Part shown: piece after piece, positions 1-64,000 of the stretch
Layout of the letters: each line of letters starts with the position of its first letter
Numbering within the stretch: position 1 is the stretch's first letter
Assembly: GCF_020520425.1 (NCBI RefSeq)
Contig: NC_079492.1
Span: forward strand, 139,628,361 to 139,692,360
Source of the DNA: Spinacia oleracea
Taxonomy: Eukaryota; Streptophyta; Magnoliopsida; Caryophyllales; Amaranthaceae
Reading direction: 5' to 3'
Length of the DNA stretch: 64,000 nucleotides
The notes under the pieces: generated by a model
The model's input: the letters and a program-made list of their open reading frames with translations, nothing else
What the model was told of the DNA's origin: nothing
The model's database searches: none
Program-made: the position numbers and the translations under genes

Positions 1-664
1 AAATTGGAAAAGGGGGTTTCGAATATGTAACCTATCATAGAACATTTAATCTTTGTAAAACTTCGTTGGTTTTAGTTTTCTTTCTTTACAAATCTAATAA
101 ATTTTTTTAATAATTGTATGACTATACTATGTAACAATTCACCTCCATCTTGTATCAAAGTACACTTAAATATATTAATTATATCTACAAATTAATTTTA
201 CACATTAATATGATCAGTTTTGCTCACTTGAAGAATATGTCATCCATGGCTAATCGAAGTATATGTATAAACAATGATTTTATTCTAGACATAGGTTTAT
301 TCCTAAAACCCTAATACTAGCTTAGTCTCTCTATTATTTTTTATCTAATCCTCTCTTATTATAAAGCTTTTTTTATCCTAGCCATACATAAGTTTTATAT
401 AGTTTTAATAAAAGTTTAATAATAAAATTGAACATTTTGAGGACCACAATTAAATTAATAGAATTTAATTAATAATTAATGAGGAGTCCATGAGAGTATG
501 ACTGTATCTGACTCGTCATAAGTGTCCTTATGCTGTGAGTAATGCAGGTGTGCAAGATCTTTGTCCTCAAAGTGTCCTTCTTTTGGGTGTTCGAGTCTCA
601 GCTTCTATTTCCTTTTATAGTACAATCACTTTTATGTTTAATCTTAAAATACACCTTTTTTTTC
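1..664. other. AT-rich intergenic, no gene seen
   Basis: This stretch is AT-rich with many stops in all frames. The only open frame near its end runs into the neighbouring MITE and has no recognisable content. I see no RNA gene, repeat unit or domain. Confidence 0.6.
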
Positions 665-666
665 TA

Positions 667-992
667 CTCCCTCCGTCCCGGAATACTCGACCCGGTTTGA
701 CCGGCACAGAGTTTAAGGGACTTGAATTGACTTATTTAATTTAATAGGTAGTAGTTGATAGTGGGGTATTATTTTAATGTAGTTAGTGGGAATTGGGTAA
801 AGAGTGGGGTTGGGAAGAGTAGGGGTTGAATTTTTAATTATTTTTTGTATGGAGTAGGGGGTAGGTGGGTTAATAGGGGTGGAGTGAGAAATAATATAAT
901 ATTGTTAGAATATTTCCATTTTTAGAAACAGGTCAAGTATTAAGGGACGGCCCGATAAGGAAAACAGGTCAAGTATTCCGGGACGGAGGGAG
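667..992. mobile_element. Stowaway-type MITE, copy 1
   Basis: A 326-bp element begins CTCCCTCCGTCCCGGAATAC and ends with the inverted copy of that terminus (CCGGGACGGAGGGAG). It is flanked by TA on both sides (665-666 and 993-994), as expected for Tc1/mariner-derived Stowaway MITEs. The interior is AT-rich and has no coding capacity. A second copy at 49065-49392 is closely similar along its whole length, so this family was recently active. Confidence 0.9.
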
Positions 993-2085
993 TACTAAGA
1001 TCAGAATAATACAGACTACCCACATTAATATACTTCGTATTAAACAAAAAGGGTGTAAAGAAAGAAATTCATGATAAACTTCTCAGTCTTTTTAAAGCGT
1101 ATTCTTCTCGGTAAATCTTACGGAATAACAAGTATTTTATCACTAATGTAATCAAATGGAGGCGAGGAAATTCAAATTTGAGACATATAGTACACATATA
1201 CTCAGTTTTAACTATTAGGTTAATACCTCAATGATAATCTGCAGTACTAAATGATAGTAATGTTATTGAGTTTAGAACTTTAGATGGTACTTTGCATGAA
1301 AAGTACATCTACTGAAAAGTTTGCACTAACCCATGAGGTCGTAAGGGCATGACAACATGTATACCAAGGTTAGGCTAAAAGGCTTTGTTCTCTTTCACCT
1401 AAGTTAATCCGATTCTTTTAGTTTTTTGTAAGGTCTGGCCTGATCTTACCTAATAATTAATAAGAAAAAGGTGAAAATAACATAATCATTTTTAAATTTG
1501 TTAAGGTACGTATAAATTAGTACTACGTATATGACAATTTTATCGCACAAAAAATAATCCGTAATATTTACAAAATTATTAACAATATCCATACACATTA
1601 GAAGTAAGCATAGAATATATGTAGTACTTCGTGCATATTATGAATGGCTACGGATTAATTTATATTGCCCTTGTGGCTCATTCGCACCAAAAAAATAATG
1701 AATGGCTACGGATCGCGCCTATTTATCATACTTCTTTCTTCAACCATAAATCTATACTAAAAATAAAAAGTTCGTTCAAAATTGTAAATACAAATCTCAT
1801 AATACAAGAAAATATACAATGGAAAAAGTTAGTGTACATAGTCACTTAATTGTGCAAATCTTACTAATGCAATCACCAAATTTGTAGCCATTGCAAAAAT
1901 TTCTTATAACATAACTCCGATACGTTTAAATAGGGAGTAGTACAAAAATGTGTATATTGGAGAGCGTAGAATTATTATTAATTTTTGAAGGGACATTATA
2001 ATTAATTTTAATAATTAAGAATATCGTCGAAAACTGATTTAAAATACATTATCACATCATTAGCGTGCTAACGAGCTAATACACG
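993..2085. other. Intergenic, with one decayed SINE-like patch
   Basis: No gene is visible. Around 1150-1235 the minus strand resembles the tRNA-like head of the SINE family seen more clearly at 31885-31980 (A-box-like then B-box-like spacing), but it is heavily decayed. The open frame at 1631-1849 has no family resemblance and low-complexity AT-driven composition. Confidence 0.4.
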
Positions 2086-2201
2086 CAGGGGCGGATCTTT
2101 GTTGCCCCCCTAAAATTTGTGTATAATTGTATAATTACATAGTATATTGCTTAATTTTTTCTACCGGCCCCCCTCGTAAAATCGTTCAAGGTCCGCCACT
2201 G
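2086..2201. mobile_element. Short hAT-like MITE with perfect 8-bp duplication
   Basis: The 116-bp element starts CAGGGGCGGATC and ends GGTCCGCCACTG, which are imperfect inverted ends. It is flanked by the perfect 8-bp direct repeat AATACACG (2078-2085 and 2202-2209). An 8-bp target duplication with CAG...CTG ends is the hAT superfamily signature. It is non-coding. Related ends occur at 4367, 28633 and 60135. Confidence 0.85.
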
Positions 2202-2209
2202 AATACACG

Positions 2210-3160
2210 CAACATAAACTACGGATTTTCCAGCCTTTAATTTGTAAAAATGACGAATAAAATACAGATTACTTGCTAATTTAAACACTATCCTAATTAC
2301 AAAATCGCTACATAAAATTAAAATGGAGTACAGATCTAGAGTGCCATCAAAATACTCGTCATCTCCAAGGTTTTAATTTTATGCTTTTCCTGCACAATAA
2401 AAAGAAATTGTAATTAATTATTTTCTGAAATCTCATAAATATAAAACCCTACGAAGAAGGTAATTAGATTAGAATAATCAAAACACGACCAAAATTAAAC
2501 TATCATCGAACATATTTATCTTACTTACTATCATTTTAATCGCCAGTATAATCCGTATCTCATCAAACATCCCCTGCAAACGTTGTAACGCCAAGTGAAC
2601 GAAACAAATTAAATTCAAAATCATCAAATTAACACACACATTTTTACTTTTATTTTTATTATTATTATTTTTTATTTTTTGTGCACAAATTAACACAAAA
2701 AATAATCAAATCATCAAATTAACACACAAGGGCACTATTTACACATTTTTATTGTAACCACTCAAGTTTATTTTGCAAAATTATGAACATATGCAAAATG
2801 CCAAAAACCCATCTATCCCTTTCACAAAGACGGGAAATAATAATCACATACTAAACACAATCTAACACTAATTATCTTTCAATCTTTGTTTTATTCAACC
2901 TTTCAATTTGAAAATGATTGACATGATGTTTGATTTAATCAAATCATCATAAGATTTAAAACAAAGTTAAGACATTATAATTGATATTAAGCTTTATGAA
3001 AAAGTTTTAGTGGGCATAAATAATGGACTAATAAGGTAATTACACGAGTATTTGCGACTCATTAAAACCCTAGTAGGGCACACACAGACATCGCAAGAAT
3101 TAGATTAAAAATCAACATATAAAAAATAAAAAAATAAAAAAAAAAAAAAAAAAAAAAGGG
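2210..3160. other. AT-rich region 3' of the MIR319 hairpin
   Basis: No protein gene is visible. The open frame at 2478-2696 (minus) is Asn/Lys-rich low-complexity translation. Because MIR319 is transcribed on the minus strand, the right part of this stretch is probably the tail of the primary microRNA transcript. A long A-run followed by nine or more Gs (about 3137-3166) abuts the hairpin base. Confidence 0.45.
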
Positions 3161-3164
3161 GGGG

Positions 3165-3385
3165 GGAAAGGGAGCTCCCTTCAGTCCAAGATACAAGAAG
3201 CTTAAGATCCAGCTTGACTCTCGCTTCATTCACTCATTTACTGTGCGTGGCGTCTGTTGCGACCGTGATGGTTAGGTTGATCCTCCGATATATGCGCGCA
3301 AACGCAAAGTAGTTGAGATGAATGAGTCGACAGCAGGATAAATCTCAACCCTTCCTGTGAGTGGACTGAAGAAAGCTCTCTTCAC
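3165..3385 (-). ncRNA. MIR319: MIR319 microRNA precursor
   Basis: Read on the minus strand, this is a foldback. Its 3' arm contains the exact canonical miR319 sequence (complement of 3169-3189, starting UUGGACUGAAGGGAGCUCCC). Its 5' arm contains the matching star strand (complement of 3359-3379, starting AGAGCUUUCUUCAGUCC). The two pair over about 20 nt with mostly G:U wobbles as departures. Segments next to the loop (GACTCATTCATC and GAGTGAATGAA) form the long second stem typical of the miR319/159 family, which in other plants is diced from the loop towards the base. In known plants miR319 guides cleavage of TCP transcription-factor mRNAs and so controls leaf growth. The precursor length and arm order match Arabidopsis MIR319. 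Processing and expression here are inferred. Confidence 0.95.
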
Positions 3386-3700
3386 TTACTTACTTACTCA
3401 TTTCCTACATAAATTAACAAATAAATACTTGGGAGTTTTTTAATTGTTCATTTTTTTTATTTTGAGGGGAGTTCATAATTTCATATGCATAAATTGAAAG
3501 CAAGATGATAGAAATTAGACAGACTAAATTAGAGATAATCACTAATTAACACGACCAGAAGAATAATGAGATCAAAATAGAAAGTTTTTTTTTTTTTTTT
3601 TTGGGTGAGAAAAGAGTTGAGAAGTTGAAGAATGTTTTAGAGTTTTAGGTAAGAGAAATGGCGCAAGTGTGAAGGATGATGGTTTAACATAGGAAGGAGA
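3386..3700 (-). other. 5' part of the MIR319 primary transcript (inferred)
   Basis: This is the sequence between the hairpin and the TATA box, read on the minus strand. It contains a long T/A homopolymer (about 3584-3602 on the plus strand) and no open frame. It should correspond to the 5' leader of the primary microRNA if transcription starts about 30 bp below the TATA box at 3709-3717. This is an inference from position only. Confidence 0.5.
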
Positions 3701-3708
3701 GAAGCTGC

Positions 3709-3717
3709 ATTTATATA
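3709..3717 (-). promoter_or_regulatory. TATA box of MIR319
   Basis: The minus strand reads CTATATAAATGCAG here, a consensus plant TATA box. It lies about 320 bp upstream of the miR319 hairpin on the same strand, the usual distance for a plant primary microRNA with a short leader. No other TATA box of equal quality lies between it and the hairpin. Confidence 0.65.
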
Positions 3718-4366
3718 GGCCAGTATAGAGGTGGAATCAGACCTCATCAGCCGATACCATTTTTAAAGGGTAAAATCGTAATTTGGCATAGTACATTTTC
3801 TGATTTTTCATCAACAATTTAACTCCCTTTTTTGGATTTTGTTATGCATTAACTATATTCCTCAAATAAATTAAAAAATGACGATATTGATAGAATTTAA
3901 GTTCAATGTCTTGTTCGATCTCTTCACTTTATTTCAAAACTTATTACTTACTCTTAAGAAAAATAGATCATGTTAGTTCTGATTAAAAAAAGTTCAAATT
4001 AAATTACAATTTTTTTTTTTCCTGTTAGCTTATTACTCCATATGTACCAAATGATTTTTATTTCTTATTGATAAAAATTAAGAAATTAGATATTTGGATC
4101 TAACAAAATTACTTAATTACACATACTAATTTTTTTTTCTTTTTATGTTATTGTACAAATACAGGTTAATGTTCACAAATTGTGAGATTAGTTCATAACA
4201 AACAAATTGTATATGACCTGAATTCAGGTCGGAACAACTTTCTCCAGATGAGAGAACACATCGTGAGTTGTTTCTTTATAAATTTTCCTACTTTTGCTTT
4301 ATAAATCCCTCTTTTATCCTCACTACTACCCCTCAAACCAAACCAAAAAAACTCATCATCCCTTTT
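3718..4366. other. Upstream region of MIR319
   Basis: AT-rich sequence with no open frame of interest. It probably contains the MIR319 promoter, but I cannot name specific transcription factor sites with confidence. Confidence 0.4.
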
Positions 4367-5092
4367 CAGTGGCGGATATAGAAATTAGGACGGGAGGTAC
4401 GAAACTAGACTTGATTTAAAAAATAAAAAAATAAAAAAAACCCTCTACAACACGGAGTATCCGTATCATTTTTTGGCCAAGCAAAACGTACCTGAGTTAT
4501 CAATCTTATAGTGTGTACTCATTTCCTAGCAATGATGTACATAATTAAGTTAAATAATAACAATAATAGTTGTAATAATCTAATTAACGCTTACGCTAAC
4601 TTTTTATAAAATTGTAAACTATTTTTTTTAAAAGTTATGAGTATATATGTCTATATAAACACATGATAATTTAACTCAGTGTAACTACTCAAAATTATTT
4701 AATAAATTGTAATAAGTAATAGATTTGTAGTAGGAAATTTTGAAAAAATTGTAAATGTATTGTAATAGATTTGTAGTAGGAAATTTTGAAAAAATTGTAA
4801 ATGTATTGTAATGTGCAGAGGGTGGAATGAATAACAAAATTTAAGAGACCATGTGTTCAAACAACTGGTTTCTTAGTTTATAAATGGATCTTTAAAGCTA
4901 TAATTCCAGTATTTAAGAGATCAGATGTTTTAAAGAAGTGTTCAATAATTTTAGTGGAGAATTACGCTGGATATATTTATTATCTAAGAGATCGGTTCTT
5001 TAATGTAACTGGTATCTTAACTTCATAGTTTTTTTTTTAAATTAAGATTGGGGATACATTGTACCCCAATGTACCCCCTAGATCCGCCCCAG
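4367..5092. mobile_element. hAT-like non-autonomous element
   Basis: The left end reads CAGTGGCGGATATAG and the right end is its imperfect inverse (CTAGATCCGCCCCAG). The flanking 8-mers are TCCCTTTT and CCCCTTCT, matching at six of eight positions, consistent with a worn hAT duplication. Inside is a short tandem repeat (TTGTAGTAGGAAATTTTG twice, about 4723-4791) and no coding capacity. Confidence 0.55.
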
Positions 5093-6376
5093 CCCCTTCT
5101 CCACATACCTAAACAGTTATCGCTTACTTACCCTAAAAGTTCTTTGAAAAATGACTCACTTTGCATTAACTCCTGTATTTCCTTGTTTGAAAGGGGTATT
5201 CACAATCTTTTAACAAAGACAGTACGCGAGTGTCAAATACGGAGTATATAATTTATGACAAGTATATAGTTCTCCTATTCCGGTTATTTAAAATTTCTTA
5301 TCCGTGTAGGGAACTAAAGGAAGGATCATCTAAGGTGACCATTTCGTGGGAGACTTTGATTTTTTTAATATAAGTTACCAAAACTAAAATATATACGAAG
5401 TATACAAATTATTGTTGTGGCAAGTGCAGTGGTTGATTGGTTGATTTTCATGTAAAAAACAAGATGTTAAATTTTCAAAACTTTACCCCTCCATTTGTTT
5501 GAGTTAAGATTCGCCACTGTATCATTTTAGAAACCTTAACAAAGGTTAGACCTTTTATGTTAACAATTTAATTGTGTAACTTTTTTATTTATTTATTTTT
5601 ACATAAGCTTAATATACATAATTTAGTGTAACATTCTTATTTGTGTATACTTTCAACTTTTAACCGTGGTTTCTATTTTCAAGTATGCTTTTTGTTACCC
5701 AAGGATCCAAATTTACCGGTAAGGTTATAGACTTATAGGGTAAGTAATCAAATCCTAGAGATTCCGGTTTTACTTGCTCATCACTATATGTTTGGTCCTT
5801 TGGATTTATAGTACACCCTACATTTGATAAGTTAGCCTTTATAGCTAAATGGCCTATATGATAATTCACTATGCCTTTTATAAAAGAATGAATTTTGTAG
5901 GTCCTCCCCATTCATTTTACTCGCAATGTTGGTTATTTTCATGCATGTCAATACACAACTTTGATCATTAATATCTCTAATTATCTTTAAACAAAAATTA
6001 CAAAAAAGTAATATTTTTATACATTGAGACGAAATCTAACAAAATTTCACATGACTATATATGTTTTATCTTACATATAAATCAACAACAATAATCAAAG
6101 TATAATATGTGAATAATGTAAAAAGTTTAAATGTTGCGCGTATTAAAAAACGGAGGAAGTATTATCTAGACCACTAGATCATGGGTGCCTCTATCTTATC
6201 TGACGTCTGTAGATACACATACTTAGTGACAGGTGCATTCAAGTGTTCTTTTGCTAAGTACTCCGTATTTGATTACTTTTTGCTCATTTCAAGTGATCGA
6301 ACATGTTTAGACGAGCTAAAAAAAAATAGGATAAATTTTGTAAGATAAACTTGCATGGAATTGAATACGAGATATT
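5093..6376. other. Intergenic, transposon debris
   Basis: No gene is supported. A lone hAT-like right end (GATTCGCCACTG) lies at 5508-5519 without an identifiable left partner. The 83-codon open frame at 5660-5911 (minus) has a more balanced residue composition than most chance frames here, but I recognise no family and it has no supporting splice or promoter signals. The end around 6140-6165 (AAAACGGAGGAAGTA) looks like one half of a Stowaway-type MITE. Confidence 0.4.
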
Positions 6377-6377
6377 A

Positions 6378-6634
6378 CCTCCGTTTCAGAAAGTTTTTTA
6401 CGTTTTGGAAAATGTGTCCAAAGTATAAAAACTTTGACGGTAAATTTTCACCATTATATACATCAAAACGTTACATGTAAGAATGTAAGATCTTGTTAAA
6501 TTGGTCTCGATATCTATTTTCAGAATATCAAAATTTTATACTTTTTTCACATATGAAATTGAATATATTTGTAGTTTAATATTGCATTGGAGTCCGTGCA
6601 AATAGTAACTTTAAAGATCTTTTTGAAACGGAGG
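6378..6634. mobile_element. Stowaway-type MITE
   Basis: A 257-bp element with inverted ends CCTCCGTTTCAGAAAG and CTTTTTGAAACGGAGG, flanked by TA at 6376-6377 and 6635-6636. It is non-coding. The ends belong to a different Stowaway subfamily from the element at 667. Confidence 0.85.
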
Positions 6635-7260
6635 TAGTACTTTCTTACTCAACAATAGAGTTCTTGATTTAATCAATATTCATAGGCTTTAAACATGTAT
6701 TAAAGGAGCTTAACAAGGTGTTTGATCAATCTACTTTCACGTAATACTTAATCTAATTACTTCACCATTTACGAAGTATACGGAGTATATTTCTACCCCG
6801 GCCATATTCCAAAAGCACAAAAACCAAATTAAAATCGATCAGAACTTGTAGCTTTTGCCCTGGTCAAGTAATCAATCATTAATTTGTACCACGAGTTGCA
6901 GTATGAAATCTAATCACTACCCCTATTGGCTATTGCTCTTTCTTACAGTTTTACATTTTCGTTTAGTCGACATCTTACCAATTATTGGTGTCCCTTATTT
7001 GGAAAGAAAACATAGGTGAAATTTGGAAGAGAAATTAGGCTTCATTAATTATTCACTTATACGTAGTAGAGCTAATATTACGTATGTAATACTCCGTAAT
7101 AAGGCATTGTTCTTCTGAGTTTAATTTGGCTGAATTGAAATTAGTGACATTAAACTAAACTGAATGAATCTTAACTAAACCGAATTGAAGGGAACTGAAA
7201 TAAAGTCTAAAAGAACATGGTCTAAATATACGGTAGGTTTTGTTGAATAAAGAAGTTGGA
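6635..7260. other. Intergenic with a GAACTGAA-type repeat element
   Basis: About 7105-7220 contains irregular repeats around the word CTGAA/CTAAACT bounded by GTTCTTCTGA and TAAAAGAACA. This resembles the repeat-cored MITE in the ABCC10 intron at 39719-39941 but is more decayed. No gene is seen. Confidence 0.4.
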
Positions 7261-7267
7261 GGAGATT

Positions 7268-7350
7268 TTCCGGTTAGTTCAGTGGTAAGCTGGAGGAGAT
7301 TTTCGCTTGGGACCTGAGTTCGAATCCGCACAACCAGTTTGTGCTTGGTT
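7268..7350 (+). mobile_element. tRNA-derived SINE head
   Basis: The sequence has an RNA polymerase III A-box-like segment (GGTTAGTTCAGTGGTAAGC, near 7271) and a B box (GAGTTCGAATCC, near 7316) at tRNA-like spacing. The stretch between them contains a duplicated GGAGGAGATTTTC. There is no cloverleaf acceptor stem or discriminator-CCA logic, so it is not a tRNA gene. The 3' end and any poly-A tail are not clear. Confidence 0.6.
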
Positions 7351-7733
7351 TATTATTTTACTCTTTACAAGTCCAATTCCCACCTTTTGTCTTCGTCATT
7401 TAATTTTCTTTTTATTTTTTATCTTTTTAATTTAATTCTCTTTTATTTTTGAGTAATTAATTTTCTAATTCATAAGTATTTATGTATTTTTTTAAGTTAT
7501 ATCTGGTTTAGCTTTTAGTACTAATTCACGTAGAAATTACTTGTGTGATGGACTGTGAGTCTGTATATGTTACAAAGTTTTGAAAATCAAATATAATGAA
7601 CATGAAATTAAAGACTACTAATAATAAAAATTATTGATATTTCTCCAGCTACAAAATACATCTATATATTTTTTGATCAACTAATAAACCTATTTATGTT
7701 TATTGACTATCTAATACTCCGTCTATTTTACTA

Positions 7734-8077
7734 CTCCCTCTGTTCCTTTATGTTCTTCCCGTTTGGAAAATGGTGTGGAAATTAAGAAAATGGAATCTTG
7801 TAATGATTGAGTGTAAGAGTAATGATTGAATGTGAGAGAAAGTAATAAAGTAGTAAAGGAAAATAATAAAGAAATGAAGGAGGGAGAAGATATTTTTAAT
7901 AAAGTAATAAAAAATCATAAAAGTGGGGTTGGATGGGTGAATAGGGAAATGTGAATGAATTAAATAAGGGATTGTGGAGAATTTTATGGTAAAAAGGTAT
8001 GTCCAAAAAAGGAAATGGGAAGAACATATAGGAACGCCCGAAATAGAAACGGGAAGAACAAAAAGGAATGGAGGGAG
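7734..8077. mobile_element. Stowaway-type MITE
   Basis: A 344-bp element with inverted ends of about 30 bp (left CTCCCTCTGTTCCTTTATG, right ending GGAATGGAGGGAG), flanked by TA at 7732-7733 and 8078-8079. The long minus-strand open frame across it is Phe/Ser/His-rich and comes from the pyrimidine-biased strand, not from a gene. Confidence 0.85.
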
Positions 8078-8079
8078 TA

Positions 8080-9895
8080 ATAGATTGCAAGTGCTTATAA
8101 TAGGCCGGTGAATTCTAGAAGAAGTAAAATAAATTTTTGTTGATTCGGACTTGAATATGCAATCGGTTGGACGAAAATTTGGATGTGCATGTATTTTTTC
8201 AATGGCGAAACGATATATTTCAGTAACTGTGAGACATATCATTTTGGTAGGGGCCCTAATCCTTTATTTCGCCTAGGGCCTTCAAAAAGTCAGGAACGGG
8301 CCTGTACTAGACGGGGTTAGAAATATCGAATGCACTAGATTCATATTGTGAGACGGATTGAAAGTGTTAGATTGATAAATTGTGCAAATATCCTCCAGTT
8401 AAAACTTATTTTAGTAATCATATCTACTTTGTATAAGAGTTACTTCGTATAATGCAACAGTTTTAAGTGTGTTAGAAAACCTAGTGCGGCAAGGAATTGT
8501 GATCGGGGAGAAAGGAATAGGAAAAGTAGGATTAGCAATGCATATTAATTAAGTTTTGATGAATCCATGACAAGAATCTCCAAGTCATGATGCCTTAATA
8601 CTTTTCTACCAGGATAAAAGGCTGTTAATAAGCACATTGCTTCCCAAAGCAAAAAGAAAATGATAGAATTTAGCATATTAAAGACTGCAGTTAAGCTAAT
8701 AATAACGAAGATTAGATATGACGTAATTTTTTTTTCCGTCAGAATGAACCACAAGACATTGCAAATTTACAAGTTACTGAAGGAGAAAGGTGAATTGAAT
8801 ATTTGAACATGTGATCGTTATCTACCATAACACAAACAATCGCCCCTCTTTTTTTCCACTGGGTCAAAATCTCGTTGATAATAATAAAGATTAGTGATTG
8901 GTGAATATTCATTGGCATACCAAATAAATATGGGTCTAAAATGTACTTTAGGAGTGATTAGAATAAGTAAAGACGACAATAAGCATATGCCAAACCATTT
9001 AAATTGAGTATAATAAAGGGTAAAAACACCTGATAATGATTCTCTATGCGTTTTTAATGGTGATCTTAGATAATTATTTACGGATTACTCATAATTATAA
9101 TCAGAAAGTAAGAGACAATAAGGGGTGGGAGAATGTGTGAAAGAGCCAATTGGATCATCTCCATCTATATATTTAAGATGAAATAAATAAATTAGTTCTC
9201 TATAAATGGGACCAGGCCAACTTATTCCTATTGATTATTTTAGTTAAAGATTTTCATTTTATTTCTAATCATAAAAAGTATTTAAATTCTCATAAAAGAC
9301 CTTCTATGACACTCAGATACTTTGAAGTTAGAACAACATTTGTATCATTACGATACCACCCAATTGTTGTATTTTTGAGCATGGAATGACATTTAAAGTG
9401 TTTGATGGTCTGATATATATAAGATTTGTGGGCTCTTTTTACCAAAAATAGTAAAATCTCCTAAACTTATATAATCTTAATTATTGGACATAATTGCAAG
9501 ATATCGATTAATAAACTTGAATAATTAAACTTATTTAAACTTATTACTCCGTATACATTTTCCCTTTAAGGTGACGAGAATGCATCCAAACAAACATCAA
9601 ATTCACGAGTAAGATAAAAAAAGATGCCTGCTAAAATGTGGCATCCCTACAACAGTCTCTAGACCTCCCATCTCCATTACTATTTCATTTCAATTTGTCA
9701 AATCAAATTGTCTTCTTTTTTCCACCCAATTTCTCGTTATTAATTATGGTATTTTTTTTACTTTGAATAATCGAATATATGATGTCATGACACATGCATG
9801 TAATTTGCAATGGTGACTATTGGCTACTTGGATAGTAGGTTCAGTTTTTTCGGGAATAATTTTTTCCACAAAAAGTGATTTTGAGGATGTTAATA
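8080..9895. other. Intergenic, no gene supported
   Basis: AT-rich with no recognisable coding family. Around 8248-8306 there is a fragment (GGGGCCCTAATCC ... GGAACGGGCCTG) that looks like a transposon right end with no left partner. The minus-strand frame at 8545-8754 has a hydrophobic start but no recognisable domain. Confidence 0.45.
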
Positions 9896-10154
9896 CTTCA
9901 TCTTTCTTAAATATAATATTATGGTTGATTCTACACTTTTAAATACAAGTATATATTTTGACTCTTAATATCTCGAATTATGGTATAAATAAAACTTACT
10001 ATGACATTTAGAAAAAATATGTCAATAAGAATCTAATATATAAGATCTCATATGCTAATATTTTTATTAGGTATGAATCACAAAAGATGTCCAAAAGTCT
10101 AATGTGAATAGTGTAAAAAAATAACATGGTACGATAATTTTAAAACGGAAGAAG
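9896..10154. mobile_element. Worn Stowaway-type MITE
   Basis: The left end CTTCATCTTTCTTAAATATA and right end (inverse of CTTCTTCCGTTTTAAAATTA) are imperfect inverted repeats, flanked by TA at 9894-9895 and 10155-10156. It is non-coding and more diverged than the copies at 667 and 49065. Confidence 0.65.
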
Positions 10155-10232
10155 TATGAAACTAATAGAAGAATGAGTAGTACTCCGATGTTGTATGTGG
10201 ACTTATTAGATTTTGCGTAAATGAGAAGGATA

Positions 10233-10312
10233 ATAAAAATTACAAATGAGGACTAGGAAATTCGTACTTGAGACCTCATATACATCCCTAAGTCTTAGCC
10301 ACTTACAGTAAA
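10233..10312 (-). mobile_element. SINE fragment (minus strand)
   Basis: On the minus strand the order is an A-box-like AGTGGCTAAGACTTA followed by a B-box-like GGTCTCAAGTACGAATTTCC and then CCTCATTTGTAAT. The same arrangement occurs at 29141-29235 and 31888-31975, so these are copies of one tRNA-derived SINE family. Confidence 0.5.
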
Positions 10313-10438
10313 CAGTCTTAATAAATTCGTTATTATCTCTTCTCTACAAGACTACAACCGTGAAACAGTTATATTGTGCACCATCAATCTCAAGTTACTT
10401 GAATAATTTCCTTATAAAGCCGTTAGAGAACAGAACCA

Positions 10439-10905
10439 TCTATTACTATATACTAAAAGAGACACCAGGAATGACACATATATGTCACTTCCTGGTGCAA
10501 TTTTTTCCCGCCAAAAGTCTATTTCCTAAAATACATCTAATTTATTTATTTATTTAGATTTTAACAGTTTTTATAAATGATTTATGTATGGAAACAAAAT
10601 ATTGGCTTACTAATTAAATAAGACAATAATAAATACCACATAATAACTTGCTTAACATTATATTGAAATATTTCTGTCAAATCGGTATATCAATAATAGA
10701 AAATACATTTAGTCAATATTTTGATCAAATTAGCATATTATGCATATAAAATATGTAATACGTAAAGTTTCACATCAGATGATTAAATATGAATATGTTC
10801 AAGATTTATTAATTATGCATTATGTTTAAGAGAAGAAATATTTTGTAAAAAATATGGTCAAACAATAATTTTAAAATATCCGTGCATGCACGGGACATAA
10901 TCTAG
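10439..10905 (+). mobile_element. Non-autonomous Helitron A
   Basis: The element starts TCTATTACTATATACTAAAAG immediately after an A and ends CTAG immediately before a T, the Helitron insertion rule. Ten bases before the end is the perfect hairpin CCGTGCATGCACGG. It is 467 bp long and has no Rep/helicase coding sequence. The 5' terminus is shared with copies at 11970 (plus) and 50316 (minus). Confidence 0.93.
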
Positions 10906-11935
10906 TAAGTTGATAAAATCGAATTAACCGGCCTATACTTGATCGAATTAGAATACTCCTCCGTATTACGGAGTAGATAACAAAGTAACCTGAAAATAAT
11001 AATCCAAACTAAATATATTGAACCCGATCCAACAACCCGTTTAGAAGTCCGCGGAAACTGGGTTGAATAGATATGATGAACAAGTTGAAGAACAATGATA
11101 ACAAAAGTTGCCCTTGATAGACGGGGGCGACAGGCGAAAAGATGTGTGAGAGAAACACATCAGAGAATTTGTCAGCAAAAGGACAAGTACCGATGCGTGA
11201 TTTTTATTCACATTATACTAAATCATGTAAGATTTGGCCTACCGGTAAAAGTCCAGACTCATAAATTCAAGGTTATGAGATTAAGTTTTATCGTGGCCTA
11301 TTTGGAAGTGAGAATTTCCTTATCATCCTCCTCACTTTGAATGAGTTACGCATGTTTTCATATTCAGAAGTTTTAATATATTTCGACTAGCATGTGATGT
11401 GTGTTTGTAATTAAAAATACATACACAATAATACTTATTTGGTTAATTATTTTTTCCCCATGATATGTTTCATTTAGTTTTAATATCTGGTGATTTCCGT
11501 TTTAAATTGTTCCCTTTTTATTTTGTATTATAAATTGTATTATAAATTGTATGATAAATGCTTCTGTGTATAATTTATTTTTATAATCTTATTTTTATAA
11601 TCTAATTTTAGTAGAGGGTAAAATACATACACAATAATAGTAGAGCGTTTCTTTATGTAGTAGAGATTATTTTTCGCAATAACATACCACTATTTTCATG
11701 CAGTTATTCAAATTAATAACGTAAAAGTTAAATTGATATTCTAAAAGGGACAATTATTTAGAAATCATAAATTAATTGCGGAATAAAACGGTAATTACTT
11801 AAGTCATAGTGATAACAGTCGCAACTTATTTGTGACGCAACTACGGAGTACTTTATTTTTAATTACATAAAAGTAGGTTACGCTGTGTTCTATCATAATT
11901 TTTAATTTTAATTTACAAGATAAAAAGAAATACTA

Positions 11936-11937
<2 letters not shown>
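10906..11937. other. Intergenic, no gene supported
   Basis: The 81-codon frame at 11095-11340 has a mixed composition but no recognisable family. The remainder is AT-rich with short internal repeats (TAAATTGTAT, about 11529-11553). Nothing else is visible. Confidence 0.4.

Positions 11938-11973
<36 letters not shown>
11938..11973. repeat. (TATC)n microsatellite at a Helitron start
   Basis: About nine copies of TCTA/ATCT directly abut the Helitron terminus at 11970. Because the Helitron itself starts TCTATTAC, slippage probably expanded the element's own first bases or the target site. Confidence 0.9.
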
Positions 11974-11974
<1 letters not shown>

Positions 11975-12736
11975 TACTACGGAGTATATACTAAAAGACA
12001 CACCATGAATAACATGTGTCACGTTCTGGTGAGTCATTGGTATTGTTTTTCTTTTAAAAAAATTAATTTAAGAATCTTTTAAAATATTTCTGATTTTCTG
12101 ATTTTTTTTTTTTTTTCCTGATTTTTTCCTTCTATTTAATATAATAGATGTATATATGAAAAAATAAATTATGATTTCATGTATTATGACAAGGATAAAA
12201 AAATATATATATTATTATTAATTTGAAGAACATATATGTTAGGAATGGAAAAAAAAATAGCAGTTTTTTTGATATTACTGTTTCTATAATATACGTAGCA
12301 AGCTATTACGGAAACTTCCTAAAAGAAAAATAGCAAATTACTTATAAACCTGAAAGTCGGTTATATATCCAATCTGGAAAATAGGGTATTATAATTGATA
12401 TGGTTATCAAATCAATACCATTTCTATAAATTTGGATAGATCGAGGGTACGGGTATGGTTACGGATATTATTCGATTCCAAAAGAAAATGATAACTAATA
12501 ATTGTCTGATAAGTTTTTTTTTATATTTTCCCAACTTAAGTATTTTTGTCGGAACGCTAAACTCCTAAAATCGCACTAATCACTTTACAATCCAAATAAA
12601 TAATAATTTCCTCTGATTTTCCCAAAAATCGTTGATAAAAAATGATTTTATTTTATTAAAAAATTCGTTTAAATAAATTATTCAGAATAGAAAAAATATT
12701 TAGTCTAATCCGTGCGTTGCACTGGACCTGGCCTAT
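11970..12736 (+). mobile_element. Non-autonomous Helitron C, worn 3' end
   Basis: The 5' terminus TCTATTACTACGGAGTATAT...ACTAAAAGACACACC matches Helitrons A and B except for an inserted CGGAG motif. The 3' end has a decayed hairpin (CCGTGCGTTGCACTGG at 12710-12725) and no clean CTRR, so the right boundary is approximate. It is non-coding. Confidence 0.7.
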
Positions 12737-13418
12737 TATATTTACTATAACTATAATAAAAATTATTTCATTCTTTTAACTTATTTTAATATTTGTATAA
12801 TTAAAAATATTTTGATAAGTCGCGATATATGTGTCATTCTTGTGGTATTATTAAAAAATTGACACGAAAATTTCTAATGCATTTTAATTTGTGGTAACTT
12901 AGGACCTTAATCATTAATCTTATTTAAGAATTTAGGGAGTACATAACTACATACGAAGTATATTATATATAAAGGGGCAATAGCCTAGGGCAAAGAGCAA
13001 GAGCATTTGGACAAATGAGGTTGTCCCATGAAATGACCTCCTGCTTCTGCCATTTCATTTATTAACACAGCTGTTATCTTCAGTTCCTTTTTTTTTCTTT
13101 CTTTGAATTATTTACTGGACTATTTTTCTTTATTTAGGCATACGCAGTTATATTCTGTTTATGCTCCTGATCATTTTATCTTGCTCTGATCAATTCATTC
13201 AAATTTTAAAACAAGTCTTTTTTCTAGCACCATATATTCCTGCCTCAGTTCACAGCAGATTTAATACCGGAGTAGTCAATTACTCGCTCATATTAGTATT
13301 ATACACGTGATGCGTGTGTGACATACTCCTTATAGGTTAAGGGCTTGTTTGATTGACATAGGAAAAAATATATTAAAAAAAAAAAAAAATTGTAATGTTG
13401 TAGGCTTGTAGCCTTGTA
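12737..13418. other. Left flank of the large MULE
   Basis: AT-rich with no gene. It contains a TACGAAGTATA motif near 12953 and an A-run next to the MULE target site. No structure of its own is visible. Confidence 0.4.
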
Positions 13419-13428
13419 GGGGAAAGAC

Positions 13429-13567
13429 GAGTAAACTGTACTGAAGGTCCCTAAACTTTGCAAAAAGGAGCAGTTAGGTCCCTCAAGTTTCAAAAGGAGC
13501 ATTTAGGTCCCTCAAAATGGATGAAAAACGCTGCTTTTTGTTTTCCGTCACTAACGGCCGTTAAAAT
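13429..13567 (+). repeat. Left terminal inverted repeat of the MULE
   Basis: This pairs with 20367-20510. Recognisable blocks are GGTCCCTAAACTTTGC, a repeated GGAGCA(G/T)TTAGGTCCCTCAA and CCGTCACTAACGGCCGTTAA. The repeated GGTCCCT modules inside each end give several near-identical sub-sites, which in other MULEs are where transposase binds. That role is inference here. Confidence 0.9.
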
Positions 13568-13916
13568 GAATATTATAATATAAAAAATTATTAAAATAAA
13601 AGGAGAATTAATATACACGTAGATTAATGATTGAAAACAGATGATTTTGATAAAAAGAAGCCTTTTCCAATTACTTAGCCTTTACAACTTACTTTTTCTA
13701 TGTGTACACGTGGAAACCCTTCCAACTTCCCTCGTTTTTTCTGGTTCCTTCCTAATAATGTTTTGGCGGTATTTTTTTACTGTTCCCAACCCTATTTTCC
13801 CTCTTTTCACTTCCTATTTATATGGTCCCCTCCCATTTTCACTCTCAGTTGTCTTTTTTCCATTTACTCAAACACTTAAGAGAATTTGAAGTTATTGCTC
13901 TGAGTTTTCTGCAAAA

Positions 13917-14844
13917 ATGGGTTCTTGCGTATCCAACAAAAGGACTGCTGATTCCAAATGGGAAGTTCCGTCCCCCAGGAAGAGAACAAGAATATCTAGA
14001 TGGGATGAAGGTACTTTCATTCAATTTGTCGGTTTTTTCAATAAATGTTTGCAGTTGAGCCATGATAAATTAGGGCTTTTTTGTTAAGTAACTTTTTCCC
14101 AAAATTGGTGCATGCATTATCTTGATTGTGGTGTTTTATATGTTAATTTAAACAATCGTGGGCTGATTTCGCATAATTTATCAATTGAAGTTGGAATTAG
14201 GGTTTCGTCCGTTTTTACTTTCCAATTTTTAATTCGAATTGATGCTTGCATGTTCTTGAAAATGGTGTTTAATATGTTAAATTATACAATTGTTGCCTAA
14301 TTTGGAATTAATTTAAACTAGATTTTGTAGTAATTAGGGTTTCACTTACTGTTTTTGATTCACTTAAATAAAAAACAGAGTTTGATTAATTCGAATTGAT
14401 GCTTGCATGTTCTTGAAAATGGTGTTTATTTAAACTATTGTTTCTTAATTTGGAAGTATTTTAATCTAGATTCCGTTTAATAATTAGGGTTTACTTACTG
14501 TTTTATTGACTTTGGCCGTTACTTTGACTTTAGGAGACCTTGCTTTAAGGGAGGCACACCCCCTTTGTCATCATCAAGACATCCTCATCACCCAGATCTT
14601 CACCAAGCTGGACTGGGAGGGGCAGGCTGTTGTGCAGATGGTATGCAAGCAGTGGCGTAGATGGGCCAAGTTGCGGTACCGCCTCCCATACCACTACCCT
14701 CAAGGATGCTACCGCGCGTGGCTGCGGGAGTGGGTGATCATTGGCATCATTGACAATGATGGCCGTGACTTCCACGCCTGGATGGACAAGGACATGACCG
14801 TCTACTTTGACGGCTTCCCCCTCCTTTTCAAGGAGGAGGAATAG
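13917..14844 (+). CDS. Small F-box-like protein carried by the MULE, copy 1
   Basis: I predict two exons, 13917-14010 and 14534-14844, joined across a GT-AG intron, giving 134 residues. Exon 1 encodes MGSCVSNKRTADSKWE and a basic stretch. A Gly at position 2 followed by Cys resembles an N-myristoylation/palmitoylation start. Exon 2 holds a segment with the layout of an F-box (HHQDILITQIFTKLDWEG, then VCKQWRRWAKLRYRL), followed by an acidic tail ending FKEEE. If it is an F-box, the protein would bind SKP1 and recruit substrates to an SCF ubiquitin ligase. No substrate-binding repeat follows, and the protein is far shorter than typical F-box proteins. Exon 2 is markedly GC-richer than the surrounding DNA, which suggests capture from a host gene. 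The copy at 15580 keeps the same structure and frame, so selection or very recent duplication is likely. F-box assignment is tentative. Confidence 0.6.
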
Positions 14845-15053
14845 CTGGTGGTGGAGGCCATGCAGGGGTGGGTGGTGGTGGCGTTGGTGGTGGCCCCTCT
14901 TTTGTCAAGCTTATGATGATCCAGCTTGTTTATAGCTTTTTTTTTTTAATTTTCGAGCACAATTACTACTGTCATTGCAATTAGGTTTTTGTGAATGTGA
15001 CAAGTGTTGGTTTTTGGTATTTGTCACTGCTATGACAGTAGTTTATATTTAAC

Positions 15054-15112
15054 CGTAGGCTTCTCCCTCAATAGTGGATTGAGGTTTGAAATGTAAGGGT
15101 TGAAGCCTACCC
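15054..15112 (+). other. Conserved hairpin 3' of the F-box-like gene, copy 1
   Basis: An outer stem GTAGGCTTC...GAAGCCTAC encloses an inner stem CCTCAAT-AGTGG-ATTGAGG. The same structure occurs in the second unit at about 16732-16790 with minor loop changes. Its place about 210 bp after the stop codon suits a 3' UTR or polyadenylation region, or a structural boundary of the captured segment. No function is established. Confidence 0.55.
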
Positions 15113-15261
15113 TTTTGTAAATGCAACGGAAATGATCATGATGAATGAATGAATGCAACTTTTTTCTTTTGTTATCTCTTGTGTTGTTATTCAAGATTTG
15201 GTTTGGTTTGATTTCTTAAAGTTTTGTTTTTTTAATTGATATTGTTTAACTTTGATCAGAT

Positions 15262-15530
15262 GTTGATGATTTGACTTTGAACCCTTGCATATATGTGCAT
15301 CATGGTGGTGAATGGGTTGTGCAAGGTGATATGGTTTATAGTGGGGGGAGGGTGGATGTCTTTGATTACATCCATGAGAATGCAGATGGCAACTATGTTA
15401 AGGAATTAGTGGATAGTTTAGGTTATAATGATATAGAGAAAGTACATTTCTGGGACCCTAGGAAAGAATTCAAGAATGGGGTTAGGTTTTTAGGTTTTGA
15501 TAGTAGTAGTAGGGAAGGATGGAAACAATC
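15262..15530 (+). pseudogene. Truncated MULE transposase start (PB1-like) fused to a DDE scrap
   Basis: After a probable splice acceptor (TTTGATCAG, ending near 15260) the frame reads DVDDLTLNPCIYVHHGGEW...VDVFDYIHENADG...KVHFWDPRKEFKNGVRFLGFDSS. This is the PB1-like domain found at the N-terminus of many plant MULE transposases. It then changes abruptly into a frame-shifted copy of the transposase DDE sequence VGRDGNNQ (here SREGWKQSN). This is the remnant of a second transposase copy whose middle has been deleted. The PB1-like segment here keeps the frame through VRFLGFDSS, where the downstream copy loses a 7-bp repeat and stops. Confidence 0.75.
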
Positions 15531-15579
15531 AAACACTTAAGAGAATTAGAAGTTATTACTCTGAGTTTTCTGCAAAAAA

Positions 15580-16513
15580 ATGGGTTCTTGCGTATCAAAC
15601 AAAAGGTCTGCTGATTCCAAGTGGGAAGGTCTCACCAGGAAGAGAACAAGAACAAGAATATCCAGATGGGACGAAGGTATTTTCATTCAATTTGTCGGTT
15701 TTTTCAATAAATGTTTGCAGTTGAGCCATGATAAATTAGGGCTTTTTTGTTAAGTAACTTTTTCCCAAAATTGGTGCATGCATTATCTTGATTGTGGTGT
15801 TTTATATGTTAATTTAAACAATCGTGGGCTGATTTCGCATAATTTATCAATTGAAGTTGGAATTAGGGTTTCGTCCGTTTTTACTTTCCAATATTTAATT
15901 CGAATTGATGCTTGCATGTTCTTGAAAATGGTGTTTAATATGTTAAATTATACAATTGTTGCCTAACTTGGAATTAATTTAAACTAGATTTTGTAGTAAT
16001 TAGGGTTTCACTTACTGTTTTTGATTCACTTAAATAAAAAACAGAGTTTGATTAATTCGAATTGATGCTTGCATTTTCTTGAAAATGGTGTTTCTTTAAA
16101 CTATTGTTTCTTAATTTAGAAGTATTTTAATCTAGATTCCGTATAATAATTAGGGTTTACTTACTGTTTTATTGACTTTGGCCGTTACTTTGACTTTAGG
16201 AGCCCATGCTTTAAGGGAGGCACACCCCCTTTGCCATCATCAGGACATTCTAATCACCCAGATCTTCCCCAGGCTGGACTGGGAGGGGCAGTCTGCTGTG
16301 CAGAGTGTGTGCAAGCAGTGGCGTCGGTGGGCCAAGCTGCGGTACCGCCTCCCATACCACTACCCTCAAGGATGCTACCGTGCATGGCTGCGTGAGTGGG
16401 TCATCATGGACATCATTGACAATGATGGTCGTGACTTCCACGCCTGGTTGGACAAGGACATGACCGTCTACTTTGACGGCTTCCCCCTCCTTTTCAAGGA
16501 AGAGGAGGAGTAG
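15580..16513 (+). CDS. Small F-box-like protein carried by the MULE, copy 2
   Basis: Two exons are predicted, 15580-15676 and 16200-16513, giving 136 residues. The protein differs from copy 1 in exon 1 (GLTRKRTRTRISRW in place of VPSPRKRTRISRW) and at scattered exon 2 positions (FPRLDWEGQSAVQSVCKQW), but splice sites, start and stop are conserved and no frame is broken. An in-frame three-base insertion in exon 1 and one extra Glu at the end account for the length difference. The intron is nearly identical to that of copy 1. Two intact tandem copies inside one transposon argue that the gene is not simply debris. Its role could be to alter stability of transposase or of a silencing factor, but that is speculation. 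Confidence 0.6.
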
Positions 16514-16940
16514 CTGGTGGTGGAGGCCATGCAGGGTGGGTGGTGGTGGCGCTGGTGGTGGCCCCTCTTTTGTCAAGCTTTTGTTGATCCAGCTTGTTTA
16601 TAGCTTTTTTTATTTTTAATTTTCAAGGACAATTACATTACTACTGTCATTGCAATGTTGGTTTTTGTGGAAGGTGACAAATGTTGGTTTTTGGTATTTG
16701 TCACTGCTATGACAGTAGTTTATACTTAACCGTAGGCTTCTCCCTCAATAGTGGATTGAGGTTGTAATGTAAGGGTTGAAGCCTACCCTTTTGTAAATTC
16801 AAATGGAATGATCATGATGAATGAATGAAGATAACTGTTTCCTTTTGTTATCTCTTGTGTTGTTATTCAAGCTTTCATTTGGTTTGATTTCTTAAAGTTT
16901 TGTTCTTTTAATTGATATTGTTTTAACTTTGATCAGATGA

Positions 16941-19485
16941 TGTTGATGGTTTGACTTTGAACCCTTGCATATATGTGCATCATGGTGGTGAATGGGTTGT
17001 GCAAGGTGATATGGTTTATAGTGGGGGGAGGGTGGATGTCTTTGATTACATCCATGAGAATGCAGATGGGAAATATGTTAAGGAATTAGTGGATAGTTTA
17101 GGTTATAATGATATAGAGAAAGTACATTTTTGGGACCCTAGGAAAGAATTCAAGAATGGGGTTAGGTTTTGATAGTAGTACTTGTGACCCTTTCTTAGCT
17201 TTACTCTTTGAATACAAAAGCATTCATATATACATTGAACATAAAATCAAACCCACCTACAACTTTAACCTAAACAGGAGTGCAGGAGGGGGAGGAGGGA
17301 GAGGTAGCTTCCTTGAGTTGTTGAATACTGATGTGGTTGACTTAAATTCTGATTATGTGGAACCACCTTTTACAGTACTCCCACCCAAACAAACTGAAAC
17401 TCAACCTGAAACATTCCATTTTCTAAAAATGATTCCACTAGGGTTTGTGCAGAGTGTGAGCACAAAGATAAAGGTTGTAAATGGAGAATTTGGGCTTCAT
17501 GGGAGAGAGGAAGAAGGTCATTTACAGTGAAAACATTTGTCAGTGAGCACACTTGTAGTAGGACACCTATCATTAAGAAGATGACTTCACATTGGATTGC
17601 AGAACACTACCAGAATCTGTTTAAGGTTAACCCTTACATGAGAGTGCAAGATATTCAGGAAACCATTTGGTTAGAAAAGGGTATAAGGGTGAGCAAAGAC
17701 AAGGCTGCCAGGGCTAGGAGAAGGGGTCAAGCACTCATTGTTGGTGAATACAAAGAGCAGTATGCATTACTCCCAAGGTATGCAGCTGAGATACTAAGAA
17801 GCAATCCAGGGAACACAGTGAAGTTGAAGTTGGATGCAAATGTGTTTGACAGACTGTATTTGTGTTTTGAGGCACTTAGGAAAGGGTTCTTGGCAGGATG
17901 CAGACCTTTCATATCACTTGATGGATGTTTCTTAAAGGGACCATTTGGGGGTCAATTGTTAGTAGCAGTAGGGAGGGATGGAAACAATCAAATGTTCCCT
18001 TTGGCTTGGGCTGTTTGTGAGGTTGAGAGCACTGACACATGGAGTTGGTTTCTAGAACTTCTAGCTACTGATTTAGGCACTAGTGAAGGAGCAGGGTACA
18101 CTTTCATGTCTGACCAACAAAAGGGTTTACTTGCTGCTGTGTCAAATGTGTTTCCACAAGCTGAAAGTAGGGTGTGTGCAAGGCATGTGTACTGTAACTT
18201 TAGGGGAGTGTTTGGAGGTGGTTTAGAGTACAGAAAACAATTTTGGACTATTGCAAAAAGAAACACAGTAAATCACTTCAATGAAAACATTGAAGTAATG
18301 AGGGGTATTTCACATGAAGCTGCTGAAGACCTACTGAAAAGGAACTACAAGAAATGGTGTAGGGCATTCTACACTCCATTATCTTGTTGTGACAGTGTAG
18401 ACAACAACATGAGTGAGGTGTTTAATGCATACATCTTGAGTGCAAGGCACAAGCCTATTATTACCATGTTGGAAGATATCAGAGAGGGTTTGATGGAAAG
18501 ACTGCATAAGAAAAGAGATTTCATTGGGAAAAAGGAGATAATGTTGTGTCCTAGGATCCAAATTCAGTTAGAGAAACACAAAATTTGGGCTAGGGGTTGG
18601 AATGCATACTGGGATGGTGGGTTTTGCTATGGAGTAAGAGAAGGTGCAACACAGGTTAAGTATGTGGTGGATCTGAACCAACATACTTGCAGTTGCAATG
18701 CATGGCAGGTGAGTGGGATTCCATGCAAACATGCAATTGTTGCTATATGGAATAAAGTAGACCACCCAGAACAATATGTCAATGCATATTTCTGGAAACA
18801 GACCTACATGAAGGCATATGAATTTTTGTTAGAGCCTTTAAATGGTCCTCAAGAGTGGCCTACTTCTGATAGCATTGTTGTGGCTCCAAAGGTGAAAAAG
18901 GTCAATGGAAGACCTAAAACAAAGAGGAGATATGGTGTTGGAGAGGTAACTGCATCTGGTAAGCTGAAGAGAACAGGTTGTTCTATGAAATGCAGCTTAT
19001 GTGGTGTGATAGGCCACAACAAAAGGGGTTGCAAGAATGCCCCTAAGCAACAACAACACAGCAACAATCATGCTACTGCAGAGCAGACCACACCACAGCA
19101 ACAACACCCAAGAACCAGTTCAGCTATACCAATGCACAATAGGGGTGTGGGTATTTATACCTACCCAAATGGGTATCAAAGAATAGCTACTGTAAGTCAT
19201 TCAATATACTCAAATTCTTTCTTACATGTTACTTTACTGTACTGAAGCCAACTTGTTCCTAATTTGTTTTAATTAATGCAGCCTATATCACAACACTTCC
19301 CCACACCACAGAGGCAAAGACCTCCTGCAGCTTTCTATTCTGATCATGGGGGTGAGCAAACCATCTACTCCTTCCCTGCACATGACTTCCCATTGTCACA
19401 GACTCAACCAAGTCAAGGACACACAATATCAAGCCAAGCATTGCAGGATCTTGCAATGGCTAGAAGATTAGAAAAAAGACCATGA
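16941..19485 (+). CDS. MuDR-type MULE transposase (interrupted N-terminus)
   Basis: The PB1-like N-terminal domain is encoded at 16941-17172 (LTLNPCIYVHHGGEW...). The frame is broken by loss of one 7-bp repeat after NGVRF and again near 17415. From 17410 one frame runs open through DSTRVCAECEHKDKGCKWRI (the usual zinc-containing N-terminal motif), EHTCSR, and the catalytic core. The catalytic triad is visible as LDGCFLKG (D), MSDQQKG (D) and DNNMSEVF (E), at residues 132, 196 and 297 counted from 17527. A SWIM zinc finger (CSC, then CKH, residues 388-402) and a CCHC zinc knuckle (residues 489-502) follow. A last intron (19192-19281, GT-AG) joins a Gln/Pro-rich C-terminal exon ending at 19485. 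It cuts and inserts the element at its terminal repeats. The true first exon and start codon are not resolved. Confidence 0.88.
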
Positions 19486-19566
19486 GGTTAGATTTTATTG
19501 AATTTAAAGTCTTCATTACATTTCATTAGTGCAGATCATTACATTTTACCTACCCACTTAACCCAC

Positions 19567-19995
19567 TTAACTTAAAACAAACCAGATAAAAAAAAACAGA
19601 ACCACTAGGATTACAACCCACACTTCACATTTCACACTAATAGGTCTTCTCATCTTGCTCATCACATAGTCTGCCTCCCTCTTCCTTGCATAATTGTTAG
19701 CTTCACTAAGTTTTGTCCTAAAACTATCAACTTCAGCAGCAAGGCTTTGTTTATCTTGCATTAACCCTAGTATGACAATTGTTTGCCAAGTTGTTGGTTC
19801 TTGTTCATCAATCCATCTAAAAAAAATGCAACCCCTTCTGTTTGTTTCAACATCATAATCTGGACAAGCAATGAACCTCCTTCCAGGATTTTCTTTTGTC
19901 CATGCCTTTTGAATGGATACTGTGAATCCACAGTAGCACCTCTTAGGGTGTTCATTATCACCATTGTTGAACAAAGAGATAGCCCTGTTCATCAT
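19567..19995 (-). CDS. GRF zinc-finger protein with C-terminal membrane segment
   Basis: This convergent gene encodes 142 residues. Residues 20-61 form a GRF-type zinc finger: C20 and C22, then ENPGRRFIAC (C44), then RRGCIFFRW (C56). Residues 75-112 are predicted coiled-coil-like (SLAAEVDSFRTKLSEANNYA), and residues 123-141 are strongly hydrophobic, a single membrane span. GRF fingers bind nucleic acid in other proteins. Small GRF/coiled-coil/TM proteins are common in plant genomes (At4g04775-like) and some travel with transposons. A splice acceptor (TTTGCAG) lies directly before the ATG. A matching donor at 20095 suggests a non-coding first exon inside the right end of the MULE, so the terminal repeat region would supply the promoter. 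Its role in transposition is unknown. Confidence 0.8.
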   Translation of the reverse strand: MMNRAISLFNNGDNEHPKRCYCGFTVSIQKAWTKENPGRRFIACPDYDVETNRRGCIFFRWIDEQEPTTWQTIVILGLMQDKQSLAAEVDSFRTKLSEANNYARKREADYVMSKMRRPISVKCEVWVVILVVLFFFIWFVLS

Positions 19996-20240
19996 TCTGC
20001 AAATAAATTACGTTTTAATAATTTATTCCTAAATATGTTTAATTATTGTTAAAATAAGCTAACTTAAGATTTACAAAAAAATGGCAGGAAAATACCTTTT
20101 TATGTTGAGAAGAGTCAGCTATGGTGGAGCAACAGAGAAAAAACACAGAGCAGAAGATGGAGAAGAAAGAATTTTTTTTTAAGTGTTTTGTTGTTGTTTT
20201 TATTTGCCATGGAATGTTAAATACTCTGTTTTTTGAGAGC
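19996..20240 (-). promoter_or_regulatory. Non-coding first exon and intron of the GRF gene
   Basis: Read on the minus strand, an exon ending AACATAAAAAG is followed by a GT donor at 20095 and an AG acceptor at 19997, with the start codon at 19995. The upstream exon has no ATG in any useful frame, so it should be 5' UTR. The exon start is not determined. Confidence 0.5.
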
Positions 20241-20366
20241 CTCAACGGCTATATTTTTGTAAAAAGCTAACTGAAATGAATTTCCCTTTATTTAATTATT
20301 GGTAAATGGTAAATGTAACTGTTTTTTTGTCGTTTAGTGCCTTTTATTTAGTTTCCTTTTAATTTA

Positions 20367-20510
20367 AATGCATTTTAACGGACGTTAGTGACGGAAAACA
20401 AAAAGCAGCGGATTCCATCCAAACGCAGGGACCTAAATGCTCCTTTTGAAACTTGAGGGACCTAACTGCTCCTTTTGGCAAAGTTTAGGGACCTGCAGAT
20501 CTATTTACTC
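20367..20510 (-). repeat. Right terminal inverted repeat of the MULE
   Basis: The inverse of the left end, with the same GGGACCTAAATGC and GAGGGACCTAACTGC modules. The last 320 bp (from about 20190) are almost identical to the right end of the sister element at 23848-24165, apart from a short difference after AAGTGTTTTG. Confidence 0.9.
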
Positions 20511-20654
20511 GGGGAAAGACTATAAGGCGGATAAGATAATAAATTTTTATATCAAAAAATAGAATAAAGCAAAGTGGAAAGAACATTATGAAACGGACTA
20601 AAACTGAAAATGTAAATATCATTTTGAAACAGAGGTACTCCGTAGTATTTTGTA

Positions 20655-20938
20655 CTCCCTCCGTATTTTATTAAATGATACACTTTGACCGGCATGTAGT
20701 TTTAAGATAATGAGTTGATTTTTTTTTAAATATTTCGTAAGATGAAAGTTGGGTAATGGGTGAATTATTATTGTAATATAAGATGATGTGAGTAAATGTG
20801 AGGACCACAAGAAGGTAAAAAATATAATTGTAAGTCAGGACTATGACATGCCAAAAAAAGAAAAATGCATCCTTTAACAAAAATACGACCGTTTATAAAA
20901 AGCTTATCATTTACTAGCTCCGTAATAAAATACGGGAG
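20655..20938. mobile_element. Stowaway-type MITE
   Basis: A 284-bp element with inverted ends CTCCCTCCGTATTTTATTAA and the inverse of CTCCCGTATTTTATTACGG, flanked by TA at 20653-20654 and 20939-20940. It lies about 140 bp right of the large MULE. It is non-coding, and the minus-strand frames across it are chance. Confidence 0.85.
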
Positions 20939-20940
20939 TA

Positions 20941-21748
20941 TATATTTATAATAAATTATTGTTACCAAAATAAATAAAGTACTCCGTATTATTAACATTA
21001 ACATGATTACACAGTAGTATAGATATTTCACATGAAGGATACTAGGTTAACTTATTAACGGCAAGTTTTTGGGTTTTACCCGACATATTCTGATTTCTAC
21101 TTATTAATATAATGTTCTTCGTTTGTGCAGTAAAAAAAAGGACACTAGGTTAACTTCATATATTCCCTTATAGAGTAGAGTTGCAAAGAAGATCGGTTTA
21201 TTTTTACAGTTTTGACCGCTTCTTTATTATTTAGAGACGGAGGGAATATTGATTTTCACGGAATCTAAGCGTACCACCAGAAAATCAACTTTGAACTGTG
21301 GAAGCATCTTGCAACCTGCAATTAGTACTTAACTTAAATAATACGGAGTAAATATTCATTCTTATCAATGCAAATAAGAAAATTTATCTTGGCAAAACAA
21401 GAAGCTTAAGGATTAATTTAATTAAATAATTGCATTTTTTTTAGCAAACTTTGTACTTAAAAAAGCATATATGCAGTCATGATTCTGGTTCTTGATCGCT
21501 TCTCGATCTGCCATCTTTTCTTAAAGCCTGTTTATCAATATGATAATATTTAATTAAGTTGAAGGGGAAATAAAATTATATTGGATCACAAGATCGGTCG
21601 AATTGAAATAGAGAATATCTAGCTAGCTTTGTGATGGGTCATATTCCATCTGTCCAACCATTAAACTTTGAGATTCAACCACGGAGAAATAATATATGTT
21701 TAGATAATCAACCTTTGAATAACTAGGCCTTTGTACAAAAGAGGTTAG
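20941..21748. other. Spacer between the two related MULEs
   Basis: AT-rich without a recognisable gene. A single MITE right end (GAGACGGAGGGAATA, near 21233) lacks a clear left end. TACTCCGTATTA and TACGGAGTAAA motifs are present. Confidence 0.4.
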
Positions 21749-22414
21749 GCTTATGTTCGAGTAAATAGGTCTGGAGGTCCCTTAACTTTGTCAAAAGGAG
21801 CAGTTAAGTTCCTCAAGTTTCAAAAGGAGCATTTAGGTCCCTCAAAATGGATGGAATAAGCTATTTTTATTAACACCGTTACATTTTCCGTTAAGTTCAA
21901 TTAAATAATAATAAAACTGATTTTAAATAAAGGGAAATCAATTTACATGTGTATAAATGATTTAAAATAGCTTCTTTTGATTTTGACTTAGCTTTTTCAA
22001 GTTCCTTAGCCTTTTCATTTGCTTTTTCACCCTACACATTTCATCATAACAGAGCAATTTAATCCTATACATCTACAATAAAAATTAACAAAATATATTA
22101 AAAGAGATGCTAAAATATTTGATCTTGATTAATTCCGAGAAAGAAAAAACTGAGATCTAATCCCCCCAAACAAATAGATTGATCATTTGGTGGAAGATGG
22201 CAGTGTATTCCATTGAACAATGATATAGGGATTACAATATGATAGAGTCCTAATTCATTAATATGACTAGAAGTCTAATATACATCAAATATCCCAAGGC
22301 AAAATCCTATGAGATATCTAAGTAGTTAAAAATCAAGTGTCGATGTGATTACAAATAGTTCTTACACTTAACTTATTAAACACAAAATCACAACATATAT
22401 TAATAAAGGATAAT

Positions 22415-22684
22415 CTAGTTACATGACAATGGTTCTTCCCCACTGTACAAGGCTAGTAAATACCCGTTGCCAACCCAATCCTCAAAAGGGTAATACACTT
22501 GAAACATAACATAAGACCAACCGAGTAACGGATACCATTTATGCACAATTTGATCCGACTCACGTTTGTTCGGCCCGGGATACAGACATTCTGGGATACA
22601 GACCAACTGCCTCGCGTACCTTCTGTTCACATGCCATCCATTCGTTTCATGTACTGCTTGAAGCCTTGGTTTGATGGCCATCAT
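22415..22684 (-). pseudogene. Unidentified captured coding fragment in the Pack-MULE
   Basis: An 89-codon frame with balanced composition, rich in Trp, Tyr and Cys (ARQLVCIPECLYPGPNK, HKWYPLLGWSYVMFQVYYP, GNGYLLALYSGEEPLSCN). It does not resemble AT-driven chance frames, and I do not recognise the family. Its GC content is higher than the surrounding DNA. Being inside the terminal repeats of a MULE and on the same strand as the captured promoter at 23100-23270, it is best read as part of a host gene segment picked up by the element. Completeness is unknown. Confidence 0.4.
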
Positions 22685-22869
22685 CTAGAACTCTCGAGGT
22701 GAGGCCCCACGAGGTGGATCCCTTCACAACACGCCTTTGTCGAACCCAAGCTTCACTTCATCGAAAAATGATTTCCTCACCATTCGATGATCTGCTTTTC
22801 AGGATTCTCCAACATTCACAACCCCTTTGAGAATGACTCAACAAGGGGTCATGGAAGCATGACATTGGA

Positions 22870-23130
22870 AGGCTACTTAGACAGAGAAACTACGGTCGTG
22901 TTTTTTTTATGACTAATTTTTATTTTCTGATATGGGGGGTGATATTTGTATACAAAATCTTCTATGGTTAAGAAGATATTCATTGTGTTGTGATGAATTG
23001 AAAGGAAAAAAAACTGGGTTGTTGAGTAGAAGAAGAAATATATATGGAGTATTGAATACAAACCGAGATATAAGAGATGAATATTGTTGTAATGCTTTAA
23101 GCCAACCCCCTTGTGTTTATATAGTCAAGG
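22870..23130 (-). pseudogene. Captured promoter, 5' UTR and coding start
   Basis: On the minus strand there is a TATA box (CTATATAAACACAAGG near 23106-23122), then about 100 bp of leader. An ATG in plant context follows (CAACACAATGAATATC, ATG near 22985-22987 region), opening MNIFLTIEDFVYKYHPPYQK and ending after about 36 codons. The order and distances are those of a normal plant gene 5' end. The source gene is not recognised. Confidence 0.45.
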
Positions 23131-23374
23131 AAGACCAATGGAAGATAAGCTGTTTCTCACATCTCAATGCTCCTCATTAAATACTTAGGAGTAGTTAGTA
23201 GACCAAGGAAGACCAAATTAAATATAGTCTTGTTGTAATGCTTTAAGCCAACCCCCTTGTGTTTATATAGTCAAGGAAGACCAATGGAAGATAAGCTGTT
23301 TCTCACATCTCAATGCTCCTCATTAAATACTTAGGAGTAGTTAGTAGACCAAGGAAGACCAAATTAAATATAGT
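23084..23374. repeat. Two 146-bp tandem repeats over a TATA-bearing promoter
   Basis: Unit 1 (23084-23229) and unit 2 (23230-23374) are essentially identical, beginning TTGTTGTAATGCTTTAAGCC and ending ACCAAATTAAATATAGT. Each contains the minus-strand TATA box CTATATAAACACAAGG, so the captured promoter has been doubled. Near-perfect identity implies a very recent event. Confidence 0.9.
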
Positions 23375-24175
23375 GCGTCTGAAATGCAACTTGTATCTAA
23401 TACAAATGTTTAAATTTCCAGAACAGTGGATACATACTCCGTATATGTGCCTAGTTTGAACACATACTCCGTATTAAGGTTCATTACCTTACTCGGACGA
23501 AGCTCTTTTACGTCCTCTTATCTAACGAGTATGACCATTAATTGAATTTCGTTAAATAATACTCTGATGAGCGAGCTTAGCTTTGAGACGAGATAGAACA
23601 CAAAATGAGGCTCATTAAACAAATCAGTTTGGACATGATCTGAACACAAACATGCTCGTTCATGTTACAAGCTCGTGAACAAGCTCGTTTATGTTCATTT
23701 ATTTAATTAATTAGACGGGCTTGAACACACATCTAAACTTGATAAATAAATTAGATTCAGGAGCATGAAATATTGGACATATCGGTAAGTGCAACGTCTA
23801 ATTGTAAATTGTAACAAAATTCATAATTCACGTTCTACAAAATTTTTAAGTGTTTTGTTTGCCATGGAATGTTAAATACTCTGTTTTTTGAGAGCCTCAA
23901 CGGCTATATTTTTGTAAAAAGCTAACTGAAATGAATTTCCCTTTATTTAATTATTGGTAAATGGTAAATGTAACTGTTTTTTTGTCGTTTAGTGCCTTTT
24001 ATTTAGTTTCCTTTTAATTTAATTGAATTTTAACGGCCGTTAGTAACAGAAGTCAAAAAGCAGCGGTTTCCATCCATTTTGAGGGACCTAAATGCTCCTT
24101 TTGAAACTTGAGGGACCTAACTGCTCCTTTTGGCAAAGTTTAGGGACCTGCAGATCTATTTACTCGCTTATGTTC

Positions 24176-24345
24176 TGTTCACCTTAATTATTTTCACTTA
24201 TTTTAGGAAAAATAATTTCAGATAAATTTAGTTAAGTTCAGATAAGGTTAGTTTAGGAAAAATGAGGATTGACCAAATATAATTTATAATTAAAATAAGT
24301 TTTGATAAGTTCTAATAAGTTTAGTTAAGTTCAGATAAATAAATA
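24176..24345. mobile_element. Fragment of a GATAAGTTC-repeat MITE family
   Basis: The sequence carries irregular repeats of AGTTCAGATAA/AAGTTCTGATAAGT after TGTTCACCTTAATTATTTTCACTTA. A related end (AATAAGGTGAACCACATTGGGGCC) lies at about 33068-33090 and comparable termini bound the element at 46135-47605. Boundaries here are unclear. Confidence 0.35.
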
Positions 24346-24361
24346 GTTGATTAAGAACATT

Positions 24362-24503
24362 TGAGACTTATTTTCAAGAGTCGATCTCTTGTGATGTTCT
24401 TGAGTGTTCTCACAAGGAAAAATATCGATTAATTCAAGTTGTAACGAATAGTATCTACATCAAAAGTATTGTGTTTACACATCTATCAATTGGTATCAGA
24501 GTT
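24362..24503 (+). mobile_element. Possible LTR end with initiator-Met primer-binding site
   Basis: The word TGGTATCAGAG at 24492-24502 is the usual plant LTR-retrotransposon primer-binding site (initiator Met tRNA). It is preceded two bases earlier by a CA ending, as at the end of a 5' LTR. Only a short stretch of leader follows before a different LTR begins. This is a fossil remnant, probably Copia-type. The left boundary is a guess. Confidence 0.4.
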
Positions 24504-24642
24504 AAGAAAAATATTAGTGATGCGGTGGAGGAAGCTAGTATGGAAAGAAAGATCTAACTAATGTGCTTGTAATTTGCTCATCTTTGTGAGCCAATTAAGA
24601 TATCTTTTGTGTACATATTAGCGTTATTTAGTTGCATATAGT

Positions 24643-26502
24643 TGCATTTTGAGTTATTCCTATTATATTTGTCTTTTTTTGCTTATTTTTTACGGAGAGC
24701 TCCTCTTTCCCTATTTTCAGGCCAAACTAAAGCGACACACAGAGTATGGATGTCCCACTAATCCAAAAGAGAGATTGACCATGCCAATGGGGTTCGAGTG
24801 TAACCTTCGCGACATTCTCGTCATCCCACCTCATCATTATCATTGAAGGCTCTCGCAAAGGAAGAGAAGTATGAGTGAAAAGCTTCCACCAAGTCGAGTC
24901 TTCGGGCTTGAAGGAAACACGATGCTTATGGAACGGGAGAAATGTAGAAAATAAGTAAGGAATCTAGGGTCATGATCCTTGCACGGATGATGCAACCCTT
25001 AGATCTCACTGGGAGAAAGATCGCCAATGGATATCAGCTATGCACGGACCGTGCACGATTCAACTAGAACTGCACACCCCTATGCATGAGTCATGTGAAT
25101 TTGATCTGGGTCGTGCAACACCTGCTATCCCAATTCAGCTCGAGATCATGCAACACCTGCACGGGTCGTGCAGAGTTGATGAAGCCCGTGCTGCCGTGCA
25201 GTGTCTGACGGCAACCCTACTTTTTGGTTACAAGTTTCCCTTAGTATAAATAGAAGGTTACCCTTAAGTACACATGTGTTGAGTGTGTATTAGACTTATT
25301 TTATGTCATTTGTTTTTCTCTTTGGATTACACACTCTCAACACCTTTATTGCTTTCTAGATTACTCTTTAATTTGCTTAATGTGTATTTCAATTTCTGCA
25401 CGTTTAGGAGCATTATCTCCTCTTTCAATTCAAGTATTTTCTTTTGTTTACTTGCTTAATCTCCTTATTGCTTTCAATTATAACTTTTTTGCAAATTTTT
25501 GAGTTTTTAGGGCATGATTTGTGGTCGAAGTTCTGTACCGAATTTGATATGTTCTCGGTGTTCATCCTCGAATTCATCTTTTAGTGTGTAGTTTCTTTAC
25601 CCGAAGTAGAAAGTCATGTTTTCATGTATGGTTTGCTTAGATCTACTAGGTTTAAGTGTTACTATGTGTGAGTAGTACGTTCTCTTAGACCTAGAGGTTG
25701 GGTGACCTCTAGTGAAATTATGATATTTTTTCTCTTTCTCTTTTGCTATTTTCGTTTTTATGAATTGTTGAGGTGATTTGTGCATTTTTCTTAGTAGTAT
25801 GACCATATGGATGTCAACTCAATGCTTTGTTCCTACACCCCTCACGAGGCCTTAAAGTGACACCGAGGAGGGTCCGGGGGTCTTGATTACTCAGTCTTGT
25901 GAGATGTTCATATATAAGTGGATTCCGTGTCTAGGGGCCGATGAAAGTCGAGGCTAGGTAGGATTATGTGTTCACCCATGTTGATATTCATCCACTTTGG
26001 GTGGGTTGAGATGACCAAAGTGCTATGCTCAATGTCTTAGAAGTGTTCTGACCTTAATTCGATCGGGGAACGTTCACTTGTAGGAAGCGAATGTCACCGG
26101 TGAAAGTCAGGGGATTCATACTTATAGGGTGCATAGGTCCCTTTCTTGATTTGATCCTTAGTATAAGAGTCGTGACTTTCCATAGCTATACTAGGTGGAA
26201 TCGAATCCTCTTTCCTAGTCATATCTCTTTGTATTGATTAACTCGTTTGTGCAACTAGTGACGAGTTGTGAAAAAATCCCAATTATTGCTTAGAGTAAAG
26301 TGTGCTAGTAGCTACATGTGTCTTGCTAGTATGAAAAAACGTGTGATCTCCTAGAGTTCGACCCCTTACTTATCCCTTGTCTACTTACCCCTTGTCTACT
26401 ATATTTTGTGCAGTACCATAAGATTCAATTCAGTCAAGTAGACTAAATTATATTACTTGTGTGGACGCCCCAAGTGTCTAACGACGCATTTGGAGCCCAT
26501 CA
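24643..26502 (+). mobile_element. Probable solo LTR of a Ty3/gypsy-type element
   Basis: The stretch starts TG (TGCATTTTGAG) and ends CA (GGAGCCCATCA), flanked by near-matching 5-mers ATAGT and ATAGC. A TATA box (TATAAATAGAAGG, near 25247) sits about a third of the way in, and a phrase typical of plant gypsy LTR 3' parts (AGAGTTCGACCCCTTACT) lies near 26356. No primer-binding site, polypurine tract or internal genes adjoin either end, so it looks like a solo LTR of about 1.86 kb. It is a fossil of moderate age, given one mismatch in the duplication. Confidence 0.5.
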
Positions 26503-26507
26503 ATAGC

Positions 26508-28632
26508 TAAGAACCAAGATGTTAGCTTGCTATGGACTTATGGTGTCGTTTTTCTGAGTGATGTACAAAACTAGTAGAATATGTGCTTATAATTGAAGTT
26601 ATGATCATTTCACCACCTTGAAAATCTATTATATATGAATTTTTTAACATTAATCTATTAGGTTTAAACTGGACTTATTCATTCTTATGTGAATTCAATA
26701 ATTGTTGTATAAACTTCTCGGGGTTTTGAATGGAACTCATGTAACCTTTATGTAAAACTATTATGAAATTGTTAGTCCACACATTCAAATAAATATATTT
26801 TCCTCCTTTATAGGTTGAAAGAACAAAGCGCAAGCATGTACTAGCTCTGTGTTTTTTTGGGATATTTTTATAAGCCCATTCTAATTTCCACACTTACCAA
26901 CATAGAACATGTATGAATTTCCTATTTCCAAATCACCAATATTGATCAAAATATATTATGTAATAGTGTGAAAACACAAGTGCGCAAATCAAAAGATAGA
27001 GGGAGTTAGAGATTTTACAGATCCTCTCAGAAAACCATGAGCTATGTGGGGGTAAAGAATGCATGAGGTGGTATGATCAAGAAAACTAAAAGTAATTAAG
27101 CAGAGACCCCAACAAAAATGTACTCCACATATGCTTACACACCCATCTTTAAATACTATCAAAATGGTTCTTTCCATACCTTTAAAATACTACAATCTTG
27201 ACCAATAAGCCGCCACTTTCATTAATTAATAGACTTCTAATACATAATTAAGTAATACTAATTACACAATTAAAGCTGTCATCAGAATATCTAGGTTGTA
27301 CTTTGAAGTTCATTTCTCAAAGCAAACATGCCATGTTAGGGTGCTTAGCACTAAGCCACCATTCGCACAACTCATCTTTCCTGATTAAGAATAAGGTTAA
27401 ACATGGTTTATTAGTGGACAACTAAAATAGGTAAACTTTTGGAGACAAAGAGCTTCACACTACAAGGTGCCACTTTGTACATATCAGGCTTTAGTTTATT
27501 TGTAATTTGGGACTAATTGTTTACTACTCTCTATTTTTTATTGGGGCATGCACAATATGCACCACACAGATAACCACTGTCCAAAAGTTTAAAACGGTAT
27601 ATATTTTCGTGTTTATAACTGTAAACGGTAAACTTCGATGGAATAGTGTCAATGTACGGTTTGAAGGTTGTCGAAATTGGCCCGACTAATAAGTGGTAGA
27701 TTTCGGGAATTTTTTTGGCCCACCCTAATTAGTCGGGTTTGAACGTAAATTTTCGACTTAACCCTAACCTAGTGGTTGGGCTTGAAATGGGCCACCTTTT
27801 TTTGCTGAAACTTCGCCTAACCCATGATAATGAGAGTAACCCATGATAACCTTCAACGAGAGTAGTTTCTTACACATAAATATCATAGGTTGAAGTAAAG
27901 TTAATACGAAGTATTTGCCAAAAAAAGAAGTTAATACGAAGTACTACGTACAAAGTATTGAAAATGAAATTGAGCAAGCAACAATAAACATGTCATTAGT
28001 ACTCTCGCTTAAAAAACAAAACAAAACATGAAATTAGCAGGCCAGTAATGTCGATAACTCGAATGCTCCCCTAGGAACTTGAAGTCCAACTCAAGAAATC
28101 AAATTTAGAAAATAATTTTAGGAAAAAAAAAAATGAAATGTGGTTGAAACTTGAAACTAGACATGGTTACTAACTCAATCGGAAAGTTAGGGTCAAGTTA
28201 GAAAAACTTTTATTAGACATATTCAATATAGGGTTAAAATGACAGGCCAGTAATTTAAAACTATAATAGTTAATTTTTTTAAATAATTTTATATGTATAG
28301 CTTCATATTCATTAGAGTAGGGTTAGTGCTAGCTTGAGCAATAGTTTGAGCAATAGTCTTATTGAGTATTAATCTATGACCTCTCATTTAAGTGGGAGAT
28401 ATGACAAACGCCTGAGCAAGAGTCTTGGAATACCAAGGCTCTACTTAAGACGTTTAAATAGTAAGTTCTATCTTAATTATTATTTTATTTTATTTTTCAC
28501 AAGTTTGAGAAGCCTTGAATATGAGGGGTGAAGTGAAAAAATTAAGTGTGAAAGGGTATCGACAAGAATCTGAGAAATTAAAAATAAACAAAAATGAATA
28601 AAAAAAACTAATGTAGAACTCTTAGCTCAAAT
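26508..28632. other. Intergenic, no gene supported
   Basis: Over 2 kb of AT-rich sequence with only short chance frames. I looked for splice-linked exons, RNA polymerase III boxes and inverted ends and found nothing convincing. A repeated word (GTTAATACGAAGTA, near 27900 and 27930) is a small local duplication. Confidence 0.45.
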
Positions 28633-28850
28633 CAGTTGCGAAGCCAAGAATTGCATGTTGGGGGGCGAGAAAAAACACTATGAGGGATATGAACACTTGA
28701 CCAAAGAGTCCACGTGAGATAATAAACCAAAAATAACCATTGTGACAAGAAGTATTTAGTAATATATTTTGGTAATATATACATTTATACGTTTTCTTTT
28801 AAAATTATTGGGGGCGGCCGCCCCTCACCCGCCCCATATCTCCGCCCTTG
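28633..28850. mobile_element. hAT-like MITE with 8-bp duplication
   Basis: It starts CAGTTGCGAAGCC and ends ATATCTCCGCCCTTG, flanked by GCTCAAAT and GCTCAAAC (7 of 8 matching). It is 218 bp and non-coding. The right part is unusually G/C-rich (GGGGGCGGCCGCCCCTC near 28810), which would form a tight local hairpin. Confidence 0.75.
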
Positions 28851-28858
28851 GCTCAAAC

Positions 28859-29279
28859 TAGCGTTAATTTTGCTCTTTAACTCCTTTCTATTTTTATTGA
28901 CTCTTGCACTATCGATTCACTATTGACTCCCAACCAGCTTTCACCCACTCAATATTGACTAGTTTTAAGGTGACCCTTTTATGACCTATGTACAATCAAA
29001 GATGACTCTTTAATGACCCAACCCACTTTAAAACCTTACCCACCCAAACCCAATAACAAGGTCTAGTTGAAACTTTGGTAAAGGTAGGCTTATATGATAC
29101 TATGTATTTTTATTTTTTTAGTACAAATGAGCCAGAAGTACAATATAAATTATAAATGGGGATCGAAGAATTCGAATCTGAGACCTATATTACACATGCC
29201 TTTTTTTTAACCACTAGGCCAAAATCTCATCGGTAGTGTTTATGTGATAATGATTATGTACTTTTTTAGATGCCCTTTC
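28859..29279. other. Spacer with a minus-strand SINE copy
   Basis: Within it, 29141-29235 on the minus strand shows a SINE head: GGCCTAGTGGTTAAA (A-box-like), GGTCTCAGATTCGAATTC (B-box-like), then CCCCATTTATAAT. The rest is unremarkable. Confidence 0.5.
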
Positions 29280-30450
29280 ACCCGCCGCTCCTCTCCCTCC
29301 TTTTTATCTCTTCTCTCTCATCTTTAGGGTTTCAGTTTTCTTGGTCGTTTAGGCCGAAAATAGTCTAACTTTTCCGAAAATTTGACTATTTTCGTTCCTT
29401 CTTCTTGTTTTTTCTTCATGTTTTGTCTTGTTTTGGTTTCTTTTCCATTGATTTGTTCCCAATTTATTCTTGAGTTGTTCATTCCCAATTTATTTGAGTT
29501 TTTAAAGTTTTCTAGGTTCTTGATTCTCATAAATGGATGAGAATTTTTTAGGGTTTCAATAATTGGGAAGGAGATTTGGAGTCGTACAAATTTAGGGTTT
29601 ATCATCAACTCGTCGATCAAAACAGTTCGTGCGCGGATTGCGAATGACTCTATTTGGAAAGATGCGAAAACATCGAAAATCACTGCTCGCGTCAAACTAG
29701 AAGCGGTGGAGTACGAGATGTGCGTTAGGATGCAAAATAGTGATTGTTTTGATTGTAACAGTTATGCATTTTCTTTAAATATGTGGTATGCATATCTATT
29801 TTGTCATTGTAGATGCCATATGACTGATTATAAATGATATTATTTTTTTCCCGTCAAAATAAAAGAAAACATTATGTACCTTTTTTTTTATACGGGAGAA
29901 TAATATCATTAGTAATTAGCCATACGACATCTACAAAGATAAAAACGATCTGCATACCACATATTCAAAGAAAATACATAATTGTTACAATCAAAACAAT
30001 TATTATTATGCATTTTAAGGCACATCTCGTACTCCATCGTTTCTAGCTTGACGTGAGCAGTGATTTTCGATGTTTTCGCATCTTTCCAAGTAGAACCCTT
30101 CGCAACCTGCGCACGAATTGTTCCGATCGACGAGTTGATGATAAACTCTAAACATGTATGAATCCAAATCGCCTTTACAATTATTGAAACCCTAAAAAAA
30201 TTCTCAACCATGGATGAGAATCAAGAACCTAGAAAACTCTAAGAAGAACCCAAATAAATTGGAAACAACTCAAGAATAAATTGGTAACAAATCAACAGAA
30301 AAGAAACCAAAACAAGACAAAACATGAAGAAAAAACAATGAGAAGGGACGAAAATTAGACTATTTCCGACCAAAACGGCCAAAAAAACTGAAACCCTAAA
30401 AGATGAGAGAGAAGAGAGAAAAGGGGAAAGAGAGAGGCGGCAAGAAGGTA
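29280..30450. repeat. Large foldback: two ~550-bp inverted arms
   Basis: The left arm (about 29280-29837) is the reverse complement, with scattered differences and indels, of the right arm (about 29905-30450). A spacer of about 70 bp (including CCCGTCAAAATAAAAG) separates them. Matched landmarks include AAACCCTAAA/TTTAGGGTTT, GGTTCTTGATTCTCAT and its inverse, and GATGCGAAAACATCGAAAATC and its inverse. The unit is flanked by a 20-21 bp direct repeat GATTATGTACTTTTTAGATG (29252-29272 and 30462-30481). A transcript through it would form a very long imperfect double-stranded RNA. The minus-strand frames in both arms show similar residues (INSSI..RAQVAK..WKDAKTSKIT), so the arms may derive from a gene fragment, unrecognised by me. 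Confidence 0.85.
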
Positions 30451-30946
30451 CGTATTTAATAGATTATGTACTTTTTAGATGATACACTAGTGGATTTAAT
30501 TAGTCTAATCATAGTTAGTTCATTGAACCTTTCTATTTCTACTGAGTTGTTAGTAATGGGCCTAACGGCAGGTTTGAAGTTCAGAGCTTTGTCATGTGGG
30601 CTGTGGCCCTTATCGGTTTAATCGGGCTATTTGTCTTGTGTCTGTTGGATATGACCATAGAAGTAAACTTGGGTTATGTTTCCCATATTGGGCCTTGAAA
30701 GATTGGTTTTTTTTCTTGAGGTTTTTTTTGGGTAGATATTGAACTATTTATTGGACTCTAGTCCATACCTTTTGTCATCTTAATTATAGTGTTAAACCGT
30801 TAATATCAAGCTTTGGTTCCCCTCAACAAAATCTTAATTTTGGATTGATCTTGAATTAGAGTGTGGAGCGACGATGTTCCTATGTTACTATAGAATAAAG
30901 TAATAACATATATGTCTAGAGGGTAACACCTCTAATTAGAGTCTAA

Positions 30947-31185
30947 CTAGTGTGTGGTTCGGGCGTTAGCTCCGGGTTTTACTTTTAGTCCGGTTTACAT
31001 TTTTTAAAATGTGCCTAACTTTAAAAGATTGTATTTTACATTTATATGTGAAAATATGACAAACATTGTAACTAGTTAAGATGGTAAGTAGCGAAACTTT
31101 TAATCCACGAGGTTTAATCCACGAGGTTTGAGTCTACGTGACACATATACGTTTTCACAAACGCCTTTTAATATATTAGTATAGA
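30947..31185 (-). mobile_element. Short non-autonomous Helitron F (minus strand)
   Basis: On the minus strand it starts TCTATACTAATATATTAAAAG after an A and ends CTAG before a T. A weak GC-rich hairpin (CCCGGAGCTAACGCCCG) lies 12 bases before the end. It is 239 bp long and non-coding. The 5' terminus is the classic plant Helitron start and differs from the A/B/C family. Confidence 0.75.
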
Positions 31186-31264
31186 TTTGGACTCAAATGG
31201 ATAAATTAAAAGTATTTTGGTAACACCTATAATTAATGCAATACGTTTGTCATCGGTGCTTGTA

Positions 31265-31380
31265 ATATGGGGATAGTCTGTTGGTTCAATGGTGAATGAG
31301 GCTAAATTTGGTATGGATGACGGCGTGTTTAATTCGGATTAACCTTAAGAATTAACCGGGTGGTAACAAAATAAATAAAT
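31265..31380 (+). mobile_element. SINE fragment with A/T-rich tail
   Basis: It has an A-box-like TGTTGGTTCAATGGTGAATG and a 3' part ATTAACCGGGTGGTAACAAA followed by AATAAATAAAT. The 3' part matches that of the SINE at 48549-48702, which defines a shared family tail. Confidence 0.5.
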
Positions 31381-31884
31381 ATAATCAGGCATTAACAATT
31401 CAACCTTTCCAAACTACGAAATTGGGTCGAGTTGATTTCGAGCTAGGTTCTTTGATGACGAGAACTTGAGAAGGCAATGTCAAAGAATGTCATCAAACTA
31501 AAGGCAACATGATCGAAAAAGCACACACATACACACCTAATGAGTTATGATCAGGAGTTGACAAGTTTGAACTATTTTTTGAAAAAGTTTGAGGTTTTTA
31601 TATGGTATATGTGCGCCTCCAAACAACGAAAATGTCACTAAATTTTCCAAGTTTGGATTGATATTTTTCACATATAAAAACATACTGCATAACATGAAAT
31701 TATGTGATCCGGTGGAGTTTGAGATCATAGTCTATTGTTTGCAGGTTTAAAATGATAAAAGTTCAACTGATTTCCAAACTCTAGTTTGTTAACACCTCAA
31801 TTAAAAAAAAGTTACACCAACTTACATTTTAATAGTCATGATTGAACATTCTTAATCCATTAAAAGTGCGTAAAACTTTGAGTA

Positions 31885-31980
31885 TTCTATAAATTACAAA
31901 TGGGGGCGGAGGATTCATACCTGAGACCTATTGTACTACACAGACCCTCAATCTTAATCAATAGGCCACGACATCATTGG
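31885..31980 (-). mobile_element. tRNA-derived SINE head (minus strand)
   Basis: On the minus strand the order is GTGGCCTATTGATTAAG (A box), GGTCTCAGGTATGAATCC (B box), then CCGCCCCCATTTGTAAT. This is the best-preserved member of the family also seen at 10233, 29141 and weakly at 1150. It lies about 370 bp upstream of POB1. Confidence 0.6.
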
Positions 31981-32353
31981 CGATTATTTAACATATACGG
32001 AGTAATGAGGAACTAAAATACAATGCCAAACTGAAGTACTGAACCTCTGATTGATGGTTTGCGGTCAACATTTTATTTTATTTTATTTTTTTATTTTTTT
32101 TGACGGCACCACTCTTTTCATATTCTCATGAAATTGAAACCTAAGTAACGTTTTCCCTCAAAAAAAAATAAAAAACCTAAGTAACGTACTCCGTATAGAC
32201 GGTGACATAGTGTTATTTATAAGGAGTATTTATAATTTTATATTATTATGTGTCACAATATAACTGTGATACTCCCCCTCTATAACACACTAACTCAGAG
32301 TTATCAAAATTTGGGGGTTAGGGTTTCTGGGAAAGTAGATGAAACAGTAGAAT
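31981..32353 (+). promoter_or_regulatory. Upstream region and 5' UTR of the POB1-like gene
   Basis: The 370 bp before the POB1 start codon contain AT-rich sequence with several TATA-like words (TATTTATAATTTTATATT near 32227) and a pyrimidine-rich stretch (ACTCCCCCTCTATAAC) before the ATG at 32354. A TATAAC word lies near 32280. I cannot fix the transcription start. Confidence 0.4.
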
Positions 32354-35300
32354 ATGGATTCTTTGAATTCCAGAATTGCAATTATCAAATCGGGTGCGAG
32401 TAGTAGTAGCGCTACTAATGATGATCTTCAATCCCCGAGCTCTGAATCAGACTTCGGATTCGCCTTCAATGACAGCAATTTCTCCGACCGAATTTTGAAG
32501 GTCGAGATAGTTCCTGATTTGCCTGATACTAAATCCAACGGTGACGGTTGCACCACCATCGCTGATTGGGCTAAGAATCGCAAGCGTAGGAGAGACGATG
32601 TCAAAAAGGAACCTGGTTTGCTTTCAGTCGCTTTCTTGAATTATTACTTTCAATTATTCTTTTTAATTACATAATTAGATTGATAGGTTCTTTTTAATTA
32701 CAGAATTAGATTGATAGGTTTCATTAAATTCTAAATTCGGGTTTTAGGGTTATTGATGCTTGAAGAATTAGGGGTTTTGGCTACAACTAATGGCAAATTT
32801 GATTGCAGGGATATCTTTGTTGCAATTGCTTTAAATGGTTTATTCGCGGATGTACTTTTGATTGCAACTACTATTTGGTATTTTGAAATAAGTATTTGTT
32901 TCCTTAGTTATTCTCATTCAGTTAAAGCTGCTTTCTATTCACTTATAGGAGCATATTTGAACTTACTAAACTCATTAGAACTTATTATAAATATAAATTG
33001 TACTTGTTTAACCCTTATCTGAACCTATCAACACTTGTCTCACTCAATACTGAAATGAGTAAAAATAAGGTGAACCACATTGGGGCCTAAATATCAATGT
33101 ATCGTCACTTGTCAATCAAGGATATTAACTTCAGAAACTTAATTTGTAATGGAGGGATTACTTTAAAAAAAGAAACTTGAGGGTGCTGATGCTCCCACCG
33201 CCCCCGATGTTCCTCCCTGGTTACGATTAATTCTTAGCGCGTGAATTAGGTTTTTAGTTATGGTAGTTATCAAATGAGTGTTTTATGGGCACGGAGGAAC
33301 TTTTGTATTGTGTTCTTTTTCCAGGATGACCAGCATTTAATTATGAGATGCTGTTAGCTTCCGCACGAATATTCCCTTTTCGGGAAGTTTCTTTGACTTA
33401 ACTGCCAACTGGTTGGATTGTTTTTGTTACTCTTTTAAAGATACACAAGTAAAGGTGCAAATGATTGAGAAGATAAGATCAATTGTTGGTTTTTCTCTTC
33501 ATTACTATGGTTTGCCTGATAGGAGAAAATCTCTATGTTGACTAACTGTCTAACTAAAAATGCTGAAGGGCATTACAGTATTACACATCTCTCACGTTGG
33601 TCAATTGAAGTAGAGTAATGTATGGTGTCTCAACTATATTTGAGATGTTGCTAATGCGGGTATAAGACTGGTAACATGGAAGACAGAACAGAACAGTTCC
33701 TGTTCAATTTCCTACTCAGTGCATGCACTTTAAACTAAAGGCCTATTTGTGAACAGCTTGACACACGTAGCAGCTTTTAGGCTCTAGCAGTGCACCTGGA
33801 ATTAGTTATCGAAGAATTATCTCGAAAGATCTATTTTAGAGTGGGAATATACCAATTGGGAATACCTTCTGAAGCAACGGTTATTTCACATTTTCACCTG
33901 GTGAGAAACCCAAACATATAGTGGAATCAATTCCAGGACTTTGGTCTTTTCAGTATAATTTTCTGTCAACCAAGTGGGGTTTTATAAAGTTCAAATATTT
34001 TTGCACTATATTTTAAGTAATCAATCCTTAGAATAACGAATGTTAACTTGACATAAAATGGTAAAAAGAAGAACGGATTCCTAGCTTATCTTCAAAGTTT
34101 GAATGATTTCCTGATATAAGTAGATGTAATTGGTGCCTGATGCAGAAAGGACTTTCCCATAAGTGGATACTTAGATTTTATAGTGCATTCTATATATCCA
34201 ATAACGATTCTCCACTAGTACTGTCAAGAAGACTCAAGAGTATCCACATTAGATCCATGAGTCAAATGTAGGATAAGTCATCTGTAAGGAGTTTTAGTTG
34301 AAGGAGGTTTCATGTTAGTTTCTCTGATTTTATATGTTAACTTGTTTTGTCTCAATCTTGAATTCATTGATGCTTACAGAGTACTCCGTATTTATTTGTT
34401 GTAGTTCTCTTGGTATGTGGAACTGGGACATTTCAGTTACTGTTTTGGTTGCCATGGTTATTTGCTGACAACACTGATGAAATATTGCGTGCAGGTGCAG
34501 ACATTATTTTACAACCTGATGAACAGATTCTGAACTGCAATATGCCAGACTCTGATGGTGTTGCCTATGAAAGTCTAGAAGGGGAAGCTGTTGCTATGAT
34601 CGAAGAGTCACCAATTATCGATGGTACGAGTTAAATTATACTATACCTTACATATAGTTTTGTTGATCATTAGATTAGTTTCCTCTGTGACACAGGTAGT
34701 TATAGACTACTTATAGCTTTATTTGATACTCCATACCCCTTTGGCCCTTTTTTGTTTGGTCATGTGAACTTTGCACAGTCTTGAAGTACTTGTTTGACCA
34801 ATATTTTTTTCAAACTTTTTCAATTTTTTTACGAAGTACGCAGTAGACACTTTTAAAATTTATTACTAGTTATTTTTTTACAAAAAGAACTAGTGTTTAT
34901 CCCGGGCCCGGCTAAAACGTATAATACTATATGAAGTTTTTTTTTACGCATTGTTTACACGTATTGGGTATATGAATTTGACTCTTTTTTTAATAACTAT
35001 CCAGAAATAGTTTATTTTATTTGGATGTGTTGTGTTGTGTTGTGTTGTGTTGTGTTGTGTTGTGTTGTGTTGTACACAGTATCATGTTTTAGTATAGTGT
35101 TCTTCATCCTTTTTGGAATGTTAGTATTTGTAGATCATACCTAATATCTAATTAATTTCTTGTACTACATATATATGTTATAATCCATATATGCTAGCAC
35201 AATTGTTGACTAATGAATGAAAAACATGTTTTATTATATGTAGAAACTGGCCAAATTAAAGATGTACTAATAGTAATTATTCGAAACCATTTTCAATAAT

Positions 35301-38059
35301 GGTAACAAAACTACATTTTCTTGCAATCATTATGTTGTGAAAATTATCAAATAACATAAAATGTGAAAAAGTAGTATACAATAATCCTATCCAAGGTAAA
35401 TATATTTAAGTAGAGTTAAAAAGACATAACTAATACTTAGCTAAGATGGTATGATTTCTACTATATTTCATGTTGGTCCCATGTTCAAACCCTAACAAAA
35501 ACATTTTGTTTATCAGTATAAAAAGCGCACCCTCCATGTCATTGTTGATGTGGCGCCTTGTCATATTTAAAGAAGGTGACATATGGCGGCGTAACATAAC
35601 ATGTCTTGGAGATTTAATAATAGTATAGATTATCTTAGTGCAAACCCACTGTACATTATAAAAATAAATACAGGCAAAAGATTAATCAGTTTGATCCCAA
35701 TTCAAACTGAAACGACAATGGAACGGAGGGAGTGATGGAAATTTGGAAAGTTCACTAATCTCATCCAAATGAAGTCATCGATTATTTATTTAAAGAATTT
35801 TTGCATTCAGCTCAACCTCTGCATGATACCGATCTGTGTTAAAATCTTGTAGGTGACGAGACTCTTCAGAACAATGAATCTCCCTTGAGCATGGATTGTT
35901 CTGTTGTTCTCCAAGTGAAGACTATTCACATTAGCTCTCCAATATTAGCTGCTAAGAGCCCCTTTTTTTACAAGGTGAGGATCTCAGTTGAATGACACTG
36001 TTGTACTGTACCTATTTTTTATGGTTATCATGTTTCTGATCTTTTCAAACTTCTTCCTTAGTTATTTTCAAATGGGATGAGGGAATCTGAACAGAGACAC
36101 GTGACGTTGCGAATCCATGCCTCTGGTACGTACCGATGTCATTTTTGTTTGAAACTTTCTTCTCAATCCCTTGTTAGTCATAAAAGGATGAAAATATTTG
36201 GGGTGGGGTGGATGACTGGTCTAGGTTGACCTGGATATGATTATTTTACCTTGTACTTCCTTTAAATTCTGTCGCAATAGATGTTTCGAATTCTGTTTTT
36301 CATCTTATTTTCTCATCAAAATATTTTGTGTTGCTGATTCATTCAACTTTCTTCTTAGACCGTGCTTTGAAGCATTATTCACTTATAGTGTTCCTTTTTT
36401 TGTGTGGAGCAGAAGAAGCTGCGCTCATGGATCTCCTAAATTTTATGTACAGCAATACTTTGCAAATAGACACACCAACTGGTATACTAGATGTGCTTAT
36501 GGCTGCCGATAAATTTGAAGTCGCCTCATGCATGAGATATTGCAGCCAGATGTTACGGAATTTCCCTATGTCTTCTGATGTGGCTTTGTTATACTTGGAC
36601 CTTCCCTCAAGTATCTTGATGGCTGATGCCGTCAAACCATTGACAGATGCAGCCAAGGAGTTCCTTGCTTTGCGGTTTAAGGACATGACTAAGTAAGCTC
36701 ACCTGAAAATCCTCATCCCAAATAAAGCATGAAGAGAAGAAATAAACCCTAAGGGCACGCTTGGATTGGGTGCAATGGATTATGGGGGTAATAAAATTCA
36801 AACCACCATAATAAAAGGACAATAAAGGTGAATTGAGGTGGTTGCAAGGAGGGTGGTGTGGTGGTATTGTGATGAGAAGTTGTGGTAGTAGTGGTGTTGT
36901 GAGGAGAAGGGAGGAAGGGGGGAAGTTATTACCCCCCAATTGAGGGTAATAATCACCCTAGTGGGATGGTGGGTTACTATTCCCCCCATGATGAGGGTAT
37001 TTGTTCCCCCTTTCCTTTTATTTTCTTCTTGCCAACACTAGCTTGTTCCATTTGCCACCACTTCATCCCTTCATCATCACCTTCAATTACCTTAGTTTGA
37101 CTTTTATTACCCTTTAATACATTACCCTGAATCCAAGCATGCCCTAAATTCTTTTTAGTACTCCGTATTAGATAGTGTTAGTTCTTTTGAATATCTTAAA
37201 TATATGTACGTGAGAGTTAAAATTGACAGTCCATTTGTTTACCAGATTTCAGTCAGAGGTAATGGAGCTTCCCCTTGCTGGAATTGAGGCAGTGTTGTGT
37301 AGTGATGATCTCCAAGTTGCTTCTGAAGACGCAGTTTATGATTTTGCTGTGAAGTGGGCTAGAACCCATTATCTGAAGTTGGAGGAGCGGCGAAAAGTAC
37401 TTGGTACCCGACTCTGCCGACTGATCCGTTTTCCGCACATGACATGCAGGAAGCTACGGAAAGTCCTGACCTGCAATGATTTAGATCCAGAGCTCTCCAA
37501 CAAGCTGGTGTTGGAAGCCCTATTTTTCAAGGCTGAGCCGCCTTATCGTCAACGCGCTCTGCTTGCAGATGAGGCTAACACAACTTGTCACCGTTATATC
37601 GAACGGGCTTACAAATATCGGCCCGTAAAGGTGATTGAGTTTGAACTGCCACGACCTCAGTGTATCGTGTACTTGGATCTGAAGAAAGAGGAATGTCAGA
37701 AGCTGTTCCCAACAGGTCGAGTGTATTCTCAGGCTTTCCATCTCGGGGGACAGGGGTTTTTCCTCTCTGCACACTGTAATATGGATCAACAGAGCTCGTT
37801 CCATTGTTTTGGGCTGTTCTTGGGAATGCAGGAGAAGGGTTCTGTATCGTTTGCTGTGGATTATGAATTTTCTGCTAGGCAAAAGTCAGCTGATGAGTTT
37901 ATTTCGAAATATCGAGGGAACTATACTTTCACAGGAGGGAAGGCAGTTGGGTATAGAAACTTGTTTGGTACACCATGGACCTCGTTTATGGCGGAAGATA
38001 GCCAGTTCTTTATCAATGGTGTTTTGCATCTTAAGGCTGAGTTGACAATTAGGCAATAG
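32354..38059 (+). CDS. POB1: BTB/BACK CUL3 adaptor of the POB1/LRB family
   Basis: Six exons fit GT-AG rules with a continuous frame: 32354-32615, 34495-34623, 35853-35974, 36062-36125, 36413-36692 and 37246-38059, giving 556 residues. Residues 1-87 hold the family's [13 protein letters not shown] motif, [18 protein letters not shown] and a basic nuclear signal. Residues about 143-240 form a BTB/POZ domain ([37 protein letters not shown]). A BACK domain follows, then a C-terminal beta-rich domain ending ELTIRQ. In Arabidopsis, POB1/LRB proteins bind CUL3 and direct ubiquitination in the nucleus, including turnover of phytochrome B with PIF3. That role is inferred here from similarity. The exon 2 acceptor could also be six bases later. 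Large introns hold a Helitron and a Tourist-like MITE, yet no frame is broken. Confidence 0.92.
32616..34494 (+). other. POB1 intron 1
   Basis: A 1.9-kb intron. It holds a fragment of the repeat family also seen at 24176 (AGGTGAACCACATTGGGGCC, near 33070-33090) and no inner gene. The short open frames at 32753 and 34410 are intron read-through, the latter overlapping exon 2. Confidence 0.6.
34890..35629 (-). mobile_element. Non-autonomous Helitron D in POB1 intron 2
   Basis: On the minus strand it starts TCTATACTATTATTAAATC after an A and ends CTAG before a T. A perfect hairpin CCGGGCCCGG lies about nine bases before the end. It is 740 bp long and contains a (TGTTG)n microsatellite at about 35026-35072. 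It is antisense to POB1 and lies wholly within the intron between exons 2 and 3. Confidence 0.92.
35026..35072. repeat. (TGTTG)n pentanucleotide microsatellite
   Basis: About nine tandem TGTTG units inside Helitron D. It should be polymorphic and could be a useful marker for this POB1 allele. Confidence 0.95.
36753..37144. mobile_element. Tourist-like MITE in POB1 intron 5
   Basis: It has inverted ends GGGCACGCTTGGATTGGG and the inverse of GGGCATGCTTGGATTCAGGG, flanked by TAA (36750-36752 and 37145-37147), the 3-bp duplication of PIF/Harbinger elements. It is 392 bp with G-rich and C-rich inner halves (GGTGGTGTGGTGG and inverse-like tracts). It sits between exons 5 and 6. Confidence 0.85.
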
Positions 38060-39010
38060 TCGTTTTATGCTAATGGAACGTTGCTCAACAAGTAATAATT
38101 ATGTTGTGTAACTTTTTGAGCAAAGATACAGTGTAAATAAGAGTTTAGTTCGTACCTAAAGTATAGGTTGGTTGGTACTTATCTTTCATTACTGAAATTA
38201 TTTTACTTCTATCTCAATTAAACCAAGTGTGGAGTAGTATAGTGATAAAGAGTCGTAACTTTGCCCGACCCTACAGTAATCTTACATTAGGGTGTAACTT
38301 TGAATTAGCCCACACGCATAGACAATACATAGTGCTTACTGCTTAGATTAATATTCCTTGAATAGGCTTTTTAACGATATAATTCCTCCCTTTTAATAGT
38401 TGTTCCATTGTGACTTTTATATATATGCTTTTCAACGGTAAAGGTAATTTATTAATAAAATAGTCATATGACTTCTACAATAGGAATAAAAACTATAAAA
38501 TACAAAACAATCCGGGTCAAACAGAATTCCAATTTGGTAAAAGCACGATAATTGTGAACTAATTTGACAATGATGAGTTCCTCTCTTTCACATTGCTATT
38601 TGCTTTAGCTTTCCACAGAAGGGCGTTTCATAGTGGCAGGTCAAAGCCAAAAAATTATGAGGGATCAAGGTTTGAAAATTAAACATCTTATTGAATATAA
38701 ATGCACTTTAATCAACATATAACCGGTGTTTTATATGCATTCCGTACTTGTATATTTTTACTTGTATAATTAATAATTTCAAAAAACTTATCAGAGGTCC
38801 TTCCCCAAATTGAAGATTCTCCCCTGTTTCCATTATTATACTAGTAACAATAAGGTGAAGTTTCTGTACTCACATCATGAGTAAAATAACTTTACAAAAC
38901 TGGTAATGCCTTTGCTGTCAAAAAAAAAAAAAAAAAATTTGGTAATACCTATTCTACTAGATTTACTGTGGTGCATGCTAAAATGGTTATAATTAGTTCG
39001 TAAACGAGGC
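38060..39010. other. Convergent intergenic region between POB1 and ABCC10
   Basis: This contains the 3' ends of two convergent genes. Sequence after the POB1 stop has AATAAG/AATAAA-like words (near 38090-38140) that could serve as polyadenylation signals. A half-MITE (ATTCCTCCCTTTTAATAG near 38382) and an A-run (38921-38937) are the only other features. Confidence 0.4.
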
Positions 39011-42000
39011 TCACTGGAGTTCATCTTCGCACGTACTGGCATTTTCAGCATATGACCAGTACTCCCTAACAAGTTTCCCAAACAATGATTCTTCCTTGTT
39101 CATGAGTTTCATTGGCTCGTCAAACTCGGCCACTTTCCCTGTGTAAAAGACACCATTTTTCATTAGTTCTGAATTATTCCCTCTATTCATAATTAAGGCA
39201 TATAGAAATGGAAGACACTCACCGTCACTAACAGCTAGAACGCGTGTGCAGTCCATTACAGTTGGTATTCTATGAGCCACTGTAACAACTGTGCTGTTAC
39301 TGAATTCAGTTCTTATGGTTTTCTGCAGGATTGCATCGGTGGTATTGTCAATGGATGCTGTAGCTTCATCTAGAACTAGTATCTTTCTCCTCTTCAGTAA
39401 TGCTCGTCCTAGACAAAATAATTGCCGTTGTCCCATGCTCCAATTTGATCCATCTTGTACAACTGCATACCCAAATTATGATTTACTAATTTTGCTTGTT
39501 GAAAAATGAAGAATGATGTTCCTTTGTTTTACATTTTTGGCCGTACCTGAGGAGTGCAGGCCGCCTTCTTTGTTCTGAACAACATCTCGGAGCTGGCACT
39601 TCTCAAGAACCTTTATCACATGTTGAAGAGTCACTTGTTAGACAGAATTTCAAGCTAAGGCTTTGTTGTTTTCACCTTTCAAGAATATGTTTCAGAAGAT
39701 TACAAATTCAGGTTACAGCCCTATTCTTTTGTACTGAAATTTTCTGAACTGAACTGAACTTATTGGACCTGACCTGACCTGAAATGAACTGAACTGCATT
39801 GATTAGACCTGAACTGAACTGCATTGATTAGACCTGAACTGAACTGAATTTATTAGACCTGAACTGAACTGAACTTATTGGACCTGACCTGAAATGAACT
39901 GAACTGAATTCTGAAGAAGAAAAACGTCCAAAAGAACAGGGACGTATGCTCCAACTAAATTCAGTTCACAACTAAATAAGATCGTAAGTCTTTTGCTAGT
40001 CTAATATCTGTAACTTCGGGCAACATCTATTTATTTCTTTATGTAATTCTAAAGAACAAAAATATTCTCTGGTAATTCATATTAATTCTAGTAAGAATCA
40101 TGAAAGTATGGGTTTAGAGTGCATAATCACCTGCCAGATCTCGTGATCTGTATGCTGTGACAAGGGGTCTAGATTGTGACGAACTGAACCACTAAAAAGC
40201 GTGGGGTCCTGAGGGATGATGCTGAGGTGAGATCTAAGATCATGAAGCCCAATGGTGCAAATGTCAATTCCATCTATGATGATCTTTCCCTTTGAAGGCT
40301 CTACTAAGCGAAACAAAGTGCTAATAAGGGTTGTTTTTCCACTTCCGGTCCTCCCAACTATCCCAATCTTGCTTCCACCTTGAAAGATGCAACTGATCCC
40401 TTGAAGAACCAGTGGACCATTGGGTCTATATCTAACCTGCTCGTTCGTCACAATTTATTTTTCAGAAATTATGTTCTGGTAGTTGAACAAACTGAAATAT
40501 TTAGTGTAGTGCAAGTTTACCTTCAAATCACAGATCTCAATTTTTCCTAAATCAGGCCAAGTAAGGGGAGGTCTATTTTCGTGCACAATTTGACGGGCTT
40601 CTGCAGGAATGTGCATGTACTGTTCTAGTCTTTCAGCTGAAACTATCATATTAGCCAGCATGCACTGGTTTTGGACAGAACTCACTAGATAAATATTCAA
40701 GGATAGGCCATAGGAAAGTGCCATCCCAATAAATCCTGCCACCAAAACATGGTCGAACAGATTGAAAATGTCTAAAGGAATCAATTAACACAGATTAGAT
40801 TAACTAATCTGTAACAGTGAGGTGAGAAACTAACCAGAGTTGGCTTCGCTGAAAGGAAGCAAAGTCAGGGCAAGAGCGGAGCTTGAGAGAATAACTGCAC
40901 ATAGCATCTCTAAGCGTTGGATCAACCATTCATTGGAAGAAAAACTATGGAAAAAAGGGCTCGCATTCTTGTCTATAAGCTCAACAGCCTTTGAAAAGTA
41001 CTGATCTTCCTTCCCAAAAGCTCGTATTGTGGTGGCTCCTGAAATGGCCTCGGCAAGATTGCTTGCCAGTGTGGACTTTGTAGTTCCATTGATCCGCATC
41101 AGCTCTTTTGCTGATGCAAAATAATATTGCTGTATATATATCATGTTTTAGTATCTTATAATTCCAAACTCTTTCTGATTGAACTTGTCAGAATAGATAG
41201 GAAAATAATTTTCAAAATTTAACAAGTGTAAATTTGGATGAACCTGTATGAGTATAGTCAGATAAACCATAGGCACAATGACAAGCAAGACTTGCCAAGT
41301 AACAATAGCCAGGATACCGAAGCTGAAGAAAGCTGTTAGTGTAGAAGCTAAGGTCATGCTTATCATCATGGCTACATCAAGGTCAATGATACTTATGTCT
41401 GAAGATACCTACACGAGTACGAACATGTCAGGCTTTTGACAATATGCAATAAATGCTCACTCTTTGCATTGAGATAAACAGATAATCTTACCCGACTGAG
41501 TATCCTTCCCAGAGGAGTGGCATCAAAGAAGGACATTGGTGCTCTAAAAAGGGAGTTGAGTAATGTAGAAAATATTGACCGTGAAGTCTCAAGACCAAGG
41601 GAAACTATGGAAAACGATCTTATGAACAAGAAAAGCCCCACACTACATCCTATAACTGAGTACACTGTCACCAATTTCAGCTCACTAACACCAGAATTTT
41701 GAACATTAGTAGCCAACCAATAACTTTGTATAGACTGCCCAACAAGGAATAAGATATGGGCTAAGACTGCCAAGGATGAGTATAAGAAACCTCTTCCGTG
41801 ACTTAGGTACTGTATATAAGGCCTAAAACCATTGTCTCCTATCTCTCTTTCTTCTTTCTGAATCAATTGATCACCCAAATATGTTTGTGCTTTGTCCTGA
41901 TGAAACAAATCTCTTTCTTCACTTTGCGGACTTCTACTCTGTAAAGATATTGTACTCTCTTTACAACTGTCAGACTGAAGTGTGTTGTTATGCGCATTGA

Positions 42001-45000
42001 CTAGATTTTGAAACTCGGGGCTTGAAGTCATCAATTGTTCATAAGTGCCCGACTTTATAATTTCACCTTCGGCCATCAACTGTAAACAAAGTGACATATC
42101 ACATATATGTACACAGTATATAAAGACCATTTACTTAAATCCAAAAACAGTATATCTTCTTTTCTTGTTTCCTTTTTGCTTCTGCAGATTAGAGCTGAGG
42201 TTAAGATTGAAGGGATAGTCAGGAAAAAGCGATTGCCTCATTTAAAACTGACCAAGACACAATCAAATGTAGGAAGGAAGTCAACTTGGTGAGTAACTAG
42301 CAGTACGGTTTTTCCTGTCAAAGCTCCCATGACATATCTCTGCAAAAGTTTTTCATATTAGTTTTATCTATTTAATACTTTCAGTTATTTTACTTGTATT
42401 AAGAAAACGGAAGGTGAATATCGATCACATTGAATAGACTAGCCGCAGTGTGGGCATCAACAGCACTGAATGGATCATCCAGGAGGTAAAGATCAGCGTC
42501 CTGATACAAGGCACGTGCTAGCTGCACTCGCTGCTTCTGTCCACCACTAAGGTTAACTCCTCTTTCCCCAATTACTGTGAGATCACCAAACGGAAGCATG
42601 CCAATATCTTTTACTAATGAGCACCTTTCAAGTGTATCTTGATATCTTTGATGATCCATAGAAGAACCAAACAGAATATTCTCTCTTATAGTCCCAGTTT
42701 GAATCCATGCTGTCTGAGATACATAGGCAAGCTTTCCATTAACTTGCACCTAAAATACAGAAGATCATTTGTAATCAAAATCTCACTTACCTGACACTGA
42801 AAGTGCAGGTTACACACAACATATAGGCATGAATGATTTAGGGAAGTAATCCTGAATTCCTCATATCTGTATCTATATTAATATTTAATAACAGTCAAAT
42901 TTGCAAGAAATCTAGAGTGCCACGTGTCCCTCAACATCTTCCGATTTTATTTTTTAAAAATTTCATTCTCCTGCCTTCTCCAATTTCATGTTTCTTCACC
43001 ACCAAAAAATTTCAAGCCCCTTCACCTCTTAATGTCCCTTTATCTTTACATTTTTCTATTAATTTCAAGTAATATACCAATTTATTATTTATATTTCTAC
43101 ATTCAATGTTTTCTTAGTGAAACACAAAATGAAATACATTTACTCTTTTTGATGAATTAAAAAATTAAAACTCACTTTAAAAACATAACAAAAGTCGTGC
43201 ATGGTACGGGATCATTACCAGTTTTCAGTTGAAACACAATGAACCAATACGTATAACAAAAGACTGGTGAAGAGAAAAGGGCCTTACAGTGCCATTGATA
43301 TTCGGAACTTCTCCAAGAATGGCTGCCAAGAGTGTGGATTTACCGGCTCCAACCTCTCCACAAATGGCTACCTTCTCTCCGTGTTTAACTAGTAAATTCA
43401 AATTTCTAAGGGTTGGTTTCAGTGAGCAATCCCATGAAATCCCCGTGCTTCTTATATCTATAGACATCTGTAACTCCTTTCCTCTTTTCATTTCCTGAAT
43501 ATGTTGATTCTGCAACTCAGTTGCATCAAGGAACCTTATGATTCTGTCTAATGATACACTTGCTTGTATGTACGCTCCAGCAACATCCGGAATCAACCTC
43601 ACAGGCTCCTGAACAATTCTCAAAGTAGCTAGAAATGTAAAAACATTACCAGCATTCAAAGGAATGTCTAAGAAACAGCATACCCCAAATGTAGATATAG
43701 ACATCAATATTGGAAATGACCAGAAAAGAATCATATAATACCCTTTCTGTAGAAGCACAGCAGTCAACCATCTGAATTCCATTTCCCTAAAGTTTTCAAT
43801 CCCTTTCTTAAAGTGATTTTCCCAAGCATATACCTTCAGTACCTTCATTGTCACCAATGCTTCAGTTATGGCCCCCACCCTTTTATCCTGTTCTAACATA
43901 AGCTTTGTTTGGTATTTGTGCTGCAATTTTCCCAAGGGAGAATTTCCAAGTACTGCTATAACAACTATCAGTAATGCTGCAATAGTTGCATTTCCAACAC
44001 AGTAGTAGATAATCCCTAAAGCAATGCACATTTGAAGAACCACAGTCCATATCTGATGAAACCAGAAAGGGAATTCACCAATTCTGTAAGCATCAACAGT
44101 GACATAGTTGATTATCTCACCGGGTGTGTGACTCGTTTTAGCATCATTCGAGAGTCTGAATTGCTTCGCGTAAACAGCTGCAGATAACATAGATCTTATC
44201 TGCAATCCAATCAATCTAGTCCTAAAGCACCACTGCCTCTCTGACAATGATTCCAAGCTTTTTGTGAAGAAAAGCAGAAAAGTGATTGCATAACCTTCAT
44301 ACTTGAAACCCTTTTTCCCTTCAGCTATATCAATGAATGCTTTGAGGAAAAGGGGCCCAGTAGAGAGTGTAAGGACCTTAATAAATGCAAAGGCCCCAGA
44401 AGTCATAATGCCATTCCATTGCCAGGAAAATATGGCAGCAGGAAAGATGGAGCTTGATCTTTTTTCTTTCTTATTGCTAAGTTTCTCCATGAAATCGAGG
44501 TAGCATGTTTCCGCCTGATCAGCAGGCCTCAGTTTAGGAATATCTTCATCCTGAAGAATGTTATCCTTACCCTTCTTCATCAGTGGATTCAGCCACCAAA
44601 ATGACATTCTACTGAAGAATCCAGCTTTCGAAAACAGACTTTGATTTTCATCAGTGGTATAAGTATTATCCACATTATCAAGTAAAGGTACACAAGACTC
44701 ATCTAAACAAAAATTTGATTCCGATTCTGACTCTTGGTTATCTAAATGCTCTCTAAAAACACAAAATAGTAGCAGAACAACTCCTGGAAGCAACAGAACA
44801 TCAAATATAACCTTAACTGATCTCACTCTCCTGAAAACAACTACTTCATAAAAAGCAATCATAAACATAACTGCAGCATAAAAGCCAGAAACAACAGCAC
44901 ATAACTTTAACAAGTGAGACCTCTTAAAGCTGAAAATCAAACTCAGAAACAGCCATGAAAGCCCCTGAAAGAGCAGAACCAACCATCCATGCAGGGGCAA

Positions 45001-45315
45001 AGTGGTCTTTTCACTTCTTATATTGTCCTCCAAAATCCACAGTCCCAAAACCAAGTATGCTAAACTCAGAACAATATTAACAGCAGCAGAAGAAATTCTT
45101 AATACAGAAGCAAAATTCCTGATTGTTGGAGTATTAAAAGTGGAAAAAATAATGAACAAAGATAACAAAATGAGCAATAAATTAGTGGAGATTACTTGGA
45201 TGTGGTTTATACATGAATCTGGGTTGATTGTAGCTGCAAAAATTGAATCAAGTTCTTCATATTCATATGGGTAGACTGAATCTCCACAGAATATGGCCCA
45301 GAAATTGTTTCCCAT
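39011..45315 (-). CDS. ABCC10: Full-length ABC transporter, ABCC10-type (MRP family)
   Basis: Eleven exons on the minus strand fit GT-AG rules and one frame: 45315-43288, 42749-42429, 42339-42253, 42079-41492, 41408-41244, 41129-40835, 40735-40521, 40436-40131, 39610-39547, 39462-39223 and 39138-39011, giving 1478 residues, the normal size for plant ABCC proteins. The N-terminus ([11 protein letters not shown]) has an extra membrane domain (TMD0) and is followed by two TMD/NBD halves. NBD1 shows Walker [10 protein letters not shown] (about 653-661), signature LSGGQ (743-747) and LYLLDD (763-768). NBD2 shows GRTGSGKTT (1261-1269), WSMGQ in the signature position and ILVLDEA (to about 1390). 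Both catalytic sites look intact. Such proteins pump glutathione or other conjugates across plant membranes; the substrate here is unknown. Introns hold a Helitron and a repeat-cored MITE. Confidence 0.94.
39719..39941. mobile_element. MITE with a GAACTGAACTG tandem-repeat core, in an ABCC10 intron
   Basis: Ends CCCTATTCTTTTGTACTGAA and the inverse of CCCTGTTCTTTTGGACG bound about 190 bp made of repeats of CTGAACTGAACT with (T/C)ATTGATTAGACCTGA spacers, including two tandem units of about 33 bp (39786-39850). The target duplication is unclear. A worn relative lies at 7105-7220 and a repeat-only relative at 52230-52315. It sits in intron 8. Confidence 0.65.
42872..43221 (+). mobile_element. 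Worn non-autonomous Helitron E in ABCC10 intron 1
   Basis: It starts TCTATATTAATATTTAATAA after an A. The end has a decayed hairpin (CGTGCATGGTACGGG) followed by CCAG before a T, one base off the CTAG rule. It is 350 bp and non-coding. It lies between exons 1 and 2 on the strand opposite to the gene. Confidence 0.7.
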
Positions 45316-45519
45316 TGCACTGGGATTTTTCGGTTGGAAATAAATGGAAAGTAATTAGAGGTTTTATGTGGTTAAATTTACCATGAGTTTTGGAAGGTTG
45401 TACACTTGTACTCAATGTGTTAATTAGAATTTAGAAATATAGAATCATGGGACCAAATGAGCTCAATATATGTGTGATTTTTTTTTGGAATAATAAAATC
45501 TGTTTGGTATACACTATAC
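45316..45519 (-). promoter_or_regulatory. Immediate upstream region of ABCC10
   Basis: About 200 bp separate the ABCC10 start codon from a hAT-like element at 45526. No unambiguous TATA box is visible in it. If this is the core promoter, the two transposons at 45526 and 46135 lie directly behind it. Confidence 0.35.
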
Positions 45520-45525
45520 AGGTAT

Positions 45526-46092
45526 AGGGATGGAAATGGGTGGGATTTGGATTTGGTGGAGCATCACTTACATCCATCACCCACCTCGATCCGCTCCACC
45601 CGGTCCATCCGTCACCCGGTTTACTCATCACCCGCATTCCGTCCATCCATCACGCGCGGGTGAATCGGGTGGATCGGGTGATATTCGGGTGAAAATGGTA
45701 AACCATTAAAAAATCACCACCTAATAATATGCATAATAATTAACCAAAAGAAAAAAAAAATTATATACCTACATTTATCTCCGAAACATATAATTATTTC
45801 TTATTACGCATAACTTATAACTAAAAAAAATAAAACAAGCACTAACTTTAATAAGTAATGGATTTATCAACACGTTTTATGTTTAAATATAAATATAAAT
45901 AATATATTTAAAATAAACGGGTGACGGATAGGGTGGTAAACGGGTGATGGACCGGGTGATGGATAAAAAAACATCACCCGCATCCGACCCGCATCCATCA
46001 CCCGCTTTTCATCCATTTAATTCGGATTTTCATCCGTTTAATTATAGAGGGTGACCGGGTTCATGGATCATCCACTGGATATTTCCATCCCT
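45526..46092. mobile_element. hAT-like element with CGGGTGA-rich interior
   Basis: It has inverted ends AGGGATGGAAAT and its complement ATTTCCATCCCT, with flanking direct repeat AGGTAT (45520-45525 and 46093-46098; only six bases match). The interior is full of GGTGATGG/CCATCACC modules in opposite orientation on the two sides (CATCCATCACCCGC and CGGGTGATGGACCGGGTG). This gives a strong foldback. It is non-coding. Confidence 0.7.
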
Positions 46093-46134
46093 AGGTATAG
46101 CGAGAGGCCGAGAGCCTCATAGAGTAATGACTTA

Positions 46135-46275
46135 GGCCCCGTTTCGTTCACTTTCAGGACCTTGTTACTTATTTCAGATTTAATCAGATTAGATCAGATC
46201 AGATCAGATCAGAATAAAAAAATAAGTTTAGATCAAATCGGATCAGAGCAGACCAGATCAGATTATTAGTATTAA

Positions 46276-46306
<31 letters not shown>

Positions 46307-47605
46307 ATTTTATTACTATTATTGCTTTACTAAAAAAGAATGTTGTTGTCGGTGCAATTAAAATCTATTATTTAAGTCATAAACAAACATTAACAAAACA
46401 TTCAAATTCGTCATGTCCAAATTAAAACCATTAAGTCCAGATCAGAAACGATATGATCAAATCATGTCCATATCAGAGCTGATTTTTACAGATCAGAACC
46501 ATTATATATCCAGACCAGAACCGGTATGATCACATAATATCCAGATCATGTTCAGATCTGCAAAGATCTTGTCTAGATTTGAACCGATCCTTACAAATCA
46601 TGTCCGGTCCTTACAGAACCAATATGTTCATACCAGAACTGATTTGTATAGATCATGTCCAGATCAGAATCGATATGTCTAGATTAGAACTGGTCTAGAT
46701 ATCGACTATGTACAGATTATGTTTAGATCAGAATTGATTTGTACAAATCATGTCCAGATCAAAACTAGTCTGTAAAGATCATGGCCAGATCAGAACTGAT
46801 ATGTACATATCATGTCCAGATCAGAACTAATCTGTATAAATCATATCCAGATCAGAATTGATCTTATCTATATATATAGATCATGTCCATATCAAAATTG
46901 ATATACAAAGATCATGTCCAGATCAGAACCCATATGTGTAGATCATAACCCATATATTCCGATCGATCTATCTAGATCATGTCTGAATCTGTAATGATTT
47001 GTCAAGATCAAGTCCATATCAAAACCCATATGTTCGGATCATGTCCAAATTTGAATCGATCCATTCCGATCAAAATCGATCTGTTTAGATCATGTCCAAA
47101 TCAGAACTTGTCTGTATAGATCACGTCTAGATCAAAACTTCTCTATATAGATCATGTCCAGATCTGTACTAATCATGCTCATATTAGAACCGACATGTCC
47201 AGATCATATCCAGATCAGAACCTTTGTACATATCATCCCCAAATCAGAACCGGTCTGTATAGATTATATCCAAATCAAAACTAATGTGTCCAGATCATAA
47301 CCCCTCTTTATGGATCATGTCTAGGTCTATCTAATATAAGGAATATTTAAATCATGAGTAAAGTCAAATAAATAATAACAATATTATAAATTTGTGTAAC
47401 ATTTATTTTACATGTAAGTCGTTTAATATTAATAAATGTAGATTTTTGTTTAAACTTAATTTTGAAAAATCATATCAAATCAGATCAGACCAGATCATAT
47501 TATAACAAATAAGTTCAGATCAGATCAGAAAAAATAAGTTCAGATCTGACTAGATGAGATCATATTAAATCAGATCAGGAGAAATAAGGTGAACTAAACG
47601 GGGCC
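46135..47605. mobile_element. Tourist-like element expanded by a minisatellite
   Basis: It has ends GGCCCCGTTTCGTTCACTTT and the inverse of GGCCCCGTTTAGTTCACCTT, flanked by TTA (46132-46134 and 47606-47608). The 1471-bp interior is dominated by about 1 kb of irregular tandem repeats around AGATCATGTCCAGATCAGAAC, plus (GATCA)n and (ATT)n runs near the left end. The repeat word continues the subterminal GATCAGATCAG of the element itself, so the array probably grew from its own ends. It is non-coding. Confidence 0.8.
46410..47320. repeat. AGATCATGTCCAGATCAGAACC minisatellite
   Basis: There are about 25-30 diverged units of roughly 20-45 bp. The constant core is GATCATGTCCAGATCAGAA, and a variable spacer contains CGATATGT, TGATCTGTA or similar. 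Spacing is irregular, unlike a CRISPR array or a centromeric satellite. Confidence 0.85.
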
Positions 47606-47608
47606 TTA

Positions 47609-48336
47609 GAGCATGTTTATCAAACACCTTGATTTTAACTTCAACCTAATAAAATATAATATTTTACTTTTTTCTCTTCCCAACACCAAACCCAACACTT
47701 ACAATATTTAACAACATTTACTCTGTATCAAACACTAAAAATATCATATTTCTCCTACATCATCCATATCCCACGTACATTTATATCTCATGATATTATC
47801 ATGGATAAGTAAATAATCAAATGAAATCTTGGTCACCCGGCTTAGATGTGATGAAAGAAAAAGTGACAGATGTATTAGTGGCATAATTTTTTATTAATTA
47901 ATTTTTTTAATTAACAAAAAATAAATAAAGAAGAGAGGAAAATTAAGAATTTTTTTTTTGTGTGTGATCTAAAGTGGATCTAATTAGTGTCTATTTATAG
48001 AGCATAAAAAAATAAAGACATTTATAAAAAAAAAAAATTATTATTTTAATTGATATTGTAAATTTGCAATGGTTATGTATATTTAACAACAAATCTAGGT
48101 CATTGAAATCACATTGCAATTTTTTTTTTAAAGATAATCAATAATTTTGGTCCTCGTATGGCACATGTCAAGCTCTCCACACAAGAGTTTGGTTTTCCAT
48201 TTGGTGTTCATGAACACCAATTTTTCTTTGGTTTCATTCTCTCTCTTTCTTTCTCAGTCATCTCTCTACCTCTTTTATTATTTTTATTCACTTCTATTTC
48301 TTAAACACCAAATCACGGTGTTTGATAAACATACTC
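47609..48336. mobile_element. Second Tourist-like element abutting the first
   Basis: It has inverted ends GAGCATGTTTATCAAACACC and the inverse of GAGTATGTTTATCAAACACC, flanked by TTA at 47606-47608 and 48337-48339. It is 728 bp and shares the left TTA with the right TTA of the neighbour at 46135-47605, so one element probably inserted at the other's edge. It is non-coding. Confidence 0.8.
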
Positions 48337-48548
48337 TTAGGTGTGATTAATTTTAGGTTTTAACTTTGGGCTATTACCTCTGAAGCTGTAACCAAGTAAT
48401 TTTAGTTGCATAATAAGTAGAACTTGGTATAACAATGACTTGTACATTACTACATGAATGGTAAATTCCTTTTTGTATGATGCACATGTTATTAACTTAA
48501 AAATCAAATAAAGATGGAAAACACGGAACACAAAACACAAATAAACGT

Positions 48549-48702
48549 GATTGAAATTGAATTTGGTAGGGAAGATCCGTGTTCGATCCCTCGCAACAAC
48601 AATTGGGAGGGGACTGAAACCTATCAACCCAGAACACGCCCAGAATCCGAATTAGCCTTAAGAGTGAACCGGGTGCTAACACATAAAAAAAAAAAAAAAA
48701 AG
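48549..48702 (+). mobile_element. SINE copy with poly-A tail
   Basis: A B-box-like GTGTTCGATCCCTCG (near 48580) is followed by a family tail (CCGAATTAGCC, GTGAACCGGGTGCTAACAC) and a 17-A run. The short direct repeat GTGATT lies on both sides. The 5' head (A box) is not clear, so the copy may be truncated. It shares its tail with 31265-31380. Confidence 0.6.
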
Positions 48703-49064
48703 TGATTTACACACGTTAAAGTAGATGTTTTACAAGATAGGAGATGCAATGGCCAAAAGTCCAAATTTAAAGCGTGTTATCTTCAACTTATTAAATTCAG
48801 TTAAGTTTAGAAAAATTAAGGGTTACATAAGATTATTTTACCACCTTACAATAGGAAATAGATGTAAGGAATGAAGAGGATAGGAAATAGAGTAAAGAAA
48901 TGAAAGAGGATTTTACTAGGTGAATGCAAATAGGAATTTTGAAATGGGGGTCTAAAATAAAAGCATGATGTTTTTCCCACTTAAGTGTCGCTTTTAGACT
49001 ACTCGAAAAGGCCTACTCGGTGCGGTGTGTTTGTAAGTCAACCAAGAACTTGTACTACGGAGTA
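48703..49064. other. Intergenic, no gene seen
   Basis: Short AT-rich spacer without an open frame of interest. It ends in a TACGGAGTAC motif that overlaps the left flank of the next MITE. Confidence 0.4.
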
Positions 49065-49392
49065 CTCCCTCCGTCCCGGAATACTCGATCCGGTTTGACC
49101 GACACAGAGTTTAAGGGACTTGAATTGACTTATTTAATTTAATAGGTAGTAGTTGATAGTGGGATATTATTTTAATGTAGTTAGTGAGAAATGTGTAAAG
49201 GGGTAGGGTTGGGGGAGAGTAGGGGTTGAATTTTTAATTATTTTTTGTATGGAGTAGGGGTGAGGTGGGTTAATAGGGGTGGAGTGAGAAATAATATAAT
49301 ATTGTTAGAATATTTCCATTTTTAGAAACAAGTCAAGTATTAAGGGACAGCCCGATAAGAAAAACAGGTCAAGTATTTCGGGACGGAGGGAG
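49065..49392. mobile_element. Stowaway-type MITE, copy 2
   Basis: The 328-bp sister of the element at 667-992, in the same orientation, with the same CTCCCTCCGTCCCGGAATAC end and flanking TA (49063-49064 and 49393-49394). By eye the two differ by a small number of substitutions and 1-2 bp length changes, so both are young. Confidence 0.92.
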
Positions 49393-49514
49393 TATAAATT
49401 TGCAATTCACATAGCATATACGGAGTACTAGTACAAGCGTTAAAAAGATACGGAGTACAGTACAACATCAGAAACTGACCAATTAAATTTTATATTTAAA
49501 TATCATGATTCATA

Positions 49515-49758
49515 CTCCCTCTAACCTACAAAAATCTCATTTTTTAGACACATTTATCAATGCTCAACTTTAATCATTAATACATTTAATTATTCAACAG
49601 AAAAATTTATGAAAAAATGATATTTAAAAAAAAATTGAGACAAGCCCAACAATACCACAAAAATATTGTTTATTTATGAAAAGGAAAACATGGTCAAAAT
49701 AAATTTCCAAATTGTGTAAAAAGAAAAACTTGAGAGGCTTTTGTGGGACTAAAGAGAG
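49515..49758. mobile_element. Stowaway-type MITE
   Basis: It has inverted ends CTCCCTCTAACCTACAAAAA and the inverse of CTCTCTTTAGTCCCACAAAA, flanked by TA at 49513-49514 and 49759-49760. It is 244 bp and non-coding. Confidence 0.8.
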
Positions 49759-49878
49759 TAATTCTCTAAATTAAATAATTCAGTTATACAATCGCTCATA
49801 CTCCGTACTCCGTATCAATTAACATATTTGACTCAGTACATGCTTTGTCACTTAAATTACAGATTAGCTTAGTAGAAA

Positions 49879-50316
49879 CTAGATTAGATCCCGTGCACGC
49901 ACGGATTTTGATCATTCTTTTTCACAAAATATTTAACAGATTATCTCCAAAACTATTACATAGTTATAACATTTTTAACATACTCGTTTAAATTTATTCA
50001 TCTAATATGCATATTTAAAATGTTAATATGGTAATTTGACCAAAATATTGAGCGATATATTTTCCATTATTAATATAACGATTTGACTAAAATATTACCA
50101 ATTTAGAATAATTATTATTACGTCGTATCTATTATTGTCATAATTTATAAACTAAATTTTGTTTCCATACATAAATATTTTATAAAAAAAAGATAGAGAA
50201 TAAAAATAAAATAAAAACAGATACACTTTTTAAGGAAGTGGTTTTTGGCGGGAAAAAATCGCACCAGGAATTGACACGTGTCATTCCTGTTGTCTCTTTT
50301 AGTATATAGTAATAGA
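49879..50316 (-). mobile_element. Non-autonomous Helitron B (minus strand)
   Basis: On the minus strand it starts TCTATTACTATATACTAAAAG after an A and ends CTAG before a T. The hairpin CCGTGCGTGCACGG lies about ten bases from the end. It is 438 bp and belongs to the same family as Helitron A at 10439 (shared starts GAGACA.CAGGAATGACAC and inner GGCGGGAAAAAAT motif). It is non-coding. Confidence 0.93.
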
Positions 50317-50449
50317 TTACATGAATTACAACTTGCAAAATTTTAAACTAAAATTAAGATTAAAACAAAAGGTGAAATAAGTATTAATATAAATAGTTAA
50401 ATACCATGCAAATGAAAAAGTACAAAGTATCTTTTTTTTAGGCATTTTA

Positions 50450-51010
50450 TTAGAGTAAATCGAATTCCACCAAATTTTGTAGACTTTGGGGAAACGAGTT
50501 GATACAAATACGCTCCAAATTAACCTCGGTTTCACATCTAGCTACAGAATGAGCTACCGTATTGCCCGCTCTTCATCATAGAAAAGGAAAAGAGAAATAT
50601 GTAATGGGCCTGGGCAACCCAATAAGGAGGAGAAGAGTTCGGTCCACTTATAAGTCTAATGGAGGTTCTACACTAAAACCAATTGACAATAGTGGGAGTG
50701 ACTCCACAAGCTTATAAGGTGATATTTGCTCTCCTCTTTCTCCAACGTGGGACAACTCACATGTGAACAGCATAGGGTCTTAACACAGCACCAGCTTCAG
50801 CAAGTAAAAAAGTAAGTTCCCCTCCTCATCTCTAATCACAACCCCAAAATTCACCCCATAACCATTCGAAATGTTAACATGTGCATCCAAATTAACTTTA
50901 ACACTATTATGTGGGGGTAAGAGTGTAAGACCACCTTCTCCTTAATCCTTATATACACCATAATCCTCATTGTACCGCATAAAATCTGGAACTACCATCA
51001 CCGATTCCAC
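50450..51010 (-). mobile_element. LINE remnant: RNase H domain pieces
   Basis: On the minus strand two pieces of a plant LINE-type RNase H domain are readable. The first (about 50800-50960) gives VKVNLDAHVNISNGYGVNFG and GVVIRDEEGN, then LLAEAGAV after a frame change. The second (about 50460-50570) gives GNTVAHSVARCETEVNLERI, then NSFPQSLQNLVEFDLL and a stop. These match the start (catalytic D) and end (NxVAH) of RVT_3-type RNase H at the end of plant L1 ORF2. The middle is replaced by about 190 bp (50586-50775) of unrelated sequence that resembles a short LTR-type insertion (CAACGTGGGACAACTC). A diverged host RNase-H-like gene is the alternative. Confidence 0.7.
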
Positions 51011-51284
51011 TTTTGTTTTTGCTCTCAAAGACACCCTTATTTCTGCGGAACCATGACGCCCATGCCAGTTCTACTCCAATCAAATTGTGATTTCCTCCAA
51101 GTGTATTCCTTTATCTTATTAGTATTATGATATGTTATTATATTATGGTAAATCTCGCATGTCGTCCTTTGATATACTTCATGAAATTATGATAACACTT
51201 TGCATTATTGTTTCCTTTTGTTTTGTTATGAACAAGTTAATTAGTGCACTACTTTTGTGGAGTAATTTCGGTATGATATTTATA

Positions 51285-51514
51285 CTTCATCCGTTGCGGA
51301 AATATCGCACTATTTGTTTTTTACACTATTCATAATATGCCTTTGGTCAAATTTTTGTGTAAGGAAATTTTAGTCATGTGGGGGTGGTGTTAGATTCGTA
51401 TCGATAAATATTTTCTAAATATTATTTTTTTATAATTTACGATGTGAGATATTTCAAAGTAAGGGTTAGGGGAGTAAAAGTTAACCATAGTGCGATATTT
51501 TCGAAACGGAGAAG
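51285..51514. mobile_element. Worn Stowaway-type MITE
   Basis: It has inverted ends CTTCATCCGTTGCGGAAATA and the inverse of CTTCTCCGTTTCGAAAATA, each extending to CGCACTA. Left flank is TA; the right flank is no longer a clean TA. It is non-coding. Confidence 0.7.
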
Positions 51515-51679
51515 ATATGAATTTTCAGTTTGTCGTGTAATCAAGTTATATTTTAATCTTAATTTTGTATACCGATACAACTTATCAAGAAAACTATTTC
51601 AGTTATTTTACTCATTGATGATTGGATTGCTAACGAAGGGATAGTTTTAATCATAAGTTGTTAAAATATGATTGGATTA

Positions 51680-52034
51680 CTCCCTTTGTCTCTTTTTGTT
51701 CTTTACGTTTTCCTTTTTGGGTATTTCAAAATGTTATTTACATTTCCTTTTATATTATCACATAAATGACTTATTATTCTATCAAAATTTGTGTCCAATT
51801 ATTATTTTAACCAATTAAATTCATTGGGTCATTTAATATCTCACACTTTTCCATCGGGACATTAAATTTTTCTCATTTCCCAATATCAGAATTTTGATAA
51901 AAGTGAAAACATTATAAATAAACGTAATTTATCTTGTTTAAATAAAAAAAATTAAGGAATCTCGATGCAAATTAATTAATCGTTAAAACGTGTGAAAAAT
52001 ATCAAACGTAAAAAACAAAAAGAGACGGAGGGAG
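51680..52034. mobile_element. Stowaway-type MITE
   Basis: It has inverted ends CTCCCTTTGTCTCTTTTTGT and the inverse of CTCCCTCCGTCTCTTTTTG, flanked by TA at 51678-51679 and 52035-52036. It is 355 bp. Its interior is shared with the truncated relative at 52706-52985. Confidence 0.85.
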
Positions 52035-52229
52035 TAGTATTTATTCGGTAGTGGAGTAAAAACAAGCATGGTATTATGGAATTATTTTGTTTTAATTAAA
52101 GCATGCAAGGTGTATAGACATACTGTTTTTGTGATGTTATGTATGTTTGTCTCATTGCGCGTGATCCGGACATAATTTAGACAAATTAAATTAGATTTAA
52201 TTAATTGATGAATTAAATTACATTTTACG

Positions 52230-52330
52230 TACTAAACTGAACTGAACTTAACTTAACTTAATTTAACTTAAATTAAATTAACTTAACTGAATTGAACTGA
52301 ATTGAATTGAACTTCCATAAAATTAAACCA
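52230..52330. repeat. CTTAACTGAACTGAA-type short tandem repeats
   Basis: About 80 bp of irregular AACTGAA/AACTTAA repeats, the same word as in the ABCC10 intron element at 39719. No inverted ends are evident here. Confidence 0.6.
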
Positions 52331-52705
52331 AAAAAATAGGGTCTTTCTAGTATAGTAGTACTACGTTCTTTTTGACACTAATTAAAACTAATACTATGTA
52401 GGAGAGAAGCTCCCGACGATGAACACGAGCTGACAAGTTAAGGCTAGAGAAATCCCGAAACGGGTAAAAAGTTGAAGTTTAATTTGGTGGTGTATATATA
52501 TAATTCTAAACCTTTTAAAAGCAAGAGATGTCTCTTTGAAACAGTGTAATGATAGTCGGCCCTTATATTCCTAAGGTTATAGTCTGGTACCCTACAAATC
52601 TTGATTGACGTATAATCTTAGGGTAGGAAACTACAAATCATGGAAAGTGAAATTATAGTCATAAGTTGAGTTTAAGCTAAAAGTTAGGTTCTAATCTTTT
52701 ATAGT

Positions 52706-52985
52706 TTCCTCCGTTTAAGATCTATATATTTTTTTCAGGACCTACTAATCAATTTCTAGCCAAAATTAACAAAAATAAACACAAAATAAACCGAATTTAT
52801 AAATATTTTATATTTTGTCAAAAATTATGCCCAAGAATTATTTTAACCAATTAAATTTATTAGGGCATTTAACCTCTAACATTTTCCCAATGTTACATTT
52901 TGGATAAAAATGAAAGCATTATAAATAAACGTAATTTGCATTTTTTAAATAAAAAAATAGAAAGAATCTCAATCCATATTAATTT
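52706..52985. mobile_element. Truncated Stowaway-type MITE
   Basis: The left end (TTTCCTCCGTTTAAGATC) and interior (TTATTTTAACCAATTAAATT, ATTATAAATAAACGTAATTT) match the element at 51680-52034, but the right inverted end is missing. It lies just beyond the F-box gene stop and may supply its 3' UTR or polyadenylation region. Confidence 0.6.
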
Positions 52986-53022
52986 TTCCATAGGAATGGG
53001 CTTATGTTGACCAGCGGTGTAT

Positions 53023-54564
53023 TCATGATGAATTAGGAGTCTCAACCCACTGGTGTAGTGTATTACATTTGGCAAAGTCGTAAAGTTTCTCAAACTTTCC
53101 ATCCGTTAAATTGTAAATGCAACCATCTTCAGCTTCATCTCTACACCCACTCTGTCTGCACGTTACATAATCATCACACTTGTAAATGCAGTTTGGTTTA
53201 AAGTAATTATGGGCAGGAGATACCTCAACCGAAAATGAAGAGTTTGAACCTACAAAAACAGCTCTATTTCCCAGGCTTGTCACTTCCGTCACCTTTCCAG
53301 TGTCAACATTCAACTCAAGTACCTCAAATTTGACGGTACAACGCCGACACCAATGATGGTTAGTATTCACCCACATAACTTGACGGATAACCAACAACTG
53401 ACCTACTGATTCAACCAAGTAATATAAATATAACCATCTATACCCAATGGATTCCAACTGAGTGACTGTATGATTACCAAATTTAAATTGATTTGTCTGA
53501 AATTTGACAACTTTCCCTTTAAAATTAACGCCGTAGAATTCTCCTTGATAATAAGTTATGTCACGACAATAACAACGAAGAAAATTATCATCGTTAAGAA
53601 AATAGTAATCTCCTATTCCTACATTATCAGTCACTGGAATCCAACTACTACCGCCATTCCTCCAGTATAACAACATTGATGGAGTAAGGCGGGTATTTAA
53701 ATGGTCGCGTCCTAATACAAGAAAAGCAACAAAATCAGATGTGGTTGAAGGGTTGGCTGACAATACAAATTTTTCATAGTATATTTCACCAGACCGATCA
53801 ATCCATGATGGCCTAATTTCAGGTGGCTCTATAATGACACCGGAGAAGGGGTTGAAGATCCAGAGTTTATCTCCTACTCCTCCTTTCGTAAATAGCCAAC
53901 CATAAGAAGATAACAACCTTTTGATATAGCCTTGCCCTTTGAGTTGTTGATCGATTAAGGAGTCAGGGAGATTAATATGGCGAATCATATTCTTAGAGAA
54001 GCTAATCAATTGTAAAGGTGGTATCATCAACAATGGAAGTGTGTGTTTACCAATACCAATAGTACTAGTATTATTGTTAATAAAGGCTCGGAAATGAGCG
54101 TCTTTTGCAGCTAATCTCCAAGGAGAACAAACCAATTGTAAAGTCTCAAAGTCTTCATAAAGTTCCAAATGTTCAGCAACCTTAGTAACTAACTCTTTTG
54201 GCAGATTAACCCAATCTACCACAATATTTATACTGTTGCTAAGTGTACAACTCAAAGTATCATCAAATTGAGTACCAGACTTGATAATTGATCTGAATGC
54301 ACCACTTGGATAAGCATAGCCGTAGTGATCAAGGATGTAAGGAGGGATATAATTATTCAAGTCAATCCACACATATTCAAGTCCATACGCTGGAGTATAA
54401 GTGTGCCTAGAATTACCATAATATGGCACAAGGTTACCGTAATTCGGTCCAAAATAAGAGTGACTATAATTACCATAATATGGCAGAGGAGGGATCATCG
54501 GCTGGGGGATCCACCGGATAAGTTCATTGCCTTGCTCCGTCCAAGGTCCATAATTGATTGACAT
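53023..54564 (-). CDS. F-box protein with DUF295/KIB-type beta-propeller
   Basis: A single long coding exon of 513 residues from the ATG at 54564, chosen because a splice acceptor (TATTGTGGCAG) lies just upstream and the extra in-frame residues before it are intron translation. Residues 1-100 are Tyr/Pro/Asn-rich with repeats of YYGN and YGNxxxYYGN. An F-box follows at about 117-153 (WVNLPKELVTKVAEHLELYED, VCSPWRLAAKDAHF). The C-terminal half matches DUF295 (LWIFNPFSG, FYGVNFKGKVVKF, and a last motif GCIYNLTDGKFEKL before the stop). Such proteins act as SCF adaptors in plants; DUF295 genes form fast-evolving clusters and their targets are mostly unknown. The tyrosine-rich N-terminal extension is unusual for the family. 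A non-coding first exon near 55520-55600 is likely. Confidence 0.9.
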   Translation of the reverse strand: MSINYGPWTEQGNELIRWIPQPMIPPLPYYGNYSHSYFGPNYGNLVPYYGNSRHTYTPAYGLEYVWIDLNNYIPPYILDHYGYAYPSGAFRSIIKSGTQFDDTLSCTLSNSINIVVDWVNLPKELVTKVAEHLELYEDFETLQLVCSPWRLAAKDAHFRAFINNNTSTIGIGKHTLPLLMIPPLQLISFSKNMIRHINLPDSLIDQQLKGQGYIKRLLSSYGWLFTKGGVGDKLWIFNPFSGVIIEPPEIRPSWIDRSGEIYYEKFVLSANPSTTSDFVAFLVLGRDHLNTRLTPSMLLYWRNGGSSWIPVTDNVGIGDYYFLNDDNFLRCYCRDITYYQGEFYGVNFKGKVVKFQTNQFKFGNHTVTQLESIGYRWLYLYYLVESVGQLLVIRQVMWVNTNHHWCRRCTVKFEVLELNVDTGKVTEVTSLGNRAVFVGSNSSFSVEVSPAHNYFKPNCIYKCDDYVTCRQSGCRDEAEDGCIYNLTDGKFEKLYDFAKCNTLHQWVETPNSS

Positions 54565-55530
54565 GATTCTGCCACAATAACAACACATTAAAATTAAATT
54601 CAAGGAAATCACTAACCATTTTCAACTAGAATTATACTTCGTCTGTTCTTTTTTAAATGACACAATTATTTAGGCACGTTTACCAATGCACGATTTCAAA
54701 CATTAATATATTCCATTATCGGTAAAAAAAAAATTATAAGTTAATATGTAAAAAGTATTTATTGAGACAAAATCTAATAAAATTTCACACGATTATGTTT
54801 TTTCTTATGCATAAATCACAAAAGGAAGTTAAACGAGCTTGTGTGAACAATGTCAAAACTCAATTGTGTCATGTAAATGAAAACGGAGTAAGTATTAGAC
54901 AAGAACTCTAGAAATGGTCGTAGAATGTTTCTGTGAGTTACACGGAAAACAATACCTTAAACTTATCAACATTTGGGATACCACTCATTAACATATACTT
55001 CGTAGTATATATTTCCATTGCCGATTTCCTTGAATTTCTTGCTACTCCTTAAACATGTTTGTTACAAATAAAAAATTGTACAACCATATAAAAAGCTGTT
55101 CAAACTGCTCAACTATACATACAAATTAGCAAAATGAACTACACATTATTGTGCTTATATGATTGATGGGTTGTACACTTTCATCAACATAAAGGAAAAC
55201 AAATCATACTACTTGATAAGTTTTCTATGTGCAATAACAATTAAAAGAGTTAAACCTAAACGATCATAACTAATCATTATCAAACTACCACAATTATGAA
55301 CCAATTAAACATAAAAACAAATTAAGCGAACAAATTACAGAACATAATTCATTTAACAATTTGAGCCATTCATCATGCAAAATCCACATGATGACATGAG
55401 ACTAAACAATTTCTGGATCCAACAAAAGTACAAATAAAATCAATTAACAGAAAAATCCAAAATCAAAATCGATCTTTACGAAACATAAACATGAATGGAA
55501 GAGGAGGAAAAGAAGATATACACTGTCGTC
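54565..55530 (-). other. Probable 5' UTR intron of the F-box gene
   Basis: Between the acceptor at 54566-54568 and a possible donor near 55520 (minus strand ...GACGACAGTGTATATC) lies about 950 bp of AT-rich DNA. It holds a MITE at 54637-54892 and nothing coding. The upstream exon (about 55525-55640) has a GT-microsatellite (GTGTGTGTGTGTG near 55578) and GA/CT-rich sequence typical of plant 5' UTRs. Confidence 0.5.
54637..54892. mobile_element. Stowaway-type MITE in the F-box gene 5' intron
   Basis: It has inverted ends CTTCGTCTGTTCTTTTTTAA and the inverse of CTTACTCCGTTTTCATTTAC, both running to ATGACACAATT, flanked by TA at 54635-54636 and 54893-54894. It is 256 bp and non-coding. Confidence 0.8.
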
Positions 55531-55708
55531 AATACCCACAGTAGCAGCGACGTACAGAGAAGATGATGCTGGTTTGTTGTGTGTGTGTGTGTGGGGTGGG
55601 CGGAGACTTTAGGGTTTTAAGAGGAGGACGGAGATGAGGAATTCTCAGAACTGTTGGAATTAAGGGAAACACAAAACTGAAAGGAAGTTTGAGGGAAACA
55701 AACACTAA

Positions 55709-56108
55709 GGGCGTGTTCGGCGGTAGCGTTTGAGGTAGCGGGTAGCGTTTTGACCTAGTCGAGACGCTACTTGTAAAATTTGTAAGTGTTTGGTAAAGTA
55801 GCGATTTAGGTAGCGGTTAGCGGTTGAGGTAGCGGTTGGGTAGCTTTTGTCAAACGTTAAAATTAGTAGCGTTTAAGGTAGCGGGTAGCGTTTGACAAAT
55901 TTATAATAAAGTTTTAAATAATATTCTTGCTTTTATTTTTATTTTTATAATATCAACCGCTACTTTTACCGAACACTCATATTAGTTGCCGCTACTTTGA
56001 TAGCTAACCGTTACCCGCTACTATTCACCGCTACTCGCTACTTTAATCGCTACCCGCTACTCAACCGCTAACCGCTACCCGCTACCGCTAATTTTGCCGA
56101 ACAGGGCC
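55709..56108. mobile_element. Tourist-like snapback element built of GGTAGCG repeats
   Basis: It has inverted ends GGGCGTGTTCGGC and GCCGAACAGGGCC, flanked by TAA (55706-55708 and 56109-56111). The left half contains many GGTAGCG(G/T) units and the right half their complements CGCTACC, so the whole 400 bp can fold on itself. It lies just upstream of the F-box gene's probable first exon. Confidence 0.85.
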
Positions 56109-56111
56109 TAA

Positions 56112-57029
56112 GTTTGTTGGATAATTTTAAAACGAAATGCCTACCATAATTTTAGCCACAATAAGCTTTTAATCTTGACCTTATATTTTAGAGTCTTGTC
56201 ATGATCAAATTGGTAGATAATATGATAAAGATAGACTCTAATAAAAATTTATCATATTTCTCTTCTACCTTTTTGTATATATATATATATACATATAAGA
56301 TGAATCATGCTTACTTTTTTTTTGGTTCATTTGAATGATCGTATGTGAAGTTGGATTTCGTGTATTTTCGATAGCTACGTATCTAGCTACACATATAGAT
56401 TGCACACGAGAAAAGTGAAGCACAAACTTTAATTCAGGGGCGATTGCTGCAACAAATTGTGCAATTGAGCACAAAAGGTTGTCATACAACTCATGCAAGC
56501 AAAAGTTTCGTGCATCAAGAATTTTAATGAGGATTTTACTTGGATAGTTAGATGTTACTATATATTTGTTCTTTTCAAGCAAGCCCATTATAGTTATTGA
56601 TAATAAAAATGGTAATTGTAGTTAATTTCAATTACCTTAATAATAAGGATGTTCAAGACTCATAAAGTGAGTAAGTAGAAAGGTTCGTGCCTCCCTCTCC
56701 TTGGACTCTTTGGGGAAGACTTGGTTTGGATGGAGGGTTGCCCCCAACTCCCCAAGTGTAATTCCATGCGGACAAAATTTCGATTGAATGAAATGGCTAC
56801 CTATCATTTCCTGTAAAAAAAAATGAAAATTTGAAAATTTCTTATTTATTTTTGACTTTTAGGTTAATAATTTATTTCTTTGGGATAAAAAAAATCAATA
56901 ACTTAGTAGGGATGTCAATGAGTCGATACGTCCGCGAACAAGCTCAGTCAAAGCTCGATCCAAAAAGAGGGTATACTTTTTTTTTGGCCCCACACTAATG
57001 TAGGTACTTTAGAATCACCGAATTACTAG
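56112..57029. other. Intergenic, no gene supported
   Basis: The 107-codon minus-strand frame at 56265-56588 (NFCLHELYDNLLCSIAQF, CVARYVAIENTRN) has a plausible composition but no recognised family and ends in microsatellite-encoded residues. An orphan hAT-like left end (TAGGGATGTCAATGAGTC) lies near 56907. Confidence 0.35.
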
Positions 57030-57945
57030 GTTCTCTTGCTAGAGTATATCCAAAAAGAAGGTATACTATTACCAAATTATGTTACTAAAGAAATATCCAG
57101 GACATGTTTTACGTGTACTGTTGAGGTAGATGGACATACGTATAGTTCAGCTAATGAATTTCTAAAAAATTGAAAGCTGAGCAAGATGCTGCATGGGTTG
57201 CATATGAAGATTTAACAAAGAAGATAATGAATGCGAAGACAACTGATGAAGTTCTAAATTATAAGGTTTATAACACATATTAAATTTTTGTTTTGTAAAA
57301 GGGTATTTTCACTTGTCTATGATTTTTGGCTTAGACATTTCATGAATTGAGAAAAAGGTAATTGCTTTTTGGTGGTCAATCATTTTAGTTACAACAACCT
57401 AAAATTTTGTTCAAATTGGTGAATGCTTGATGATCACTTTCTCAATTAAGGTAGAGGCCTTATATACTGTAGTGATTACTATCCTTCATTCTACATACAA
57501 GACCAAAAACTTCTTGTACAACCATGTAATCTATGACTTGTGTTTTTTTAATTTAATTCAATAACAGAATAGTAGGAGTAGAGAATTTTTTTGTTAATCA
57601 TTCATGTTTTACCTTTTTGGTGTTCAGATATTTAATTTTTTGTTCTGGTTTAAGTATTTTTTCCTCCATTTATGTATCATCAAATCTTTTTGACCCTGTT
57701 AGTTCTATTTTGTTTTAATTAGTGAAATATTTTTTATTGGTTTTATTTATTATTTAGGTAGATATTTTGTAGTATAGATGAATTATTCATTTCTTTTGTG
57801 CATTTCCCTTATTTAAAAGTATCATTTATCATGTCCCCTTATTTACAATGATTTAATTTAGTCATTTGGTATTATATTTCAGTAGGAGAATTTAAATAAT
57901 GCAATTATAAATTCTGAAGTTGATCATCATTTTTTATTGTTTTAA

Positions 57946-59725
57946 CGGATTTTTCATGAAATACCCCCGAATTTTGGCGTAATTCACCAAATGCCCCTCG
58001 ACTTTCAGAAATTCACCAAATGCCCCTCACAAATGACTTAATACCCAAAATACCCTTACTAATAATGCGCCGTTAGTCCTCCGTTAACCTAATTTTCAAA
58101 TTCACCAAATACCCCTATTTTAATACTTATTTCACCAAATACCCTTATTCAGAAACTTAATTCACCAAATACCAATAACTTAAAATTACTCATTTTGATG
58201 CTCAACGACTAGTTTTTGTGTTTGAAAATTAGCCGTTGCTTATTGTTTCCTTATAAATACTCTTTTTCTGACGGTTTATTGTAGTTTTCCTATTATTTTG
58301 TTAATTTCATATCATTTTTGTCATGAGTTTTCTTTCAAAATCATCATCCACACCCAATGAGTCCACATATGTAAGAGTCCCAAATAAATTTTGTTATCAT
58401 GGGAGAAAATTTGACATCCGAATATCTGATACAACACTCAATCTGAAGCTCCGGTACAACACTAAAACAGAAAACACTCCTAAAAACACCTCAAAACGTC
58501 GCAACTCTTCAAGAAAATAGCTACTTCTTTTGTACCTTATTCTTTATGTGACCAATTAATTATATTTACCACGCAATCGGAAGGTATTCCTTTTTCAATA
58601 TGGGAAATATCTTTAACATATGCAAACAGATTAAAAATAAAGCTCTTATTAATTTTATTCTAACGCATATGTTCCAGCTACCTCGGCTTCTATTGCTTCC
58701 ATGCCACATATTTAACGTTAACTCCCTTTTGTCTCCTGTCTCTACTGCCTCCAAACATCTTTCTTCAATCTCCTAACTTTCTCTCAACCTTACAGTCGAG
58801 GCATAAAGGTTTTCCCACTTTTCTTTTGAGCTAGGTCCTATTGACATGGTCAGATTTATGGACAAATGTCTATTTTTGGATTTGAGGGAACAAGAAAAAA
58901 AATGAAACTAAGGTATGTTCCAAAGCTCATGAACCAGTGAAAAAACATGAATCTTGGCACAAAGATTTGCCTCCAAACTCAAGATTTTCACATCATGAAT
59001 CCAAGTTGAAATCGAGGTTGTGATAAAAATGTATGTGTTATTGAACTTGATTTCTTAGTTTCTTTACCATTCGGACAATAAGAAAATTAAGGTGTTAGCT
59101 TTAGATTGATTACTTCAGCTTCACTTACATAAGATCCCTTTGAAAATGGGGTTTTTTGGCCTTTTGCTCAGCTAAAGTGCATTGTCTTTACTGGATGAGG
59201 CCTGAACTTATTGGATCATAATTGAAACTTACTGAGTGTTGTATCGGAGCCTCAGATGAAAATTTCCTCCCATAATATTAGAAATTGTTTGGGACTCTTA
59301 CATATGTGGATTCATGGGTGTGGATGATGATTTTGAAAGAAAACTCATGACAAAAATGATATGAAATTAACAAAACAATAGAAAAACTACAATAAATAGT
59401 CAGAAAAGGGGTTTTTATAAGCAAACAATAAGCAACGGCTAATTTTCAAACATAAAAACTAGCCGCTGAGCATCAAAATGGGTAATTTTAAGTTATGTGT
59501 ATTTGGTGAATTAAGTTTCAGAATAGGGGTATTATATGAAATAAGTAATAAAATAGGGGTATTTGGTGAATTTAAAAATTAGGCTAACGGAGGACTAACG
59601 GCGCGTCATTAGTAAGGGTATTTTGGGTATTAAGTCATTTGTGAGGGGCATTTGGTGAATTTCTGAAAGTCGAGGGGCATTTGGTGAATTACGCCATAAT
59701 TCGGGGGTATTTCATGAAAAATCCG
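57946..59725. mobile_element. Non-autonomous MULE with long terminal inverted repeats
   Basis: It starts CGGATTTTTCATGAAATACC and ends in the exact inverse, with inverted repeats of about 460 bp on each side (to about 58410 and from about 59265). It is flanked by a perfect 9-bp direct repeat TTGTTTTAA (57937-57945 and 59726-59734). Repeated words TTCACCAAATGCCCCT and CACCAAATACCCCTATT within the ends give multiple sub-sites. The left repeat runs into a GRF-like coding start. No transposase is present. The family is unrelated in sequence to the MULE at 13429. Confidence 0.92.
58323..58520 (+). pseudogene. GRF zinc-finger-like protein start inside the MULE
   Basis: A 65-codon frame starts MSFLSKSSSTPNESTYVRVP in the left inverted repeat and continues FCYHGRKFDIRISDTTLNLK. 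The spacing Cys-x-x-Gly ... Ile-Ser-x-Thr ... Asn ... Arg-Tyr resembles the first half of a GRF zinc finger, with the second Cys of the first pair replaced by His. The frame ends before the later cysteines, so it is a truncated version. The mirrored right repeat carries the complement of its first codons. Compare the complete GRF gene in the MULE at 19567-19995. Confidence 0.5.
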
Positions 59726-60134
59726 TTGTTTTAATTTGGTTTTCATCTGATCATTTTTCTTGTACTTTTCTTGTCTCGGGATAAGATATTGTGCAAGAGC
59801 ATACTTCTTGAGTTCTGTCAGAAGGTAAACGTAGAACGGCCAAAATACGCTAGTGAAAAGGAAGAGGAGGAGGTTCTTACTTTTTGGAAGTCCAGTTTGG
59901 TTTTCCGAGGTGTGAAAATCGGTGGTAATGGTTGTAGAAAGAAAAAAGACGTCGAACCGTCAACATCACATGCTGTTACTTTGTCTTTCTTGCTTCTGTA
60001 TTTTGCAGACATCTCTAGAGATGAAAAACAAAAGCTATTAGAGATTATCGAGTCCAAGCATAAAGAGATCGCCTTGCCCTTTGTGTCTCTCTACAACACG
60101 AACAACAAAAACAAAACTAAAGCAGATTCACAAC

Positions 60135-60357
60135 CAGTGGCGGACCCGAAATTTTGAACTAGGGGTGGCACAAAGTAGTAGTTGTTGAGCCATAAGAAGA
60201 TAATATCACAAATTTGGGTATTGAAAGTGAGTAACGGTATATTTTTTTTTCAGTGTTAAATTTGTGTTAATGATTGCATGAAACATCAAATTAGTTGTTT
60301 TTTTTGTCAAATTGGTTGTTTTTTTTGTCAATGGTCACCAACGTAGGTCCGCCATTG
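60135..60357. mobile_element. hAT-like MITE ending the DRB reading frame
   Basis: It has ends CAGTGGCGGACC and GGTCCGCCATTG (inverted, one mismatch), flanked by TTCACAAC and TCCACAAT (6 of 8 matching). It is 223 bp. The DRB frame reads into it and stops within about 20 bases (PVADPKF then stop). Confidence 0.75.
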
Positions 60358-61932
60358 TCCACAATGTCCTATACCCCCGTCAAATTTCTCCACTGTTACA
60401 ACATGTTCTTCAAAATGGGAAAGGAGTCAGAATGATTTACAACAAGTCTTTTAATAAGTTGTTTCCAACAAACTTTCTAGGAATGACCATTGAAAAAATA
60501 ACACAAGACAACCACATAGGCCAACAACTAACAAAACAGAAGCATATACATCAATGAAGTATACTATCTATCCAAATCAAATCACATTGACTTAGTTTGT
60601 TTTTACAATTCTGACAACCTCATTTTTAATAAAGAAATTTATGTCGTCAACTATATTTTATTCACATTTTGCACCACTCCCTCACAGTAGGCCTTATTTC
60701 GTACCCTTCAAATGCTATACATAAGTACATTGAACACGGGACTGGCCCGCACTGGTCAATGCTAGAAAATTGGAGTTAAAGGTCTGAGAATGGGTAGATG
60801 TCCCATCTTACAACAAAAAAACCATTTTAGGTTCGATCTTACCATATTTTTTTAATAAGGTATTTTCTCACAATTTTGGAAAGGTCTTTTATGAAAAAAA
60901 ACAGTTTTGAACACGTGACCGGCACGCACTAGTCAAAGGTCGGAATATGCGTAAAGGTGGTTTTAGATCCTTTCTCACAAATTTTGGATTTTAAAAGAGT
61001 TTTTCTGACAAAAAATCCTTTTTTTATAAGGTAGTAGAATTTTGATAAAAGGTGGTTTTATTATGTGTTTAACTAAAATGTATGGTAAAAAAATCCTATA
61101 ATCAAATCTTTCATTTCAGCATTCTTATTTTTTTATCCAACAATCAGTCAGTCATTATTTCTGATTTGTACTTTTGTTGTTTACTGCATCCTAAGTTTTT
61201 CACTGTCAAATCATTATTCTTACTTTTTATCTAATATGCATTGTAATTTTGTTGTTTATTGGCAAATGTTGTAGGGTAAGTGAAAACTTGATCTAAGTGG
61301 GCAACAACAAGTCCATGCCACAGAGTACTCAACTATCATGTTCCTAAGTTTGGGTGATAAGAATGTTAGGACGTACTGATTTCATTGATTACATTGTGGC
61401 ACTGTCAACCCTAGTAAGAGAAGCAACACTTCATGTAGACTACAACTTGCAACATGCCCTGAAACTCAAACACTTTTCCCCCTTTTGTTGCTAAGGAAAA
61501 ACCGCACTAACTATATTTTATTCACATTTTGCACCACTCAGCTCCCTCACAGTAGGCTGTAGGCCTTATCATGATGGTAGTTGGCGATGGTCTTAGTCAT
61601 GATGGAAGCTGGCGATGGTCTTAGTGATGGATTTGTGTATATATATTTTTGTTATGTGAAAAGACATTAAAAGAAGTTCAGAATCCGTAATATATTTCAT
61701 GAATGTTGTGTCCTAATGATTCCCATGTCCAATTCTTAATTCTAGGTCAGGGTTCTAGTGTAATTTTGAACCTTGGTTTGTTCACGCATTTGAATATGTA
61801 CCTATACTTGACACTCATACTTATGTGCTGCATTCATCATAGTAAGATTGTTTTGATTAAAAAAAGCATGTTTATACTGCTCTCTTAAGCTTGTTTTCCT
61901 TCACTGAAACATGATGCTCTGAATGTCTAAAG
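60358..61932. other. Intergenic with a displaced direct repeat
   Basis: No gene is supported. The words AACTATATTTTATTCACATT, TTGCACCACT and CCCTCACAGTAGGC occur in order at 60648-60694 and again at 61509-61565. A 25-30 bp unit (GGCGATGGTCTTAGTCATGATGG) is tandemly doubled near 61578-61635. Short open frames have no recognisable content. Confidence 0.5.
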
Positions 61933-62547
61933 GTTCTTGAAAAATGTCAACTAATGGAAGCTGTCCGAGAAAAACTTGTGAGCCTGGATTCCTTAGGTAA
62001 GAACCAAAGAATTAAGCAGGTTTCGTCTCTTAGATTGCTTTGAACTTAAATAAGGTGTCTTACAGTTCTAAAAGAAGGTACAAACTGGAGCATGGGACAG
62101 TGGCAATTGTTCTGCTTAGGACGTGCATTATTGAGCTACTGCATTGCTCGACAATGCAACTGATTTGGTCATTCAGAAAGTCATATGCACTTAATTTAAC
62201 AATAGTAATAGTACAGTGATAACCGTAGCCCACAGGATTCCCACAGTCATGGATTGCTGTAATGTTCTTGCTTTAAGCGATGGTCAGTATTCAGATTCCT
62301 CTTCTGAATTCCATACTTGTAGTTACATCATGTGTATTAGTCTGTTTTCTGATCCCTTCATTGCTTTATTCAGTTAGTTGGGTCTGTTTTTGTTTTTGTT
62401 TTTGTTTTGAATATTGAATCTTGTAATTAAAATGTTGATGGGTTTAAAAAACTGGGTTGAATTTGATGATCCGAAAAAGCTCATGAAGACGGCTCCCTTT
62501 TTGGTCATCTTGCAAGGGAATACTGGTCCAACTCTGGAAGTTCATAG
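61933..62547 (+). pseudogene. 3' fragment of a second ABCC transporter gene
   Basis: Three exon-like blocks match the last three exons of an ABCC10-type gene. Block 61933-61996 (VLEKCQLMEAVREKLVSLDS) has the same 64-bp length and splice phase as exon 9 of the gene at 39547-39610. Block 62066-62282 gives [19 protein letters not shown] and later [15 protein letters not shown], but the stretch that should contain Walker B ([10 protein letters not shown]) is deleted and in-frame stops follow. Block from about 62440 gives VEFDDPKKLMK and, in another frame, SLFGHLAREYWSNSGS before a stop at 62547. No upstream exons were found. It is a decayed relic from a duplicated paralogue, on the strand opposite to the intact gene. 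Confidence 0.85.
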
Positions 62548-64000
62548 TGCTGTTAGGCCATGTAGTATCTGTATCTGGTGTTTGTTAAGGTGTTTTTGGA
62601 GGTTATCTTGTCTTGATTGTTTCAAAGATCTGTAGTTGTGCTCAAGCCTCAAAGGGATGAATTTGTTGAGGCAGAAGAGTGCTGAGAATGGTTGGGATTT
62701 GAAATTATGGGAATTTGCAAGGATATGGAAAGTCAGGACAGAAATAACCAGGCATACTAGAGAAAATCCCAGCTTAATCAACTACTCCGTGGTTTGGTTG
62801 TTGATCCTGAGTTTGCAAAAGGGATGGGGTAGCAAATAGCAAGGAGGGTTGTTGATCCTGAGTTTGCTATGTGTTTTCTTCTGTTGGGTTTAACGTTGAT
62901 CCCGTGCCACAGTATTTAGTGGGAATGATGTTAATAAGAGCATGTCTTTCGAAATCAATATAGATATGTGTTGTCTTAATTGAAGTATCTTGTATACTTC
63001 ATTAGGGGAGAGATACACTTGATCTATATTTATGTTCATGTAGCTCCCTCTGAATTGCATATGATATCTTGGTATTTTATCTCAGTCCTGGTAATTGTCA
63101 GAGGTCTGCAGTCTGCACTCAATAAAATAAACCACATTTACTTTGTTGTTAAATCAAGCTGGGGCAGTTCATAATTATACAAAGGATTTATTATTTCTGA
63201 AATCATTTCCATACTAGGAGGATGCCGATTACTGATTTTGAAGCTGAAAATGTGATCCTGCCAAATCCTTAGGCACTGTTAATTTGCAGAAATGGAAAAA
63301 ATGCATGCCCCTAAAAATGAGACTGGGTACACGGATTATGAGGCTTCTTTGAACCGGTGGCAATTTTGAAGGGTTACTAAATACGGATTATGAGACTTCT
63401 GGATAGGAAATTCATGCTGCTCGTATGAAGGATCTGGTGCAGTATTTGCAGCTGCAGTCGATCCAAATTCATGCTCTTAGAATCTCTTCTGCTGGTGTTT
63501 AAATAGTTACTCCGGCCGTAATTTTTGTAAGAGTTGTAATTACTACTTCCGGCTATATTTTTTCAAGAGATATAATTCCAAGGAGTATACATTTATCATA
63601 GTTGGCTTTGGGCTATATATCATCATAACCCTAGGATCTGGATACTTATCGTGTCACTAGTGACATTTTTGTAACTTTACAACTTATAGTATCTAAATTG
63701 ATTTGATTTACGAAAACTTGTCTAAGTTCTAAAACAGTCTATTATTATCAAATAGATTTAAAATTTTGATGTTAATGCTTCTATTTAAAGATTGCTAATG
63801 TATTTTTTCATTAAAATTGTATATGTAAAAGTTGCGTAATTGGATATTTAGTTTTCAACCAATAAGATTTACTTTAATGTTTTTTAAAAATATAAATAAA
63901 TTACTGCATCCGAAATTGGATATGCATTTTGCTTTGTAACCAATCTATTGAATCCTACTTAGTACATAGTACAAATTCATCCCTTGAGGCTTCCGCATAG
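62548..64000. other. Right edge of the window, no gene recognised
   Basis: The frame at 62636-62839 and the words after it (GTTGTTGATCCTGAGTTTGC, twice, near 62798 and 62847) show a small duplication. A stretch near 63405-63505 (KDLVQYLQLQSIQIHAL in one frame, ending in a stop) has gene-like composition but I cannot assign it. A repeated word TACGGATTATGAGRCTTCT occurs at about 63331 and 63380. Confidence 0.35.

Follow-up and report, generated by a model that had tools for sequence, protein, structure and literature searches.

The locus studied here raises the question of whether a small gene with an F-box-like segment, present in two copies inside a Mutator-like element (MULE), belongs to this element, and what its product may do for it. 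The window, i.e. the whole 64,000-nt stretch of spinach (Spinacia oleracea) DNA that was analysed, contains at 13429-20510 a rearranged and transposase-defective MULE that is one of a multi-copy family. All genome searches were carried out within this one species. As stated in a preliminary description of the locus, the element has inverted ends and is flanked by a perfect 10-bp target-site duplication, GGGGAAAGAC (13419-13428 and 20511-20520, 10 out of 10 bases identical). The inverted arms (13428-13571 and 20368-20511) comprise 144 nt and are 89% complementary. Inverted ends, a target duplication of about 8-11 bp and MULE/MuDR transposase domains, the features by which Mutator-like elements are recognised, are thus all present. 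The following features were assigned:

13419..13428, strand not applicable: left target-site duplication GGGGAAAGAC, identical to 20511-20520
13429..13571, plus strand: left terminal inverted repeat (TIR), about 143 bp, 89% complementary to the right arm, holding 29-bp sub-repeats
13429..15508, plus strand: A-type segment comprising TIR and 5' region, small gene copy 1 and a first N-terminal exon of the transposase, 94% identical to 101-2209 of the relative L053
13917..14010, plus strand: small gene copy 1, exon 1, 31 codons and 1 base, donor AAG/GTACTT
14534..14844, plus strand: small gene copy 1, exon 2, F-box-like, TAG end (frame, alignment, profile search)
15260..15540, plus strand: transposase N-terminal exon, first copy, truncated at the junction and ending in a stop (frame and sequence comparison)
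15509..15525, plus strand: filler at the A/B junction (sequence comparison)
15526..20510, plus strand: B-type segment comprising small gene copy 2, the transposase and GRF genes and the right TIR, 99.0% and 99.5% identical to L053
15580..15676, plus strand: small gene copy 2, exon 1, 32 codons and 1 base (frame, alignment)
16200..16513, plus strand: small gene copy 2, exon 2, F-box-like (frame, alignment, profile search)
16937..19191, plus strand: transposase main exon, broken by two deletions, MULE and SWIM domains kept (profile search, comparison with L053)
19282..19485, plus strand: likely last transposase exon (donor ACT/GTAAGT after 19191 and acceptor GCAG/CC, by inspection)
19567..19995, minus strand: gene of a GRF zinc-finger protein whose C-terminus is hydrophobic, in convergent orientation to the transposase (frame, profile search)
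20368..20510, minus strand: right TIR (inverted-repeat pairing)
20511..20520, strand not applicable: right target-site duplication, identical to the left copy

The relative L053, a full element of 5.9 kb, has one small gene, an open transposase frame of 919 codons and a target-site duplication of 9 out of 10 bases. No such duplication was found at 10 other loci tried, the ends of which were decayed or cut. The usual order in the family is TIR, small gene (exon 1 and F-box-like exon 2), transposase, antisense GRF gene and TIR.

Both small-gene copies of the window have open frames with GT and AG intron borders, as previously described. Judged by sequence comparison, their duplication is a chimera of two sub-types, A and B, joined at this locus. 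Other A-type copies match window positions 15000-15508 at 96-99%, and the second small-gene copy begins at 15526, only 54 bases before its own ATG and without TIR and upstream region. Positions 15497-15533 are 92% identical to transposase positions 17956-17992, which may be the signature of a template switch. The junction at 15509-15526 was not spanned by any other match to window positions 15000-16000 among the 40 scored out of 226 candidates, copies beyond those 40 being possible. A tandem duplication as a family feature was rejected on these grounds, and the term 'duplicated' small gene describes only the broken copy of the window and not a trait of the element. Between A and B the small gene diverges more than its intron. 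C-to-T decay alone was rejected as the source of this divergence, because 12 of the 22 A-B changes are transversions; as a guess, the excess may stem from gene conversion by a diverged lineage.

Searching the genome with exon 2 resulted in 116 matches, of which 90, including the two of the window, were near full length. From these 90 copies, 73 were free of stops and 17 contained stops. Transposase and GRF gene both followed downstream within 30 kb in 66 out of 90 cases and within 6 kb in 51, and conversely an exon 2 was located within 30 kb upstream of 65 out of 76 scored transposases. Hence, within spinach the gene occupies the same place in other family members, and its restriction to this one insertion, which would have marked it as debris, was not observed. 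In 31 of the 36 A/B exon-1 rows the frame is open to the donor, and 34 of the 36 start with MGSC. MGSC resembles a lipid-anchor motif, but a conserved signal of this kind was rejected: a start could be read in 5 out of 11 diverged loci (MVASSSS, MDASSSS, MDASSSSS, MAGASSS and MATSS), and because none of these is MGSC, the MGSC start looks recent. No host parent of the F-box exon was recognised in a six-frame search of the spinach genome (introns ignored, E up to 10), a limited first look. All but one of the 116 matches at E up to 10 coincided with known exon-2 places, the exception being a match of 23 residues (E 0.048).

The F-box-like segment had been read from the sequence, and this reading holds better for one diverged member than for the window's own copies. 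By Pfam profile search the 134-residue protein of copy 1 gave no F-box match, whereas its exon 2 alone (E 0.07) and copy 2 (E 0.077) gave matches below the cut-off, as did a typical A-type exon 2 (F-box-like, E 0.019). The diverged member L042 exceeded the curated cut-off for F-box PF00646 (21.0 versus 20.5 bits). F-box-like was matched weakly by 7 out of 10 members at E up to 10, and the diverged members L039 and L040 gave no F-box match at E up to 1. The leucine spacing and a VCKQWRRW run follow the pattern seen in F-boxes. No known substrate domain was found by Pfam search behind the F-box-like part. Two AlphaFold models of the small protein are helical and of low confidence (pLDDT 69 and 48); the first of these (pLDDT 69) gave no Foldseek match to the three-helix F-box fold, and a sequence search of solved structures returned one chance-level match (E 0.77). 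Taken together, the F-box similarity of the small-gene family appears real but weak.

The transposase of the window retains the MULE domain (E 7.7e-17) and the SWIM finger (E 1.9e-10) in profile searches, which supports the element's earlier annotation, yet its frame is not intact. In comparison to L053 it has lost 8 nt near 17165 and about 439 nt near 17410, and an uninterrupted frame, as expected of an autonomous MULE, is therefore absent from this copy, which has 611 open codons versus up to 921 in relatives. The L053 protein matched MULE (1.8e-16), DBD_Tnp_Mut (3.1e-16) and SWIM (3.7e-10); L053 and other copies with open frames encode an intact-looking and putatively active transposase. 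The N-terminus of the transposase matched no Pfam domain in the window, in L053 or in the same part of L051. Of the gene described as GRF/coiled-coil/TM, the GRF zinc finger was confirmed (E 8.9e-7, 29.4 bits versus a cut-off of 25.9), while the hydrophobic C-terminal stretch and the coiled-coil-like middle were recognised by eye only. At 2 distant GRF loci that were fetched, pieces of other MULE transposases are found nearby but no F-box exon; judged by these two loci, the GRF gene is not specific to this gene set.

The dN/dS of exon 2 between the window copies, the comparison proposed previously, is 0.17 (15 synonymous and 11 non-synonymous changes), but C-to-T mutation bias could account for this low value. 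Under a pure C-to-T/G-to-A model neither the A-B nor the window differences were short of non-synonymous changes (p 0.16-0.22), whereas in the pooled A set, which is non-independent, these were too few (p 0.0005). Other exon-2 pairs gave higher dN/dS, with maxima of 0.47 for L053 and 0.64 for L021 in comparisons with decayed diverged copies. In all 5 diverged loci counted for both genes the small gene had the smaller value (0.18-0.30, versus 0.32-0.55 in the transposase).

In L053 the transposase frame begins behind an in-frame TGA and lacks an ATG ahead of its conserved start. The acceptor CAG/AT of the transposase exon is kept in 37 out of 41 rows and, by eye, the spacing phase that fits the G/gt end of exon 1 in 41 out of 41; in L048 and L050 an indel of 1 nt directly follows the acceptor, also by eye. 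Among ATG-led stretches of L053 with a fitting donor (G/GTA or G/GTG), exon 1 is the only one longer than 6 codons. Exon 1 fits both the F-box and the transposase exon, and thus one first exon may serve both via alternative splicing. No significant purifying signal was obtained from the 24 codons that precede the first ATG in the transposase exon, a stretch with few sites.

For the small gene, family-wide occurrence, a conserved frame and splice phase, and a match of one diverged member to the F-box profile were observed. The best explanation, to which we give a little less than an even chance, is a rearranged MULE family member whose small gene provides an F-box adaptor and shares exon 1 with the transposase. 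The small protein would most likely be a short F-box adaptor with a rapidly changing, basic N-terminus, two F-box-like helices that would bind host SKP1, and a conserved tail of about 55 residues that would bind a target protein. The bound protein, for which a silencing factor and the transposase itself are candidates, would be led to SCF ubiquitination in the interest of the element. Use of the F-box exon would yield the short protein and end the message, and skipping of this exon would yield a transposase with the same first approximately 32 residues, so that, if exon 1 is shared, splicing would set the ratio of regulator to transposase. The complete proposal, in which the transcription unit of the transposase also yields an SCF ubiquitin-ligase adaptor by means of the shared exon and this product removes a host silencing factor or excess transposase, is quite improbable as a whole.

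A plausible if doubtful alternative is that two independent genes are present: the small gene would have a promoter and an end that it does not share, and the transposase would start from a short first exon of its own or an internal ATG. In L053, four ATG-led stretches of only 2-6 codons have fitting donors, and in the relative L051 an ATG directly follows a similar acceptor, which is consistent with this; but the tiny candidates come from a scan of L053 alone, and exon 1 fits both acceptors in phase in the sub-types and the diverged members alike. Somewhat unlikely is a selected accessory without a working F-box, such as a transposition cofactor or a DNA- or protein-binding helper in a mudrB-like role, the helical core of which only resembles an F-box. 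The sub-threshold scores of the window copies, the lack of a match in L039 and L040, the empty structure search, the missing substrate domain and the basic exon 1 would fit such a protein; the L042 score, the 7 out of 10 F-box-like matches and the F-box pattern of leucines and VCKQWRRW argue against it.

The F-box exon might also act as a self-limiting switch, the short protein sharing its N-terminus with the transposase and removing or competing with it, which would keep the copy number moderate. The shared exon fits this unlikely variant, and in the P-element repressor and the En/Spm products one transposon transcript gives rise to two proteins. Passive carriage of captured host debris in the style of pack-MULEs is very improbable. 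Gene fragments are often captured by MULEs (excerpt of PMC6446971), and F-box genes are among the most commonly transposed genes in Arabidopsis (excerpt of PMC2869330), but the small gene has a constant position in most members, its frame is open in 73 of 90 copies, the closest pairs have low dN/dS, and no host parent was recognised in searches of its own genome. Pack-MULEs consist of host fragments without transposase, whereas here a transposase is present, broken in the window and intact-looking in L053.

To our knowledge, few transposons carry genes acting on the host, VANC being the main case in plants. With its conserved F-box-like gene at a constant position, this high-copy MULE family is a testable candidate for the use of host protein degradation by a transposon, and the gene might help the element to control itself or to evade the host. 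A keyword search of the literature, judged by titles or the beginnings of abstracts in partial result lists, revealed no published MULE with an F-box or GRF gene. The spinach element resembles MuDR (mudrA/mudrB) in its long inverted ends, a target duplication of about 9-10 bp, and the MuDR DNA-binding, MULE and SWIM domains. MuDR likewise has a second gene, mudrB, beside the transposase according to the excerpted PMC6446971, but the spinach element has in addition an F-box-like gene on the transposase strand. VANDAL/Hiun elements are also MULEs with accessory genes, vanB and vanC, VANC being an anti-silencing protein (excerpts of PMC6446971 and PMC13317346). They are described as non-TIR MULEs (excerpt of PMC13317346), in contrast to the TIR-bearing element found here, and none of the five proteins scanned matched a VANC-named Pfam model, which Pfam may not hold. 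Kaonashi and other ULP1-carrying MULEs likewise contain a host-type domain of a ubiquitin-like pathway (excerpt of PMC13317346), with ULP1 in place of the F-box-like segment. Finally, the polerovirus P0 protein is an F-box-like silencing suppressor, which according to the abstract of PMC6593998 binds SKP1; the interaction makes P0 more stable, and suppression does not directly depend on it. Here, too, a selfish genome encodes a short protein with an F-box-like motif; the analogy concerns the role only, and if the SCF-adaptor reading is true, the spinach gene would be a transposon parallel of the viral F-box silencing suppressors.

The MULE copy in the window is broken; it reveals a family whose conserved accessory gene, F-box-like in character, is unusual. 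It spans 7082 bp (13429-20510) between identical 10-bp duplications (GGGGAAAGAC), and its inverted ends of about 143 bp are 89% complementary. As the preliminary description had it, these ends enclose a transposase (E 7.7e-17 for the MULE domain, 1.9e-10 for the SWIM finger), a GRF zinc-finger gene in antisense (E 8.9e-7, over the Pfam cut-off) and two two-exon copies of a small gene, of 134 and 136 residues.

A second element of about 2.4 kb, with ends of the same kind and a perfect 10-bp duplication (GCTTATGTTC), was located at 21759-24165, 1.2 kb from the first. Its right 314 bp match the right end of the first element at 95.5% and the left end at 76%, and blastn of its interior found nothing like the transposase, F-box or GRF parts. 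This element is a non-autonomous member. Within it, at 23084-23374, a 146-bp unit is repeated perfectly in tandem, in two copies.

The preliminary description left room for the small gene being confined to one insertion; it is a regular part of this MULE family. The search of the genome (894 Mb, 242 contigs) yielded many relatives. The full member L053 (5877 bp, TSD identical at 9 of 10 bases) carries one small gene, the GRF gene and a transposase frame, open over 919 codons, that encodes a MuDR DNA-binding domain besides those of MULE and SWIM type. All 125 candidates of an exon-2 search were scored and gave 116 matches, of which by our count 90 were near full length (from residue 4 or below to residue 98 or above, the two window copies included); 17 of these contain stops. 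Since 76 of 1957 transposase candidates and 101 of 150 GRF matches entered the association counts, these are lower bounds; the wider limit of 30 kb is loose and was chosen to allow nested insertions. A scored transposase was found downstream on the same strand of at least 54 of the 90 copies within 6 kb and at least 66 within 30 kb, a GRF match on either strand downstream of at least 63 and 79, and both downstream of at least 51 and 66, respectively. No opposite-strand transposase lay downstream within 6 kb of any of the 90 (76 scored of 1957 candidates). Exon 2 preceded 53 of the 76 transposases within 6 kb and 65 within 30 kb, and was found at none of the other 11. Among the diverged loci fetched (n=11; L039-L044, L046-L050), the order small gene, transposase, GRF gene was present in four (L039, L040, L044, L050), the small gene beside a single partner in four (L042, L043, L048, L047), and the small gene alone in three (L041, L046, L049). 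Every match but one of an own-genome search at E <=10 coincided with known exon-2 places, the exception covering 23 residues (E 0.048).

The window element is composed of two sub-types of the family, A and B:

13429-15508: A-type 5' part, 94% to L053
between 15508 and 15526: filler of 17 bp at the A/B junction
15526-20510: B-type remainder, 99.0-99.5% to L053

The junction (15497-15533) resembles 17956-17992 of the transposase body at 92%, which suggests that template switching during repair may be its source. Only 54 bases are left between the junction and the ATG of small-gene copy 2. Compared with L053, the transposase has two deletions, one of about 439 nt and one of 8 nt, and therefore its frame is broken. 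Of the duplicated gene proposed earlier, the two two-exon copies stand, but among matches to 15000-16000 (40 of 226 candidates scored) the A/B join was seen only in the window.

The open transposase frame of L053 follows an in-frame TGA, without an ATG ahead of the conserved start. The acceptor of its N-terminal exon (CAG/AT) is retained in 37 of 41 rows and the phase to the next TTG codon, by eye, in every one of the 41; L048 and L050 have 1-nt indels directly past the acceptor. The last base of exon 1 of the small gene (G/gt) fits the acceptors of both the transposase exon and the F-box exon. Upstream in L053, where donors of the forms G/GTA or G/GTG were scanned for, exon 1 (32 codons) is the longest ATG-led stretch with a donor in the right phase, the other four having 2-6 codons. 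Because of this fit, the missing ATG and the length of exon 1, this exon is probably common to the small protein and the transposase. The relative L051 is 56% identical across residues 198-901 and 32% ahead of them. Its 9.9 kb contain no F-box exon and no GRF gene, and it shows an ATG just past an acceptor like that of the family. This weakly suggests that the family may have lost its own transposase start on gaining exon 1.

The comparison of the two window copies, proposed in the preliminary description, gave an exon-2 dN/dS of 0.17, and L053 versus the relative L021 gave 0.18. Against decayed diverged copies the values rose to 0.47 (L053) and 0.64 (L021); a separate count of L053 versus ten other loci gave 0.12-0.30. 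For five diverged loci with both parts counted, dN/dS was 0.18-0.30 in exon 2 and 0.32-0.55 in the transposase, which in closer copies, where changes were few, gave 0.53-2.4. Values for the GRF gene were 0.71-1.2, none significant, except for L050 (0.48, p 0.018). The shortage of non-synonymous changes was significant under a uniform model (A-B p 0.0002, window copies p 0.00003) and a transition-only model (p 0.02 and 0.009), and not significant under a pure C-to-T/G-to-A model (p 0.21 and 0.16). Transversions cannot arise under the latter, and they made up more than half of the changes in all ten comparisons tallied of A or B with five diverged loci. In the pooled A set, 34 rows of common ancestry, the shortage was significant under all five models (p <=0.0008). 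The high G+C content of exon 2 (57%; third positions 73%) and the outcome of the pure C-to-T/G-to-A model counted against strong selection, and from these sequence comparisons we take the small gene to be under selection of moderate strength.

An F-box-like nature of the small protein is probable, though not proven. The F-box similarity noted at first holds for part of the family: the diverged member L042 exceeds the F-box cut-off (21.0 bits versus 20.5, E 3e-4), and among ten members seven matched F-box-like and five F-box at E <=10. In the window, however, copy 2 (E 0.077) and exon 2 of copy 1 alone (E 0.07) matched the F-box-like profile weakly and full-length copy 1 not at all, and L039 and L040 had no F-box match at E <=1. 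A typical A-type exon 2 stayed under the cut-off (F-box-like, E 0.019). AlphaFold models were weak (pLDDT 69 and 48) with a helical F-box region, and a Foldseek search with the first (pLDDT 69) gave no match.

Two distant GRF loci, both lacking the F-box exon, indicate that this gene accompanies MULEs more widely, beyond the F-box-carrying family. In L054 it (32.6 bits, over the cut-off) is convergent with a transposase remnant of 33-41% identity; in L055 it (23.5 bits, just under the cut-off) lies near another kind of MULE-domain frame (E 1e-14). Close to both in L055, an ATHILA ORF-1-like frame (5085 to ~4340, minus strand, E 1.1e-7) is probably a nested retroelement. L052 (C4:117769500-117779400) consists of three tandem units of about 2.4 kb; every unit combines the 3' portion of the element with a GRF frame that is free of internal stops (76-78% identity). 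Between L053 (5021-5476) and the window (19567-19995) the GRF frame shifts past a T-rich tract near the C-terminus, resulting in two different hydrophobic tails.

Divergence between A and B members, such as L021 and L053, is patchy. Identity is 84-85% in exon 1, 92-94% in exon 2 and 93-94% from there to the transposase, and 98-99% in intron 1 and the transposase N-terminal exon; dS between the L021 and L053 transposases is 0.004 (359 codons compared). Gene conversion from another lineage is likely to lie behind this unevenness. The MGSC start, a motif of lipid-anchor-like type, occurs in 34 of 36 A/B rows; of 11 diverged loci looked at, five had a readable start, and it is absent from all five.

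Among the papers listed by word searches of an open library, none named a MULE with an F-box or GRF gene in its title or the start of its abstract. In the available text of two reviews (PMC6446971, PMC13317346) the extras named are mudrB, mutB, vanB/vanC and ULP1, and the terms 'F-box' and 'GRF' do not occur. F-box mentions in the passages of PMC13359793 concern Prunus self-incompatibility genes, and the passages of a spinach repeat survey (PMC6337768) count 167 MULE-MuDR elements without gene content. Capture is a plausible origin of the F-box-like gene, because in Arabidopsis the F-box class ranks with the genes transposed most often, according to passages of PMC2869330. We are dealing with a MULE family with a conserved F-box-like accessory gene whose first exon is likely to be common with the transposase. 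In role, the small protein may be seen in analogy to polerovirus P0, as described in the abstract of PMC6593998.
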